A stretch of DNA of 64,000 bases from Leucobacter coleopterorum. Its GTDB lineage: Bacteria; Actinomycetota; Actinomycetes; Actinomycetales; Microbacteriaceae. Numbering within the stretch: the stretch's first letter is position 1; each line of letters starts with the position of its first letter. The stretch spans positions 2,418,001-2,482,000 of the forward strand of contig NZ_CP049933.1 of NCBI RefSeq assembly GCF_011382985.1, in the 5' to 3' direction. Made by a program: the position numbers and the translations under genes. Shown one piece after another: positions 1-64,000 of this stretch. Under the pieces are notes generated by a model, which was not told where the DNA came from, made no database searches, and saw nothing but the letters and a program-made list of their open reading frames with translations.

Positions 1-1372
1 TAGCTCCTGCGGAATCGCTTGGAAATACTTTTCTGGTGGGGTCAGTTCAGCATCTGCAAGCGCCTGCGCAACGATCTCACGTTCGTCGCCCCGCATGCGG
101 TGCAGCCTCGGCCCTCAGCAACCGCTTCGTAGACGCTCTGTTTCGGGTTCAGCGCGGCCGAGGGGTCTTGAAGCACAAATTGCACCCGACGACGGTAGGC
201 TTTGAGATCTTTTCGTCGTGTTGGCAGAGGTTTTGAGCGATACATGAGTTCACCGGAGGTAGGCTCCTGCAGCCCGAGCACTGTACGCGCGAGCGTCGTT
301 TTTCCAGATCCTGACTGCCCAACGAGGGCGATAATCTCGCCCGGGCGGCACGTAAGGTTCACATCTTTTACGGCCGCATGCGCACGCTCACCTCGACCAA
401 ACGTGACGGTCAGGTCTCGCGCCGCGATCACGGCGTCCTCGAGCGAGAGCAGCGTGGTCGGAGTTGCCGACACCGCAGCGGGCTCTGGCATCTCGCGGGA
501 TCCGGGGCCCTCAGGTCCGGGGGCATCGGGTGCGGTGTAGCTGGGCAATGAGAGCCTCGACGACCAGTCACCAATCGTGGGGAAAGCCGCAGCAAGCGCC
601 TGCGTGTGCGGGTGCTTCGGTGCTGTCATCACCTCGTGCGAGGGGCCCTGCTCAACGATCTGCCCCTGCTGCATGACCACAATCTGCTCGCACGTTGCCG
701 CGAGAACAGACAGGTCGTGACTGATCATGATGAGCGAAAGACCGCGCTCCCGAACCTTCTCTTTGAGTAGGTTGAGGATCTGATCCTGCACAATCACGTC
801 GAGCGCGGTTGTCGGCTCATCGGCAATCAGAATCTCGGGTTCACAGGCGAGCGCGAGTGCAATCATGACGCGCTGCTTCTGCCCACCCGAGAGTTCGTGC
901 GGGTACGAGCGCGCTTTGAAACGGGGTAGATCAACTTGCTGCAGCAGTTCCACGACACGGCGATCACGCTCCGCCGCTTCACTGTACTTCTTACGTGCGC
1001 CCGTCGCGTGCAGCATGAGCGCCTCAGCGATTTGGTCGCCGATGCGCTGCACCGGGTTCAAGGAGTGCATCGCCCCTTGAAACACAATTGCGGCTTCGGT
1101 CCAGCGAACTGCACGCAGACGCCCCAGCTCATCTCCGCAATCGATTCGTCGCCGAGCATAATGCGACCCTCAATTTTGGCGTTCGGTGGCAGCAAACGCA
1201 GCACACTCATTGCGAGCGTTGACTTGCCGCACCCGGAAGCCCCAGCAAGGCCGATCGTTGAGCCGACCGGCACGTCAAGATTTACTCCGCGCACGGCCTC
1301 TACACGACCGCGCTCTCCCTGCTCGTGAGTGGAGTAGCTGATCCGCACATTCTCAAATTTCAGATTCGGCAT
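1..1372 (-). CDS. Oligopeptide ABC transporter, fused double ATPase (DppD-DppF type), partial
   Basis: This is the energy-coupling ATPase of a peptide/nickel-type importer, carrying two ABC domains in one chain. The first domain has Walker A GASGCGKST near residue 44, signature LSGGQKQR and Walker B ILIADEPTTALD. A linker rich in Pro, Ala and Glu follows, then a second Walker A, GQSGSGKTT. The C-terminus lies beyond base 1. The start ATG at 1372 shares one base with the permease stop (TAATG). The frame breaks near 1121 (GGGG where GGGGG restores MSWGRLRAVRWTEAAIVFQG) and near 110 (GGG where GGGG is needed). Adding one G at each site restores continuous family sequence, so I read these as sequencing errors. 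It is the last gene of the operon whose binding protein starts at 5218. Confidence 0.85.
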
Positions 1373-2298
1373 TATCGACCTCGCAGAGTTGGGTTGACCA
1401 CGGCTTCAAGCGCGCGGCCGGCGAGTGTAAAGGAAAGCACCACAATCACAATGGCGATGCCTGGCGGGAGCACAAACCACCAGTACCCCGCGGTCGCGGC
1501 CCCGGTATCAAGCGCCATCTTCAGCATCGACCCCACGAGATCGTGGACGGGTCGCCGAGGCCCAGAAAGGACAGCGTCGACTCAGAAATAATCGCTGAAC
1601 CAACGGTCAGCGTGGTGTTGGCAAGCACGAGAGGCATCACGGCAGGAAGCACGTGTTTCCACAGGATGTGGCCGTCGCCAGCACCGAGCGCCCAGGAACG
1701 CTCAATGTAGCCGCGAGACTCGACCGTGAGCGTCTGTGACCTCACGAGACGCGCGGTCGACGCCCACGAGGTCACCCCGATCGCGATGATGATTGTTGTC
1801 ACCCCGCCCCAGCACGCTGGAGAGCACAATCGCGAGCACGAGTGACGGAACCACAAGGAAGAAATCCACGATGCGCAGCAGAATTGCTTGGGTCGCCCCG
1901 TGAAAGTGACCAGCCGCCATGCCAACTGCCGTACCGATCACCATCGAAACGAGCGTCGCCGCAAACCCAACAAGCATCGAGGCCCTGCCACCCCACACGA
2001 GCATGGCGAGTACACTGCGGCCCGAGGGATCGGTACCGAGCAACATTCCGTTGCCGGGCGGTTGGTTCTGCGCGTTGCTGAGCTTCGTGACGTCGAGGGT
2101 TTCGGCGGGAAAGAGCACCGGAGCAAACACCGCAAGCGCAATCACCGCGGTGAGGATCACAAGTCCCACAACACCCGAGCGGTGCGTTGCGAACTCCCTC
2201 CACACTTCTTTGAGCCGCGCACGCCGCCTGGCAGCAGCGACGTTTCTGACGCGACGAGGGGGCGTCGCGTGTTGTTTCTGTGTTGCCATCTGTGTCAT
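1372..2298 (-). CDS. Oligopeptide ABC transporter permease, DppC type (frameshifted in sequence)
   Basis: An inner-membrane permease of the DppC/OppC family. A short polar N-terminus precedes a membrane span (VVGLVILTAVIALAVFAPVL). Then come the typical HxLGTDxxGR-like loop (LLGTDPSGRS), several further spans, and the family end STLSFLGLGDPSTISWG. The ATG at 2298 overlaps the upstream permease stop (ATGA), as is usual in these operons. Two frame breaks are seen. Near 1803 one G appears extra (LGRG then VTTIIIAIGV), and near 1530 one G appears missing after TISWG. With both corrected the protein runs to TAA at 1372. The break near 1803 is one of the few apparent insertions in the window. Confidence 0.82.
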
Positions 2299-3421
2299 GC
2301 TGCACGCAACCTTGGGTCGAGAAGTCGATACACGATGTCGGCGACGAAGTTCATCACAATAACGATCGAGGAGAACACCACGAAGGTGCCCTGGAGCACG
2401 GGGAAGTCGGGGGCTCCGAGCGCCTGAAAGGTGAGATAGCCGAGACCCGGCCAAGAGAACACTGTCTCAACAGACACACCGCCGCTGATGAGCCCACCAA
2501 TCGCTAAGAACACGAGTGTTACCGTCGGCAACAGAGCATTCGGTACCGCGTGTTTACGTCGCACCTTGTCTTCGTTCAGACCTTTCGCGCGAGCGGTCGT
2601 GAGGTAGTCGGAGGTCATCTCTTCGAGCAGTGAGGCGCGCATGACCAAGAGGTACTGCGCGTAGACCACAGCCGCCATTGTGATAGCCGGCAACACCATG
2701 TGGTGAGCGACGTCGAGAACCATACGCAACCCCGTGTAGTCGGATCCCGCAGTCACCATGCCACCCGAGGGGAACCAGTTGAGTCCACCGGCGAAGGCGA
2801 GCAGCAGCAGCAGACCCAGCCAAAACGTCGGCACCGACCACAGCGTCAGGGCAATGCCCGTGTGCGTGCGGTCAAAGAGGCTGCCGCGACGCCAGGCGGA
2901 TCGCTGCCCGAGCCACAACCCGAGCGTAATCGAGAGCAAAAACGCAGTGCTGGTCAGCAGCAGTGTGGGCCCGATGCGGTCGGCGATGAGCTGCGATACA
3001 GGCTCGTTATAGATGTAGGAGTAGCCGAGGTTACCGGTCAATAACTCGGTGAGGTAACGCCAAAACTGCGCGAGGAGGGGCTGATCAAGCCCCATCTCGC
3101 TGCGCAATATATCGAGCTGCTCGGGGCTCACACGTGTTCCCTGTGTGAGCGAGCGTGCAGGATCGCCGGGCAGGATCCTGAATGCAAAGAATCCGAGCAG
3201 CACCACCATCACGAGCGAGATGGCTGCACCACCGGCCTTCGCAGCAATGTATCTCGCCCAGGACGCCCCTGTCGTGGTTCGTCAATGTCAATGGTGATCA
3301 CGTCGGTGGTGGCACCCACCGGGGTGCCACCCGATTGGGGAGAGCCGTTTGCTCCCCCATCAGCGCTGGAGTGGTCATTGATGCTACTCCCGGTCGTCAG
3401 TCTGTGAGCGACGGCGCGCAA
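2295..3421 (-). CDS. Oligopeptide ABC transporter permease, DppB type
   Basis: A permease of the DppB/OppB family with the characteristic N-terminal FRILPGDPAR loop, SPEQLDILRSEMGLDQPLLAQ helix and C-terminal VVMNFVADIVYRLLDPR. The frame is open and intact from 3212, but the membrane helix before FRILPGDP continues upstream without an ATG (ARYIAAKAGGAAISLVM). Adding one G near 3260 joins this to an upstream reading frame (GSPQSGGTPVGATTDVITID) that opens with TTG at 3421 or an inner GTG. The gene would then overlap the binding-protein stop at 3384 and carry an unusual cytoplasmic extension of about 40 residues. The exact start is therefore unsure; the core permease is certain. Confidence 0.8.
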
Positions 3422-5218
3422 AGATAATCACACCGCCGAGCACTACAACCGCGGCAACGCCTCCGATGATCCACCAGGTTGCCGATCCGCCGCCGCTCTC
3501 GGAGCCTGTTGCCTCAAGCGGTTCCATCGAGTAAACGCCCCATGGGCCGTTCTGGCGCAAGAACACACCGTCTTTCGCGGGCTGCAGCTGCGGCGCTGAG
3601 AAGCGGTCAGAGCGGTAAGCCTGCAGCTTAGCGTCGTAGTACATGATGTTATTGACGGCGGCGTCGTACTTCAGCTTCTGCATGTCAATGACGATCTCCG
3701 CGCGTTTGTCGGAGTCGGTTTCTGCACGCTGCTGGGCATACAGCTTGTCAAACTCTGGGTCACACCAGTTCGATTCGCTCGTTGATCCTGAACCGTCTGC
3801 GTTCGGGCGCGAGCTGCACAGGTTAATCGACATCATGTAGTCGGGATCGGGGCCCATGCCCCAGCCCGTGAAGTACATGTCATAGCGGCCGAGCACCGAC
3901 TCGTCGTTGACCTGAGCGTCGGAGAGCATTGAGATCTTCGTTTGAATGCCGATTTCTTCGAGCCATGGACCAATAAAGTCAGCAACCTGCTGGTGGCTGG
4001 AACTCGAGGAACGCCCCATAATGCGCAGTTCGATGGGTGTGCCAGTTTTGTCGAGACGCTGCCCGTCGGCGTTGAGTCTGTATCCGGCGTCGTCAAGCAT
4101 CTTCTTTGCGGCGTCGGGGTCGTAAGCGAGTGGAAGGTCTTGAGGCGCGCTGTCCCAGTGGAACTTCGCAAAGATCGGTGGCACCGTGCCAGTGCCGGGT
4201 AGACCTCGCCCGAAAGAAATCTTTTCGCGGATCGTCTCATTATCGATGGCACGCACGATTGCCTGGCGCACAACCTTGTCTTGTAGCACGGGGTTGCCGT
4301 CGCCGAGGTATTTTCCGTCAATGTCTTTCGCCCCGGGGTTGATCGCCAAGGCCGAGAAGGAGTTTCCGTTCGCAACAAGTGTCGTAATGCCCTCAGCCCC
4401 CTGCAGCGACTCGTACTGCGCATTTGTGAGATCACGCATCATGTCGATCTCGTTGGTTTTGAGGGCTTGCACCGCTGCGTCGGTGTTCTTGTAGGGCACC
4501 CAAACCAGGCGATCAATCTTTGCTTTACCCTGACGGTAGTTGGGGTTGGCCTGCATGGTGACGCCGCTGGTCTTCGAAGACTCGACAATTGTGAACGGGC
4601 CCGATCCCACAACATCTTTGGTGTTCTCGTACGCGGCCGGATCATCAATCTTTTCCCAGACGTGACTGGGCACAATCGGGAGATCAGCGCCGGGATTGGG
4701 GGCCTGCGGAGTCTTCATCTTCATGACCACGGTCTCGTCATCGGGTGCTTCCACGGTGTCAATGTTCTCGACTAGAGGCCCTTCGAGGTCTTGAGGGAGT
4801 CGTTGTCTTGAATCGCTTTGATTGTCCAAATGACATCGTCTGCCACGATTGGTTCGCCGTCAGACCACTTTGCACCGGGCTCGAGATGGAACGTCCATTC
4901 GGTGCCGGGCTCGTTCACCTCCCATGACTCTGCGATGGCGGGAGACTCGGCGTAATCCTCGGCCGCCCAGGCAACGAGTGGCTCGTAGTTGTACTTCAGC
5001 AGGTCGTCGCCAACCGACAGCACATTGATAAACGGGTTCAGCGAGTCAATATCGCCGATCAGGGCGATGCGCGCCTGTGAGCTATCAGCGGCCGTTGCCG
5101 CAGTTGCCGCAACCGTCGAGCTCAGAGCGAGTGCGCTCGCACCGATAATCGCCAACGTCGCTCGCGAGAACCCTCGCAGTCGCGCACTACCGGTTTTTGT
5201 AAGTGTTACTTTCAACAT
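3384..5218 (-). CDS. Oligopeptide ABC transporter substrate-binding protein, membrane-anchored
   Basis: A family 5 extracellular solute-binding protein (DppA/OppA type) and the first gene of the operon. The N-terminus is a Sec signal (FSRATLAIIGASALALSSTVAATAATA) without a lipobox cysteine. Family landmarks include SLNPFINVLSVGDDLLKYNYE, ADDVIWTIKAI and VGSGPFTI. Instead of a lipid anchor the C-terminus carries a Gly/Ser spacer, one membrane helix (WWIIGGVAAVVVLGGVIIF) and a basic tail RRRSQ, so the protein should be tethered by its C-terminus. The frame is broken once near 4782: KTSKG must join PLVENIDTVEAPDDE, which needs one more G in a GGG run. About 610 residues in total. Confidence 0.85.
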
Positions 5219-5232
5219 CCACTCCCTTGTGC

Positions 5233-5245
5233 TTATGTTTCATAA
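5233..5245. promoter_or_regulatory. Putative operator, palindrome TTATG-TTT-CATAA
   Basis: A perfect 5-bp inverted repeat with 3-bp spacer lies 15 bp upstream of the oligopeptide-binding protein start. Its core matches the palindrome at 5364-5380, on the other side of the same divergent promoter region. That makes it a candidate regulator-binding site; the regulator is unknown. Confidence 0.4.
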
Positions 5246-5363
5246 CTTGCGAATCTCAATTTCGAGAAAAGCGGGCCACCTGCAAGAATCATGTCGCACT
5301 AACTCAATAAAATCAACAACTATCTTCCGCGAGCGAGTATTGCTATCGTAACTCGAAATGCAA

Positions 5364-5380
5364 TTTTATGATTCATAAAA
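5364..5380. promoter_or_regulatory. Putative operator, palindrome TTTTATGATTCATAAAA
   Basis: A perfect 17-bp palindrome (8-bp arms around one T), 41 bp upstream of the M20 peptidase ATG. It contains the same TTATGNTTCATAA core as the site at 5233-5245. The pair frames the intergenic region between the transporter operon and the hydrolase operon and suggests shared control of both. Confidence 0.45.
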
Positions 5381-5421
5381 CTGGATTGTAAATTGCGCCA
5401 TCGACCAACACCGGGAGCAAC

Positions 5422-6756
5422 ATGTCACAACCCAACACCGCACAGCGATTGAGCGCAGCGGAACTGTGCGCGCGCCTTATCCGCTTTGACACTTCTAATT
5501 ACGGGGAGGGCCACAGCGCAGGCGAACGCGACATTGCCTCCTGGATTCACGCGTCACTCAAACACGCCGGATACGCACCCCAAATAGTGGGTCCCACACC
5601 AGCCCGAGCTTCGGTCGTGCTTCGCATCAACGGCAAGGATCGCTCCCTTCCAGCCTTGCTGGTTCACGCCCACACCGATGTCGTGCCGGTCGAACCATCG
5701 CAGTGGTCGGTGCCCGCGTTTGCAGGTCACATCTCAGACGGCTATGTGTGGGGCCGCGGGGCCGTAGACATGAAAGACATGGCGGCAATGACACTCAAGA
5801 CGCTCCTGAATTGGGCCGAGAACGGGATCCAACCGCGTCGTGACATTGTCGTTTTATTTGTCGCAGACGAAGAATCCGGCGGAGAGTTTGGTGCCACCTG
5901 GCTCGTCGCGAACAGGCCAGAGCTGTTCGCTGGTGTCGAAGCCGCCATCGGCGAATCAGGCGGAGAAGCCATTCCGCTTGTCACTTCCTCTGGCGAAACC
6001 CGTCGTTTTTATCCCGTTGCCACCGCCGAGCGGGGCACTCTTCAGATACGCATTCATGCAACAGGCAAGGCTGGCCATGGTTCCAGACCCCAACCGGGGC
6101 ACGCTCTGCAGCGAGTGATCGCGGCCTGCGACCGAGTGAACTCCTATGAGTGGCCGCTGCACCTTACTGGTACGGTGCGAGAGTACATAGAAACCATCGA
6201 CCGCGCTCTCGGTAATTCGCCTGATCTGAGCGACGAAGAAGGAGTTACCTTGGCTATCCAACGCCTCGGCCCCGCTGGAGAGGTTGCACTGGCTACCACT
6301 CGCTGTACTGCAACAACGACCGTCATCAACGCGGGGGTTAAGGTCAATGTGATCCCAAGCCACGCGGAGGCCCAGCTCGACGTACGTTGTTTGCCCGGCA
6401 CGGAGAACGAGGTCATTGCGGTGCTGGATCAGCTCGTTGGGGATGATGCCGAGTGGGAATTCCTCGCCAAACACTCACCGGTGAGTGCGCCGTATCCCTC
6501 GAGCTGGTTCGACGCAATGCGCGACGCAATCCAGTTCTATGATTCCGAAGCCATCGTTCCCCCGATGTGCATGGGCGGCGGAACTGACGCGAAAGCATTC
6601 GCCACACTAGGCATTTCTGGGTATGGTTTCGCACCACTCGCGATCGATTCAGAGGGGCGTCGCCCTTCTGGAATGCACGGTGCCGACGAACGCAACCCCG
6701 TCGAGTGCATTAATGGCGGACAAAAAATGCTTGAAAGGTTTTTGACGCGTGTCTGA
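5422..6756 (+). CDS. M20 family metallopeptidase (ArgE/DapE/CPG2 type)
   Basis: A zinc-dependent amidohydrolase or peptidase of 444 residues, intact. The metal-binding set is visible: VHAHTDVVP (first His and the assisting Asp), GRGAVDMKDM (bridging Asp), ADEESGG (catalytic Glu and metal Glu) and GGGTDAKAF near the end, with a dimerisation domain between (ATGKAGHGSRPQPGH). No signal peptide, so cytoplasmic. The ATG follows GGGAGCAAC. It begins a rightward operon with a beta-lactamase-fold hydrolase (start overlaps this stop) and a SIS protein. It diverges from an oligopeptide importer, suggesting intracellular cleavage of imported N-acyl amino acids or small peptides. The exact substrate cannot be read from sequence. 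Confidence 0.9.
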   Translation: MSQPNTAQRLSAAELCARLIRFDTSNYGEGHSAGERDIASWIHASLKHAGYAPQIVGPTPARASVVLRINGKDRSLPALLVHAHTDVVPVEPSQWSVPAFAGHISDGYVWGRGAVDMKDMAAMTLKTLLNWAENGIQPRRDIVVLFVADEESGGEFGATWLVANRPELFAGVEAAIGESGGEAIPLVTSSGETRRFYPVATAERGTLQIRIHATGKAGHGSRPQPGHALQRVIAACDRVNSYEWPLHLTGTVREYIETIDRALGNSPDLSDEEGVTLAIQRLGPAGEVALATTRCTATTTVINAGVKVNVIPSHAEAQLDVRCLPGTENEVIAVLDQLVGDDAEWEFLAKHSPVSAPYPSSWFDAMRDAIQFYDSEAIVPPMCMGGGTDAKAFATLGISGYGFAPLAIDSEGRRPSGMHGADERNPVECINGGQKMLERFLTRV

Positions 6757-8201
6757 TCACCTCGAATCAGCCCAGCAGCAGCTCGCACTGCTCACACAAG
6801 AGCGCGTGGAACACGGGGTTGCGCCGGGCTCAGTCATCACCCTGGCGTGGGGCAGGGATCAGGCAACGAGCAACGGCACCGGTACAACAAAGCAGCGCAC
6901 ACTGCTGCTGGGTTCGGAGACATTGGCGACGGAGAGGCCCCCGATCACAACACCGTATTTCGCATCGCCTCATGCACAAAGTCGTTCACCGCGGTTCGCG
7001 CCCTACAATTGCGGGACTTGGGGTTACTCGACCTCGACCGCCCCATCACAGAACTTCTGCCATACCCAGTGCTGATCCACTCACCGCAAGCGGACTCGCC
7101 TATTCCGACTCCGCGCATGCTTCTCACGATGTCGGGTGGCCTACCAACCGATGACGCCTGGGCAGACCGCCTCGAAGCCATGGCGGGCGAAGATTTTGAT
7201 GCCATGCTGAGTCGCGGGATTCGCCTCAATGCCGTTCCAGGCACCCAATACGAATATGCCAATCTGGGCTGGGCGATCCTCGGCCGCATCATGGAGTACC
7301 TCGACGGCCGCCCTCTCACCACACAGGTCGCGAGAGAAGTGCTCGATCCCCTCGGTCTGGACGGGGTGCGTTTTACACCCCCGCCCGGACGCCGAATCGC
7401 CCAGGGTTTTGCAAAGCGTTCGACCGGCTGGGAACCGCAAGCAGTAACCACACCTGGCGCGTTCTCAGCCATCGGGGCCTCTTTGCCTCTGGCAGTGACC
7501 TCCTGCACTGGATGAAATGGCTGTCGAGCGCTTTCTCCTACGAGCCAGGCGCTCACGACGAAGTGCTCTCAGCGGCGAGCCGTCGTGAAATGCAGCAGTT
7601 GCATCGCGCGAACCCAGCGGGTGCCCCCGGAGTAACCAGCGGCTACGGGTATGGGGTGGTGGTAGAGCACTCTGGTGCGGAGGGGCATGTGGTTTCCCAT
7701 TCGGGAGGGTACCCGGGATTTTCAGCCCATATGCGGTGGAGCCTTGACCACGGCCTCAGCGTGTGCGGACTTGAAAACGCTGGATACGCGGGAGTGCACC
7801 ACGCTGTGCGAAAAACCATGAGTGGCCTACTCACCGGCTCCAAAGCACAGTCCGTGATCGCCTGGCCTGAAACGCAGAGCGCGGTTGCGCGCGTACGGGA
7901 ACTTTTAGAGAACCCGAGCGATCAGCTTCTCTGGGAACGGACAGAATCAGAGCTGTTCGACAGTTGCGTTGCGCTTGATCTTCCGATTCAAGATCGCCGC
8001 GATCAAATTGTTCGGCTCCAAGCAGCCAGCGATGCACCTCTCACACAGACCTCCCCGGCCTTCCCAACCCCAGCTAGCGCACACTGGGAACTCCGCGGTA
8101 ATCCCAATACACTACGGGTAACGCTGCAGATGACACCGCTCAACCCGCCGCGGGTGCAGCGAATCGACGTGTCACTTAGCGAAGCGGATACACCAACATG
8201 A
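6749..8201 (+). CDS. Serine beta-lactamase-fold hydrolase (class C / D-aminopeptidase-like), frameshifted
   Basis: A serine hydrolase of the class C beta-lactamase/DD-peptidase-like family, about 484 residues. The three catalytic signatures are present: SCTK (SxxK, in RIASCTKSFTAV), YAN (in QYEYANLGWAILGRI) and HSG (in SHSGGYPGFSAH). No signal peptide is seen, so it is probably a cytoplasmic esterase, D-aminopeptidase or amidase rather than an antibiotic-resistance enzyme. The GTG start at 6749 overlaps the M20 stop by 8 bases. Two one-base breaks need repair, each a G missing from a run: near 6912 (LLLG-FGDIGDGEAPD) and near 7474 (SAIG-GLFASGSDLLHWMKW). The stop overlaps the next start (ATGA at 8198). 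Confidence 0.82.
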
Positions 8202-8892
8202 ACCTTGATCCCCCTCAGAAGACACCGGAACACCCTCGGTTCGCAGACCCGCGCGCAAGAGCGCATCAATTCTCAAGTCACGTTTGTTGCAGGTCGAGCA
8301 GACAGCATTCGAAACCGCCCTAGCGGCGTTCCGCGATAACTCAGCGTTCGAGCGCGCTTCAGCGCAGATCGCCCGCAGTCGGCGCCGCTTTGTCATCGGC
8401 AGAGGAAGTTCACAGAGCCACGCGTTGACATTTGCAGCGGAACTCAAAGCCTCACTGAGCCAGGTACACCCCATCATCGCTCCGGCAACCGACCACCTAG
8501 ACCTACTCGCCGATGTCCGGCCCACCGACGTACTTATTGCGTTCTGTCTCAGCCCCTACCGCAGGGATACCGTAGAGATCAGCAAACTGTACGTGGCGTC
8601 TGGAGGGACCCTCCTACTCATTACGGACAGCGCAGACTCACCGCTGAGCGCGTTCGCGTCTGAACAAATTATCGTTCCGTCAGCAGCTCGCGAGCCCGCA
8701 GCTTCAAGCCTGGCGGTGTTCCTTGCCATACAGATCCTCGCACAGCTTGCCTCAGCCAGTTCGAAAGGGGCGCTGCGTCGCACGCAAGAACGCGAACGCA
8801 TCAGCGAGCTCCTCGAACTCCACACCCCCGATATGCGCTGGATCGGGAGGGGCTCAGAGCCACCCTCCGGCAACGGTTTTGGGTTCGAATAG
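8198..8892 (+). CDS. SIS-domain protein (phosphosugar isomerase/binding-like)
   Basis: A sugar-isomerase (SIS) domain protein of roughly 220 residues. It shows the SIS pattern FVIGRGSSQSHALTFAAELK, then DVLIAFCLSPYRRDTVE and TLLLITDSADSPLS. The RpiR-type HTH that often precedes SIS is absent; the N-terminus is only a short helix (KSRLLQVEQTAFETALAAF). The ATG at 8198 overlaps the previous stop. A C is missing near 8247 (DP then ARKSAS). After about residue 215 (ISELLELHTPDMRW) the sequence no longer looks like SIS, and the stop at 8892 falls where an aminoglycoside phosphotransferase fragment begins. The original C-terminus may thus be altered. Possible role: handling an amino-sugar phosphate released with peptide substrates (inference). 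Confidence 0.68.
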
Positions 8893-9153
8893 CACGGCAG
8901 CAATCGACCAGCTCGTTGTGTGCCACGGCGACGCCTGCGCCCCCAACACACTAATTGGGAGCGCAGGCGAGTTCGCCGCACACGTAGATGTCGCTCGTCT
9001 GGGGTCGCGGATCGCTGGGCCGATCTTGCCGCCGCCACAATGTCGCTGGGGTGGAACTATTTAGGCCACAACGAAGATCTTTTTTGGAGCACCTACGGCT
9101 GCGATCCTGACCACCAACGACTCAGTTACTACCGCGAGCTCTGGAACGCCTAG
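8862..9153 (+). pseudogene. Aminoglycoside phosphotransferase (APH) C-terminal fragment
   Basis: The translated stretch contains the APH catalytic loop VVCHGDACAPNTLI (HGDxxxxN), then DVARLGVADRWADLA with the metal-binding Asp, and a typical C-terminus (DLFWSTYGCDPDHQRLSYYRELWNA). Only about 90 of the usual 260-270 residues remain; the whole ATP-binding N-lobe is missing, so it cannot be an active kinase. One G is missing near 9003 (ARLG-VADRW). It directly abuts the SIS gene and ends on the convergent binding-protein stop, so it looks like a rearrangement scar or a remnant of an acquired resistance gene. Confidence 0.7.
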
Positions 9154-10033
9154 CTACCAGCGTTAATGGTCGCCTTCGTAACCGCACCAGCCTCAACTCC
9201 CGCATCCTTGAGAATCTTCGTGTAGGTTCCGTCATCAATGAGTGACTGCAAAGCCAGTTGAAGAGCCTCCCCATAGGCGATCCCTTATCAACCACAAAAC
9301 CATAGGGTGTCATGTCGAATGCCTCTCCGGATGGCTCAAGCTGGTCGTTGCTCTGCGCGATCGCGTCGAGCGAGACGGGTGAATCGGCGGAGAAGGCTTC
9401 GGCCTTACCCAGCCTCACCGCGTTGGTCACCTGAGCCTGGTCATCAAAAGGCACCATTTCGATTGGTTTTTTACCGGCGGCCTCACACTCAGCTGATTTT
9501 TTTGGCAACTCATCGAGGTGTTGAAACGAGCCCTGCTTCACCGCAATCACGTGCCCGCACGCATCGTTCGGGTCGACCAGTTTGCCCGTAGGCGCCACCC
9601 AGAGCACTCCCGCCTCATAATAGTTCACAAAATCGACAACTTTCTGCCGCTCTTTGTTGTCGGTGAAGGATGCCGATCCCATATCCATCGCGCCCTCTTG
9701 AATGTTGGGAATGATGGTCTCGAACGAGGACTCTTGCCACACTGGCTTCAACCCAAGCTTGGATACAACAGCCTCGGTAAGGATCACAGCCCACCCGGCA
9801 TAGTTGTTGTTTTCATCGCGGTACTCGTTCGGCGGGTACGGCGTGTGAACACCGATAACAGCTTCACCGCTCTCTCGAATATCGGCCGGCACCAAGTCGC
9901 TCGCCGCCTTATCAACCTCAACACTGACGCGTTCGGTGCCACCCTGAGTTTCCCCTTCAGTATTCGTGACGCAGCCACTCAGAGCAAGGGCAGCCACCAC
10001 CGCAGCGACGGGCAAGAGGTGTTGAATCTTCAT
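9150..10033 (-). CDS. Polar amino-acid ABC transporter substrate-binding lipoprotein
   Basis: A family 3 solute-binding protein of about 294 residues. The ATG at 10033 has AGGAGA just upstream. A lipoprotein signal peptide ends in LALSGC (lipobox). Mature sequence shows the fold markers EAVIGVHTPYPPNEYRDENN, WAVILTEAVVSKLGLKP, IPNIQEGAMDMGSASFTDNKERQKVVDFV and SADSPVSLDAIAQSND. One G is missing near 9272; with it restored GSPMG continues as EALQLALQSLIDDGTYTKIL and ends at TAG 9150. No permease or ATPase lies next to it, so it must work with transporter parts elsewhere or is an orphan left by the rearrangement that truncated the APH gene. Confidence 0.85.
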
Positions 10034-10085
10034 CGATTCTCCTATATGTAAGTATGTTTTCATATTACGAACTTTCAGCATAATA

Positions 10086-10125
10086 CAAACGCGCCCGCCA
10101 GATCGAAGTCCAGCGGGCGCGTTTG
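10086..10125 (-). terminator. Hairpin terminator after the APC permease gene
   Basis: A perfect 13-bp inverted repeat (CAAACGCGCCCGC / GCGGGCGCGTTTG) with a 14-nt loop lies just beyond the permease stop at 10144. The following T-rich stretch on the minus strand is weak, so termination efficiency is uncertain. Confidence 0.6.
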
Positions 10126-10143
10126 GAAGGTACGAGCGAGCTA

Positions 10144-11567
10144 CTAGCCAACTCCCTCAAGCATCTCAGTGTGCGTATTGCCCACGTTATTGAGAACCTC
10201 GGGGCGGTTCACCTTGATCCACCAGAAGCGCACAAACGCGAGCAGCATGGTCGCCACAAAGATGTATGGAATCACATTGATCGGAAACGCGGGAACGGGA
10301 TACACGTTGGCGACAAACACGTACGCCATCGCCACGACCGCAACAACGGCACAGATCCACACGAGTGTGTTCTTCATGCCCCTGCGCCTCGTGTACACGA
10401 CCCCCGCAATTGCGACCAGCGCGTACGCAACCATGTACCCGTAGGTGCCGTACGTATCGACCCACACGGTGATGTCCATGGGGTGCGTTCCCATGAGCAG
10501 CAGAATAACGTCGAGCAGGATCGCCGCCGGTCCTGCAACGAGCAACACACGGTGCGGGTGAGGTGTGTCTCGTGGGTGCGCCCGAAACGCTCGGGCACAA
10601 TGCCTTCTTTGCCCATAACGTAGACGATGCGCCCAACCACGTTCAGCGGAGCAACAACAACAGCGAAGAACGAAGCGGCGACGCCAAATACCAGGATCGG
10701 CGCGAACCAGGCTGGCATGCCGATCCGCTCGTTGATCGACTGCAATGGGCTCGCGACCTCACCCAGCTCGTCACCGAGCACCGCGATCTGCGTGTAGGCG
10801 GCGAACACGTACAGCACACCCACAACGACGGCACTCCACATGATCGCACGCGGGATCGCGGTGTGTGGGTTGCGTGCCTCGCGACCAAGCGCGTCAGCTG
10901 AAGAGAACCCAACGAAACCGAGGATGCCCAGCACCATTCCGGCGGCGACACCTTGGAACGGCACACCTTCAAACGAGAACTGGGAGGGATCCCAAGCGTC
11001 TGGGCCAAGCCACACGAGCGACGACACGAGCAGCACCATGATGATGAACACCGACACGAGTTCAAGCACGAGCGAGATGCGTGCCGAAATGCGAATGCCG
11101 CGGATCGTGAAGAACGTGGCGAGCCCACCGATCACGATGGCGAGCACAATCAGCCACACGGTTCCGGTAGCCGGGACACCGAAGATCTGCAGCAGATCGG
11201 AGGCATACGAAACCGCGCCACCGAGGGAACCCGCCGCGATCCCCCACGAGCCAATGAGCAGGGCAACACCGGCAGCGAACGCACCGGTCGGGCCGAGACC
11301 CTTCGCAACGTAGGTGTAGAGCGAGCCCGCTGAGGCATGCTGGCGCGCGAACATCGACACGATGTAGCCAACGCAGAGGATCACGATCGTGGCCAAGAGG
11401 AAGGCCGACATTGTGCCGTTGCCTGCACCGAGGAAGATCGCTGCCGCGGTAAACGCGATGACGGCGCTGGGGGCGATGCTGGCGATGGCCTGGGCCGCGA
11501 GTTCGGGGCCCGACATCACCCCTTCGCGCAGGCCAGCATCGACCTTTCGTTCGGTTGTTTGTGTCAT
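10144..11567 (-). CDS. APC family amino acid/amine permease
   Basis: An integral-membrane amino acid or amine permease of the APC superfamily, about 475 residues, roughly 12 spans. Family features: EGVMSGPELAAQAIASIAPSAV in the first helix, SAGSLYTYVAKGLGP in helix 3, and GFVGFSSADALGREARNPHTAIP (the conserved E-A-R-N-P loop). The ATG at 11567 has an AGGAGAG Shine-Dalgarno. The frame breaks near 10552 (HLTRT then RVLLVAGPAAILLD; one C short), after which the last three helices follow. It is in line with the zinc alcohol dehydrogenase gene upstream, with PucR divergent, so it may take up an amine or amino alcohol oxidised by that enzyme (inference). Confidence 0.87.
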
Positions 11568-11608
11568 GACATCTCTCCTTTGAGTGACGGAATCTTGTGA
11601 GAAGTGGG

Positions 11609-12702
11609 TTACGGGATCAGCAGCGTGCGCAGCACGCCGCCAGCTTCAAGATCGTCGAGCGCCTCGGGCGCCTCGTCGAGGGGACGGCGGCCCGAGATGA
11701 GCGGATCAAGCATCAGCTGCCCGTCCATGTAGCGGTCGACCAGGGCAGGAATGTCGATGGAGGGGCGCACGGAACCGTAGTTGGAACCGAGGATCCGCTG
11801 ATCCGCTTCGGCGAGCACGAGCGGCTCGAAGGAGGCCTTCGCACCTGTCGGGGCAGGCCCACAATCACAGCTGCGCCACCGAGACCGAGCATCTGAATGG
11901 CCTGTTCGGTTGTTGAGGTGCGCCCGATGGCATCGAACACATAGTCGGCGCCATCCGGAAGGAGCTCGAAGAGTTGCTCAACCGCGTCGCGCTCGGAGGC
12001 ATCGATGCGATCGGTCGCACCGAACTGCAGCGCCATTGTAGTCTTCTCCGGGACAACATCGACAGCGATGATGCGCTCGGCGCCCGCAAGCTTCGCACCC
12101 TGCACAACGTTGAGGCCGACTCCCCGCAACCGATCACGGCGACCGTCGCACCGGGCTCGACGGCGGCGGTGTTGAGCACGGCACCAACACCCGTCGCAAC
12201 GGCGCAGCCAACCACGGCGATGACGTCCAGCGGAGCATCGTCACGAACCTTGATGGCACCGGACGCCGGAACGATCGTTTCTTCGGCGAAGGAGGAGACG
12301 CCGAGGTAGTGGTGCAGTGGTTCCTCCCCAGGCTGAGCCGCGAGGTGCCGTCGAAGAGCACACCCTTCGGCGCGACCACGGTAGCCACCTTCTGGCAGCG
12401 CGCCTCGTGCCCCTGCAGGCAGTAGCGGCACTCACCACACGGCGGCACCCAGCTCAGCACCACGTGATCGCCAACTGCGAGCGAGGTCACCCCCTCACCC
12501 AGTTCTGTGACAACGCCCGACCCCTCGTGCCCCATCACCATCGGTGCCGGAGCATCCCACTCGCCACGCTTCACGTGCAGATCAGAGTGGCAGACACCCG
12601 CCGCCGCAATCTTCACTCGCACCTCGCCCGCTCTGGGGCAGCGAGCGTGACGTCGGCGATTTCGGCGCGGGTTGCGGGATCGCGGAAGATCACGGCTTTC
12701 AT
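11609..12702 (-). CDS. Zinc-dependent alcohol dehydrogenase (MDR family), four frameshifts
   Basis: A medium-chain zinc alcohol dehydrogenase of about 365 residues. Catalytic-zinc motifs GVCHSDLH and GHEGSGVV, the structural zinc lobe CGECRYCLQGHEARC and the Rossmann motif VIGCGGVGLNVVQGAK (after repair) are all present. The ATG at 12702 follows AAAGGAGTTTCC. The frame is broken near 12637, 12328, 12124 and 11855, each repaired by one added G or C in a homopolymer. No stop-codon substitution is seen, so I favour an active gene with sequencing errors. It precedes the APC permease and diverges from a PucR regulator. The three probably form one catabolic unit for an alcohol or amine; the substrate is unknown. 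Confidence 0.83.
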
Positions 12703-12877
12703 GGAAACTCCTTTGTTGCTGAGTGCGTTTGCGTGCGCACACGCTCGTGACGAGCCACATGGCATGTTCTCGCCACGAGCGGTGACTTGGACGATGCTAC
12801 GTAGTGTTTTGGTGTACTGTCACTGCGCCAATTGCTGAACTTGCTTCAATAGATTCAACACTTGGTACACTTTTTGC

Positions 12878-14311
12878 ATGTCGCTCGACTTGCAAGCCAT
12901 CGTTCGTGCGGTGGGCGGCGAGTGCCTGCATCACCGCATTTCGGATCGCGCCCGCGTCGACGGGGTCGCCCACATCGACGCGTTTGTGGTGGTCGGCAAC
13001 CCCGACTATGCGACGCTTGTAACCGGGTCATTCAGTGAGCTTCATGATCGCCTCGGGGATCCTGCGCCTGCGAGCGATCCCCTGCTCAACGCCGTGTTTG
13101 TGACCCACGAGAACTCGGCCAAACTTCGGGCACTACTCGCGCGCCACCGCATGACCGGGATCCTCGGCACGCACCTCGACGGCGCCGCGTTGCACGCGAC
13201 CCTGACAACCCTCATCTCCGAGGATCGCGCGGCCTCCGACCGCCTCGTCGCCGCCGGCATGAACGTGCTGACGCAGGTCGCACGCAGGGGTGGCGTCACC
13301 GCAGTAATTGCCGAACTTGCACGCCGAATTGATGGCTGGGCGGTACTGCTCGACACCCAGGGCCAGCTCATCGCGAGCGCCGGGGCCGGGCGATTGCACA
13401 TTTCCGATGCCGTCGCCGTCGCGCTCGGCCGCCCGGTTCGGGTGCGACACGAGGGCCTACAGGTGCACCAGGTTGGTTCAGATCGGGACCTTGCCGGGCA
13501 CCTCGTCATTGCGACCCGTTCTAGCTCGACCAGCCGTTCCCGCGACCTAGCGACCCAAGCCGCGGCACTGTTCGACCTGCTACTGCGCACCCACGACCCC
13601 TCACGAACAGAACGCCTCGGCAGAGGCGCTCTGTATGGGATTCTGATCGAGGGCGGCTCAGAGTCCAGCGCCCTGCTGCGGCGTTGGGGTGTGCACGAGT
13701 CGAGCCTCACCGCCTTTGCCCTCGGCACGCGCACACGCACTATTGACCTCGAGCGCACGCTGCGACGCTGGTTCGACGAGTTGGGCGCGGAGCACATCTT
13801 CGCTGCCGGACCCGACGGCGTTCGCGGCTTCGTGCGCGACGACCTTGCCGCGGAACTCGCCTCGCGGGTGAAAACATTCGAATCAATGGGCGGCCTGGTT
13901 GCCCTTGGGCTCGGTGATCCTGCCCTCACCGAACAGCTCAACTGCAGCGCGGCGCAAGCACGACAGGCCCTCGAGACCGCTCTCGAAGAGGGCCACCGAG
14001 TTGTCCACTACTCGCGGCTTCCCGCGGTGTCTCTCGTGTTGAAAGGCCTCAGTGGTGCGCCGCGGGATCAGCTGGCGAGTGTGCTCGATCCCCTCTTGAA
14101 TAGCGACGGCACCCCCGGTGAGCTCGCCCACACCCTGCGCGTGTTTCTTGCCGAGCACGGCGCGCACCGCCGCAGCGCAGAGCGCCTCGGAGTGCACCGC
14201 CAAACTCTCGTCGCCCGCATCCGCCGGATCGAAGACATCACGGGTCTGTCGATGGACCAGGCCGACGACCGCGCGACCGCCTGGCTCGCACTGCGGGCGG
14301 CGGGACTGTGA
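12878..14311 (+). CDS. PucR family transcriptional regulator
   Basis: A 477-residue regulator, intact. The C-terminal PucR helix-turn-helix is clear: LAHTLRVFLAEHGAHRRSAERLGVHRQTLVARIRRIEDITG. The middle part resembles the GGDEF-like/CdaR-type region of this family (ESSALLRRWGVHESSLTAFALG), and the N-terminal 170 residues form a sensor region. It is divergent from the zinc alcohol dehydrogenase and APC permease, with 175 bp between, so it is the likely activator of that pair. PucR/CdaR proteins usually activate catabolic genes in response to a substrate; the effector here is not known. Confidence 0.88.
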   Translation: MSLDLQAIVRAVGGECLHHRISDRARVDGVAHIDAFVVVGNPDYATLVTGSFSELHDRLGDPAPASDPLLNAVFVTHENSAKLRALLARHRMTGILGTHLDGAALHATLTTLISEDRAASDRLVAAGMNVLTQVARRGGVTAVIAELARRIDGWAVLLDTQGQLIASAGAGRLHISDAVAVALGRPVRVRHEGLQVHQVGSDRDLAGHLVIATRSSSTSRSRDLATQAAALFDLLLRTHDPSRTERLGRGALYGILIEGGSESSALLRRWGVHESSLTAFALGTRTRTIDLERTLRRWFDELGAEHIFAAGPDGVRGFVRDDLAAELASRVKTFESMGGLVALGLGDPALTEQLNCSAAQARQALETALEEGHRVVHYSRLPAVSLVLKGLSGAPRDQLASVLDPLLNSDGTPGELAHTLRVFLAEHGAHRRSAERLGVHRQTLVARIRRIEDITGLSMDQADDRATAWLALRAAGL

Positions 14312-14328
14312 GCGCGTTGTAGCACTCC

Positions 14329-16008
14329 CTAGCCGGGCAGGCGAGGAATGGCCGCGACCAAACGCTGTGTATAGGGGTCAGCCGGCGCCCGCAGCACCTC
14401 AGCGGTCGGGCCCTGCTCAACGATCCGCCCCCGGTCAAGCACCGCGGTTCGCTCGCACGTAGCCGCCACCGTGCCCAGATCATGGGACACCATCACCAGG
14501 GCAAGCCCGGACTCCTCACGCAACGACCTCAACAGGTCAATGACCTGCGTGCGGGTGCTCACATCGAGCGCACTCACCGGCTCGTCGGCAATCAGCACCC
14601 GCGGCCGCACGACCGTCGCGCGCGCAATCGCGATCCGCTGTCGCTGACCGCCCGAGAACTCGTGCGGGTACCGTGTCGCCGCATCTGCCGGAAGCCCCAC
14701 GGTCTCGAGCGCCCGCGTAACCCGCGGCCGTGCTGCGTCACCACGCGCTATGCCGAGCGACTCCAGCGGTTCGGCAATGATCCGATCCACGCGCTGCCTC
14801 GGGTCAAGCGACGAGTAAGGATCTTGAAACACCGCCTGCACACTCTCGCGAAAACGACGCATCGCCGCGCGATCCCGAAGCTGCAGCGCGGTCCCATCAA
14901 ACCGCACCTCACCACTCGCGGGAGCCACAAGCCCCAGCAGCAGCGCCAGAAGCGTAGACTTACCCGCACCCGATTCACCGACGATGCCGAGAGATTCACC
15001 GGCTCGAATCATTACGCTCACGTCGTGCAGGATCACGCCCCGCCCATACGAGAAACTTACGTTGTCGGCCTCAATCACCGTCATCGCTGCTCCTTTTGTT
15101 GTGGGCGGTGTCGGGATCGGGATCGGCGCTGTCAGGATCAGGGTCCGCACCCGCGTCAGAGATGCCTGCAGCAGCCCCGCCTCACCCAGTGCCGCATCAA
15201 GCGCCCGCGCGTGAGCCACCAACTGCACAGTGTAGGGGTGCTGCGGATCACGAACCACCTCTGCAACAGCTCCCTGTTCTACCACCACACCGTCACGCAG
15301 CACCAGCACTCGATCGACCATTCGCGACACCACCGCGAGGTCATGGCTAATAAACAACAGTCCCATGCCGCGCTCCACCACAAGCCGTTCGAGCAGCGTC
15401 AACACCTCGTCTTGCACCGTCACATCGAGCGCGGTTGTCGGTTCATCGGCGACCAACAGCCGCGGCTGTGCGGCGAGCGCGAGGGCGATCGCAATACGCT
15501 GCCGCTGGCCACCAGAGAGCTCGTGCGGGTAGGCGCGTGCGATCCGCGGTTCTGCGAGGCTCACCTCAGCGAGCGACTCAGCAACGGCGCGCTGCAGTTC
15601 AGCTCCGCGCAGCCCGCGGTGCCTGCGTAACGGCTCAGCAATCTGTTTTCCGACGCGCATCAGTGGGTCGAGTGCGGTCAGCGGTTCCTGAAATACAATG
15701 CCCGCGACCGCACCGCGCAACGGTCTGAGCTGCGCCTCACTGGCTCCGAGTGTTTCAACCCCGGTAAGGCGCACTGATCCTGTGGCGAGAAGCCCCTCGG
15801 CGAGCAATCCCGTGAGTGCGAGCGAGGTGAGGGACTTGCCGGATCCCGACTCCCCAATCAGCCCGACGCGTTCACCGGGGGCAATCTCAAACGAGAGATC
15901 GCGCACAAGTTCGGTGTCACCCGCGTGGATCGAGAGTGCGTCAACACGCAGAAGTTCGGCTGTCTGCTGCTGTTGAGAGTTCCTCCCAGCAGAGTGATGC
16001 TCAGTCAC
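14329..16008 (-). CDS. Oligopeptide ABC transporter, fused double ATPase, second system
   Basis: A complete 559-residue ATPase with two ABC domains. Domain 1: Walker A GESGSGKS, signature ELSGGQRQR, Walker B LLVADEPTTALD. Domain 2: Walker A GESGAGKST, signature EFSGGQRQR, Walker B VLIADEPVSALD. I chose the GTG at 16008, which overlaps the permease stop by 8 bases (GTGACTGA) and has AAGGAG upstream. It is the last gene of a four-gene operon that reads leftward from the binding protein at 19345. It is intact, in contrast to its paralogue at the left edge, which has the same DppD-DppF fused layout. Confidence 0.92.
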   Translation of the reverse strand: MTEHHSAGRNSQQQQTAELLRVDALSIHAGDTELVRDLSFEIAPGERVGLIGESGSGKSLTSLALTGLLAEGLLATGSVRLTGVETLGASEAQLRPLRGAVAGIVFQEPLTALDPLMRVGKQIAEPLRRHRGLRGAELQRAVAESLAEVSLAEPRIARAYPHELSGGQRQRIAIALALAAQPRLLVADEPTTALDVTVQDEVLTLLERLVVERGMGLLFISHDLAVVSRMVDRVLVLRDGVVVEQGAVAEVVRDPQHPYTVQLVAHARALDAALGEAGLLQASLTRVRTLILTAPIPIPTPPTTKGAAMTVIEADNVSFSYGRGVILHDVSVMIRAGESLGIVGESGAGKSTLLALLLGLVAPASGEVRFDGTALQLRDRAAMRRFRESVQAVFQDPYSSLDPRQRVDRIIAEPLESLGIARGDAARPRVTRALETVGLPADAATRYPHEFSGGQRQRIAIARATVVRPRVLIADEPVSALDVSTRTQVIDLLRSLREESGLALVMVSHDLGTVAATCERTAVLDRGRIVEQGPTAEVLRAPADPYTQRLVAAIPRLPG

Positions 16009-16833
16009 GACGACTCCTTCCGCGGCGGGTCGGGTCAGTGAGGTCGCGCAGACCGTCAGCAACAAAGTTCACACCGAGCACCAGCACAACAAGCGCAATA
16101 CCCGGCGCAATGGCACCGGCTGGCGCGTTGAACACAGTCCCCTGCGCTTCCTGCAGCAGCCGACCCCACGAGGCGTTTGGTGGCGGCGCGCCGAGCCCAA
16201 GGTATGAGAGGCTGGCTTCGGCGAGCACCGCGGCCCCGAACTGCAGCGCGAGTGTCACCGCGAGTGTGGGCGCAATGTTCGGCAGCACGTGCAGGCGAAT
16301 GATCCCGAGAGTGCGCGTACCACTCGTGCGCGCCGCGGTCACGTACTGCGACCCCACGACTCGTTTTGCGAGCACCCGCGAAATGCGCGCCACCACGGCC
16401 GACATCGCGAGCCCAATCGCAAGAATCGCAGACCCGAGTGAGGGCGGCTGCAGCGCCACAATCAGCATCGCCGTGAGCAACACGGGGAACGCGATCGCGA
16501 CATCTAAAAACGCGGCAATCGCGTCGTCAAGCCACGGCAGCGCAAACGCCGCGATGAGACCCAGCACAAGCCCCAGCACGGCAGCGATCAGCACCGAGCC
16601 GATTCCCACCGTAAGCGCGATCTGCGCCCCCGCCATCAGTCGGCTGAGCAGATCACGACCCAGCTTGTCGGTGCCGAGCAGGTGCTCGGCACTCGGCGGC
16701 GAGAGCCTGCCACCGGAGGTATCGTCGAGGGGTAGGGCAACCACACGAGCGACACGAGTGCAACGATCACCACCACAGACACGAGCGCGATCCCGAACCA
16801 CAGCGTGGTTCTGCGAGTTGTTGCCGCGCTCAT
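16001..16833 (-). CDS. Oligopeptide ABC transporter permease, DppC type, second system
   Basis: A DppC-type permease of about 278 residues. It begins MSAATTRRTTLWFGIALVS with ATGA overlap to the preceding permease. It then shows HLLGTDKLGRDLLSRLMAGA (the family loop), a permease core and the end EASLSYLGLGAPPPNASWG followed by one more helix. Its stop overlaps the ATPase start. One C is missing near 16735 (SLVWLPYP then LDDTSGGRLSPPSAEH). Five or six membrane spans are visible. Confidence 0.87.
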
Positions 16834-17791
16834 CCGTCGACCCCCACACTGCGCCGCAAGCGAGGATCCACGAGGCGCTGCGCCAGATCCGCTCCAAACC
16901 CGACGAGCAACACCAGCAGTGTCGTTATCACCAGCACACCCTGAATCGCCGCAAAATCGTGCTTCGCGATGCCGTCGACCAAAAAACTTCCGAGGCCGGG
17001 GAGCGCGAACACACTCTCTACCACCACGGCCCGAGCAGCGTCGATGCAAGTTCAATACCCAGAACCGAAATCACTGGCACAACGCCATTGCGCAGCCCGT
17101 GCCGCCAGAGTGCCTCACCAAAACCCGAACCGTGGGCGCGCGCCGTGCGCAGGTAGTCACTGCCGAGCACGTCAAGCGTCGCCGACCGCACATAGCGTGT
17201 GAGCGAAGCTCCCATCACGCACGAAATTGCGATGGCTGGCAGTATCAGCGAAGAGAACGCCCCCGAGGTATCGGCCCAGCCGTCGCTCGGAAACCCTCCG
17301 GTCGGAAACCAACCGAGACCCAGCCCAAAGATCCACACCAAAATAATGCCGACCCAAAACACCGGCACCGCAATGCCCAACTGTGCGATCCCCGAGAGCA
17401 CCATGCCGTACCAACGGTCGGCGTGCAGCGCGCTCAGCACTCCACCCAGCAGCGCAAACACGCTCGCGAGTACAAAGGCCATGAGCGTGAGCGGGATCGT
17501 CACCCCAAGTCGCGACACGAGCTCAGGCCCGATCTGCGCGCCAGTGATGAGTGATTCACCCAGGTCCGGTCGCACGACCTGCCCCATCCAGTTCACAAAC
17601 TGGGTGAGGATCGGCTGATCCGACCCCACCTGAGCCCTCGCGGCCTCGATCTGCTCTGGTGTGGCATTGACCGAGAGCAACGCGTTTGCCGGGTCACCCG
17701 GCAGCAGGCGCAGCAGCACAAAGATCGCCACCATTGCCAGCAGCAGGGAGGCCACGAGAAGCGCACTGCGGCGAAGCACGTAGTGAATCAT
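16830..17791 (-). CDS. Oligopeptide ABC transporter permease, DppB type, second system
   Basis: A DppB-type permease of about 320 residues. It starts MIHYVLRRSALLVASLLLAM and has the LRLLPGDPANALL loop, the helix TPEQIEAARAQVG, and the end VLLVGFGADLAQRLVDPRLRR. One G is missing near 17030, where ASTLLG must join AVVVESVFALPGLG. The ATG at 17791 lies 24 bp after the binding-protein stop. It pairs with the DppC-type gene, with which it shares an ATGA overlap. Confidence 0.88.
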
Positions 17792-17815
17792 GTGGGTAAT
17801 GTTGAGTTCTCGCGG

Positions 17816-19345
17816 TTATTTCTTGACGATGTTGTACGCGAAGAACTGCGAGTTGAGGCCGTTTACCGGATACCCCGACACATCGTTCGAGGCCACCACA
17901 ATCTGCGGGTAGAGGTACAGCCAAGCGCTCGCGGCGTCACCCGCGATCTGCCGGTTTGCCTTTTTCAGCAAGTCGGTCTGCTCTGTTTCGCTCGTTGCCT
18001 GTTCGGCGTCGGCGATCCACTTGGTGACCTCCGCGTTGTTGTAACCCCAGTAGAAATCGGGGTTGCCGTACCACACCACATCGCGATCATTTACGTGCTC
18101 TTGCAGGGTTGCCTCGAAGTCGTGCTCCTTAAACACCTTCGTGTACCACTCGTCTGCCGTGATGGTGTTGATCTTTACGGTAATGCCGACCTTCTTGAGC
18201 TCGGACTGCAAAAACTCGGCGACGGCGGGGTGAGGATCGTAACTCGGCGTATCGAGGGTAAACTCAAAGCCCTGCTCGAGCCCCGCCTCTTTCAGCAGTT
18301 TCTTCGAGCGCTCGGGGTCGTAAGGATTCAGGTCGTTGAGATCTTCGTACCAGGGGTCGCTCGGCGGCACCATCGAGCCGATAAGCGTGCCGTAGTCACC
18401 CCAGATCGCGTTCAAAAGCTTTTTGCGATCCACTGCGGAGTACACCGCCTGGCGCACCTTCGTGTCGTTGAAGGGGGCTACGCGATCGTTAAACGCAAGC
18501 AGCTCCTTAGTGGTCGACTGCCCCTCGCTGATGGTGAACTTGCCGCCCTGCTCAAACTGCGGCAGCGAGTCGGGGTTCTGCACACTCGTGATGAGATCAA
18601 TGCGCCCGCTCTGCAACGCGGAGTCTTCTGCAGTCGCATCGGTGAAGTAGTTGAACACCACCTTCGCGTTCTTCGCTTTCTCACCCCAGTAATCGTCTGA
18701 GCGGTTGAGCGTCAGTGTGCTGCCGCGCTTCCACTCGCCGAGCTGGTACGGGCCGGTGCCGTCGGCAGTCTTCTCAATGTCGGTGGCGTCTGCGTTAATG
18801 ATCCAGACATACGAGAGGAGGTACGGGAACGAGATCGAGCGCTGCTTGAGAGTGAACACAACGGTCTGGTCGTCGGGTGTGTCGATCTTGTCGATCACCT
18901 CGAAGTTTTTCTTGCGCGCCGACTGCGAATCGGCTGCGGTAACCGCTTCGAGGCTCGCCTTTACGTCTGCAGAGGTGAGGGTTTTGCCCGAGTGGAATTT
19001 GACTCCCTCACGAAGCTTGGCGGTGTAGGTGAGACCGTCGTCGCTTGCTTTGATCTCTGTGGCGAGCAGGGGTGAGGTCTTACCGTCGTCGTCGAGCCTG
19101 AAAAGGCCCTCGTAGACGTTGCCGGTGAGCGCTTCGGTCACCCCCTGGCCGCCGCCAGCGGTGTTGCTGAGGTTTACCGGTTCGTAGAGTGAACCGATCT
19201 GGATCGTGGCAGACTCGCTGTCGCCTGCGCCATTTGTGCTCCCCGCACCACCGTTGGACGAGCACGCCGTCAGCACCAGCGCTGCTACAGAGAGCGCGCC
19301 TAAGGCGAGCAGGAGGCTTTTGGGATTTCTTCTCATGGCGTTCAT
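17816..19345 (-). CDS. Oligopeptide ABC transporter substrate-binding lipoprotein, second system
   Basis: A family 5 solute-binding lipoprotein of about 509 residues, intact. The signal peptide MNAMRRNPKSLLLALGALSV ends in the lipobox LTAC, then a Gly/Ser-rich linker. Fold markers include EPVNLSNTAGGGQGVTEALT, GVKFHSGKTLTSADVKASLE, FPYLLSYVWIINA and GTGPYQLGEWKRGSTLTL. The ATG at 19345 has AAGGAAAG upstream; an inner ATG at 19336 is an alternative. It leads the operon with two permeases and the fused ATPase. A DUF1684 gene lies immediately upstream on the same strand. Confidence 0.92.
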   Translation of the reverse strand: MNAMRRNPKSLLLALGALSVAALVLTACSSNGGAGSTNGAGDSESATIQIGSLYEPVNLSNTAGGGQGVTEALTGNVYEGLFRLDDDGKTSPLLATEIKASDDGLTYTAKLREGVKFHSGKTLTSADVKASLEAVTAADSQSARKKNFEVIDKIDTPDDQTVVFTLKQRSISFPYLLSYVWIINADATDIEKTADGTGPYQLGEWKRGSTLTLNRSDDYWGEKAKNAKVVFNYFTDATAEDSALQSGRIDLITSVQNPDSLPQFEQGGKFTISEGQSTTKELLAFNDRVAPFNDTKVRQAVYSAVDRKKLLNAIWGDYGTLIGSMVPPSDPWYEDLNDLNPYDPERSKKLLKEAGLEQGFEFTLDTPSYDPHPAVAEFLQSELKKVGITVKINTITADEWYTKVFKEHDFEATLQEHVNDRDVVWYGNPDFYWGYNNAEVTKWIADAEQATSETEQTDLLKKANRQIAGDAASAWLYLYPQIVVASNDVSGYPVNGLNSQFFAYNIVKK

Positions 19346-19446
19346 AATCGCGGTACTTTCCTTGGAGCTTTGGGAGGATACGGGAGTGGCCTCGCGGTGA
19401 GCGGCTGAGTGCTTCGCTCCCGCAGCCGTGTACTGAGAGCGGGTGT

Positions 19447-20220
19447 CTAGATCGCGTCGTAGATATCGAAGCCGTCGCGAAACACAGGAATTCGTTCGCC
19501 CGCGATCACGGGCCAAGGAAGTCTGTTTTGTGGGGGCGGCATCGGACAGTTGTACTGCGCGGAGAATCCGCAGGGCGGCACAAAGGCGCGGTTGAAGTCA
19601 AGGATCACGCGGTCAGGTGATTCGGTTCGCTCAACAAAGAGAAAGCGTCCCGCACCGTAGGTGCCCGACTCGTCTTGTTTGCCGTTGGTCGGGTCACCAA
19701 ACACCAGCAGGAGCGAGCCGTCATCGTCAAAAGCTGAAAGCGTGAAGCGCTGACCGTTACGCTCGAACGTAATGTCGCCGGGAACAACCAGTTCACGCGT
19801 GCCACCCGCATCCCGAATGTGCTCAAACGGGATCGTGCGCTCTGCATCTACCGCCGTAAACGCAGCCTCGACCACCCAGTCTGGGTTGTACGGGAACGTC
19901 TCGGTGCGCTCAAACGCCCGGATCGCGGGAGCATTGGCGTTCCACACGCGAAGACCGTGTTCAATGGCACCGGTGTGAATGTTGCGTCGTTGCAGAGGTG
20001 TGACGGTGATGTCGCTATCTGCAGCGGCCTGTTCAGCATCGAGCAGTTCCTTTGCCGTGGCCTCATCAGCGTGCTCCGGAAACCAACGTGTTTCCGTCAG
20101 GCTTAGGTTGCCAGTAGCGGAGGTGACCGCTGTTGCGCGTTGTTCCTTCCACGCTTCGTGCAACAACTCAGCCTCAAGAAGTGCCTGCTGATCACTGGAT
20201 GATCGTGTTTCCGTGCTCAC
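19447..20220 (-). CDS. DUF1684 family protein
   Basis: About 257 residues, intact. The C-terminal signature of DUF1684 is clear: DFNRAFVPPCGFSAQYNCPMPPPQNRLPWPV, quoted here only to show the DFNRA...PPC and CPxPPxxNRLP blocks. Upstream comes a beta-rich half containing GGTRELVVPGDITF, YGAGRFLFVER and DESGTYGAGRF. Function is unknown for the family. I favour the GTG at 20220; an upstream frame to 20286 exists but lacks family-like sequence. It lies about 100 bp upstream of the second oligopeptide operon on the same strand, so co-transcription is possible. Confidence 0.82.
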   Translation of the reverse strand: MSTETRSSSDQQALLEAELLHEAWKEQRATAVTSATGNLSLTETRWFPEHADEATAKELLDAEQAAADSDITVTPLQRRNIHTGAIEHGLRVWNANAPAIRAFERTETFPYNPDWVVEAAFTAVDAERTIPFEHIRDAGGTRELVVPGDITFERNGQRFTLSAFDDDGSLLLVFGDPTNGKQDESGTYGAGRFLFVERTESPDRVILDFNRAFVPPCGFSAQYNCPMPPPQNRLPWPVIAGERIPVFRDGFDIYDAI

Positions 20221-20476
20221 GTATGCTCGTCTTTCTACAGCCCCAACATATAAAGTTTGTGAAAGTGTCACATTCACACACCTCAAGTATTATGGCACAA
20301 GCGTTGTGTGGTCGTGCTGTCTCCGAAACTGTCTGGCTAGAACACACGACCTGAGCTATCGATCGTTGGGAGTTTGTCGCTTGGCCGGGGAGTCAACCGA
20401 CAATTCGGCACAGCTCGAAGAGCCGTAAGGGCAGGCTGACCGAACAAGGCGAGTGGTAAACCCGCGAAGCCATTCC

Positions 20477-21238
20477 CTACCCGCAGGAGCCAGGCTGTTG
20501 CTGCTTCGAGTCAGAGAAGATGCCCGGGTTGAGGTCCGCCTTGATTCTCGCCGAACCGGTGCTTGAGAGCGTGATGTCCGTCAGGGTAACCCCCGCTGGC
20601 AGCTGATCCCGAACGCACACCGTTTGCGGTTGCAGGATCGGGTCGAGAAGCGTTCCGGTAGCGTCCGCGAGCTGCTCAGCGGTCAGGTCGAACCCGGCCG
20701 CGTTAACACCCTGCGGGTCGATCTCAACAGCACCATCGTTCACCTTGAGGCCGAGTTTTGCGGTGAGACCCACTTCTTGGCCGAACAGTTCGATCGAGCG
20801 GCCGACCACGAGTGAGCCGTTCTGTACCTCGCCCGTCTGGGCGACACCGCTGGTGAGCATCTTGACGACACTGCCCAGCTGGTCTTTTGGCACAACAAGC
20901 TCGACTGTGCCGTTGGTGATCTTGCCCGAGAGAGGGTTGAAGGGCACCTTTGCTGCTTGGAAGGTAGCATCGGTCTCCACTCCGTCGAGAAGCGGCACCT
21001 TGTCGATATTGATCGTCACGTCACCAACACCACCCTGGACCGCACTGAGCAGCGCGGAACCGCCAAGATCGACCTCAACGGGATGATCGCTCGTCAGCTT
21101 GAGCTGACCACGCACTACATTCTCAATAACACCGGGAATGATCATGCGCAGCGCGAACTCAGCCCCACAAACCAACACCCCGAGTACCACCACAACACTC
21201 AAGATTCGCAGCCACCACCGCGGTTTGCGCTCGGTCAT
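20477..21238 (-). CDS. DUF2993 (LmeA-like) membrane-anchored protein
   Basis: 253 residues, intact. One N-terminal membrane helix (WWLRILSVVVVLGVLVCGAEFALRMI) anchors an outer beta-rich domain of DUF2993 type: a set of repeated strands with DLGGSALLSAVQGGVGDVTI, NPLSGKITNGTVELVV and LPAGVTLTDITLSSTG. The mycobacterial member LmeA acts in lipomannan elongation; transfer of that role here is inference. It lies 44 bp downstream of argS on the same strand. Confidence 0.78.
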   Translation of the reverse strand: MTERKPRWWLRILSVVVVLGVLVCGAEFALRMIIPGVIENVVRGQLKLTSDHPVEVDLGGSALLSAVQGGVGDVTINIDKVPLLDGVETDATFQAAKVPFNPLSGKITNGTVELVVPKDQLGSVVKMLTSGVAQTGEVQNGSLVVGRSIELFGQEVGLTAKLGLKVNDGAVEIDPQGVNAAGFDLTAEQLADATGTLLDPILQPQTVCVRDQLPAGVTLTDITLSSTGSARIKADLNPGIFSDSKQQQPGSCG

Positions 21239-21282
21239 TGTGCTCTCCCTCGTGCCCGGACTATCTACCCTGACCCGGCAGT

Positions 21283-22964
21283 CTACAGACGCTCGGGTGC
21301 AGAAACTCCGAGAAGGTCGAGCCCGTTGCGCAAAACCTGACCCGCGGCGTCATTCAGCCAAAGACGGGTACGGTGCAGATCCTCAACCGGCGCGTCTCCC
21401 AGGGGGATCACTCGGCAGTTGTCGTACCAACGGTGGTATGAGGCGGAGAGTTCTTCGAGGAAGCGCGCGATGCGATGCGGCTCACGCAATTCTGCCGCGC
21501 CCGCGACAATGCCGGGGTACTGCTGCAGCTTGCCGAGCAGTTCAGCCTCGGATGGGTGTGTGAGCAGTTCGGGAGCAAACGCCGAGCGATCGATGCCAGC
21601 GGCGGCGGCGTTGCGGTCAACCGCGCAGGTGCGCGCGTGGGCGTACTGCACGTAGAAGACCGGGTTGTCATTTGTGCGGCTGCGCACTTTTTCGCCGTCA
21701 AGCGAGAGTGGCGAGTCTGCCGGGTAGCGCGCGAGCCAGTACCGCAGCGCGTCGCTGCCGAGCCACTCAAGCAGGTCGTTGAGTTCGATGATGTTGCCAG
21801 CACGCTTCGAGAGCTTCGCACCGTTGAGGTTGACGAGCTGGCCGATGAGCACGGAAATATCGGTCTCGGTGTTGTCGCCAGCAGCCCCCGCGATTGCCGT
21901 GAGGCGACCGATGTAGCCGTGGTGGTCTGCCCCAGCAGGTAGATCTTTTCGCCGAAGCCGCGATCCTTCTTAGAGAGATAGTAGGCCGCGTCTGCCGCGA
22001 AGTAGGTAAAGATGCCATTGCCACGGGTGAAGACACGATCTTTATCGTCACCGAAGTCGGTTGTGCGCACCCAGATCGCGTCGTCGTCTTCGAAGACGTG
22101 TCCCTGTTCACGCAGGCGGTCAATCGCTGCCGCGATGGGGCTGGGTTCACCGTTTTCTCCGGGCGCGTGCAGCGACCGCTCCGAGAAATACACGTCGAAG
22201 TGCACATTGAAACGCTCGAGGGAGTCTTTGATCTCGGCAAGCTGTAGCTGGTAGCCGAGCTCCTGCGCCTGCTCAAGAGCTTCGTCACGATTCTTCGCTG
22301 CTATCTCGGGCAGGTTCGGGATCTGTTCGCGAATCTGGCGACCGAGTTCACCGATGTAGGCACCCGGGTAGGCGTCCTCTGGAGCCTCTTCGCCGAGCGC
22401 GGCAGCGAGCACCGAACGACCAAACTTATTCATCTGAGCGCCGGCATCGTTGATGTAGTACTCGCTCGTCACCTCGGCACCCGCAGCACGCAGCACGCGC
22501 GCAGTCGAGTCCCCGAGGGCTGCCCAGCGGGTGTGCCCCATGTGCAGAGGGCCAGTGGGGTTTGCCGACACAAACTCGAGGTTGATGTGCTGGCCGGCGA
22601 GTGTGTCGCTGCGACCGTACTGCTCACCCTGCTCGACGACCCTCCGGGCGGTTTCGCCAGCGCTGGCAACGTCGAGCGTGATGTTGATGAAGCCAGGGCC
22701 TGCTATCTCAGCCTTTGCGACACCCTCGATTGCGGCCGCCCGATCGGCGATCTCAGCGGCAAGTTCGCGCGGCTTCTGGCCCAGACGCTTCGCGAACTTC
22801 ATTGCCGCGTTCGAAGCCCAGTCACCGTGCTCACGGTTCTTGGGGCGATCAACGGCCGTATCCTGAGCGGTCGCGACGATGTCGCGTGCGTCGTCACCAC
22901 CGTGTGCAGCGATGATGTCGTTGAGGATCTGGGCAAGGGCTTCGGCAAGTTCTTGTGGCGTCAC
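21283..22964 (-). CDS. argS: Arginine--tRNA ligase (one-base frame break)
   Basis: A class I arginyl-tRNA synthetase, about 560 residues. The N-terminal Arg-S domain is followed by [23 protein letters not shown] (HIGH-type motif HMGH). After the break come [23 protein letters not shown] (KMSKS-like) and the C-terminal anticodon-binding helices with the end [29 protein letters not shown] in parts. The frame breaks once near 21933: IYLLG needs one more G to continue [19 protein letters not shown]. Because argS is essential this is strong evidence that frame breaks in this window are sequencing errors. It is back to back with the tRNA-Arg(CCG) gene 45 bp away. Confidence 0.92.
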
Positions 22965-23009
22965 AATCGTCCAGTCTACTTGCGCTAGGCTGGACAGGTT
23001 GCAATGCTC

Positions 23010-23081
23010 GCCTCCGTAGCTCAGGGGATAGAGCGCCGGTTTCCGGTACCGTAGGTCGGGGGTTCGAATCCCTCCGGGGCA
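23010..23081 (+). tRNA. tRNA-Arg (anticodon CCG)
   Basis: A cloverleaf can be folded by eye: D-stem GCTC/GAGC, anticodon stem CCGGT/ACCGT with loop TTCCGGT (anticodon CCG, codon CGG), T-stem GGGGG/CCCTC with loop TTCGAAT. The acceptor 5' strand GCCTCCG needs CGGGGGC, but only CGGGGC is present. One G is missing from the run, matching the error pattern seen in coding genes. The 3' end is the site of an IS481 insertion and of the island repeat. argS diverges from it. Confidence 0.88.
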
Positions 23082-23085
23082 CTGT
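23071..23085. repeat. Left target-site duplication of the IS481 element
   Basis: A 15-bp direct repeat (CCTCCGGGGCACTGT) comprises the tRNA 3' end and four bases beyond. It recurs immediately after the right end of the insertion sequence at 24389-24403. IS481-family elements make target duplications of variable length, up to about this size. Confidence 0.75.
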
Positions 23086-24388
23086 TGTGATGAGTCGGGA
23101 CATATGTCTCAGATGAGTCGCGACATGCGACACAGTTAGCGGGAGTGAGGCCAGCGGCCTGGCTCCCGCTGCTGGTTTCTCCAGTATTTGCGTGTGGGGT
23201 CGATGATGTGGGTGGCTATGACGTCGCTTGTTTCGAGGTGTACGACGGTGACGGTGTGTTTAGCGATGAGGATGAGGACTCGTTTTCGTGCGTGTGTGAC
23301 ACCGATTCCGAGGTGGTGCATTTTTCCGGCTCGACGGAGTGAGATTTTTCCGGCTTTGTCGACGTGGTCGTATCTGATGCGGTAGTTCCCGTCACCTGTT
23401 GAGGGGCGTGCGGGAGGGCTTTGGGAAGTGCTCGGTACGCTTGTCCTGGGGTGTGGCGGCCGAGGGCGCGGTGGGGGCGTTGCTCGTTGTATTCGTTCCG
23501 GAATCGGTCAAGCTGGGTTTGCAGCTCGTGCAGGGTTGTGGCGGGTGGCTGTTTGGCGAGCCATCGTTTTTGGGTTTGGTGGAAGCGTTCGATTTTGCCT
23601 TGGGTTTGTGGGTGGCCCGGGCGGCCATTCTTTTGGGTGATACCGAGTAGTGGGAGGACGTGTTCGAAGGCGTTGCGTCCGCCCACAAATCGGGCGGTGT
23701 ACACGACGCCGTTATCGGTGAGTGTTGAGGCTGGGGGTCCGTGTTCATCTGTGAGGGCGAGGAAGGTGTTCACGACGTGGTCGCCGGTGACGCGCGCGTA
23801 GGCTCGGTTGTCAAGGAGGTAGCGGGAGTGGTCATCGAGCCAGTTCAGGATTTCTGTGTCGGTGCCGTCAGCGAGTGGCCAGTGGGTGAAGTCTGATTGC
23901 CAGGTTTCGTTGGGGAAAGCGGCTTCAAAGCGGGTGAAGGAGTTTTTGGGGCGTTTGCGGGGTTCTGGGGTGATGAGGCCTGCCTGGTGGAGGATACGTC
24001 GGGTGGTGGATGTGGAGGGTGGGGTGTGGCCTTCTTGTTCGAGGTGCCAGTTGATGGTGACTGGACCCGCGTCGTGCCCGGCGGCGGTGAGGTGTCGTCG
24101 GAGCGTGATGATGCGTTCTCGGAGGTGGGGTGGGGTTTGTGTGGGGTTGGTTTTCGGGCGTCGTGAGCGGGGTGCGATGGCGTCGATGTCTTCGGTGCGG
24201 GCTCGTTTGAGGAGGCGGTGGAGTTGGCGGCGGGAGATGCCGTAGTCTTGCGCGGCTTGGGTGATGGTGAGTTGTTGGGTGAGTATTTTGAGGATGATGA
24301 CGCGATGTTGGGACACGGTGTTGAGTGTGCCGTATGTCGCGACTCAGGTGTGCCGTGTCTTGTGTGACTTATGTCATGAACTCAGACA
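23086..24388 (-). mobile_element. IS481-family insertion sequence, complete
   Basis: A 1,303-bp element bounded by 15-bp direct repeats. The ends are TGT...ACA, with imperfect terminal inverted repeats of about 23 bp (TGTGATGAGTCGGGACATATG versus TGTCTGAGTTCATGACATAAG). A second inner repeat (GAGTCGCGACAT) lies near both ends. It encodes one intact transposase. It sits directly on the 3' end of tRNA-Arg, and the duplication leaves the tRNA sequence intact. Confidence 0.85.
23216..24316 (-). CDS. IS481 family transposase
   Basis: 366 residues, intact, GTG start. The N-terminal HTH (LTQQLTITQAAQDYGISRRQLHRLLKRA) is followed by a winged region. The DDE catalytic core shows first Asp in WQSDFTHWPLADG, second Asp in STLTDNGVVYTARF and Glu in GKIERFHQTQKRWL. 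The Ser/Thr-rich C-terminal tail is not needed for catalysis. Intact frame plus intact ends suggests a recently active copy. Confidence 0.92.
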   Translation of the reverse strand: MSQHRVIILKILTQQLTITQAAQDYGISRRQLHRLLKRARTEDIDAIAPRSRRPKTNPTQTPPHLRERIITLRRHLTAAGHDAGPVTINWHLEQEGHTPPSTSTTRRILHQAGLITPEPRKRPKNSFTRFEAAFPNETWQSDFTHWPLADGTDTEILNWLDDHSRYLLDNRAYARVTGDHVVNTFLALTDEHGPPASTLTDNGVVYTARFVGGRNAFEHVLPLLGITQKNGRPGHPQTQGKIERFHQTQKRWLAKQPPATTLHELQTQLDRFRNEYNEQRPHRALGRHTPGQAYRALPKALPHAPQQVTGTTASDTTTSTKPEKSHSVEPEKCTTSESVSHTHENESSSSSLNTPSPSYTSKQATS

Positions 24389-24403
24389 CCTCCGGGGCAC
24401 TGT
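24389..24403. repeat. Right target-site duplication of the IS481 element
   Basis: Second copy of the 15-bp repeat, directly after the ACA end of the element. It overlaps the left copy of the longer island repeat that starts at 24394. Confidence 0.75.
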
Positions 24404-24432
24404 AGCAATGGCTTCCACCGCGCTGGCGGTGG
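24394..24432 (+). repeat. Island direct repeat, left copy (att-like)
   Basis: 39 bp identical to 31704-31742. It contains the last bases of tRNA-Arg (GGGGCA) and most of the tRNA terminator hairpin. A tRNA 3' end repeated on both sides of an accessory segment is the usual mark of tRNA-site integration (attL/attR). No integrase gene remains inside, so the assignment is an inference. Confidence 0.6.
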
Positions 24433-24443
24433 GGGCCATTTTT
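24410..24443 (+). terminator. Rho-independent terminator of tRNA-Arg, left copy
   Basis: Hairpin GGCTTCCACCGC / GCGGTGGGGGCC (with G-T pairs) around GCTG, followed by ATTTTTC. It would have followed tRNA-Arg directly before the IS481 insertion. Confidence 0.7.
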
Positions 24444-24691
24444 CGAATGCGAACCCCATATCTGAGTTACGGATAACCGTCCGAAGCCTCTTTTGCCGAT
24501 AACCCGAAAAACCTCATGGTTTTCGCCCGAGCGATTTTCCGGTGTTGTTGCGTGCGCTTGTGCAGTACAAGGCTCCGATGCGTGTGTGCGCGATTCGTCA
24601 TTTTCCCAAGATGGTGGCGTGATGACCTGAGCTGACTTCGATGGTTGTTCACCAACGGGGCGGGGCGGTCGCTTTTTTCTCGTCCTTCATT

Positions 24692-24697
24692 TACACT
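24692..24697 (+). promoter_or_regulatory. Possible -10 box (TACACT) of the methyltransferase gene
   Basis: TACACT ends 7 bp before the ATG at 24705, which would place the transcription start at or next to the start codon, giving a leaderless mRNA. No Shine-Dalgarno is visible before this ATG. No clear -35 box is seen. Confidence 0.35.
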
Positions 24698-24704
24698 CAG
24701 TGAA

Positions 24705-25862
24705 ATGAAAGTAATTGATCTGTTCGCAGGTGCTGGCGGGCTGAGCCTTGGTGCAGCGCGGGCGGGTTTTGAAGTGGCGGCGTCCGTCGAAATCGATCGA
24801 GCTGCGTTGGCGACACACAGAAGGAACTTTCCAGGGACAAAACACCTTGATCTTGATATTGCTAAGTTGAGTGGCGAGACGCTGCTCTGTGAGAGCGGTG
24901 TCAGTGCCGGACAATTGACCGGGTTGATTGGTGGGCCGCCCTGTCAAGGCTTCAGCACCATGGGAAAGCAAGACGTTTCTGACTCGCGGAACGACCTCTT
25001 CCAACACTTTTTTCGGTTAGTGTCCGAGACAAAACCGACCTTCTTCATTGCAGAGAATGTACGTGGCATCTTGCAGCCACAGTATGATTCGATTCGCGAA
25101 AGGGCATTCTCACTGGTGCGAGATGATTACAAACTCTTGCCTGCATTGGAGGTTTCTGCGAATCAATGGGGGGCACCTACCTCCCGCAAACGGGTGTTTT
25201 TTGTCGGTGTCGCAAAGAATGCGCCTTGGACGCTAGATGCGGCTGACTTTGCTCTTGCTTGTAACGCGGTCGAGGAAGTGCGAGTTGCGGAGGCTTTGCA
25301 GGGTCTTCCTGACAAGATTGACCCCTCCTGGCAAAAGTACGAAGATTCCTGGCAGGCGCGTTCGGCTTTGACCATGGATTCGGAGTTCTTGAAGCGTGTT
25401 CAGGGAATGATCCCGCGTGGTGTTGGACACCCGGAAGATCTTTATCGTTACCATGATCGGGGTGAGGTGTCCGGAAACTTTGGCACGAGGCATTCTGCAA
25501 CGGTGGAGGCACGGTACGCGGCCTTAGCTCCTGGGGAGAAGGACCAGATTTCAAAGTCGGTGCGGCTCAACACAGAAGGTTTTTGCCCGACTTTGCGTGC
25601 GGGGACTGGGTCCGACAAAGGCAATTTTCAAGCAGTGCGGCCCATTCATCCATGCGAGCCGAGAGTGATAACTGTTCGTGAAGCTGCCAGGTTGCAAGGC
25701 TTCCCTGACTGGTTTACGTTTCACACAAGCAAGCATCAGAGTTTCCGACAGATAGGAAATAGCGTGAGCCCGCTGGTCGCGGAGAGAACTATGTCCTTGA
25801 TCTATAAGAAGGCACGGCAAGCACCTGTACCAAGTATGGACGCAGGCTCGACCAGAAGCTAA
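24705..25862 (+). CDS. DNA (cytosine-5-)-methyltransferase
   Basis: A C5-cytosine DNA methyltransferase of 385 residues, intact. Motif I DLFAGAGGLSLG (residues 5-16), motif IV GGPPCQGFS with catalytic Cys80, motif VI ENV (117-119), motif VIII-like SRKRVFFVG and motif X QIGNSVSP near the C-terminus, with a target-recognition region between. I start at ATG 24705, where motif I begins at the usual distance; no ribosome site is visible. The gene is AT-richer by eye than its surroundings and lies in the tRNA-Arg island. It converges on a GHKL ATPase gene, and the two coding ends overlap by 74 bp (25789-25862). No restriction endonuclease is recognisable nearby. Confidence 0.92.
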   Translation: MKVIDLFAGAGGLSLGAARAGFEVAASVEIDRAALATHRRNFPGTKHLDLDIAKLSGETLLCESGVSAGQLTGLIGGPPCQGFSTMGKQDVSDSRNDLFQHFFRLVSETKPTFFIAENVRGILQPQYDSIRERAFSLVRDDYKLLPALEVSANQWGAPTSRKRVFFVGVAKNAPWTLDAADFALACNAVEEVRVAEALQGLPDKIDPSWQKYEDSWQARSALTMDSEFLKRVQGMIPRGVGHPEDLYRYHDRGEVSGNFGTRHSATVEARYAALAPGEKDQISKSVRLNTEGFCPTLRAGTGSDKGNFQAVRPIHPCEPRVITVREAARLQGFPDWFTFHTSKHQSFRQIGNSVSPLVAERTMSLIYKKARQAPVPSMDAGSTRS

Positions 25863-27456
25863 GCAAAGTCGCTCCATCGGGAATGGAACCGTAATTATGG
25901 AGGGAAGTTTGAAGGCGGCGAATTGTGAAGTGATCGCTAGCCTCAGAAGTTTTTCCAATAGCATCTGTTGTCACCTCTTTGACGCTTTTGTCTATATGGT
26001 CATTGTTAAAAAGATGATCTCGGCACACTTCTACCCATGTGGCAAGTTTTGGATCCTTGCCAGGATTTTGCACCTTCATTACTCTGATGTACCTCAAAGC
26101 GGAAAGCTCTATCAAGGCTCTCATTAGAAATGCGACGCTGAGAGGGCTCTCTTGCAGCGTAGTGCGAGAAAGCTCGAAAAGGATCTGACGTATTTTCGGG
26201 TCGTCAGCAGGAGCTAGGGAATTGAAATCAGATTCTAAGCAGAGCGTTTCGTGTTCAAGATATGGTGCTAGAGGTTTGGTGTTCAAGGGCAGCTCAGTGA
26301 GCTTGGAATCATTGCCATCCGTTGTTGGTGAATCGCCCCTCTGTCTCATAGGGTTTATTTTCGGCGTCGCCTGGTTGCTGCCGCGACCTGTCGGTGTTGG
26401 GCTCAGAATCTGACTCGGGTTCGGCGTTAAAATTGGTGAGTCTTGTAGTCTGTTTTTTCTTTTCCGGCAGTATTTGCGCCATGCCTTATTCATTACTTCC
26501 ATGACTTCAAGCACTTCTGTGTAAATACTTGAGCTCTCGCGAACACCCTGTTTGTCACTGTTCCAGGGCATCTTTTCGCTGGGACCTTCAAATTCTGCAA
26601 TACCGACAAGTCCGAAGTAATCTGAGTGAAAACGGCTAACCTTCCAGCCCACAGTAGGGGAGATCTCATGATGGAGCACGCCACGGCCCTGGCAGTAGAC
26701 ATGCCAGCCGTAGTCTTTAACACTCAACTTAGATTTTGTCGACTTGCCTCTGTTTTCATACTCCGCGTGTTCCCCAATGGTGAGCGTGACGGTGACATCG
26801 TCAATTTCTAGCCTTTTGACGAGAGAGGGAAAAGGTGTGTCGGTTTTCAGGGTTGGAAGTATCGCCTCCACGGACGCTCCGTTCACGGTGATGCAAAGTG
26901 GCTTATCCTGGATAAGGTGGCCGTACCTGAGTCCCAACTGTCCCATCAAGTCGAGGTCAAAACTGATGGATCTTACCTCTGTGAATGTTCTTGGCTCCAG
27001 GTCGCGAACATCTATTGTGGTCCCAGTGGCCGACTGTTCCACTGTCAATGCCTCCACGGGCAAAGTCCAGGTGTTTTCTGATTGCTCGATTTCGGTGACG
27101 CTGAGTGGGATCGAGAAGGAGCCGTCAGCGTGAACCGTATCAATGCGACACGTGTTCCCAAGTGTCACAAGTGCCCGGAGTAGCCCTTGACCGAAGTTCC
27201 CAATTGAGGTCTCTTCATGGCTGTCGTCAACCTTACCGAACCGAAGCAAAACGTCCTCGATTTTTGCGCTAGAAATTCCTGCCCCGTTGTCTGAGATGAC
27301 GATCTCCGTGTCGTTGACTGTCACATCTATTTCAGAGCTGCCAGCGTCAATGCTGTTGTCGATCAGCTCCATCAAGCAGGCTCTCACATTCAGATCACTG
27401 CGCAGCCCCTTAATGTGCGAACTCGGCGTTGGCAAAAGGTTTGCGATCATCGACAT
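25789..27456 (-). CDS. GHKL (MORC/MutL-like) ATPase of a methyltransferase-linked system
   Basis: 555 residues, intact. The N-terminal GHKL ATP-binding fold has motif ELIDNSIDAG (30-39), DNGAGI (56-61) and GNFGQGLLRA (86-95). A second domain (about 150-330) contains DYGWHVYCQGRGVLHHEISPTVGW, and FHSDYFGLVGIAEFEGPSEKMPWNSDKQG resembles the MutL/MORC S5-type half. A Pro/Ser/Gln linker (340-390) leads to an all-helical C-terminal domain (SPLSVAFLMRALIELSALRYI ... LHNYGSIPDG ... LLSFWSSLRPYL) of a kind I have seen at the end of other prokaryotic ATPases, possibly HEPN-related (unsure). MutL/MORC-like ATPases are known partners of restriction-modification systems. Here it converges with a C5 methyltransferase in the same island, so a DNA-defence role is likely but unproven. 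Confidence 0.85.
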   Translation of the reverse strand: MSMIANLLPTPSSHIKGLRSDLNVRACLMELIDNSIDAGSSEIDVTVNDTEIVISDNGAGISSAKIEDVLLRFGKVDDSHEETSIGNFGQGLLRALVTLGNTCRIDTVHADGSFSIPLSVTEIEQSENTWTLPVEALTVEQSATGTTIDVRDLEPRTFTEVRSISFDLDLMGQLGLRYGHLIQDKPLCITVNGASVEAILPTLKTDTPFPSLVKRLEIDDVTVTLTIGEHAEYENRGKSTKSKLSVKDYGWHVYCQGRGVLHHEISPTVGWKVSRFHSDYFGLVGIAEFEGPSEKMPWNSDKQGVRESSSIYTEVLEVMEVMNKAWRKYCRKRKNRLQDSPILTPNPSQILSPTPTGRGSNQATPKINPMRQRGDSPTTDGNDSKLTELPLNTKPLAPYLEHETLCLESDFNSLAPADDPKIRQILFELSRTTLQESPLSVAFLMRALIELSALRYIRVMKVQNPGKDPKLATWVEVCRDHLFNNDHIDKSVKEVTTDAIGKTSEASDHFTIRRLQTSLHNYGSIPDGATLLSFWSSLRPYLVQVLAVPSYRSRT

Positions 27457-27667
27457 CAGATTGTTCTCCTTTGAGTAAGCACTAAGCGTCAGTCTACTTT
27501 CAACTGCGCGCGCTTTTCCATCCTGTGAGTGTCGCGCAGCTTACGCATCTTCTGCACGTCACCGGTCTAGACCAAACACGGATGCAGTTTGGACTGGTCG
27601 CCACTATGTGGATGACTCAGAAGAAAAAGTATCTGCGGTGTGTTTTGTCAAATCGTTCTGAGCCGGA
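27457..27667. other. Intergenic stretch before the IS21 remnant
   Basis: Holds the promoter side of the GHKL ATPase gene (AAAGGAGAAC precedes its ATG on the minus strand). No gene, tRNA or clear repeat is recognised. Confidence 0.5.
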
Positions 27668-27767
27668 TGTGCAGGAAAATTGAGCCACCCGCGCGGCTTA
27701 ATTTGAGCCATATGCGCGGCCCAACCAGCTCGTCTGCCCTGTGTTGAATTGTGCGTGGCGTTGCGGT

Positions 27768-28554
27768 CTACTTCATCGTCGCGTTCGCGACCCTGTACGA
27801 GTCACCTTTGAAACGGACCATCCTGCCGTGGTGAACGGTCCGGTCAATGATCGCGGCAGCCATCTGGTCATCCCCAAATACCTGCCCCCACCTTGAGAAC
27901 TCAAGATTCTACGTTTACACGATGCTGCGTTTCTCGTACGCGTCAGCGATCACTTGGAACAACAGCCTCGCCCCTTGGTTATCGATCGGGAGATACCCGA
28001 GCTCGTCAATGATGATCAGCTCATGCCAGTCGATCTGCGCGAGCTGTTTCTCTAACAGGCCTGCGGCGGCGGCCTGTCGAAGCTGCGCAACGAGCGCTGC
28101 CGCGGTCATGAATTTCACCCGCACCCCTTCCTGGCAGGCCCGGTGCCCCAGCGCGATCGCAAGATGAGTTTTCCCGGCACCCACTTCGCCGTAGAGCACG
28201 AGGTTCTCTCTGCTGTGGACGAACTCGAGGTTCTCGAGTGGGGGCGGCCCCAGTCCGGAGGCCAGTGCACGTTCTGCCAGTCATACCCCTCCAGAGACTT
28301 CAACACAGAGAATCCGGCTTGACGGATCAGGCGTGCCCGTTTCGAAGACTCCCGTGACTGCTGCTCCTGAGTGAATAGGCGGTGCAGGAACCTGCGCTGG
28401 CTCGCGCCCGCTTCCTCAACCACCAGATGGAGGACGCTCTTGGTGAACGGGAGCCCCTGCGCCAGCGCCAATACTTCCGCGGCGGTTGGTGGCGGTGTCG
28501 TCTCCGCAGGGCGCCCCGACGCAACACTGCCACCTCGGTGCTGTGCGTACTCAT
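27768..28554 (-). pseudogene. istB: istB, IS21 helper ATPase, nonsense-mutated
   Basis: An AAA+ ATPase partner of the IS21 transposase. Recognisable blocks: LAQGLPFTKSVLHLVVEEAG, QAGFSVLKSLEGYDW, Walker A YGEVGAGKTHLA, Walker B IIIDELGYLP, and the C-terminus RWGQVFGDDQMAAAIIDRTVHHG. After RSIV the same frame reads TAA ACG TAG and then continues normally. These two stops arise by base substitution, not by homopolymer loss, so decay is real here. One-base breaks near 28513 and 28235 may be errors of the general kind. The start ATG at 28554 overlaps the istA stop. Confidence 0.8.
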
Positions 28555-29720
28555 GCGCTTGTTCGTTCGGTAAGCCGGTCGTACACGCGAAGGTCGACTC
28601 TGCCCGCCCCGGGCTGGGCCGGTTCGGTGGTGCGTGTGGCACCCATTTCAACTTCTGCTTGGTTGATCGTTCGACCACCGGCAGCGATCTTCGCCATCAC
28701 CTCGACCATCGCTTGAAACCCTGCCTGCCCGCTCACGTGCTGCAGTATCCGCAGGAGCCTGCGGGTCTCATGCGGGTCAGCCTGATCAAACACGTGCAGA
28801 AGCTCGGGCGGGAGGTGTTGGCGTAGCGGCGAGTTCCGCAACGCCCCGGGCTTTCGCGAAAGCCCCGGGATCAGCTGGGCCGGGTCATGGACCATCGTCG
28901 AGGTCGCCCCGTACGTGCGCGGATGCTCCGTGATGACCGTCCCGGTGAGCGTCGCGATGAGCACGGTGAACGCGCGCAACCCGACCTGCACCTACTGGCC
29001 GGCGTACTCGTTCCCCACGTGGTACTTCACCTCGTTGATCTGCAAGTTCCCGACGAGATCGACCCGGCGCGACGGCCACGTACACGCATCAAACCCGATG
29101 CCAGGTAGCGGCAGCATCGCCTGCCGATCGTCTTGAAACCATGCCCCGATGGTGTCATGCTTACGGTAATGCGTCGTCGCGAGAAGCCCATCGCAAGCGC
29201 TCAGCAGCACCGTGGTGAGCGCCGGCAAAGACTCCACGTGCGGGAGCCGGACCAGGAAGTTGCGTCGAATGTACCCGACCGCGTTCTCCACGCTCCCTTT
29301 CTCATTCCCCGAGCCCGGCGACGTAAAGCGCGCTTCCACCCGGTAATGCAGTTTGAACAGCTCGAACAGCCTGGTTGTGGTCACCCGCCTCACCCAGTCA
29401 CGCTTACCGACCCCGGTTACGTTATCAAACACGATGGTGGGGGGGGCACCAGGCTGACATGCTCAAAAATGTGCCGTAGCCCCTCGCACACACACTCCGA
29501 GGTCTCTCCGGGGAACGCTGCCGCGTACCTCGCGTTCGAGTACGGGAACGTCAGCACGAGCACATGCACCCGGGTGCGCACCCCCTTGGATCACCACGTC
29601 GGCTTCGCCGAAATCTGCCTGCGCGATCCCAGGCTCCCACCACAGCTCGTTGAACCCCTCACCAGGCTGGCGGCATGACTGACGCCACCTCTTCACCCAT
29701 CGCTGGGGCGTTGTACACCG
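28551..29720 (-). pseudogene. istA: istA, IS21 transposase, N-terminally truncated
   Basis: A DDE transposase of IS21 type. The catalytic region is readable: first Asp in GIAQADFGEADVVIQG, second in VFDNVTGVGKRDW, Glu in GSGNEKGSVENAVGYIRRNF, then the long C-terminal region ending ERTSA at 28551. Several one-base breaks occur (near 29445, 29570 and 28990). The N-terminal HTH part (over 100 residues) is absent; sequence stops matching at about 29700-29720, where an IS4-type remnant on the other strand begins. Confidence 0.75.
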
Positions 29721-30292
29721 GTCATGGATGGCAGCATGTGTGGTCCAGATTGACCGCGAGCCTGACCCGCATGCCCAAGGCCCCAGCGAAATCTGCGCTG
29801 ACCGAGGCGATGCGCAGAGTTAGCCCGAGGCCGCTGCGCGAGCTGTTCACCCTCGTCGCTGGCCCTGCGCCACCCAGGTCTCCTCAGCGGTGAGATTCGC
29901 CGGCCGACTCGTTGTCGCGATCGATGGCACCCAGGTCCAGGTCGCAGATACCGAGATGAACCGGCTCGCGTTTCCCAAGCCTCCGAGCGGCCCGAACGGA
30001 GAAACCGGATACCCGACAGTCAGACTTCTGACACTCATCGCCACAGGCACCAGATCGGTGATCGCGGCCGTATTCGGATCCGATCACGTGGAAGAACTCA
30101 GCTACGCCGACCAGCTGACAACGGCGCTCCGCCAGGAATGTTGCTCCTCGGGGCCGGAACTTCACCACGTTCAAGCACTTCACTCGAATCAACACTGCTG
30201 GAGCCGATTTCCTGATCCGCGGCAAGACCGGTCGCGCGCAGGGCGTAATGAAACTCTCTTCCCGGAAGGAGACACACCCCAGCTACAGCTAG
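29690..30292 (+). pseudogene. IS4-family transposase remnant
   Basis: Fragments of an IS4-type transposase. A piece of the N-terminal IS4 domain (TRMPKAPAKSALTEAMRRVSPRPLRELFTLV) is followed by the start of the DDE core, LVVAIDGTQVQVADTEMNRLAFPK, with GYPTVRLLTLIATGTRSVIAAVFG. Then comes NFTTFKHFTRINTAGADFLIRG, ending at TAG 30292. Frame breaks lie near 29868 and 30145. The beginning and the last third of the protein, and any inverted repeats, are missing. It abuts the truncated istA, so one element probably inserted into or recombined with the other. Confidence 0.7.
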
Positions 30293-30637
30293 GCAACTTG
30301 AGCAGTCTCGGTGACGATCCTCAGCAAGCGCGCGTAATCACCGATTGCTGAAATGACGCTAGTCCTTACCTTCTCCCGTTCAGTTCTTGGGATCCTCCAT
30401 GTGCAGCAAGATTGCCCTGAGCACCCTTGCCACGACTCAAATCGATGCACTAACCCGGAAGACCTGCTCACCTCTCGGCTGCATTAATAACCCGCCCCTT
30501 CCCTGGGGTTCTTGGATCTACGTACACCGCAGAAGATTCACTTGGCCCGCCTGCTTCTGGTTTGCTCCCAAACACCTGCATGCGAAGATGTAGAAAGACA
30601 TCGACCACGAACCTTCTATTCAAGACTTGGAGTGCCC
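30293..30637. other. Intergenic stretch between IS4 remnant and TerC gene
   Basis: No gene is supported. Short open frames do not look protein-like. I looked for a manganese (yybP-ykoY) riboswitch, which precedes some TerC-family genes, and did not find a convincing match. Confidence 0.4.
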
Positions 30638-31615
30638 GTGTACGTTACACCCACCGTATGGCTCATCACGATCGCGGTAACCATCTTGTTCTTCGTGTAT
30701 GAGTTTTTTGCGCACGTTCGCACACCGCACGCGCCAACCATCTTTGAATCCGCGCGCTGGTCAGCGTTCTATATTGGACTCGCGCTACTTTTTGGTGTGG
30801 GAATCGGCATCGTGAGCGGTTGGAAGTATGGCGGAGAATACTTCGCTGGCTACCTGACTGAGAAGGCGCTCTCTGTCGATAATCTGTTCGTCTTTCTGAT
30901 CGTTATGTCTGCGTTTGCGGTGCCAAAGATCTATCAGCAGAAGGTGCTGATGATCGGGATCGTGATCGCTCTCATCATGCGCGGTATTTTTATCGCCGTG
31001 GGAGCGACGCTCATCTCGAACTTCTCGTGGGTGTTCTACGTTTTCGGTGCCATGCTGCTTTTTCTCGCTTATCGTCAGGCGTTCACCCACGGCGATTCAA
31101 ATCCCGCGGAGGGCCGATTTATGCGCCTGGTGCGCCGTGTGCTTCCGGTGAGTGACGAATACAACAGCGACAAACTGTTCGCACGCATTGATGGGCGCAT
31201 TTTTGTTACTCCCATGTTTCTCGTAATCATCGCCATCGGTTTTGTCGACCTAATCTTCGCGGTGGACTCGATTCCCGCCATCTTTGGTCTCACCGAGGAG
31301 GCCTACATCGTCTTCACGGCCAACGCGTTCGCCCTGATGGGTCTTCGCCAGCTGTTCTTCCTCATTGGAGGCCTTCTGGAGCGTCTCGTCTACCTCGCCC
31401 AGGGGCTTGCGGTGATTCTCGCCTTCATCGGAGTCAAGCTCCTGATTCACGCACTACACAAGAACGAATTGCCGTTTATCAATGGCGGCAACCCGATCAA
31501 GGTGATCCCCGAGATCCCGATCTGCTTGTCGCTGCTGTTTATTCTCGCCACGATCGCGGTCGCCACTGTGGCGAGCCTCGCGAAGACGCGACGCGATTCG
31601 AAGGATGTCGCGTAA
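30638..31615 (+). CDS. TerC family integral membrane protein
   Basis: 325 residues, intact. Nine or so membrane spans with TerC hallmarks: ALSVDNLFVFLIVM and DLIFAVDSIPAIFG (the paired acidic motifs), GYLTEKALSV and NAFALMGLRQLFFLIGG. I choose the GTG at 30638, since GGAG lies 5 bp upstream; a GTG at 30632 is the alternative. TerC-family proteins (Alx, MeeF-type) are now linked mainly to manganese export and metallation of secreted proteins rather than tellurite alone. It lies inside the 39-bp direct repeats, so it may be island cargo or an old neighbour of tRNA-Arg. Confidence 0.9.
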   Translation: MYVTPTVWLITIAVTILFFVYEFFAHVRTPHAPTIFESARWSAFYIGLALLFGVGIGIVSGWKYGGEYFAGYLTEKALSVDNLFVFLIVMSAFAVPKIYQQKVLMIGIVIALIMRGIFIAVGATLISNFSWVFYVFGAMLLFLAYRQAFTHGDSNPAEGRFMRLVRRVLPVSDEYNSDKLFARIDGRIFVTPMFLVIIAIGFVDLIFAVDSIPAIFGLTEEAYIVFTANAFALMGLRQLFFLIGGLLERLVYLAQGLAVILAFIGVKLLIHALHKNELPFINGGNPIKVIPEIPICLSLLFILATIAVATVASLAKTRRDSKDVA

Positions 31616-31703
31616 GACACTGTGCCATGAACGCTTCTTGACTTCAGAAGCAATTGAGAAGACAGTGATTTCTCACCAACTCCGGGCTACAAACAAAGTG
31701 ACG

Positions 31704-31742
31704 GGGGCACTGTAGCAATGGCTTCCACCGCGCTGGCGGTGG
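31704..31742 (+). repeat. Island direct repeat, right copy (att-like)
   Basis: 39-bp identical copy of 24394-24432. Here the run before it is GGGGG, which also supports the missing G in the tRNA copy. No tRNA body is upstream: only its last bases are present, as expected of an attR left by integration at the tRNA 3' end. Confidence 0.6.
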
Positions 31743-31747
31743 AAGCC
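31720..31747 (+). terminator. Hairpin terminator, right copy
   Basis: Perfect 12-bp stem GGCTTCCACCGC / GCGGTGGAAGCC around GCTG, followed by GTCTTGTTTC. It would end TerC transcription and may act in both directions, as the next gene converges. Confidence 0.7.
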
Positions 31748-31761
31748 GTCTTGTTTCTCGC

Positions 31762-32703
31762 TCAGCTCTCCTGAATAGACGGGAAAACCCAGCTACCATC
31801 AAGGACCTCTGCCCGCGGTCGGTACAGGCGCACGAGGTAGTTCCAGCCTTCAGGCGTGGGAATAACGTTGGGCGTTCCGATCGGCCAGTCCCCGAAGCGC
31901 ACTGTCACCGATCCATCTGCGTTGCGCGCTCCCGTGATGTTGTTGATCGTGTAGACGCCGGACTGGTTGGGCTCAAAATAACCGGCGGCGTTATACACGG
32001 AAATCGACCAGAAGCCGTCGACCGGCACATCTGGCACCGTGAGTTGGTAGGTTCCCGCAGGTAACTTCGGGTTCACCCCGATATAGCTGGCCTCGCGCGA
32101 TGGCAACCCACCCCAGCCAGCCGCTGTTCCGATGAGATGTCTGATCGGATCGGTCTCTTCGCGAGTTCCGAAGGTCCGCTCAAACCCGGTGAGGTTACTC
32201 GCAAGGACTAGAAGCGCGTTACGCGTGTCTGTGAACGACTTCTCGTCGTAATCTGGCATCTCAAATGAAATCGCGGAGTTGCTGCGGAGCTCCAATTGAT
32301 CCTGAATCTCGGCAACGGCGGCGAGGTCAGCAGGATCGTTCGGATCCACAAGTGTTCGCACCGCAAGCACCACGTAGGGCGAACCGAACTGTTGCTGGGT
32401 CAGTTCGTGAGTGCCCACTTCGTGGTATATCCGGTTGATGTAGTGATCCTGATTCACCACCATGGCCGAAAGATAACGCTCCCCGTGCTCGGGAATGGCG
32501 AACAACGCCCCCTGCGAGATATCAACCACCGCGAAGCTGTAGAGCGTGTCGCGGTTCAGCCGGATGACAGTCTGATTGTCAATCGCGGCCGGTTGTCGGT
32601 TATGCAGGAAACGATTCACCCCACCAGCATCTCGCTGTAGGTCGTGAAACATGCGATCGTTCTCGGCACGGACAAAGTTATCTGAGTTCACAATGGCTGG
32701 CAT
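31762..32703 (-). CDS. DUF1254/DUF1214 domain protein
   Basis: 313 residues, intact, ATG at 32703. The N-terminal DUF1254 half shows TVIRLNRDTLYSFAVVDISQG and YLSAMVVNQDHYINRIYHEVG. The C-terminal DUF1214 half shows GTYQLTVPDVPVDGFWSISVYNAAGYFEPN and IPTPEGWNYLVRLYRPRAEVLDGSWVFP. No signal peptide is seen. Members are widespread in soil bacteria; the biochemical role is unknown. It lies just outside the island's right repeat and may mark where core chromosome resumes. Confidence 0.85.
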   Translation of the reverse strand: MPAIVNSDNFVRAENDRMFHDLQRDAGGVNRFLHNRQPAAIDNQTVIRLNRDTLYSFAVVDISQGALFAIPEHGERYLSAMVVNQDHYINRIYHEVGTHELTQQQFGSPYVVLAVRTLVDPNDPADLAAVAEIQDQLELRSNSAISFEMPDYDEKSFTDTRNALLVLASNLTGFERTFGTREETDPIRHLIGTAAGWGGLPSREASYIGVNPKLPAGTYQLTVPDVPVDGFWSISVYNAAGYFEPNQSGVYTINNITGARNADGSVTVRFGDWPIGTPNVIPTPEGWNYLVRLYRPRAEVLDGSWVFPSIQES

Positions 32704-33249
32704 GACGCCATCTTTACACGGCCGCTCAACGAAGCACCAGGGGTTTCATAACCTGCATGTTGGGGTTAAGTGAGCCACGAACCCGCGCAAAGTAACGGCG
32801 AAACATGGCAATTGCTAGTGTTTTTTGCTCACGCATACTGTGACGCTCGAGGGACGATGGTGAGCTTTGCTCGTGGCGGCCGGGCTGAACACACCTGAAA
32901 TAACTACGCAGACAACTGCTGATTCACGCAGTATCCCTGCAAGGGTCACCTCAGAGGGGCCTCAACGCCGCACAGCTCGGATTCAGAGGCGGTCTCAACT
33001 GTTGCGCATCTGGGCTGACAGGCAAACCTTCTTGCACAGGCAGCGCAAGTGACGTTGCCGTTTGGAACCCGTCAACTCTCGCACTCCTTGACCGGTGTTG
33101 AGTTCATCGCTGTAATCTTACCTACACGTTCGGGTGCTGTTACCACAGCAGGTTTGGGTATCCACGGGCACGCATTGGGCCAGCACGGTTCTTCTAGATA
33201 GCGAGAGGCTCTCACTGCCTGCAAAACCAGGCCAACCCACGGCGCCTTC
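32704..33249. other. Gene-poor stretch
   Basis: About 550 bp without a supportable gene. Short open frames here have no protein-like composition or ribosome site. No clear repeat or RNA fold is seen. Confidence 0.5.
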
Positions 33250-33513
33250 TCAACGGTAATGAGGGGGTACTAAGACAACTAACTGCGCCCTGCGGTTTGC
33301 ACGCATGACCAAGAGCATGGCGCCCATGACAAGCGCGGCGAGAGCCCCTCCTGCAGCCAAACCTACGGGCGATTTAACTCCGGTTGTGGCCAGCATGCTT
33401 GTATGAGTCGACGTTTCAGCAGAAGCTGCCGGGAGGTGACGGGAAGAGTCACCGGGTCGGTAGAAGGAATTGATGCACCCTGGGTTTACCAGAGGTACCC
33501 AAAGAGGTCCCAA
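33250..33513 (-). CDS. Orphan LAxTG cell-wall sorting tail (surface-protein remnant)
   Basis: An open frame of 87 residues whose last 45 form a complete sortase sorting signal: LATTG, a hydrophobic span (VGLAAGGALAALVMGAMLLVM) and a basic tail (RANRRAQ). The first 40 residues have no signal peptide or domain. It therefore looks like the end of a larger wall-anchored protein whose body is lost, rather than a functional gene. It lies upstream of, and divergent from, the SipW cluster. Confidence 0.45.
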   Translation of the reverse strand: MGPLWVPLVNPGCINSFYRPGDSSRHLPAASAETSTHTSMLATTGVKSPVGLAAGGALAALVMGAMLLVMRANRRAQLVVLVPPHYR

Positions 33514-33603
33514 AAGAGTATTCTTGCCTCATGGGATAGCTATTCACGGTTTGTCAGCACTTGAATAATTCAGATACTGGCGAAACATTGGGAAGGAATA
33601 ACA

Positions 33604-34166
33604 ATGAAGTTATCATTTTCTCCGCGAGCCAGAATATTTGCCGCCGCCGCAGTTGTTCTGGCGGCTGGTGTGGGCGCCACGCTCGCAGCATTTACTGATA
33701 GCGGCAATGTTGAAACGACGTTTACCGCTGGATCGTTGGATCTTAAGTTCGACGGCGATGAGGATGGCAACCCGACCAACTATGTTGTTGATTTCAGTGC
33801 AGGATTCGACAACCTCGCGCCGGGTGACACGGTTACCCGCGACCTGCTGGTTTTCAATTCTGGAACACTGGACGCTCTACTCAGCCTCGGGACACCACAG
33901 ATCACAAACTCCGCGGGAACACCTTCGCCGGCTCTGCAAGATTCACTCACCATGACTATCACCGACATAACTGTTCCGGCTTCTCCGGTTTCTGTCTATG
34001 ACGGACCCCTCCCAAATTCAGGGTTCACTTCCTTGGACATATCCTCAGGTGGCGCCGCAAATGGCAGGACCCTTCAGATGGAAGTAACGCTTGACTCTGC
34101 TGCGCCTCCCTCGGTCGGGGACAAACCATTACGGTCGTGCTTCCGTTCACCGCGACCCAGTCATAG
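33604..34166 (+). CDS. TasA/CalY-like protein with SipW-type signal peptide
   Basis: About 187 residues. The N-terminus is a SipW-cognate (alternate-type) signal peptide: ARIFAAAAVVLAAGVGATLAAFTDSGNVETTFTAG, where LAAFTDSG resembles the cleavage region of TasA/camelysin proteins. The rest is beta-rich with NLAPGDTVTRDLLVFNSGTLDALLSL, as in TasA. AAGGAA lies 8 bp upstream of the ATG. One G is missing near 34116; restored, the end reads VGGQTITVVLPFTATQS with stop at 34164. It heads a four-gene cluster ending with the dedicated signal peptidase. TasA proteins form extracellular fibres; here the role is inferred. Confidence 0.8.
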
Positions 34167-34248
34167 GCTTGAACGACATGAGGATAAGTCCATCGCGGCT
34201 GTTTACCCGAGCGACTTGGCAAGCTAAAAGCTTTGAGAAAGGGTCACA

Positions 34249-34805
34249 ATGCAACACGCGGACTTTCTCTCTCAGGGTGGGATCGTTACTGACCCCACCG
34301 GAATTACATTTGGGAACATTCAACCGGGCGATGTAAATACTGCTCAGGCCACCTTAACTAACACGCGTGACGCGCCCATGAAGTTATCGGGTCTGCTTCA
34401 GCAGTCAGGGGACCTTTTTGAGGGAGAGAACCCTCTCACTGTTCAATTTCGCATTGATGGGGGTGAGATATGCCCCAACGAACCAAACGCAGTTTTGCCC
34501 CTTGGGAATGTCAGTATTTCGGTGACTGGAGAAATGCCCTTACGGCAGGAAATGAATACCAGCTAGCGACTGGTCAAGCCACTTACTACTTCACCGCGAA
34601 TGAGATCACGCGAGAGGCTTGCTTTGGTAGCGAAACACCTAAGCCCACTGTTTCTGCTCCGCTGCCAGGTGGAGAGGGACTCCCTGTTACAGGGTCACCG
34701 TATGCACCTTTCATATCACTCGGTTTCACGCTCTTATTGAGTGCCGCGGTGCTGTTCTTTGTTCGTAGGCTTTGGAGGAGCAGACGATGCCAAAAGCCCA
34801 CCTGA
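34249..34805 (+). CDS. Small LPVTG wall-anchored protein of the SipW cluster
   Basis: About 186 residues after repair. The body has ITFGNIQPGDVNTAQATLTNTRDAPMKL, a pattern like the DUF11/TasA beta-sandwich. The end is a classical sorting signal: EGLPVTG, a hydrophobic span (FISLGFTLLLSAAVLFFV) and RRLWRSRR. The ATG at 34249 has GAAAGG upstream and an in-frame stop just before it. No signal peptide is therefore visible, which is odd for a sorted protein; a further error upstream could hide one. One C is missing near 34534 (VTGEMPLTAGNEYQL). It overlaps the next gene's start by 19 bp. Confidence 0.65.
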
Positions 34806-36019
34806 AAGGAACTCAAAGCGTCGCATCACTCACCGTTTCCAAGCGGAGGATCGTGGGTGCGCTGTTTGCGGTCTTGCTGGCACTTTTAACAACGATTACA
34901 ACTGATCGCGCCAGTGCGTTGTTTAGTGACACTGGTGCTGTTCAGACGACCTTTGCCAGCACGGCCGCAGTTGAGCTCAGATTTGTTGGGGTGGCTGCCG
35001 GAGAGGGATACTCTCTGGGCTGGACCGCTGATGGAAATCTCTATGCGTGGGGCAGCAACGCGCAAGGGCAACTCGGACTCGGTGATCGCACGGCTCGCCT
35101 GCAACCCACACTCATTCCTTTTCCTCCAGGGACCCAGATCGTGGAAGCCTCCGCAGGAATCGACATGACCATCGCACTTACTTCAACGGGCGTTGTGTAC
35201 ACCTGGGGAAATCGGGATGTCACGGCAGGAACGGACCGACCTGAAATTGTGCCGTCACTCAGTGCCCTAGGGGTAACGGGAGTATCTGCAGGAGGCTATT
35301 TCTTTCTGGCATGGACTTCAAGTGGACAACTGTACTCGTGGGGCAACAACGGTTCAGGTCGGCTGGGACGGGCTGGGACGGGGAATGACAATACCCCCGC
35401 ACGCGTGACTGCCCAATCACTCAACTCGAGGGTAGTGGTTGGTGCAGACGCAGGACGTGCAATGGGGGCGGCATGGGTAAGCGGAACCACAGGCACTACG
35501 CGAGTTTCGTTTTGGGGAGACCTTTTCGGATCCACGACTGGCCAAAGTGGCCTAGGGTTGCCAGAGGGGCAGTCGGTGCAAGGCCTCAATGTTGGGAGTC
35601 GGTACGCATTCGTTTGGACATCCAACGGCGAGCTGTATGGAGGAAACACGAACTCATTGAGCCGAGTTGCTGGAACAACCAGCTCCTTTATTGTAGGTGC
35701 CGAAGTGAGCGTGCCCTCGGCGGGAGCACTGAGCTACTTTGCCTGGGACCAAAACGGGGCGCTCCTCGCGTGGGGACTCAACTCTTCTGGCCAGTTGGGT
35801 CTCGGTGATGTCGCAGACCGAGCTAGCCCAACCTCGGTGAGCCTTCCTCCGGGGGCAAGCGTGTCTTCGCTCAATGTCGGATCAAACCACTCACTTTTTG
35901 CGGGTTCGAATGGCGCCTTTTCTAGTGCGGGAAGTAATGCCCAGGGTGCACTCGGCGACAACACTACTGTCCCAAGAAACACGTTCAGCGTTCCTGTCAT
36001 CATACTGAGATGGCCGTGA
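34787..36019 (+). CDS. Secreted RCC1-type beta-propeller protein
   Basis: 410 residues, intact. An N-terminal SipW-like signal (RRIVGALFAVLLALLTTI, then ALFSDTGAVQTTFAS) is followed by seven repeats of about 50 residues of RCC1 type. Clear examples are YAWGSNAQGQLGLGD, YTWGNRDVTAG, YSWGNNGSGRLGRAG, LLAWGLNSSGQLGLGD and SSAGSNAQGALGDNT. Seven blades would close a full propeller. ATG 34787 has GGAGGAG upstream. It overlaps the LPVTG gene before it and the signal peptidase after it, so all should be co-translated. RCC1 repeats are best known from eukaryotic regulators; in bacteria they occur in exported proteins of unknown binding target. Confidence 0.85.
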   Translation: MPKAHLKGTQSVASLTVSKRRIVGALFAVLLALLTTITTDRASALFSDTGAVQTTFASTAAVELRFVGVAAGEGYSLGWTADGNLYAWGSNAQGQLGLGDRTARLQPTLIPFPPGTQIVEASAGIDMTIALTSTGVVYTWGNRDVTAGTDRPEIVPSLSALGVTGVSAGGYFFLAWTSSGQLYSWGNNGSGRLGRAGTGNDNTPARVTAQSLNSRVVVGADAGRAMGAAWVSGTTGTTRVSFWGDLFGSTTGQSGLGLPEGQSVQGLNVGSRYAFVWTSNGELYGGNTNSLSRVAGTTSSFIVGAEVSVPSAGALSYFAWDQNGALLAWGLNSSGQLGLGDVADRASPTSVSLPPGASVSSLNVGSNHSLFAGSNGAFSSAGSNAQGALGDNTTVPRNTFSVPVIILRWP

Positions 36020-36540
36020 CCAAGAACATGCTTGACGCTCTTCACCGTGGTAGCAAAATACTGCTTAACCTTGCAGCAGTGCTTGGGGTAATTTGTGCGC
36101 TCGTTGCGGTGGTGGCTATTGTCTGGGGTGTTCGCCCGATTGTATTCTCAACGAATTCAATGTCGCCAAGCGTTCCCGCTGGCTCCCTTGCGTTTACGAT
36201 CCCCGTCGACTCGGCAGTGATTGCTCCCGGAGATATCGTCAGTGCACAACGTCTTGGGGATGGAAAACTCGTGACGCATCGCGTAGTTTCAGTCGATCAC
36301 AAAGAATCGAATACAACACTTATAATGCGCGGAGACGCAAACAGCAGTAACGACGCTGCTCCATACGACGTCTCAGATGGTGCCCAAAAAGTCATTTGGC
36401 ATATTCCTCATGCCGGCGGGCTTGTCACGGTATTTCAATCTCCATGGATCATCGGCGGCGCCCTGGCCTTGCTCGTTATCGCACTGATTCCTAACAAGAA
36501 AGACAAGGACCGTGCTGTTGAGAAAACCCCACCGTCGTAA
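36010..36540 (+). CDS. SipW-type signal peptidase I
   Basis: 176 residues, intact. A membrane helix (LAAVLGVICALVAVVAIVWGV) precedes the catalytic Ser50 in STNSMSPSVPAGSL. The general base is His90 (GKLVTHRVV) rather than Lys, which marks the SipW/archaeal ER-type S26B group. MRGDANSSNDAAPYDV is the conserved final box. A second membrane helix near 145-165 ends in a basic tail. ATG 36010 overlaps the RCC1 gene stop. It should process the SipW-type signal peptides of the two exported proteins encoded just upstream. Confidence 0.9.
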   Translation: MAVTKNMLDALHRGSKILLNLAAVLGVICALVAVVAIVWGVRPIVFSTNSMSPSVPAGSLAFTIPVDSAVIAPGDIVSAQRLGDGKLVTHRVVSVDHKESNTTLIMRGDANSSNDAAPYDVSDGAQKVIWHIPHAGGLVTVFQSPWIIGGALALLVIALIPNKKDKDRAVEKTPPS

Positions 36541-36803
36541 AGGCAATGGCCCGCGATTTTCCTGCGCTGATGATAGATGCGTTCAACGAGATATTACCGG
36601 GGTGGAGCGCGACCATCTCACGCTGCTCAATCTCAAGGGTAAGGCGTGTAGTCAGGCAGAGCTCTCACTCTGGCTGACCTCAGACATCCTCACCGCCGCG
36701 CAGAGGTAGAGACACCTCAATGTGCAGCCAGCGGTAGCAACAGCAACCTCCCCGCAACGATATTGCAGCTAAATACCAAGACTGAAAGGTGAGACGGAAT
36801 AGC
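36541..36803. other. Intergenic stretch after the SipW cluster
   Basis: About 260 bp. A 65-codon open frame overlaps the end of the signal peptidase gene and runs to 36709 but has no ribosome site and unusual composition; I do not call it. AAAGGTGAG near 36786 serves the next gene. Confidence 0.4.
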
Positions 36804-37811
36804 ATGTCTCACATGGAACAGCGACAACTCGGACACTCACCGAAGCTTGCCTCGGTCGTGGGGCTTGGCACCTGGCAACTCGGCGCAGACTGGGGCGATG
36901 TCTCAGAAGCAGACGCTTTTACGGTGCTCGAAACCGCCGCCGCGGGCGGAGTAACGTTCTTTGACACCGCTGACGTGTATGGCGATGGCCGAAGCGAACA
37001 GCTCATCGGCCGTTTTCTCGACAGCAACAACCTGCGCGAGCGCATCACCGTCGCAACCAAGATGGGCCGGCGGCAGGAACAGGTCCCTGAGAACTACATC
37101 CTCGAGAACTTTAGACAGTGGATCGATCGCTCCCGCGTCAATCTCGGGGTGGATCAGCTCGACCTGGTGCAGCTGCACTGTCCTCCGAGCGCGGTGTACT
37201 CCTCCACAGTCGTCTATGACGCTCTCGATACCCTCGTTGAGGAGGGTGCCATCACAAACTATGGTGTGAGCGTCGAAACCGCGGCCGAGGCACTTGAAGC
37301 AATCAAGCACCCGGGTGTCGCCACCGTTCAGTTGATCGCCAACGCCTTCCGGCTCAAGGCCTTCGATCAGGTTATCCCCCAAGCCGCCGCCGCGGGCGTG
37401 GGCATCATCGCACGTGTTCCCCTCGCCTCAGGACTGCTGTCGGGGCGATACAGCGAAACCACTACCTTCGCCGAAAACGATCACCGCACCTACAACCGCG
37501 CAGGCGAAGCGTTCGATGTTGGTGAGACGTTCTCAGGTGTCGAATTCCCGACGGGGATCGCGGCCGCACGCGAGTTCTCTGCGCTCGTAAGCGAGCTGGC
37601 TCCTGCGGGTACTTCACCTTCCCAGGCCGCCATTGCGTGGCTCTGGCAGCAGCCGGGCATCACCACGGCCATTCCCGGGGCGCGCAACTCCGAGCAGGCA
37701 CTGGCGAATGCCCAGGCCGGGCAGATGCCCGAACTCGGTGACAGGTTCACCGCTGGAGTGCGTGATATCTACGACCGTCTCATTCGAAGCTCTGTGCACG
37801 GCCGTTGGTAG
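36804..37811 (+). CDS. Aldo/keto reductase
   Basis: 335 residues, intact. TIM-barrel NADPH-dependent oxidoreductase. The catalytic set appears as FFDTADVYGDGRSEQLIG (Asp and Tyr), VATKMG (Lys) and QLHCPP (His). The C-terminal cofactor site is TTAIPGARNSEQALANA. Close in pattern to the general stress / YhdN-like AKR group. ATG 36804 has AAAGGTGAG upstream. Cytoplasmic. The next gene overlaps its stop. Confidence 0.92.
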   Translation: MSHMEQRQLGHSPKLASVVGLGTWQLGADWGDVSEADAFTVLETAAAGGVTFFDTADVYGDGRSEQLIGRFLDSNNLRERITVATKMGRRQEQVPENYILENFRQWIDRSRVNLGVDQLDLVQLHCPPSAVYSSTVVYDALDTLVEEGAITNYGVSVETAAEALEAIKHPGVATVQLIANAFRLKAFDQVIPQAAAAGVGIIARVPLASGLLSGRYSETTTFAENDHRTYNRAGEAFDVGETFSGVEFPTGIAAAREFSALVSELAPAGTSPSQAAIAWLWQQPGITTAIPGARNSEQALANAQAGQMPELGDRFTAGVRDIYDRLIRSSVHGRW

Positions 37812-38764
37812 CCGTCACCCGACCCCCAGGCAATCCACGCCACAACACACACCGAATACGAACCGGTTGGGTGTGGTTCGTTGCCCTCCTGGCGGTTACG
37901 CTCACGCTGCTGGTGGTGCTGCACCCGTTCGTACACGGGTCGCTCGGCACAATCATCGCGACCTCCCTGCCCTGGCTCGGCTGGATACTGCCCCTGCTCG
38001 GCATAGGCGCTCTCCTCTCGCGGAGCAAGCGGGCCTGGATCTTCGTCGTGTTGCCAACACTGGTGTGGGCTGCGATGGTCGGGTCCGTGTTGATCCCTAT
38101 AGAAGCTGCTGGAGCCGACACCAAACACCAGCTCACCGTGGCCTCGCACAACGTGGAGGGAAACTCACACGCCGCAGCGCAGTCAGCACGCGACCTCGTC
38201 GCCGCTGGCGCTGAAGTGATAGCTCTTGTCGAACTCGCCGGGAACGACCGCGAAGCTGCGGACGCAGAGCTTGCCGAGTCTCACCCCTACTCGTACACGG
38301 TCGGCACGGTGGGCCTCTGGAGCGTGTATCCATTAGATCTAGAACAGTCGCTCGACCTCGGTCTCGGCTGGAAACGAGCGCTCTCCGCAGATGTCATTAC
38401 CCCGTCAGGAACAGTGAGTGTCTACGTCGTCCACGCAGCATCGTTCCGCCCAGGAGATCAGCACGAACGCGACACGATGCTGCAAAGCCTGGGCGCTCTC
38501 ATCCCCAAGGATCAGGCGAAACACCTCATCGTGATGGGTGACTTTAACGCTGCAACGTTCGATCCCGCGATGGCAACGATCCTCGAAACAGTCGAAGAAC
38601 CGCACCAGTCCGATCTGTCGTGGGGATTCACCTGGCCCACAGAGTTTCCGGCGGCGAGGATCGACCACATCCTCGTTCGAGGTTTCACTCCCTTGGAAAA
38701 CCACGTTCTTTCTGCCGGAAACAGCGACCACAAAGCCGTTCTGGCAACCCTGCAGTTTGACTAG
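37805..38764 (+). CDS. Endonuclease/exonuclease/phosphatase family protein, membrane-anchored
   Basis: 319 residues, intact. Three N-terminal membrane spans (WVWFVALLAVTLTLLVVLHPF, IIATSLPWLGWILPLLGIGALL, IFVVLPTLVWAAMVGSVLIP) carry an outward-facing EEP domain: ASHNVEGNSHAAAQ, ALVELAGND, LIVMGDFNAATFDP, ARIDHILV and SDHKAVLATL, with all metal and catalytic residues (N, E, D, N, D, H). The likely start is TTG 37805, overlapping the reductase stop by 7 bp; no ATG exists near the N-terminus. Function is probably a secreted or surface nuclease or phosphodiesterase. Confidence 0.85.
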   Translation: MVAVTRPPGNPRHNTHRIRTGWVWFVALLAVTLTLLVVLHPFVHGSLGTIIATSLPWLGWILPLLGIGALLSRSKRAWIFVVLPTLVWAAMVGSVLIPIEAAGADTKHQLTVASHNVEGNSHAAAQSARDLVAAGAEVIALVELAGNDREAADAELAESHPYSYTVGTVGLWSVYPLDLEQSLDLGLGWKRALSADVITPSGTVSVYVVHAASFRPGDQHERDTMLQSLGALIPKDQAKHLIVMGDFNAATFDPAMATILETVEEPHQSDLSWGFTWPTEFPAARIDHILVRGFTPLENHVLSAGNSDHKAVLATLQFD

Positions 38765-38768
38765 GTTC

Positions 38769-39697
38769 TCAACCGTTTCTCAACTGGCCGAAGCTCCCCA
38801 GTTTCACCGCCACCACACCGAGAATCACGAGACCGGCACCAAACCACTGCAGCTCTGTCGGCACGATCGCGAGCAGCACGATGGGCCACACGATCCCAAA
38901 CAGTGGTTCGGAGTACCCGTGAAGCTCGCGACGGTCGCCCCGAGGCGACGGGCCGCGGCCACACCCAGCACGTACGAAATAACGGTCGAGATCAGCACCA
39001 ACCCCGCAACCACGAGCAGCGGCGAGACCTGAACATTGAGAAGCACCGCCGAGTTGGTCGTCACGGTGAAGGGAAGCAGCCCTGTCGAGCTCACCACTAT
39101 AAGGCCAACTGCGCCGATGCAGAGCCCGAGCCCAACAAATGGAAGTGGCGGAATCCCGTGGTCAACGGATGCAGCGGCAGCGAAGTAGGCCGCGTTGCCA
39201 ACCGCCGCGATAAGGGCGAACAGGATGCCGAGCGGGTGAAGCCCACCGCCGGTTGCGATTCCAGAAACCGCAACGAGACCAAGCACCGCGATGGCCGCAC
39301 CAATCAGGGTGAGGTTTGAGGGCCGCACTCGCGTGCGCGCCCAAATCCAGAACACCAGCATCACGGGCCCCAGAAATTCAATAAGCAGAGCAAGGCTCGG
39401 TGGAATGAACTCCACCGCCATGAAAAACGCGAGTTGGCAGGCGACCACTGCCAACAGACCAAAGAGCAGAAGTGGCGCCCAGGCCCGACGCACGCTGCCC
39501 CATTTGCCACGCAGCATCAGGATCGTGGGTACCGCAAGCACGAGTGCAGCGAAGCTGATTCGCATGGTCACTGCGGCTCCTGGACTCCAGCCAGCTGACA
39601 TGAGTGCGCTCGCGAAGGTACCGGACAGTGCAAAACTCGCGGCCGAACCCAGCGCCAGCAAAAACCCGGCCACAGGAAAAGACCGAACTGCTGTCAC
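38769..39697 (-). CDS. EamA (DMT) family transporter
   Basis: About 309 residues with ten membrane spans in two EamA repeats (GFLLALGSAASFALSGTFASALM ... VVACQLAFFMAVEFIPPSLALLIEFLGPV; second repeat from LFALIAAVGNAAYFAAAASVD). The GTG at 39697 has GAGGAAAC upstream. One G is missing near 38920: after VASFTG the sequence should continue YSEPLFGIVWPIVLLAIVPTELQWFGAGLVILG to TGA at 38769. These proteins export amino acids, purines or other metabolites; the substrate cannot be told. Confidence 0.87.
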
Positions 39698-39808
39698 GCT
39701 TGTTTCCTCACCTTCAAGGATCGATCGCGCGGGCTCACGCGGTGCACCTGTTCCTAGAGCCTACTCCGCGGCGATCCACCACGGTGAGGCGAAAGCTCGG
39801 GCAACCCC

Positions 39809-41167
39809 TCAGCGGTCGTCGAGAGCCTTACCGCCGCGATCCACCAGACCCCAGGTCGCGGTGGCAGCGATCAAGAAGAACACCGCGAACACCACAAACG
39901 TGAGCCCTGCTCCCCAGCGAGCAACAGCACCGGTACCAGTAGGGGTGCGATGATCGAGGCGATCCTGCCGATCCCGCCGCCCAGCCTGAACCAGTCGCCC
40001 GCAAGGAGGTCGGATACAGTTCGGGGTGACCGCGTAAAGCGCACCCCAGGCGCCGAGATTAAAGAACGAGAGTGCCATGCCCGAGGCGATGATCGCAGCC
40101 TCCGCGTGCACCGTGCCGAACACGATTGCAGACACTGCAGACCCCATCAAGAACACCGACAGCGTGAGCCGCCGCCCCCATTTTTCAATGAGCCAGGCCG
40201 CAACGGCGTACCCCGGCAGCTGCGCGAGCGTAATGATCAGGGTAAACCCGAATGAACGCACCAGGCTGAACCCGGCATCGACGAGAATGCTCGGGATCCA
40301 AATAAATGCGCCGTAGTACGCGAAGTTCACACAGAACCAAACCGCCCAAATCGAGATGGTGCGGGATCGGAACTCGGTTGACCAGAGGGCAGCGATCCGG
40401 CCACCATTGGCCACGGGAGTCAGAGCGGGAGCAGGTTCAGCATCATTCGTGCCAAGACTTGCCGCGTATTCCCGACCCCTCGCCTGCCGCTCAAACGAGG
40501 CGACGATCCGCTCGGCTTCCTCTGCACGACCTTTGCCAAGCAACCAGCGCGGCGACTCCGGCAACCCCAGCGCACCGCGAGCGCGTACATCGCGGGAACC
40601 GCTCCGATTGCGAAGGCCCACCGCCAGCCGTCATCAGACGCCGGCACAACGAAGTAGCCGATTACAGCCGCGGCGGTCCAACCGACGGCCCAGAACGCCT
40701 CGAGAATCACGATGAGCCTGCCCCGCATGCGCGCGGGCGCGAACTCACTCACGTAGGTTGAGGCGACGGGGAGCTCGGCTCCGAGCCCGAGCCCGACGAA
40801 AAAGCGCAGCACCAGAAGCGCGGCGAGGCCACTCACAAGAGCACTCGCCCCTGTCGCAACACCGTAAACGAGCAGGGTGAGCGCAAACACCTGGCGGCGA
40901 CCGATCCGATCCGCAAGCAAACCGCCGAGGCTCGCACCCACGGCCATGCCGGCGAATCCGATCGCGGCGATTAGGCCCCCTCTCCCTTTGTGATGCCCAC
41001 TGCTGTGTGAGCGCGGCAAGAATAAAGGAGATGAGGCCGACATCCATGGCGTCGAGTGCCCACCCGATCCCTGATCCGGTGAGCACTCGACCGTGTTTGC
41101 GCGTAAACGGGAGAGCATCCAGACGCTGTGCGATGCTCCGACCCGACCCTGCTGAGTTTTCGGTCAT
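39809..41167 (-). CDS. MFS transporter, sugar-porter type (multiple frame breaks)
   Basis: About 455 residues with 12 spans. MFS signatures LADRIGRRQVFALTL (loop 2-3), PVASTYVSEFAPARMRGRLIVILEAFWAVGW (sugar/acid porter motif), LPESPRWLLGKG and WLIEKWGRRLTLSVFLMG. Start ATG at 41167. At least five one-base breaks need repair (near 40997, 40980, 40566, 40012 and 39975-39930), all in G/C runs. This is the most damaged gene in the window, but no substitution stop is seen. The substrate is unknown; the pattern also fits aromatic-acid or niacin transporters of the same subfamily. Confidence 0.82.
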
Positions 41168-41215
41168 GGGATTATCGTAGAGTGCGCACCGCCCAAATGC
41201 CCTCCCTTGAGTTGG

Positions 41216-41677
41216 CTACGTCTGCACTTCTCTCTGATCTGACACGACCGGATCCGGCATGAGCGCTAGCGCACCGGGACCGAGCTGTCTTTGTTGCAGG
41301 TGCGCGAGCATCTCCTGATGCTGGTGATACGCGTCAACGTCCCACTCGGCCTCTGCCATGGCGACTTTCCAAAGTCGCTTAGGTAAAGGAGGTTCGTCGC
41401 CACCCGCCGCTGGCTGGGAATGTCGATCGTCACGAACCACGTTATATAACGAGAGCAGAAACCTCGGCACGGCAAAATCTACAACTGAGGTGCCAGTTGG
41501 TTCCAGGTCTTCCATGCGCGAAGGAATTTCGTCGAGCGGCACACTATCGGCGACAAGCCGATCGTGCCGCCCGACAAACCCAAGCTGATTGGCGCTCTCG
41601 GGAATGAGCTGCAATCCGTCACGGGCAAACTCTGCTCGCCGCAGGTAGACGAGTTGATCGTGGTTGACCCTGGTCAT
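41216..41677 (-). CDS. Hypothetical protein
   Basis: 153 residues, intact, ATG 41677 with AGGGAGGGAAAC upstream. Charged, soluble, no signal peptide or membrane span. Features: NHDQLVYLRRAEFARDGLQLIPESANQ, LPKRLWKVAMAEAEWDVDAYHQHQEMLAHLQQR, a probable helical region. I do not recognise a family. It lies between an MFS transporter and a large adhesin gene, all on the minus strand; the strong ribosome site supports a real gene. Confidence 0.6.
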   Translation of the reverse strand: MTRVNHDQLVYLRRAEFARDGLQLIPESANQLGFVGRHDRLVADSVPLDEIPSRMEDLEPTGTSVVDFAVPRFLLSLYNVVRDDRHSQPAAGGDEPPLPKRLWKVAMAEAEWDVDAYHQHQEMLAHLQQRQLGPGALALMPDPVVSDQREVQT

Positions 41678-41713
41678 GTTTCCCTCCCTGTGTTGGGTTG
41701 CGCCTCACCACCT

Positions 41714-44465
41714 TCAAACGCGCGAGCTAAAAGCCATCCTGCGTCGGAGTTTCCCAAGCACTAGCGCTGCCCCACCCGTTGCGCACAGGAGTAGCACTGA
41801 CACCAACATTCCCGCCGCCAGGCCTGGCGAGCCGGTCATCGCGAGAGGGGTATCTTCTACCGTCGTGCGGTCGGTCGAGGAACAGGCCTCGTCCCCACCG
41901 GCACCATCACACTCGGCCGCTTTCACCTTGGCCGTATTGACCACAGAACCCTGCGCGGAGTCATTCACTCGAACCGTCACGTGCATAACCCGTGACTCGC
42001 TGGGCTGCAGATTGATTCCTGTCCAGGTCACACCACGGGTAGCGGTGTTGTATGTTCCGCCGTCTGTTGCCGAAACGAAGCTGACGTTTGCGGGCAGGTT
42101 GTCGATGACCGTTGCGTCGCTCACACTACTCGCGTCAGACGAGTTTCCGACCGTGATGTCGTAGGTGAGGTCGTCGCCCGGCCTCACAGTTTCGGCATTG
42201 TCTGTCTTCAGAACCCACACCTCAGCTACGGTTCGGTCAATATCGGTCGACTCACACTCTTTCCGCTCTGTCTCGGGCAGATCAACGCACTCGCCGTCGG
42301 TGGTAACGGTCGCGGTGTTGACAATCTTGGTGTCTCCCGGCAGTCCGGTGTGTACCTTCACAGTCACAACAATCGTGCGCGTCTCTCCATTCGCAATATC
42401 ACCCAAGTCCCATTCGAGCCCCAGCGGGTTATCCACCGACACCACACCGACGATAGAGGTGGTAATAAGGTCAACATTTGCGGGGAGCACATCGCGCACC
42501 CGCACGTTTCGGGCGGTATTGCCACTCTTGTTACTGACAACCAACGAGTAGTTGAGCGTCTCTCCCGGCTTCACAATGACCTTGCCGTCGTCCTTCACAA
42601 TCTCGACCCAGCCATCGTCTGGCTCCTGCTTGTCGACCTTGACGAATCCGGCATCGATCGTGCGATCAATGTACGGCGCCGTCACGCCATCCGAAGGCTC
42701 CGCAACTGTCGTATTGCCCTGATCAACTCCGAGGTCAAGGACCGCTGTCCACCCGGTGTTTGGATCCGCGTTGGAATCGACCTTGGGATCGGTCCCCGAC
42801 TCCATACTTGTCGTTTTGTATCCCTCGGGGCAGTGAAATGCACGGTGTACTGACCCGCGGGAAGATTGTCAAAGTGGTAGTAACCGTTCGCATCGGTCAG
42901 CGTGGGCAGCACTTCAGCTCCGGTGAGGTCAGTCACCGGGTTGCCCTTGGCGTCAGCGAGCGTTACGGTGACCCCGGGCAGCACCTGCTCATCGGAGTCT
43001 TGTACACCGTCGCGATTGGCATCGATCCAGGTGTAGTCGCCGATGGCGAAGCTGTCAGCCTTGGTGAGCTTGGTGACAGTATTCACTAGCGAGAACCGGA
43101 ACGTGCCCTCACCCACAATTTTGAGATCAACCGATGTTCCATCAGGAGACACCACAACATTCGGGTTGGTAGTGGCCGAGAACTTCGGCGCGCTCCATTC
43201 ATACTCCGGGGTATTTGTTGGCATAACCTCTTCCAGGTGCACCTCGGTGCCCTCGGGTAGGTCACTCACGCCCTGAGGCGCACCCCCGGCAAGCAGGTCC
43301 AAACCTACCTCGCGGGACGTACCCCGGGCTCGGTGATGGTTGCGGTCACACGGTAGCTCGTCGCTACGGGGACTTCTGCTGCGCCGTCTCCATTCAGGTT
43401 CTCCTTGACAACAACAAAGCCGCCCCGCCCATCTCCCTGAGCGTTGCCACCACCTACAGTCTTGTACTCCACCGTTTTACTTCGGACAACTCCGTTGAGC
43501 GACGCAGTGTTGTTAAATACGTCACCGAGCACAAGGTTGCCGGGGTGGTTTACAGAGGTCACATAAGAGAACCGGTAGATACGGTCCTGCTGAATTGGCT
43601 GCTGGAGGGTGGCGGTAAACGAATGGGCGTCTTGAGGAACGAGCGCCCACTGGGTCGACGGAACGCTTACCCAGTTCTGTGCGTTCCAGCCTGCTTGCGT
43701 GGCCTCAATACTCGTAAATTCCGGGGCTTGTGTACCCGACTCAACCAGCGTCAGTCCATCCGAAAAAGTGTCCTGAATAGTCAGCGGGTTTGTCTCTCCT
43801 GCAAAGGACCCTGGAAAATCGACAACCCACTTAATTGCGGAGCGCTCAGAGTTTGCCCAATAGCCATGTTTTCCCGGCTCGCTGGGAACTGGCCCAAAGT
43901 CCTGTGGTCCAATTACAGAGTTCTCTGGCAAGGAAACAATAACGGGGTTGCCGTCTACGAGAATAGATACCGTCGACTCAGTCGTCTCGGCAACGGCATC
44001 AACTCGGATCCAGAGCGAGCCGTGCACGTTGTCGTGTGTGTCTACATAGTCGCTCAGCACACAAACGAGCTTGGGGCCGGCGGAGCTGGTAATCGGAGTC
44101 AACGTACAAGTGCCTGCAGACTCATTGCTACCGGCCACCTTCAGATCGATGACCCCTGCGGTCGCTTGGAAGGTCTTAGGCAACTGCATCGAGAAGGTGT
44201 CCCCGGCGCTGGCGTTCAGGCCCTGGAGACTCCAGTCGAGGTCGATCTGCGTGACCTGCCGAACCAGCAGCGGGGAACCCGGAGCCGTTACGTTAGTAAT
44301 AACGATCGAGTCAGGATCAATCGCGTGTACTTCGGCGGCTTCCGCGGAAGCGCTCGGAAGCAACGCACCGGCAACCATGCCTACCGTCGTCACAAGGGCC
44401 ATCGCGACTCGGCTCACACCCTTTCGTTCTCCTCTTGGTTTGAGCCTCGATCGTCCAAACTTCAT
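41714..44465 (-). CDS. Large wall-anchored adhesin with SdrD-B-like and DUF11 domains
   Basis: About 917 residues after repair. Signal peptide (VAMALVTTVGMVAGALLPSASAEA), two N-terminal Ig-like adhesin domains (TFSMQLPKTF; WVVDFPGSFAGETNPLTIQDTFSD), then a DUF5979-like domain (GLDLLAGGAPQGVSDLPEGTEV). Next an SdrD-B type domain (AIGDYTWIDANRDGVQDSDEQVLPGVTVTL ... GYYHFDNLPAGQYTV) and two DUF11 repeats (GETLNYSLVVSNKSGNTARNV; GDDLTYDITVGNSSDAS). The sorting signal is LAMTG, a hydrophobic span and KLRRR. ATG 44465 follows AGAAAGG. Breaks near 43315 and 42825 are single missing bases. It diverges from the membrane-spanning sigma factor gene, which may control it. Confidence 0.83.
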
Positions 44466-44570
44466 GGCTGCCTTTCTTAGGTTCCCCCGGTTGTAATCAG
44501 TGTTGAAGGACCAATGGACGCACTGCAGAATCGCGCGCTCCAACAAAGCCCTTCACACACAAGAGTTCGC

Positions 44571-44594
44571 AAAAATCGTTTGGTTCCGATTTTT
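44571..44594. promoter_or_regulatory. Inverted repeat AAAAATCG-N8-CGATTTTT in the divergent control region
   Basis: A perfect 8-bp inverted repeat with an 8-bp spacer in the 263-bp region between the adhesin (minus) and sigma-factor (plus) genes. It could be a regulator site or a small terminator-like hairpin. No second copy was found before the other adhesin. Confidence 0.35.
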
Positions 44595-44649
44595 CGAAAA
44601 AGTTTCGAGTTACCCGTTCCCCCAAAGTAACCGGCACAGATAGGCGAAG

Positions 44650-44676
44650 TTGCCACTCAATATCCGTTCGTATAGT
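44650..44676 (+). promoter_or_regulatory. Possible promoter of the sigma-factor fusion gene
   Basis: TTGCCA (44650-44655) and TATAGT (44671-44676), spacing 15 bp, which is short. The start codon is 52 bp beyond. Tentative. Confidence 0.3.
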
Positions 44677-44728
44677 CTGACTTCGCTTACAGAGAAAACA
44701 CCGACAGCACGCGGAGAAACCACCGATA

Positions 44729-46173
44729 GTGCACTCTGAGAGCTATTTAGTCAATGCCGGGGGCCTAAATACCGTGTCAGAAGCCAACTTTGCCGTTGCT
44801 ACGGAAGCGGATCTCGCCTCCTATTTCACGGCCTCAAGAACCGGGCTCGTGAACTTTGCCCAATCGCTCACGCGCGACCGTGGACGCTCAGAAGATATCG
44901 TCGCAGAAGCTTATATACAGGTGGTCGGAATGATCCGACGTGGCAAAGGTCCCACAGCCGAAAAACTTGAGCCCTACGTAAAGGTCTGCGTGAGAAACGA
45001 GGCCTTTCGACAGGCTAAACGCAACTCGAACGAGGTACCAACGCCCATTATCGAGGCACTCGTTGACGAGATGATCGAGACCGTCAGCGAGCCTGATCAC
45101 AACGGGACCTGGGACGAAGAGGCAGCAACACGGGCGTTTCACACGCTGAGCCCCCGCTCGCAATCCATCCTGCGCCTCACGACGATTCAGGGCCAGCGAG
45201 TCTCTGCTGTGTCAGAACAACTCGGGATGAGCGAACGAGCCGTCGTAAGTGCCGCCTTTCGCGCCCGCCAGAATCTTCGCACTCGCTACCTGGTGGAGGT
45301 TACGGCGGACTCGCACAACTGCCGGGACATTCGGATTGACTATCTCGCTAGTTTTGCGCGCGACCAGGCATCCACCCGTCGGGAAAAGAAGATCTCCGCC
45401 CACATTCAGCACTGCTCCTCGTGCGAACAGACTCTGCGGCGTATGCGGGCCCTCAGACTCCCAGCTACGGTGATCGTTGGGATCGCGGCCACAGCTTCAG
45501 TCATGTCGCCTCACGCCGGGTCATCGGCCCAGGCTGCTGAACTTGCACAGAAGGACCAGGCGCTCCAGGCTATCGGTAGCGGCTCAGGATCAGCCACCCC
45601 AAGATAATTTTGGGCGCCTCCATTTTGGCGTTACTCACGGCCGCTGCCTTTCTCTTCGTCTTTGTGCAACCACGCGATTCCACACCTTCGACGTCAGATA
45701 ACACAGCCTCACAACTAGACTCCACAAATAGCGACGAATCGGCGGGCTCTTCCACTCAGCAGCGAGACGGCACCGAGACCCATCCCACAGACACGTCTCG
45801 CCCGGGTTCCCCTAATTCCACCAGCACCTCCGATAGCGATCAAGAGGCCTTTCCGGACGGCGTACACAGTGTTAAGTGGGGAGACGCTCCTGCAAACTAC
45901 ACCGCTGGGCAGACGGGAGCACGCTTGTTGTTGTCGGTTCGGTTCGACAACTCGGGCACTCCAGCAGACTACGACGTCGTCGTCACACTGCCCGAGGGTG
46001 TCACACTTGTTCGTGCTTCGGCTGGTTGCACGGCAAACGGCTCAGAAGTCAGGTGCGACCCACCCGATAATCTGAGACCAACGGACCTCTTCAGCCTGCA
46101 GTTTTATGTCGATCTTGACAGCTCCTTCTCAGGAGGCTTGCCGACCGCGGACCTCGTGAACAGCGGGTCGTAG
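44729..46173 (+). CDS. Membrane-spanning ECF sigma factor fused to zinc anti-sigma-like and outer domains
   Basis: About 482 residues after one repair (a C missing near 45602, joining SGSATP to KIILGASILALLTAAAFLFV). Residues 30-95 match sigma region 2 (LVNFAQSLTRDRGRSEDIVAEAYIQV). Residues 135-190 match region 4 with its HTH (LSPRSQSILRLTTIQGQRVSAVSEQLGMSERAVVSAAF). Cys198, His225, Cys229 and Cys232 form the C-x26-H-x3-C-x2-C pattern of zinc anti-sigma domains. A weak span (about 244-262), a full membrane helix (about 292-313), a Ser/Thr/Asp-rich stalk and an outer DUF11-like domain (ARLLLSVRFDNSGTPADYDVVVTLPEGV) follow. The same chain thus holds sigma factor, its brake and a sensor. GTG 44729 is the likely start; a GTG at 44774 is possible. 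Confidence 0.82.
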
Positions 46174-46184
46174 CTTGCACCGAA

Positions 46185-46937
46185 CTACACCCGACGGTAG
46201 GCGAGGTCTCGGATCGCCCGCCCCTTTGCCGCACCCTTCTGTTCAAAGGCGGTCAACACTCGTCCGTCGAATCGCTCGGCCCAGTCTCCCGCGAATTCGC
46301 GGGTGAAATCGGGGGCTGCATCGAGCACCTCACGCATTTGCTCGGCATAGTCCTCCCAGTCGGTTGCGAGCCGCAGCATGCCGCCGGGGCGCAGTGCGTG
46401 CGCTGAGATCCTCGCAAAATCTAGGTTCACCAGGCGGCGCTTCTGATGCCGAACCTTCGCCCACGGGTCGGGGAAAAACACCCACAGTTCGTCGACAGAA
46501 CCGGCTGGTAATCCCTTCTCAAGCAACTCGGGAGCATTCACCTCAGCCAGCCGAAGGTTGCTCAGTTCGGCGGTCTCCGCACGAATAATCGTGCGTGCGA
46601 GACCGGCACGAAACACCTCAACCGCAAGGAAATTCTTCTCGGGGTGTTCCGTTGCAGCGTGCAGAATGGCGTGCCCCTGCCCAGATCCAACCTCAACAAC
46701 GAGCGGGGCCTCACGACCGTAGAGCTCCACAAGATCAAGTGTGGACCCCTCAGCGACGCTGGTAGCCGCAAGCCCTCGCGGCACGTCGATCACGTACTTG
46801 GTGTGGTGTTCGACCCAGGCACGCTCTTGCGACGGGGTCATCCGCCCACTGCGGCGCACAAACGACACCGGCTTGTCTCGAAACGTGTTCGGCTCAGAGT
46901 TCTTCTGCGGCAAAGGCTGCGCGGGCTGTTCAGTCAC
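46185..46937 (-). CDS. trmB: tRNA (guanine-N7-)-methyltransferase
   Basis: 250 residues, intact. SAM-dependent methyltransferase of the TrmB family that makes m7G46 in tRNA. Motif I LVVEVGSGQGHAILHAA, the family block FPDPWAKVRHQKRRLVNLDFA (catalytic Asp), and LRLATDWEDYAEQM near the end. The N-terminal 35 residues are variable. ATG at 46937. A strong hairpin lies just upstream, ending the adhesin gene that precedes it. Confidence 0.93.
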   Translation of the reverse strand: MTEQPAQPLPQKNSEPNTFRDKPVSFVRRSGRMTPSQERAWVEHHTKYVIDVPRGLAATSVAEGSTLDLVELYGREAPLVVEVGSGQGHAILHAATEHPEKNFLAVEVFRAGLARTIIRAETAELSNLRLAEVNAPELLEKGLPAGSVDELWVFFPDPWAKVRHQKRRLVNLDFARISAHALRPGGMLRLATDWEDYAEQMREVLDAAPDFTREFAGDWAERFDGRVLTAFEQKGAAKGRAIRDLAYRRV

Positions 46938-46955
46938 CCCACAACGCTAGCTGGG

Positions 46956-46992
46956 CCTTCGCGGCAGCGCAAAGTGTGCGCTGCCGCGAAGG
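46956..46992 (-). terminator. Strong hairpin terminator after the second adhesin gene
   Basis: A perfect 16-bp inverted repeat with a 5-nt loop (AAGTG), starting CCTTCGCGGCAGCGCA, located directly after the adhesin stop at 46994 and 19 bp upstream of trmB. No long T-run follows on either strand. Confidence 0.7.
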
Positions 46993-46993
46993 G

Positions 46994-49900
46994 TCAGTCT
47001 TGTGGGTTGTTGGGTTCGTTTGAACTCCGACGGCGCCGCAACAGCACGAGCGTCGCACCAACACCGAGAAGAACCGCCGCCGCGATTACGCTGCCCCAGA
47101 GCGGTGCACCGCCCGTGATGGAGAGCCCGCCGGCTCCCGGAGTTGATCCCGGACCCGTTGTTGTGCCGGGGCCACCCGTTGGGGCACTGTTGGTGGTGTA
47201 GTGGGCGGAGTTGCCGGCGGCATGGGCGGTTCTTCTGCCGCGGTGAAGTCCGCTTCGGTCGAGTTGTTCTCGAGCGCGGGATCGGGCACGGGTCCCGTGA
47301 CCGAAGCGCTCACCGTGCCAGTCTCACCGTCTGCCCCAAGGGTGAGGTGCAGCGGAAGTGTCGTAGAGCTTCCCGAGGCGAGCGGACCCGTCGAGGTGCA
47401 GGTCACGTCATCGCCCTGAGCCTCACAGCTCCATTCTGTGGCCGCGGCAGCCGCGGGAGCGTTCGCGTCACGAGTAGCCGATCCATCGATGCTGATTGGA
47501 AAATCGGGGGTCGAAGACACTTTCACAGTCGCCGGAGACTCGCTCGGACCGTTGTTGGTCACGGTCAGCGGGAGTGGAATCTCAGAGCTTGGTGTGCCCG
47601 TCTTGCCGGTCATCGCGACAGCCAGGTCCGCCACGCTGAGGGTCACACCCACCGGCGTTGGCTCGGCAACAAATGCCGCGCCCGTGTCTTCACGCACCGC
47701 TGAGAAGGCAACGGAGTTGAACGCGGTTTGTGCGGCGGGAGTGTCTTGGCCAATCTGCATGGACCAGTCAAAGACTGCCTGGTCCCCTGCGGGAAGTGAA
47801 GTGCCGGCGTCCTGCACAAACTTCAGCGCGCGCACGGCGCTGAAATCGCTCGGGGTTGCCGTCCAGTCGTCCACACAGTTGATCGCCGTTGGGTTCACCT
47901 CGGGTCGACACGGGTTAGTAGACTCAGAGTACTCAACGCTGAACCCTTCGGGAATCGTTACAGCACCCTGCAACACAGGGGCAAACTGAGAACCGCGCGG
48001 GATCGCTGCAGCAGCGGCACTCACACCGGTGTCGCCGACGAACGGCAGGATGTCGTAGAGCACAACGTCGTTGAGCGCCACGTTACCCGTGTTCGAGATC
48101 GGCAAGCGATAGGTCACGTCACTACCGGCTTCGGTCTTTCCGACTGTCGGTGCGGTGACAAAGTCGCTGTCGAGCGACCCCTGAACGGAGAGAGTCGAAC
48201 TCAGCGAAGCTCCCGTTCCGGTGGGTGCCGTCGCGCTGCCACGAAAGGCGATGGAGTCAACCGTACCACCGGGCAGTACACCCCGGTCGTCGCGCACAAT
48301 GCCATCCCACTGCGATGCGGCGGAGTCGAGCGGCACGTAGCTCGCAAACGGCGCCGTGCTAATAGGTCCATCCGCATCACCAAGATACATTCCCGCTGAG
48401 ATCTGGCCCGCGGGAGCAGTGGTCACCACAGTGCTTATGACAAGGCCACAGTTGAGGTAGCCGCTTGGCTCGAGCGCCGGTGCTCCCGGCCAGGTAATCG
48501 TCAGCACATCTTGGCCGTCGACGGCATTCTTTTCCACCGAAGTGGTCGGGTTCTCGTAGCCTGCGGTCGGCGTGCAGCCCCACTCAGAGCCACTCCACTT
48601 GACTGGGTTATCCGCGAGCTTTGTGCCCTTGGGAATAACAAAGGCAACAACAGGCTGGAGGGCCCTACCGCCGGGCGAACCATTGCTAATGTACGAGTTC
48701 CACTCCACGGTGTCTCCTGGCCGGTACACGGTCGAACCCGTAGGTCCCTGCAAATACACGTTCGCGTAGATGAACGGATCAACGACTTTGTAGCTACCGC
48801 ACCCGGAAGCCGGGTAGGTTGTTCCGCTAGCTGAGGTGAGCGTCGCAGTTGCGCACAACTGCACGCTCGTAGCATCAGGGTCTGTTGTGACACCCTGCAA
48901 TCCGCTCGAACGGCTCGACACCGGTTCGAGCGCCCCATAATCAATCTCGACGTGAGTGAGTCGCGCGTCTTCCGGCAGACCAAGCGTTTGCAGCGTCACT
49001 TGCTCGGAGTCAGAGGCAGTGTAGCTTCCTGTGGCACCCGACGCGGCCGTCCAGCGAAAGGTTTCGCCGTTATCCAAGTAGGTGCTTGTAAAGATGAACG
49101 CCGCGGGCAGGTCAGCGGCGATATATGCGTTCGCCGCCGCTACTGTGCTGTTGTAGTTGTTCAGATAGAGGCTGAACGAATACGGCGCACCCCTCGCCAC
49201 ACTGTTATCAATGTAGCTGTAGTTTGAGGTGAGCACCTGCACATAGGGCTGGATCTTCTCGACAAATGTCTCAAGCGTAACGCTGTCGCTCCGCGAAACG
49301 CCCATGGGCTTCCCCGACATAGAAGTACCGGCACCCTCAGTGAGCACTTGCACGGTTTGTCTATCGCTGAACGCCGTCGAGGGAAAGCGCACTTTCATGC
49401 TGACGCTTCGCTGACCCGGCTGATAGCTGCTGTTATTTGCCGGCAAATTTTCCCAAGTTACAACGTTGCCAACGACACTCGCTGCGGCGGGTTCTGCGGA
49501 GACAAACTCCGTGCCCGGTGGCAGCGTTATTTTGTATGTGTCGAGTGAGTCGATTCCCTCGACGCCCACGGCCGAGGGATCCGTCAGCCCGATGTATCCA
49601 GTGAACGTGAGATCCTGATCGAGATAGTTAAAGCTTCCGGTGTAGAGCTGCGCCGCCAAAGTGCGGTTCGGTGCACTGAGGCTCATGGAGGCGCTGGCGG
49701 AGCTGGCGGGCAGATTGCTGCCGCTCGCGTTCACATCAACCTTGAGAGTCGCACCGTCGGGTGTTGTCTGAGTCGTGGGGTCATGCTGATTCCCAAAGAG
49801 CCGGTAGAGCCCGCGGGCAAGGACGACTTCATGGTGAACTGAGCGGTCCCGTCGAAGGTGATGCTCGATGATTCAACATCGGGAGAGTTGGTGAGTGACG

Positions 49901-50234
49901 GAGTATGCCACCAGTTGTATCCCCAGTTGGGGGCACTCGCGTCCACATATTGCGGCAGCGGCACCTTGATGACCGCGCCCTCACAGGGCACAGCACCAAC
50001 ACAAGAGTAACCGATAGTGAAACTCGCGTTGGTGCCCGTCTGAGCGCTGGGTGTGTCAGCGGTGATAGATACCGTCAGAGAAGACGGATCGGCGGCGAAG
50101 GCCGTCGAAGTTCCAATACTGAGCCCGGCTACGGCAACGAGAATTACACAGATTCCCGCCCAAACACGTTCAGTTTTAAGCCGCGAATTTGCAGCGGTCA
50201 TCCAGTTCCAAACTCTTCGTTGCATGCCGTTCAC
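46994..50234 (-). CDS. Very large wall-anchored DUF11-type adhesin
   Basis: About 1,080 residues after two repairs (near 49780, and near 47177 where PPTVP must join PTGGPGTTTGPGS). Signal peptide (VWAGICVILVAVAGLSIGTSTAFA); several beta-sandwich domains with NASFTIGYSCVGAVPCEGAVIKVPLPQ, GSDVTYRLPISNTGNVALNDVVLYDILP and PLPLTVTNNGPSESPATVKV (DUF11 type). Then a Pro/Thr-rich wall spacer and the sorting signal LSITG, a hydrophobic span and LLRRRRS. GTG 50234 has GGAGG 6 bp upstream and is preferred over the ATG at 50225. The hairpin at 46956 follows its stop. No sortase gene is in the window. Confidence 0.82.
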
Positions 50235-50451
50235 CCTCGACCTCCAAGGTTGACAGAAGCGCGCATTCCTTTAGTAGATGTGCAAAATTCCCTGATTTCA
50301 CACAGGCAGCACCTCTCAGCCCAGTCCCCACTAGGCTTCAATGAGAAGTGTCAAGCTCGCCGAGCCTACATCGCAAAACCTAAAGCAAGCCGACAATACA
50401 TGAGAGGATACGCTTAGATGTATCCGAGCACCGATGAGTAGGGGCGAAACA
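50235..50451. other. Divergent intergenic region between adhesin and aroQ
   Basis: About 217 bp holding the outward promoters of both genes. I see no convincing -35/-10 pair and no repeat shared with the other adhesin control region. Confidence 0.4.
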
Positions 50452-50892
50452 ATGGCCAGGCAGATCCTGTTGGTAAACGGTCCGAACCTCAATATGCTCG
50501 GAACTCGCGAACCCGAGGTGTACGGTTCCGAAACGCTCGCTGACGTCGAAGCGCTTACCGCTCGTGTTGCCGCTGAGTTTGGCCATTCCGTACGTGCGGT
50601 GCAAAGCAATCACGAGGGTGTGCTCATCGATGCGATCCACGCTGCCCGCGAAGACTGCGCCGCAATCATCATCAACCCGGGTGGGCTCACCCACACCTCC
50701 GTCGTGCTGCGTGATGCTCTCTCAGCCGCGGCGCTGCCAGTAGCAGAGGTACACATCTCAAATGTGCACGCACGCGAAGAGTTTCGCCACCACTCCTACG
50801 TTTCGGGCATCGCTAGCTGCGTCGTTATCGGCTGTGGCGTGCAGGGCTACGAGTTTGCGGTGCGCAGGATCGCGGCACTGCTCGCTGGCTAG
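50452..50892 (+). CDS. aroQ: Type II 3-dehydroquinate dehydratase
   Basis: 146 residues, intact. Shikimate pathway enzyme converting 3-dehydroquinate to 3-dehydroshikimate. The signature NGPNLNMLGTREPEVYG carries the flexible-loop Arg and Tyr. IIINPGGLTHTSVVLRDAL and EVHISNVHAREEFRHHSY contain the active-site Asn, His and the second His region. ATG 50452 is chosen because family proteins start a few residues before the signature. The stop overlaps the convergent DUF1295 gene by 4 bp. Confidence 0.95.
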   Translation: MARQILLVNGPNLNMLGTREPEVYGSETLADVEALTARVAAEFGHSVRAVQSNHEGVLIDAIHAAREDCAAIIINPGGLTHTSVVLRDALSAAALPVAEVHISNVHAREEFRHHSYVSGIASCVVIGCGVQGYEFAVRRIAALLAG

Positions 50893-51839
50893 TTCTCGTC
50901 TGAACGGGTAGGCGATCCTCGCCGCCGTCTCGGCATAGGCACCAGAGCGGGCGTGCTGGCCCGATAAGCCTGGTAGTCGGGATCATCGCCCCATTTTCGC
51001 TGTGCTTTCTCTTCGAGCAGCGGGATTCCACTCACCTTGGTCAATAGCACGATCACAAACACTGGAGACAGCAGTGCAATCCACTGCCAGCCCTGCAACA
51101 CTGGCACCGCGATGACCAACACTCCCACCCACAGCATAATCTCACCGAAGTAATTGGGGTGCCTCGAGACAGACCACAGTCCCGATTGAATGAACTTGCC
51201 CTTGTTACCAGGGTCAGCCTTAAACCGGCTCTTTTGCAGATCAGCCGTCACCTCAATACTGAAACCAATAGCCCAGATGGCGAGCCCCACCCACGTTGTC
51301 CAGTCGAGCGGAGCGCGTTCAGATGACGAGATGGAGATCCATGCTGCGGCGGCGGTGAGGCTCACCCAAAGGCCTTGCACAGTCCAAACGCCCAAGAATC
51401 GAATCTTCGAGGTCTTGATCTCATCGAAGCGATCATCGCGCCCCGATCGGCGATTGCGCATGAACAAGAAGCTGCCAAGGCGAGCGGCCCACACAATTAC
51501 AATCGCGCCAAGGATAATGCTGCGCGGATCCAGTCCGGGCGAGAGCACCAGCAGCAAAATTGTGACCGAAATATAGGTGAGTGCTCCTGTTGCATCGAAG
51601 TAACGGTCGGTCTGCGCAATTGCTGCCGGAATATAAGCAAGCCACTGCACCACAAACGCGGCAATCACGGCGAGCGCAAAACCGGGAAGGTTGTTGGATC
51701 CGCCGAGCGTCCAACCGTGCTGGCTACCCGCAAAAGCAAGCAGCACGCCCAACACAGTAGCAATCACAATGAGCACCAGCGAGCGTGTTGTTTCTTTCTT
51801 CTGCGCCACAGTGTTTTGTGTCACGGTGTTCTCCTCCAT
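50889..51839 (-). CDS. DUF1295 (steroid 5-alpha-reductase-like) membrane protein
   Basis: 316 residues, intact. Six or seven membrane spans and the family block GKFIQSGLWSVSRHPNYFGEIMLWVGVLV, like isoprenylcysteine methyltransferase and delta-14 sterol reductase type proteins, with the end EEKAQRKWGDDPDYQAYRAST. A start at ATG 51839 (GAGGAT upstream) is preferred; ATG 51875 would overlap the upstream gene by 23 bp. It follows the acyl-CoA ligase gene on the same strand. The substrate is unknown. Confidence 0.85.
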   Translation of the reverse strand: MEENTVTQNTVAQKKETTRSLVLIVIATVLGVLLAFAGSQHGWTLGGSNNLPGFALAVIAAFVVQWLAYIPAAIAQTDRYFDATGALTYISVTILLLVLSPGLDPRSIILGAIVIVWAARLGSFLFMRNRRSGRDDRFDEIKTSKIRFLGVWTVQGLWVSLTAAAAWISISSSERAPLDWTTWVGLAIWAIGFSIEVTADLQKSRFKADPGNKGKFIQSGLWSVSRHPNYFGEIMLWVGVLVIAVPVLQGWQWIALLSPVFVIVLLTKVSGIPLLEEKAQRKWGDDPDYQAYRASTPALVPMPRRRRGSPTRSDEN

Positions 51840-51852
51840 GTCCCAATCCTCA

Positions 51853-53759
51853 TTACCGTTGTCTCGTTGAGGCATACAGCTCTTCGATCACTTCGCCTGC
51901 TTGCTGCAGGAGCGCCTGCCGCTTCAGCTTCATAGTTGGGGTAACAAACTCAGCGAGCTGATCCGCCCCAACAAAAACCGCGGCCCACGTACCCACTCGT
52001 TCGGAAGGCAGGCCGCCCGCGTTGGCCGCATCGACCGCGTCCGAAAGCTGCTCCGTGAGACGCCCGTCTTGGCAGACCGTTATGCCCGGTTGCTGCAGGG
52101 CAGCGGGAGCAGCGTCTCCTCGCTCTGTAAACCACTCAGTCACCGCTTCTGAGTCCATCACGAGCAGACCCGTGAGAAACGGGCGATCAGTGCCAATAAG
52201 AACAGCGTGGGCAACGAGCGGGTGGGTTTCAACCGTCTGTTCCCAGTGCTCGGGCGAGATGGTTCGCCCAGTGGAGGTCACGATGACGTGCTTCAAACGG
52301 CCAACCAGTGTGAGTGAGCCGTCGGCACTCAGCCAGCCAAGATCTCCTGTGCGGAAGTAGCCATCGACAAAAGCGTCAGCATTGTGCGCCGGATTTCGGT
52401 ACCCGGCGAACACTCCCACTCCCTGCGCGAGCACCTCCCCGTTCTCGGCGATCCTGACCGAGTTACCCGGCAGTGGTGGGCCAACAGATCCGGCGATGAG
52501 GGATCCCGGGCGCCCTCCCGTAAGCGGCGCGGTGGTTTCAGTGAGGCCGTATCCCTCGATCACGGGAACGCCGATTCCTCGGAAGAACCGCGCAAGCTCA
52601 GGGCGAAGGGTCGCGGCCCCAGAGAGCAGATATTCGATGCGGCCGCCCATTACCGAACGAAGGCGCTGATAGAAGACTCGGTCAAACACGGCTCGACGCA
52701 GGCGTAGTGATAGGGGAGCCCGAAGGGCAGTATCCCGGTCCGCCACCTCAAGATACTCGCCCCAGGCTACGGCGGCCCGATGGGCGGCCCGCCACAGCGG
52801 CTGGACGCGCTTCTCACGAGCCGCCGCAGCGGCAGCACCCTCGATCTTCTCAAGCACTCGCGGCACAACAACCAAAAAAGTTGGCTTCAGGATCGCGAGC
52901 GCCTGCACCACCTCTTTAGGATCTGAAAGGTGCGCGATCCGCATTCCGTTCGCAATACAGATGAGCTGAAGAGCCCGCCCCAGCACGTGAGTGAGCGGCA
53001 AAAAGAGGATCGTGTTTCCGCTTTCTTTTACGACCTCTGAGTAAGCGGCGGCAGTGTTCATCACCTGTCCGACCAGGTTGCGGTGGGTAATCACGGCGCC
53101 CTTTGGGTCCCCGGTCGTACCTGAGGTGTAGACGATCGTTGCGACGTCATCGAGGGTTGCATGCGCTCGCCTGCTCTGCATTTCGGAGTCGGAGATGTTG
53201 TTCCCCAGTTCAACAAGCCCCTGCAGGGAATACGTAGATCCCTCGTCCATCACCCAGACAGCGTTCGAATCGGCGGTACTCTGCTCCAGCCCCTCCGCAC
53301 CCATCGCCCGAATGAGCCGCTCGCGGTGGTCCTCTGAACCAGCAAAGGCGAGCTTCGGTTGTGCGTCGGCAATGATCGCACTGAGCTGTTGGAGAGTGGC
53401 GGTGTCGTACACCGGCACCACAACGGCCCCGCAAACAGCGCGGCTTGGTCAACCACGGCCCACAGGTACTGCGTTGGGGCCATGATCATGATGGTGTCCC
53501 CTGCCGCAACACCGCTCGCAATGATCCCTTTTGCGAGGGCAGAAACCTCGCGCATGAACTCACGTGTGGTGATCTGTCTCCAGGGTTCATCAAGGGGCGC
53601 ATCGTGCTCGCGTCGCTCGAACGCTATATGGTCCGGGGCCGCAGCATCCCGTCGCATCAACAAATCGGTGACGTTTGAGATGGCTTCGATGTTCACGCTC
53701 TGCGGAGCAGAAGCGTGCTTCGTAAGCGTCTGGCTACTGGTTTCTGGCTGACTCGTCAC
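51853..53759 (-). CDS. Long-chain fatty acid--CoA ligase (AMP-forming)
   Basis: About 635 residues. An ANL-superfamily ligase, FadD15-like. Motifs: ATIVYTSGTTGDPKGAVITHRN (P-loop A3), EGYGLTETTAP (A5), GYFRTGDLGWLSADGSLTLVGRLKHVIVTSTGRTISP (A7-A8) and PTMKLKRQALL (C-terminal catalytic Lys region). Start GTG 53759. One G is missing near 53428, where LFAG must join AVVVPVYDTATLQQL. Activates fatty acids with ATP and CoA at the membrane face. A DUF1295 gene follows. Confidence 0.88.
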
Positions 53760-53828
53760 GCAACGAGCGTATCGAACACTCACTAGATAAGCTAGCGAAA
53801 ATTTGGGGCTTGACGATTCCAATACTGT

Positions 53829-54704
53829 TTACGGGAGCAATGGGAATATATCAAACAGGGTTGGGTTGTGCGCGTGAACAAGCACCGCAAACACCACCGC
53901 GTCGAAGAGCAGGTGCACGGTCACGACGTAGCCGAGCGAGCGGGTTCGCAGAAAAATGTATCCCTGCACCAGCGCAAAAGGGATCGTGAGCATCGGGCCC
54001 CAGGCGCGGTAACCAAGTTCCCACAGAAACGAAACAAACACAATGGCCTGCAGCGCGTTTGCTACCCATACGGGAAAGTGGCGCAGCAACAGGGCAAAGA
54101 CCGTGCAAATAAAGAATAGTTCATCCCAGATCCCGACGGCGCCCACACCGACAAAGAGCCGTGCAATCAGATCTGGGCTCGTGACCTCTGGCCAGTTTTG
54201 GTATACCCCGGAGCCAATAAAGTATGTGGGCAGGATCAGCCACCCCAGCACCAGCACGGCTACCAACCAGCTCCAGTGCAGAAACCCCCATTTGCCACCT
54301 GCACGCCAAGGAAAACCCGTTGCGCGATCCTTATAGATGTATCGAGAGATCAGGTAGGGCGCAAGCACCGCCCCGCCAAGCGCGAGCGTGAACTTCACCA
54401 TCGACCAGGTGTCAAGCTGGGCCGCAAGGGGAATGAGGCGCACAATTGCGAGCCCCACCACGATCAGTGAGAGATCGCGAAGCAGCGAGGGCGTCAGCTC
54501 GCCGTTCGGCGTTTGCAGCTCATGCGGTCCGCTTCTATGCGCTGTGCACCATGCAAGCGCCAACCCCAATGCGGCGAGCGCGATCCCGAGCCAGATCGCA
54601 TGGAGCACGAACCAGGCGGGAGCAGCGAGACACACGGTGAGTGCTGATATAAGCTGCAGCGGGCGCGCAGCGGTTCTCTGAACCTGAACCCCCGAATCGC
54701 GCAT
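53829..54704 (-). CDS. CPBP family (CAAX-protease-like) membrane protein
   Basis: 291 residues, intact. Seven to eight membrane spans. The CPBP region shows WDELFFICTVFALLLRHF, FVSFLWELGY and TVHLLFDAVVF, matching the order E-rich motif, FxxxW/H and His motif. The first motif reads D-E, where active CPBP proteases usually carry E-E-x-x-x-R, and the Arg is not in place. It may thus be a non-canonical or inactive member. It lies upstream of the acyl-CoA ligase gene on the same strand, and diverges from the UvrA-like gene. Confidence 0.72.
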   Translation of the reverse strand: MRDSGVQVQRTAARPLQLISALTVCLAAPAWFVLHAIWLGIALAALGLALAWCTAHRSGPHELQTPNGELTPSLLRDLSLIVVGLAIVRLIPLAAQLDTWSMVKFTLALGGAVLAPYLISRYIYKDRATGFPWRAGGKWGFLHWSWLVAVLVLGWLILPTYFIGSGVYQNWPEVTSPDLIARLFVGVGAVGIWDELFFICTVFALLLRHFPVWVANALQAIVFVSFLWELGYRAWGPMLTIPFALVQGYIFLRTRSLGYVVTVHLLFDAVVFAVLVHAHNPTLFDIFPLLP

Positions 54705-54781
54705 GCCCTGAGCCTAGCAATTCGCCTCTTCTGCGGCCCCTCAAGTCCGCATTGTCGGTGGCCCGCGATACCCTATTTCTC

Positions 54782-57166
54782 ATGAGCAACATTGAGCCTG
54801 CCACCGGTGCCGCTACGCTCCACCCGGCCGATTCACACGACCGCATTCGTGTTCAGGGCGCCCGCGAGCACAATCTCAAGAATGTCAGCGTTGAGTTACC
54901 TAAACGACGCCTCACAGTGTTCACCGGCGTATCGGGGTCGGGCAAGAGCTCACTCGTATTCGCAACCATTGCGGCCGAGTCGCAGCGACTCATCAACGAA
55001 ACCTATAGCGCATTTGTGCAGGGGTTCATGCCGAGCCAGAGTCGACCCGATGTCGACGTACTCGAGGGACTCACCACGGCAATCATTGTGGATCAAGAGC
55101 GCATGGGAGCAAACCCGCGTTCAACGGTCGGCACCGCGACCGATGTGAACGCCATGCTGCGCATCGTGTTCTCGCGGCTGGGCTCACCTCACATTGGCTC
55201 CCCTAACGCGTTCTCATTTAACGTGGCCTCGATCAGTGGTGCCGGCGCGGTCACCCTCGAAAAGGGCGGCAAAACAGTCAAGGAGCGCCGCAGCTTCGAG
55301 ATCTTGGGTGGCATGTGCCCGGAGTGCGAGGGGCGCGGCACGGTAAGCGACTTCGCTCTTGATGAGCTCTACGATGCGGAGAAGTCCCTCGCTGAGGGGG
55401 CTCTCAAAGTTCCCGGTTTCAGCATGGACGGCTGGTACGGGCGCATTTTTGCGGTGGTGCTGCCGATGGACAAGCCAATTCGCAATTTCTCAGCCCAAGA
55501 ACTTGAGATTTTGCTCCACAAGGAGCCCATCAAGGTAAAGGCCGAGGGGGTCAATGTCACCTATGAAGGCCTGATTCCGAGAATTCAGAAGTCGATGCTG
55601 TCGAAAGACAAGGAGGCGATGCAGCCGCACATTCGCGCCTTTGTGGATCGCGCGATCGTCTTCACCGCTTGCCCCATGTGCGATGGCACCCGTCTGAACG
55701 AAACCGCACGGTCCTCGAAGATCGACGGTGTCAGCATCGCCGACGCCTGCTCCATGCAGATCTCAGACCTCGCCGAGTGGGTTCGAGGCATTGCCGATCT
55801 CGGCTTGGCCCCGCTGATCGCCAAACTGCTCGACACGCTCGATTCATTTGTGCAGATCGGGCTCGGCTACCTGAGCCTCGATCGCCCAACCGGCACGCTG
55901 TCTGGCGGCGAATCGCAGCGCACCAAGATGATCCGCCACCTCGGTTCCAGCATCACCGATGCGACCTACGTCTTTGATGAGCCCTCGATCGGCCTGCACC
56001 CGCACGACATTCAGCGCATGAACCAGCTGCTGCTTAAGCTGCGCGACAAGGGCAACACGGTGCTCGTGGTGGAGCACAAACCCGAGATGATTGCGATTGG
56101 CGATCACGTTGTTGACCTTGGCCCGCGCGCCGGAGCCAACGGTGGCGAGATCTGTTTTGAGGGAACCGTTGACGATTTGCGAGCCTCAGACACGCTCACG
56201 GGTAGACATCTTGACGACCGGGCACAGTTGAAGAGCAGCACCAGACCCGCAGCCGGATCGATTGAGGTACGCGGCGCGCAGCAGCACAATCTGAAGAACG
56301 TAGACGTCGACATTCCGCTCGGTGTGCTGTGTGTCATTACCGGTGTCGCCGGTTCAGGCAAGAGCTCCCTCATTCACGGCAACGTGTCAGGGCGAGAAGA
56401 GGTTGTCGCTGTCGATCAGGGGGCGATCAAGGGGTCGCGCCGCTCCAACCCCGCCACCTACACTGGCTTGCTCGATCCGGTGCGCACCGCGTTTGCAAAG
56501 GCAAACGGAGTGAAACCCGCACTGTTCAGCGCAAACTCCGAGGGCGCCTGCCCCGAGTGTAAAGGGGCGGGCATCATCTTCACCGATCTCGGCATGATGG
56601 CGACAATGGAAAGCCCATGTGAGGTCTGCGAGGGGAAGCGCTTCGCTGCCGAGGTGCTGGAGTACAAACTCGGTGGCAAGAATATCGCCGAGGTGCTCGA
56701 TCTCAGCATGGCTGACGCGCACGAGTTCTTTGCCGCCGCAGATTCCAAGGTTCCGAAGGCGGTGAAGATTCTCAGCGGCCTTGTCGATGTGGGACTCGGT
56801 TATCTTACGCTCGGGCAGCCTCTTTCGACGCTGTCGGGTGGTGAGCGCCAGCGCCTCAAGCTCGCGATCCACATGCTCGATGATGCCGAGGTCTACGTGC
56901 TCGACGAGCCCACCACCGGTCTGCACCTCGCCGACGTCGAGCAGTTGCTCGGCCTACTCGACCGCCTAGTTGATGCGGGCAAGAGTGTCATCGTCATCGA
57001 GCATCATCAGGCAGTCATGGCTCACGCCGATTGGATCATCGATATCGGCCCAGGGGCCGGCCAGCAGGGTGGCACCGTGGTCTTCGAGGGCACCCCGCAA
57101 GACCTCGTCATTTCGAGGTCGACCATTACTGGTGAACACCTTGCGGAGTATGTGGGAGCGGTGTAA
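54782..57166 (+). CDS. UvrA-like ATPase (UvrA2/DrrC type, short form)
   Basis: 794 residues, intact. Two ABC modules: Walker A GVSGSGKSSL and GVAGSGKSSL, signatures LSGGESQR and LSGGERQR, Walker B TYVFDEPSIGLH and VYVLDEPTTGLH. Zinc-type CxxC pairs CPECEGRG, CPMCDG, CPECKG and CEVCEG. It is about 150 residues shorter than housekeeping UvrA, consistent with loss of the UvrB-binding domain, as in the UvrA2/DrrC group linked to resistance to DNA-binding drugs. ATG 54782 is preferred; no Shine-Dalgarno is seen, so the mRNA may be leaderless. Confidence 0.87.
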   Translation: MSNIEPATGAATLHPADSHDRIRVQGAREHNLKNVSVELPKRRLTVFTGVSGSGKSSLVFATIAAESQRLINETYSAFVQGFMPSQSRPDVDVLEGLTTAIIVDQERMGANPRSTVGTATDVNAMLRIVFSRLGSPHIGSPNAFSFNVASISGAGAVTLEKGGKTVKERRSFEILGGMCPECEGRGTVSDFALDELYDAEKSLAEGALKVPGFSMDGWYGRIFAVVLPMDKPIRNFSAQELEILLHKEPIKVKAEGVNVTYEGLIPRIQKSMLSKDKEAMQPHIRAFVDRAIVFTACPMCDGTRLNETARSSKIDGVSIADACSMQISDLAEWVRGIADLGLAPLIAKLLDTLDSFVQIGLGYLSLDRPTGTLSGGESQRTKMIRHLGSSITDATYVFDEPSIGLHPHDIQRMNQLLLKLRDKGNTVLVVEHKPEMIAIGDHVVDLGPRAGANGGEICFEGTVDDLRASDTLTGRHLDDRAQLKSSTRPAAGSIEVRGAQQHNLKNVDVDIPLGVLCVITGVAGSGKSSLIHGNVSGREEVVAVDQGAIKGSRRSNPATYTGLLDPVRTAFAKANGVKPALFSANSEGACPECKGAGIIFTDLGMMATMESPCEVCEGKRFAAEVLEYKLGGKNIAEVLDLSMADAHEFFAAADSKVPKAVKILSGLVDVGLGYLTLGQPLSTLSGGERQRLKLAIHMLDDAEVYVLDEPTTGLHLADVEQLLGLLDRLVDAGKSVIVIEHHQAVMAHADWIIDIGPGAGQQGGTVVFEGTPQDLVISRSTITGEHLAEYVGAV

Positions 57167-57210
57167 TTTCATAGCTACCCCGCGCCTCGCTACAGAATCA
57201 CAACATCGAT

Positions 57211-57956
57211 TTATCGTCCCGAAACGAGATCAGCAAGAACCTCGGCAGCGCGTTTCACGGCCAGACCAGCCGACTCGACGTTCTCATGTCTCATACGAAA
57301 CGTCGGGCCAGCCACACTCAGTGCGGCGATAATCGCACCGTCCACTCCGTGCACAGGGGCAGCAACGACCGTGGCGTCGGGGTTATCAACGGCCTCTCGC
57401 ACAACATACCCGACGTTGGGTGTACGCTCAGCAAACACTTCCCCGCCGCAGATCGATCGAGTGAGGCGGTCCTCCCCGCCCAGCCGTCAAACCCAACGTG
57501 GCGAATGGGCAGCGGACTCTGTACCTCTCTCAAAAACGTGCAGGTGTTCGAGGGTGTTGGAATGGCTAGGTAACTTGATTCGAGAGTTTCCTCGGTGAGT
57601 CTCTCCATGACGGGACCGGAGATATCCAGCAGCTGGGTGTCTCGGCTCGTAACAGCGGGCACTCGCGAATCAATAAAGCGCGACCCAAGGGCATACCTGC
57701 CGTCATCGGTGCGCCAAACGTACGACCACTGTTCGAGCGCTCGCAGCATTCTCATTGCGGTGCTAGCGGGCAGCTTACTCGCACGCGCAAGATCACTCAA
57801 CCCAATCGGTTCACGCTCTGTAACCAGGGTCAGGATCTCAAGTGCACGATGAACAGACTGGGGGCCTCGCATGTTTACGACGCTAGCTGGAGTGTCTTCG
57901 TCTTCTTCGGGCACCGCCGACCTCCTCATCCGGATGGAATCGATTGCGACTCCCAC
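57211..57956 (-). CDS. IclR family transcriptional regulator
   Basis: About 248 residues after one repair near 57441 (SAAG then EVFAERTPNVGYVV; one G short). N-terminal winged HTH: SVHRALEILTLVTEREPIGLSDLARASKLPASTAMRMLRAL. The C-terminal IclR effector domain has GYVVREAVDNPDATVVAAPVHGVDGAIIAALSVAGPTFRM. A GTG at 57956 has GGGGA upstream; ATG 57930 or 57870 are alternatives. It is downstream of, and in line with, the HAL-like lyase, next to a betaine-type transporter. It is therefore the likely regulator of both, possibly through the palindrome at 59487. Confidence 0.83.
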
Positions 57957-57992
57957 GGTTCCCCATTCTAGGGTTCAATCGACCGCGATCGA

Positions 57993-59434
57993 TTACGCAG
58001 AAACATCCCTTACCACGCGCGAAAATGCGGGTATCAACGCACGCGCAATATCCACGTCCCCTCGCAGGTCCCGATCTATCATGTCAGCAGGAAGCTGCTG
58101 AGCCAGCTCGATGAGGGCGCCAAGGGGCCCCGCATCAGCCCCTTCTGTTTCCTTCCTCAAGCGGATCGCACGCACCGCCACAATCATCTCGGCCGCCACC
58201 ATCACCTCGTACCCTTCAATGGAGCGTTCGAGTTTTCCAAGTGCCGTTGGTGCAAACGTTGCGTCTTCCTCCACCCCACAAGAAAGCACTGCATTTTGTG
58301 TCGAGACGGGTGAGGCGCTGGCCATCACCTCCCCATAGCGCTTGCCGCCAGGTACTCGAGCACCATAGTTCCCGACGAGCCGCTGAGGTTTGGTGCCAGG
58401 AATCGTGGGAGCCCTGTGAAGGTGTCGTCATTCAGAAACCTGACGCGCGCAAGCAGCATTGGTGCGGTCTGCGCAAGACTCATCGAAGTCGCATCGAGTT
58501 CGTGCGCAAGCCACGCTTCAAAAAAAGCACCGTGGTGAACGGCGCTGCCGGAATCCTCAAAAAACCGAGGGTTCTCTTGCGCACTGTTGATCAGGGTCTC
58601 AGCGGCCTCAGTGAGCCGCCGAACACTGCTCGAGAGCACACTAATAACGGGCAGAAACCCCCTGAACGCAAACGGGTCCTGAATGCGCGAGGGATCCCAT
58701 GTTGTGTCTCCGATCAGGGCAGCAATGAGGGCCGCGTTGTCTGCGGAAGCCGGGCTCGCCACCGCAAGAGCTGCCTGCCATGAGAACGCTGACGGGTTCG
58801 CCCGCAGCGCCCAGGCCGAGAGCACAAACGTAGCGATTGCCGCGTCGACAACACCCGCAAGGCGCGAAACTGTCAGGGCCGCACCACCAAGCGTGAATGC
58901 GTTCGAGCTCATGAACGGTAGCGCACTGTCAGATCGTATAGGGCCAATCGACTCAAAGGATCCAATTGTTGGGCGCTCACCGACCAAAGCAAGTGCGGTA
59001 CCGGCAAGAGCGGGGAGATCCCCCGTTCCAATGCCGCCATACTTTCGGATCTCGGGGAGGGCGTTTGTGAGCAGCATTCGTTCGAGGCCATCGATCACGG
59101 TAGGGGCAACTCCCGATCCGGGATGCAGGAGTTGATTCAGACGAACGGCAAGCATTGCTCGGGTTGCATCTTCACCAACAGCTGGTCCTGCGTCGACCGC
59201 GTGGCTGCGCAGAAGGTTCATCCCGTGGGATTCGGGATCTCCCTCAGCGGATGCAGTTCGATTCGCGCCCACTCCCGTCGAACGGCCATAAACGGGTTGG
59301 TGTTTGGCGATCCTATTTGCTGTCAGATAGTACGCCTCAATGCTCTGCCTTGCCGCAGCCGAAACGCTCACCGCAGCGCCCTTGGCAATGGAAACAACGT
59401 GTTCCGCGGTCAATTTGGTCGGGAGAGTGATCAT
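57993..59434 (-). CDS. HAL-superfamily lyase lacking the MIO triad (possible betaine lyase)
   Basis: About 481 residues. The fold of histidine/aromatic ammonia-lyases is clear: QPVYGRSTGVGANR (catalytic Tyr49 loop), LLRSHAVDAGP, AMLAVRLNQLLHPGSGVAPTVIDGLERML, PFMSSNAFTLGGAAL, RIQDPFAFRGFLPV and ALGKLERSIEGYEVMVAAEMIVAVRA. The segment that should hold Ala-Ser-Gly, from which the MIO electrophile forms, reads GIGTGDLPALAG (residues 134-145), so MIO cannot form in the usual way. The QDxYSxR block is also changed to QDPFAFR. One G is missing near 58334. ATG 59434 has TAGGAAAA upstream. It diverges from a quaternary-amine transporter, which suggests trimethylamine elimination from a histidine betaine (inference). 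Confidence 0.78.
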
Positions 59435-59486
59435 GTTTTTTCCTATTCGGGCACGAGCCGGCAGCTTGACGAGCGCCAACATTTAC

Positions 59487-59503
59487 TACATTATGAAAAT
59501 GTA
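59487..59503. promoter_or_regulatory. Putative operator, TACATT-N5-AATGTA
   Basis: A perfect 6-bp inverted repeat with a 5-bp spacer, between the divergent HAL-like and transporter genes, 53 bp from the lyase ATG and 107 bp from the ATPase ATG. A good candidate site for the IclR regulator at 57211. Confidence 0.45.
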
Positions 59504-59610
59504 CTTTTTCGCCAGGTGACAATTTCACGTACACGAGTCATCATAGCCACAAGCCAACGAAGCCTGACGCAACAAATCGTTCAGCGAAATAGAAAGACAA
59601 AGATGTCAGC

Positions 59611-60702
59611 ATGATTGAGTTCAAAAACGTCGTGAAGACCTACGACAACGGCCACACTGCAGTTTCAGATCTGTCGTTTACCGCCCCGACCGGCAAGATC
59701 ACCGTTCTCGTCGGCCCCTCTGGTTGCGGGAAAACAACCACACTCCGAATGGTGAACCGCCTCATCGAGCAGAGTTCGGGATCAATCCTGCTCGACGGAG
59801 AGGACAACGCCAAGACAGACACGATTCGCATGCGGCGCAAAATTGGATATGTCATTCAGAACGCGGGGCTCTTTCCGCATCAGACAGTCCTCGACAACGT
59901 TTGCGCGGTTCCATTTCTCGAAAAACAGGAGAAAAAGGCGAGCCGCGAGCGCGCCTTAGAACTGTTGACCCTCGTAGGCCTCGATCAGAGCTACGCCAAT
60001 CGTTACCCCTGGCAGTTATCCGGAGGCCAACAGCAGCGAGTCGGCGTGGCCCGAGCCCTCGCCGCCGATCCACCGTTCATGCTCATGGACGAACCGTTCA
60101 GCGCCGTTGATCCGATTGTGCGCAAACAGCTCCAGGCGGAGTTTCTCAAGATTCAGGCAAACCTCGCCAAAACCATTGTGATGGTCACGCACGACATCAA
60201 CGAGGCCCTAAAGCTTGGCGACCAGATTGTTGTGTTGCAGGAGGGAGGCATTCTGGCCCAGATCGGCTCCCCCGCAGAGATCCTGGCCCACCCAGCAGGC
60301 CAGTTCGTTGCTGACTTTCTCGGAGAGTCACGCGGGTACCACGCCCTCAACTTCGAACAGATTTCGACGCTGCTGCTTGATGATTCCCCCAAGCTGCGTC
60401 TCGGCGATATCGCTCCGAGCCATCTTCACGGTTCTTGGGTGGTGGCGTGCGACGGCAACAATCGCCCGCTCGGGTGGACTCTCGCTGGGGATCGTCACGT
60501 TACGGCAGAAGACATTAACCTCTCCATGACCGTTCAGCATTCCACCGGCAACTTCAGGGAGCTGCTCGATGCCTCGCTGGCGAGCCCCAACGGTCGTGCA
60601 ATCCTTACAGACGACAACGAGCAGTACCTCGGAACCCTCAGCTCCGAACTAGTGATGCAGCGCGCAACCCAATCGCTCCGGGCGGAAGAAACTCTCGCAT
60701 GA
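59611..60702 (+). CDS. Quaternary-amine (OpuC/OsmV-type) ABC transporter ATPase
   Basis: 363 residues, intact. ABC domain with Walker A GPSGCGKTTT, Q-loop VIQNAGLFPHQTV, signature LSGGQQQR and Walker B MLMDEPFSAVD, as in glycine betaine/choline/carnitine transporters. A C-terminal extension of about 120 residues has remains of a CBS-type regulatory fold (VVACDGNNRPLGWTLAG; AILTDDNEQYLGTL). ATG 59611 follows AAAGACAAAG. The stop overlaps the first permease start (ATGA). First gene of a four-gene operon. Confidence 0.93.
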   Translation: MIEFKNVVKTYDNGHTAVSDLSFTAPTGKITVLVGPSGCGKTTTLRMVNRLIEQSSGSILLDGEDNAKTDTIRMRRKIGYVIQNAGLFPHQTVLDNVCAVPFLEKQEKKASRERALELLTLVGLDQSYANRYPWQLSGGQQQRVGVARALAADPPFMLMDEPFSAVDPIVRKQLQAEFLKIQANLAKTIVMVTHDINEALKLGDQIVVLQEGGILAQIGSPAEILAHPAGQFVADFLGESRGYHALNFEQISTLLLDDSPKLRLGDIAPSHLHGSWVVACDGNNRPLGWTLAGDRHVTAEDINLSMTVQHSTGNFRELLDASLASPNGRAILTDDNEQYLGTLSSELVMQRATQSLRAEETLA

Positions 60703-61346
60703 ACCTTGATTGGATCACAAACAACCTCGCCCTCATCGGCGATCTGACAGCAGCCCACCTCTGGCTCACGTTACTACCAACGGTCATTGGGCTGGTGCTC
60801 TCAATCCCGCTGGGATACCTCGCATTTACGCATCGCAAGTGGTACCCGACCATCGTTGGCGGCACGGGGCTGTTCTACACCATCCCCTCCCTTGCGCTCT
60901 TCATCCTGCTGCCAAAGCTGCTGGGAACCCAGGTGCTCAACCCGATGAACATCGTTGTAGCACTGGTCATCTACACGGTGGCGCTTCTCACACGGGTCGT
61001 CGCTGACGGGCTTGACTCTGTGTCACCAGACGCAGTGCAGGCAGCCACCGGCATCGGTTTCACTCGAGCAGAGACATTCTTCAAGATCCAGCTCCCGATC
61101 GCAGTCCCCGCTGTCATGAGCGGCCTCCGGGTCGTTGTTGTCTCAAATATTTCAATCGTCACAATGGCGGCCGTCATCGGCATTGCGCAGCTAGGATCCC
61201 TGTTCACGATGGGATTCACACGGCACCTGTTTGTGCCCATCGTCGTGGGGCTCGTTGCATGCCTTCTCCTTGCCCTCGTGCTTGATCGCCTGCTGGTACT
61301 GCTCGGCAGGGTCATGACCCCGTGGGGTCAGAAAGGAGCTCTGTAA
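60699..61346 (+). CDS. Quaternary-amine ABC transporter permease 1
   Basis: 215 residues, intact. OpuCB/OpuBB-type permease with about five spans and the cytoplasmic EAA-like loop (SPDAVQAATGIGFTRAETFFKIQLPIAVPAVMSGLRV). It begins MNLDWITNNLALIGDLTAAHL, overlapping the ATPase stop by 4 bp. Pairs with the next permease. Confidence 0.93.
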   Translation: MNLDWITNNLALIGDLTAAHLWLTLLPTVIGLVLSIPLGYLAFTHRKWYPTIVGGTGLFYTIPSLALFILLPKLLGTQVLNPMNIVVALVIYTVALLTRVVADGLDSVSPDAVQAATGIGFTRAETFFKIQLPIAVPAVMSGLRVVVVSNISIVTMAAVIGIAQLGSLFTMGFTRHLFVPIVVGLVACLLLALVLDRLLVLLGRVMTPWGQKGAL

Positions 61347-61348
61347 CG

Positions 61349-62083
61349 ATGGATATCTTCGCTTGGCTCACAGATCCCGCGAACTGGTCGGGGCTCGGAT
61401 CAATCCCGTTTCAAACGCTCATGCATTTGCTGTACTCGGCCATCACGCTGGTGATTGCTGCACTCATTGCCGTGCCCCTCGGCCTGTATGTTGGGCACAC
61501 GGGCAAGGGCGAGAGCCTGATCATGGGCTCGGTCAATGCAATGCGAGCGTTACCGACGCTCGGCCTGTTAATTTTACTTGTGCTGCTGCTTGCGCCGAGG
61601 ATCAGCAACAGTCTCGCCTTCGTTATCCCCTCTCTTGCCGTTTTGGTGCTGCTTGCGGTTCCTCCCATCCTCAGTGGGGTCGCGAGCGGGATCCGCGCGA
61701 TTGACCGCTCGGTCATCGATGCGGCTCGAGGTATGGGCTACTCAACGAGCGAAATCATCTGGAAGATTGAAATGCCGTGCGCGCTCCCCCTGACTCTTTC
61801 TGGGGTTCGCGGAGCGACACTTCAGGTCGTTTCTACCGCAACCGTCGCCGCCTACGTGTCGCTCGACGGCCTCGGTCGGTTCATTATCGACGGGCGCGCC
61901 GCGAACGACTATGCAGAGATGGCCGGTGGCGCGATCCTGCTCGCGGCACTCGCGATCCTTTTGGAGCTTTCATTTTCCATCGTCAGCAAATTTGTCGTAT
62001 CACCGGGACTCACCCGAAAACAAAAACGTCCTGCCGCGGCCGAGCAGTTCGAATCTGCAACGACAGCAATACAGGTTGTGTAG
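61349..62083 (+). CDS. Quaternary-amine ABC transporter permease 2
   Basis: 244 residues, intact. Second OpuC-type permease: SAITLVIAALIAVPLGLYVGHTGKG, the EAA loop VIDAARGMGYSTSEIIWKIEMPCALPLTLSGVRGA and a Lys/Arg-rich end. ATG 61349 has AAAGGAGC upstream and lies 2 bp after the preceding stop. Together with permease 1 it forms the membrane channel. Confidence 0.93.
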   Translation: MDIFAWLTDPANWSGLGSIPFQTLMHLLYSAITLVIAALIAVPLGLYVGHTGKGESLIMGSVNAMRALPTLGLLILLVLLLAPRISNSLAFVIPSLAVLVLLAVPPILSGVASGIRAIDRSVIDAARGMGYSTSEIIWKIEMPCALPLTLSGVRGATLQVVSTATVAAYVSLDGLGRFIIDGRAANDYAEMAGGAILLAALAILLELSFSIVSKFVVSPGLTRKQKRPAAAEQFESATTAIQVV

Positions 62084-62113
62084 CCAGTCCATCCCCTTAC
62101 ACAAGGAAACAGC

Positions 62114-63025
62114 ATGAATATTTTGAAGAAGAGAACCCTGTCCACTTTTGCCTTAGTTTCGGCCGCGCTGATATTGACGTCATGCAGCAGCAGTGATCCG
62201 ATGGCAACGAGTAGGGGCGGTTCGTCAAACAGCGACACCGTAGTCGTTGGCTCGGCAGACTTTGCAGAGAGCCAGCTCATCGCCACGATCTACTCCCATG
62301 CCCTGCAAGACACGGGCATCAAGGTCGAGGAGAAACTCAACATCGGCAGCCGTGAGGTGTATATGGAGGCGCTGCGCGACGGTTCGATCAATTTGCTACC
62401 CGAATACAACGGTTATCTGCTTGGCGAGCTCGATGCTGACGCCGACACCTCGGATCGATCCACAATTGATGCGCAGCTCGCAAAACTGCTGGCTTCCGAG
62501 GGCATCGAGGTGCTCGATGCTTCGAAGGCCGAAAACACCGACGTTCTTGTTGTGGACCCCACGGTTGCCAAGCAGCACAAGCTAGAGAACATCTCTGATT
62601 TGCAACCAGTAGCGGGTGAGCTGGTGCTCGCGGGACCAGCCGAGTGGAAATCACGCTACGTAGGGCTCCCCGGTCTCGAAAAAGAGTACGGTCTCTCCTT
62701 CAAGGAATTCAAGGTGCTCGATGCGGGTGGGCCACTGACACTCTCTGCTCTGCAGAACGGGCAAGCTCAGGTTGGTGATCTCTTCAGCACCGACCCAGCA
62801 ATCGAAGAGTCAAAGCTTGTCACGCTCGTCGACGACAAGGGCCTGTTCTTGCCAGCGAACATCCTCCCTGTGATCCGCAAGGACGCCGCAAGCAAAGAGG
62901 TCACAGAAGTGCTCAATAGGGTCTCAGCGTCGCTCACCACCGAAGACCTGATGCACATGAACGGCCGCATCGCAGCCGGAGACGACTTTGGAGCAATCGC
63001 CGACGATTGGCTCAAGGAGAACTAG
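62114..63025 (+). CDS. Quaternary-amine ABC transporter substrate-binding lipoprotein
   Basis: 303 residues, intact. Lipoprotein signal ending LILTSC. OpuAC/OsmF-type binding domain: VVVGSADFAESQLIATIYSHALQDTGIKVEEKLNIGSREVYMEALRDG, LLPEYNGYLLGEL, VLDAGGPLTLSALQNGQAQVGDLFSTDPAI and NILPVIRKDAASKEV. An AAGGAAAC site precedes ATG 62114. Last gene of the transporter operon, ending at a perfect 55-bp hairpin. The ligand cannot be assigned from motifs alone; aromatic-box residues need a model. Confidence 0.92.
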   Translation: MNILKKRTLSTFALVSAALILTSCSSSDPMATSRGGSSNSDTVVVGSADFAESQLIATIYSHALQDTGIKVEEKLNIGSREVYMEALRDGSINLLPEYNGYLLGELDADADTSDRSTIDAQLAKLLASEGIEVLDASKAENTDVLVVDPTVAKQHKLENISDLQPVAGELVLAGPAEWKSRYVGLPGLEKEYGLSFKEFKVLDAGGPLTLSALQNGQAQVGDLFSTDPAIEESKLVTLVDDKGLFLPANILPVIRKDAASKEVTEVLNRVSASLTTEDLMHMNGRIAAGDDFGAIADDWLKEN

Positions 63026-63028
63026 CTA

Positions 63029-63083
63029 CTTCCACACCGACAAGCCCTGATCTCGTCGAGATCAGGGCTTGTCGGTGTGGAAG
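63029..63083. terminator. Long perfect bidirectional terminator hairpin
   Basis: Two 27-bp arms perfectly complementary around a single central T, immediately after the transporter operon stop (63025) and before the convergent LOG gene end (63125). The tip is GATCTCG-T-CGAGATC. It probably stops transcription from both sides. No T-run is present. Confidence 0.75.
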
Positions 63084-63124
63084 GGGCTAGCGGGCACACT
63101 ACCCGAACTGGTTGATCGCTCGGA

Positions 63125-64000
63125 TCAGGCGGTGTAGCTCTCCGACCGCCCGGGGCGCGGAGTCAAGATGATGCGCGGGAGCGCCAAAAGATCTCGCTCG
63201 TCTCGCTCCACCTCTAACGGTTCGGTCCGTTCGATACCGCCTTCAAGACACAGTCCCGAGAAGTGGTCGTTCAGACTCGTCATTTCTGCGTCGCTCAGTT
63301 CCCTGTTCAATCGGAGAATCAGGCGGTCCCCCACCCAACGCAGCGAGTCATAGTTGCGCCAGAACCCCGTGATCTCAGCAATGGCATCTTCAACCGAGTC
63401 GGTAATCAGCACACGATCAAGATCGTCGATGGAGATCATGCCCGTTCCGGCCATCTCTTTCATCGCGAACTGAGCAAACCCTCGCCAGAAACTGCCCCCG
63501 GGGCGATCAAGCAACACGATCGGCACTGGGATCATTTTACCGGTCTGCTGCAGCGTGAGCAGTTCAAGCGTTTCGTCAAGTGTGCCAAAGCCGCCGGGCA
63601 GGCATACAAACCCACTCGACTCTTTCACCAGCATGAGCTTGCGAGTGAAGAAGTATTTCATCGAGACGAGGCGGTCCTTCTCAGCAACCGTCGCGTTGGG
63701 CTGCTCCTCGAACGGCAGACGAATCGATACCCCCAACGAGTGTTCCGATCCTGCCCCCGTCGCGGCAGCCTCCATAATTCCGGGCCCTGCACCGGTCACC
63801 ACAAACCACCCCTGATCGGCAAGGCCCGAGCGGTGGCCTCAGCACTCAGCCAGAGCGGATCATTGGCATGCGTGCGAGCCGATCCAAAAATCGACACTTT
63901 GGGCACCCCGTGGTGCGGCGCAAACAGTCGGAACGCCGCACGCATCTCTTCAAGCGCAGCGGCCGTGATCTTGATGTCGAGCCGGCCAGCCTCATCTTGG
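63125..64000 (-). CDS. LOG family protein (lysine decarboxylase-like fold), partial
   Basis: Nucleotide phosphoribohydrolase of the LOG type (TIGR00730 group). It shows PKVSIFGSARTHANDPLW, VVTGAGPGIMEAAATGAG and the catalytic PGGFGTLDETLELLTLQQTGK. One G is missing near 63823 (ATARG-LADQGWFVVTGAG), and the N-terminus runs past base 64000. The C-terminal extension (LRWVGDRLILRLNRELSDAEM) makes it longer than minimal LOG proteins. Function in bacteria is hydrolysis of nucleoside 5'-monophosphates; a cytokinin role is not implied here. Confidence 0.85.

Follow-up and report, generated by a model that had tools for sequence, protein, structure and literature searches.

The window analysed here, a 64,000-nucleotide stretch of DNA from Leucobacter coleopterorum, contains a gene for a lyase of the histidine ammonia-lyase (HAL) family and an adjoining IclR-type gene, both divergent from a four-gene OpuC-type importer. 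The features of the locus are as follows.

57211..57962, minus strand: IclR-family regulator gene (PF09339, E 4.9e-11; frame break near 57378; end at 57211 taken from the sequence)
57996..59434, minus strand: MIO-less HAL-family lyase, putative hercynine trimethylamine-lyase (PF00221 in both pieces; break near 58331-58334)
59481..59511, no strand assigned: conserved promoter-region element (alignment of the window and five relatives; GAAAAAGTACATTTTCATAATGTAGTAAA on the minus strand)
59611..60702, plus strand: importer ATPase, ProV-like, with a C-terminal extension (ABC_tran, E 1.6e-35)
60699..61346, plus strand: importer permease 1 (PF00528, E 2.6e-14; counterpart in L025 95% identical)
61349..62083, plus strand: importer permease 2 (PF00528, E 1.9e-22; start set from L025)
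62114..63025, plus strand: substrate-binding protein, OpuAC family (PF04069, E 8e-51)

Gene content and frame breaks

All four importer genes are present with unbroken frames, and the permease and binding protein are encoded separately. The ATPase scores 305.1 bits against the proV model TIGR01186, under its cut-off of 326.6, and the longest open reading frame of permease 2 begins at 61322. The IclR protein matches the helix-turn-helix domain (42.7 bits, cut-off 22); its C-terminal domain reaches 20.4 bits (cut-off 24) because of the frame break. A preliminary description of this DNA had proposed a complete OpuC-type importer and an IclR regulator beside the lyase, and the Pfam matches bear out both proposals. 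An IclR gene proved unsuitable as a mark of the unit, however, as matches lie within 1.5 kb of the lyase in only 21 of the 53 related loci and another IclR-looking open reading frame (L034, 8976-9761, by eye) sits beside the canonical HAL of the same genome. Invariant columns (T-TTCATA-NN-GTA-NN-AA, window 59483-59499) recur in the aligned divergent promoters of the window and of five relatives, and we consider the element a candidate regulator site or promoter. A strict regular-expression search for a palindromic operator matched one of six upstream regions.

Two genes of the unit are broken in the window, although intact relatives of both exist. The course of the lyase gene from 59434 to 57996, and its break, were read against the intact lyase of the related locus L025. 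The 254-residue IclR protein of L025 matches in one frame over residues 6-200 only (57962-57378). Nine L025 genes were compared in this way: five match the window in a single full frame and four (AMP-ligase, IclR, lyase and LOG-like, the last also cut by the window end) do not. A distant urocanase of the same genome likewise matches in two frames. Because unrelated neighbours and this urocanase are broken too, the breaks suggest indel errors or widespread frame damage extending beyond this unit.

A HAL-family lyase lacking the MIO triad

The Lyase_aromatic domain (PF00221) covers 58325-59482 on the minus strand (E 1.5e-61) and continues in another frame at 57993-58328 of the same strand (E 4.5e-7). 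The loop reads GGIG-TGDL, as opposed to GSVGASGDL in the HAL of P. putida, and therefore lacks the MIO triad, in agreement with the MIO-less HAL-type lyase first described; T-G-D is one residue shorter than the A-S-G-D of HAL. In the alignment the triad is absent from the window lyase and from all 53 related loci, and C-S-G-D is present in all 20 canonical HALs. Equivalents of Y53, H83 and R283 are kept in the first piece of the window lyase (alignment), and that of E414 falls within the second (read by eye). Those of H83, R283 and E414 are kept in every MIO-less row covering these positions. In HAL, H83 and E414 contact the imidazole.

The best NCBIfam match of such lyases is histidine ammonia-lyase, at scores below the cut-off of the hutH equivalog (539.15 bits): 141.3 for the 385-residue window piece, 129.6 for the intact lyase of L033, a locus of the same genus, and 331.3 for that of L149, a more distant relative. 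In a quick tree, a single branch separates 41 MIO-less rows from the MIO-type HALs (SH-aLRT 99). Thus, the clustering with MIO-containing lyases that had been named as an outcome against the initial reading was not what we found. For this and the further tree described below, near copies and short rows were removed beforehand, 25 of 85 in all and including 13 MIO-less lyases. An AlphaFold2 prediction for two sequences, the Glutamicibacter lyase and the window piece, reached a pLDDT of 38.6 and a pTM of 0.31. A search of viral contigs for lyase relatives confirmed none.

Genomic context and the importer

The pairing of lyase and importer extends to the relatives. Of the 53 related MIO-less loci, 46 have an importer permease within 10 kb, whereas none of the 20 canonical HAL loci does (Fisher p 2e-12, kinship ignored; shared ancestry makes such counts of neighbours non-independent). 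The other seven loci have no importer in the stretch read.

The unit in the window has neither a hut gene nor a urocanase, and hutU, hutI and the canonical HAL of this genome all lie elsewhere. Of the 53 related loci, 24, drawn from nine family codes, have a urocanase no more than 10 kb from the lyase. The lyase adjoins HAL-hutU-hutI in L133 and L137; in L149 a single strand encodes HAL, the importer, the lyase, hutU and hutI; and in the same-genus loci L031-L033 the unit itself includes hutI, hutU and a ureohydrolase gene. A urocanase is encoded in 40 of 41 lyase-bearing genomes checked and, within a sample of the order, in 16 of 16 lyase-bearing genomes versus about 95 of 182 others (one match, in G184, was left out as it runs to the edge of its contig). 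A canonical HAL-hutI-hutU cluster (L105) also occurs in genome G003.

In L073, L074, L130, L133 and L149 the urocanases next to the lyase are plain urocanate hydratases, scoring 880-924 bits against hutU (cut-off 375) and 646-681 bits against thiourocanate hydratase (NF058530, cut-off 930). Ten urocanases, of which eight have a lyase no farther than 10 kb away, were scored with the latter model, and none reaches its cut-off (590-681 bits). The in-unit urocanases of L031-L033 also pass hutU (651-663 bits) but exceed the S-methyl thiourocanate hydratase model (629-635 bits) by 22-28 bits, compared with about 190-212 bits for the plain urocanases. This control weakened them as proof of urocanate, and their branch may, to judge by these scores, serve a modified urocanate. 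The HutI proteins of the same loci pass the hutI model (310.5-336.3 bits, cut-off 298.15), and two ureohydrolases tested scored 80-81 bits, below the formimidoylglutamase cut-off of 229.

A cysteine-dioxygenase-like cassette accompanies the lyase in 18 of the 53 loci, the dioxygenase-like gene (in L075, for example, at 8634-9209) lying within 2.5 kb of it; the window's own genome has no gene of this family. At a guess, such cassettes perhaps feed ergothioneine into the pathway. EgtD is absent from all 37 own-genus genomes examined, and hercynine would therefore come from outside. With no own-genus genome carrying it, EgtD was unusable as a contrast.

The importer had also been likened to the ergothioneine transporter EgtU, a comparison that the binding proteins do not sustain. 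A published account of EgtU (PMC9732360) gives G244 and F293 as ergothioneine determinants. Both are replaced in all 43 readable binding proteins, that of the window included (G244 by F, F293 by Y), and Y341 is replaced by D in 42 of them. The window protein has Y, D, F and A at positions 293, 341, 419 and 443; the full aromatic trimethylammonium cage is absent, part of it being lost through Y341 to D and Y443 to A. Equivalents of E375 and R379 are kept in the rows covering them. The pocket positions gave no indication of the ligand, and a binding-protein signature was rejected as proof of one: a second OpuC-type protein of the window's genome (L154) has the same E and D positions, which are therefore no mark of this unit.

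Proposed function and known systems

We lean towards a unit that imports hercynine and cleaves it with the MIO-less lyase into urocanate and trimethylamine. The OpuC-type ABC importer would take up hercynine (N-alpha-trimethylhistidine, histidine betaine), and the lyase, with a presumed catalytic base, would eliminate trimethylamine to leave urocanate, which the usual enzymes of histidine utilisation (HutU, HutI and those after them) would convert towards glutamate. As a ready leaving group, trimethylammonium would make the MIO electrophile unnecessary, and the kept HAL residues H83 and E414 would hold the imidazole. The IclR protein would control the divergent promoters. Where the preliminary description had named ergothioneine or hercynine as the substrate, genomic context leads us to favour the latter, with the five plain urocanate hydratases on its side and the in-unit urocanases of L031-L033 giving no clean answer.

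Another imidazole-bearing substrate with a good leaving group, imported likewise, or a substrate that differs by subgroup seems rather unlikely. A binding-protein pocket unlike those of EgtU and the classical cage proteins, the 29-38% identity of the L025 lyase to the more distant rows first aligned, and the divergent urocanases of L031-L033 are consistent with such diversity. The plain urocanate hydratases beside the lyase nevertheless point to urocanate, and with urocanate as the product, histidine and hercynine would be among only a small number of natural precursors.

We consider it unlikely, and slightly more so, that the lyase is an ergothionase that cleaves ergothioneine into thiourocanate and trimethylamine, served by an ergothioneine importer. 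Ergothionase is, as the preliminary description had stated, a MIO-less HAL relative: its structure 6S7J has the same one-residue-short loop, and it joins the MIO-less side in a tree built without AAGE paralogues (SH-aLRT 95.5). Once these paralogues are included, however, it falls on the other side (a long branch and a quick tree in both cases). The L031-L033 urocanases score close to the S-methyl thiourocanate hydratase model, and the cysteine-dioxygenase-like genes hint at sulfur chemistry in some lineages, but the window's genome lacks the dioxygenase family, the thiourocanate hydratase cut-off is missed throughout, and the EgtU determinants are missing from the binding proteins.

Finally, a decaying unit with a non-catalytic lyase, in which the broken lyase and regulator are pseudogenes, is very improbable: both frames are broken here and the matches of two relatives (G682, G506) have one stop each, but breaks also affect unrelated genes, the lyase frame is open in the near relatives L024-L027, and the window and L025 lyases differ at 13.0, 6.0 and 50.0% of first, second and third codon positions (368 codons), a third-position excess that argues for a protein kept by selection.

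The hercynine reading can be extended, more tentatively, to a phylum-wide and importer-coupled lineage of MIO-less hercynine trimethylamine-lyases apart from ergothionase, giving histidine betaine direct entry into the Hut pathway. Together with the cysteine-dioxygenase-like cassette, by which ergothioneine would first be desulfurised to hercynine, this could form one oxygen-dependent route from ergothioneine to glutamate. Fungi and many actinobacteria produce hercynine, and searches of open-licence literature turned up no route for its catabolism. PMC13405746 cites an ergothionase structure (2019), an ergothioneine sulfonate pathway (2022) and a JACS paper (2025). If true, our proposal would identify a further bacterial source of trimethylamine and assign a function to genes that match histidine ammonia-lyase best yet fall under its NCBIfam cut-off. 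A second MIO-less lyase lineage would also suggest that MIO loss accompanies a quaternary leaving group.

Among known systems, ergothionase (Treponema denticola 6S7J/6S7Q, Burkholderia sp. HME13) is an ergothioneine trimethylamine-lyase that shares with the window lyase the HAL family, the short loop without MIO triad, and the H83, R283 and E414 equivalents. Its loop has E-G-D in place of T-G-D, and with the intact lyase of Glutamicibacter sp. PS (L024, 9998-11458) as query it is no closer than the HALs (87.6 versus 85-96.5 bits). The tested urocanases neighbouring the lyase are not thiourocanate hydratases by cut-off. EgtU of Streptococcus pneumoniae and others is similarly an OpuC-type importer and shares the E375 and R379 equivalents; the window-type proteins differ at G244, F293, Y341 and Y419 (now F). 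The EgtU permease is fused to its binding domain, whereas these are separate in the window. HAL (HutH) shares the family and the Y53, H83, R283 and E414 positions with the window lyase, which lacks the A/C-S-G triad and has SS-type residues for NGT in the N195 region. As for the Hut pathway itself, the in-unit urocanases of L031-L033 diverge from it (651-663 bits against hutU, versus 867-924 for seven others), whereas those beside the lyase in the five loci L073, L074, L130, L133 and L149 are plain HutU proteins.

A conserved lyase-importer unit

Profile searches of the window recovered the gene set of the preliminary description (a HAL-family lyase, an adjoining IclR gene and a divergent, complete importer), and its placement of the unit at 57211-63025 was correct:

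59434 to 57996, minus strand: HAL-family lyase, frame break near 58331-58334
after the lyase, minus strand: IclR-type regulator gene, frame break near 57378 (by comparison with L025, a near relative)
divergent from the lyase, plus strand: importer (ProV-like ATPase, two permeases, OpuAC-family binding protein)

Against L025, four of nine window genes had no match in one full frame, including AMP-ligase and LOG-like genes unrelated to the unit; within 51853-64000, these two are frame-broken just as the lyase and IclR genes are. The match to the genome's own urocanase (L086, 8713-10355) is likewise split over two frames. This suggests indel errors in the assembly. The lyase and IclR copies are intact in relatives. 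Furthermore, the window and L025 lyases differ by 13.0, 6.0 and 50.0% at the three codon positions (368 codons), which indicates that the protein has been under selection.

We read 53 related loci, each over 7.7 to 21 kb of sequence and in some cases up to a contig end; the own window is outside this count. The set comprises the nine top-scoring matches from relatives (E 1e-32 or better, with the own match left out), one hit with a name (Glutamicibacter sp. PS), 20 of 21 further order-sample matches above 300 bits, and 20 new class-sample and three new phylum-sample matches (both at E 1e-85 or better). Twenty canonical HAL loci, from the own genome and lower-scoring matches of the first relatives' search and the order sample, served as controls. 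Within 10 kb of the lyase, the binding protein was present in 45 of the 53 loci and a permease in 46 (all except L067, L129, L136, L142, L143, L145 and L151); neither was found near canonical HAL in the controls (0/20). In 21 of the 53, the lyase has an IclR gene no more than 1.5 kb away. Read by eye, an IclR-looking ORF also adjoins the own canonical HAL. Aligning the divergent region between lyase and importer from the window with that of five near relatives showed a conserved element. The unit is real and conserved rather than a chance neighbourhood.

The lyase active site

The MIO cofactor of HAL turns ammonia into a leaving group. All 20 canonical HALs (own and related genomes) have C-S-G-D at the cofactor loop. 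The loop aligns as GSVGASGDL in Pseudomonas putida HAL, GGIG-TGDL in the window lyase and SSIG-EGDI in Treponema denticola ergothionase. The triad is thus missing from the window lyase, as previously described, and is absent with an identical one-residue shortening in 53/53 related loci; 52 of them have T directly behind the gap, and L150 has I. MIO-less rows covering H83, R283 and E414 of HAL retain them, the window's E414 equivalent sitting in the second, frame-shifted piece. SS-type residues take the place of NGT at the N195 region, and the Y280 position is Phe in the window. We take the active-site roles of H83, E414, Y280 and N195 from the HAL literature. A new His, two positions ahead of the Gly in the F329 region, occurs in 50/53 loci (absent in L149, L150 and L151).

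In eight loci (L080-L085, L144, L151), a further HAL-like protein is encoded close to the lyase, with AAGE instead of ASGD and, in the seven covering it, Arg at the H83 position:

L080, 14325-15683
L144, 13203-14597
L151, 12593-13777

Links to histidine utilisation

In 24 of 53 loci, spread over nine family codes, a urocanase is no more than 10 kb from the lyase. In three loci of the own genus (L031-L033), genes for imidazolonepropionase, urocanase and an arginase-family protein separate the importer from the lyase or its flank. The lyase adjoins hutI and hutU in L073, and the unit is abutted by a HAL-hutU-hutI cluster in L133 and L137 and by HAL and hutU in L139 and L140. In L149 (4350-16096), a distant relative, HAL, the OpuC-type importer, the MIO-less lyase, hutU and hutI occupy one strand.

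We scored ten urocanases against the NCBIfam models for urocanate (cut-off 375), thiourocanate (930) and S-methyl thiourocanate (880) hydratases, and none reached the latter two cut-offs. Five lyase neighbours (L073, L074, L130, L133, L149) scored 880-924, 646-681 and 675-712, respectively, which points to urocanate; canonical own-genus urocanases (L087, L105) scored 867-869, 628-644 and 676-677. The in-unit urocanases of L031-L033 passed the hutU model (651-663) and failed the others (590-596 and 629-635). This branch is divergent, its S-methyl score almost equalling its hutU score (margin 22-28 bits), and may act on urocanate or on a modified urocanate. The HutI proteins of L031-L033 exceed the hutI cut-off. 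Of the ureohydrolases, those of L032 and L033 were scored, and both fell below every listed cut-off. Genome G003 has a canonical hut cluster (L105) besides an in-unit hutI-hutU-ureohydrolase set.

Of the 53 genomes in which a locus was studied, the own among them, 41 lyase-bearing ones were searched for urocanase. It was present in 40 of the 41, and the exception, G904, is a draft assembly in about 350 contigs. In the order sample, 111 of 198 genomes had urocanase, including all 16 identified lyase-bearing ones and about 95 of 182 others (Fisher p 6e-5, kinship ignored and the own genome perhaps among the 111).

A cassette of LacI regulator, amidohydrolase-like and cysteine-dioxygenase-like (PF05995) genes lies near the lyase in 18/53 loci, with varying gene order and orientation, across five family codes, of which two belong to the own order and three do not:

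L074-L085, L139-L142, L144, L145 (example L074, 10882-13693): LacI, amidohydrolase-like and cysteine-dioxygenase-like genes

The dioxygenase-like gene was found in 0/20 canonical HAL controls and the PF05995 family was not found in the own genome; NCBIfam gave no name for the dioxygenase-like or amidohydrolase-like protein. The cassette perhaps serves ergothioneine desulfurisation; our guess is that the sulfur is oxidised and sulfite lost, leaving hercynine.

Hercynine as the proposed substrate, and the known systems

Hercynine fits three clues: retention of H83 and E414 speaks for a substrate with an imidazole, an importer of OpuC type for a betaine-like molecule, and the nearby hut genes for the formation of urocanate. 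Hercynine would be imported and cleaved by the MIO-less lyase to urocanate, which would enter the Hut pathway; trimethylammonium would leave without MIO help, as in ergothionase, which lacks MIO according to PMC13405746. On balance, we favour this uptake and cleavage as the best reading of the unit. EgtD was found in 0/37 own-genus genomes, so hercynine would be of outside origin.

We read the binding-protein pocket against Listeria monocytogenes EgtUC and the residues named in PMC9732360, where G244 and F293 are the ergothioneine determinants of EgtU. They are replaced by F and Y, respectively, in all 43 binding proteins in which these positions can be read, that of the window among them (the region is missing from three others). 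The importer is therefore not EgtU, the OpuC-like ergothioneine importer to which the preliminary description had likened it. Y341 is D in 42 of the 43; L149 retains Tyr at 341 and 443. The own genome has a second OpuC-type binding protein (L154, 1483-2457), 37% identical and with the same Asp replacing the cage Tyr. We dropped ligand assignment from pocket residues, as the window protein's aromatic cage is partly gone and the L154 protein shares its D and E positions.

The preliminary description had named clustering of the lyase with MIO-containing ammonia-lyases as a refuting outcome; in a 60-row tree a single branch (SH-aLRT 99) instead sets the 41 MIO-less rows apart. The five AAGE paralogues included in the tree form one group. 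Ergothionase, on a very long branch, fell with the HAL and AAGE rows in this tree and on the MIO-less side without AAGE rows (95.5), a placement that differs between two quick trees made without bootstrap. Lyase and ergothionase both lack the triad and have a loop one residue short, with TGD in the window versus EGD; the binding proteins share E375 and R379 with EgtU, in the rows covering them, but lack both ergothioneine determinants. The unit should work like ergothionase plus an importer, but neither the name ergothionase nor the name EgtU should be given to it.
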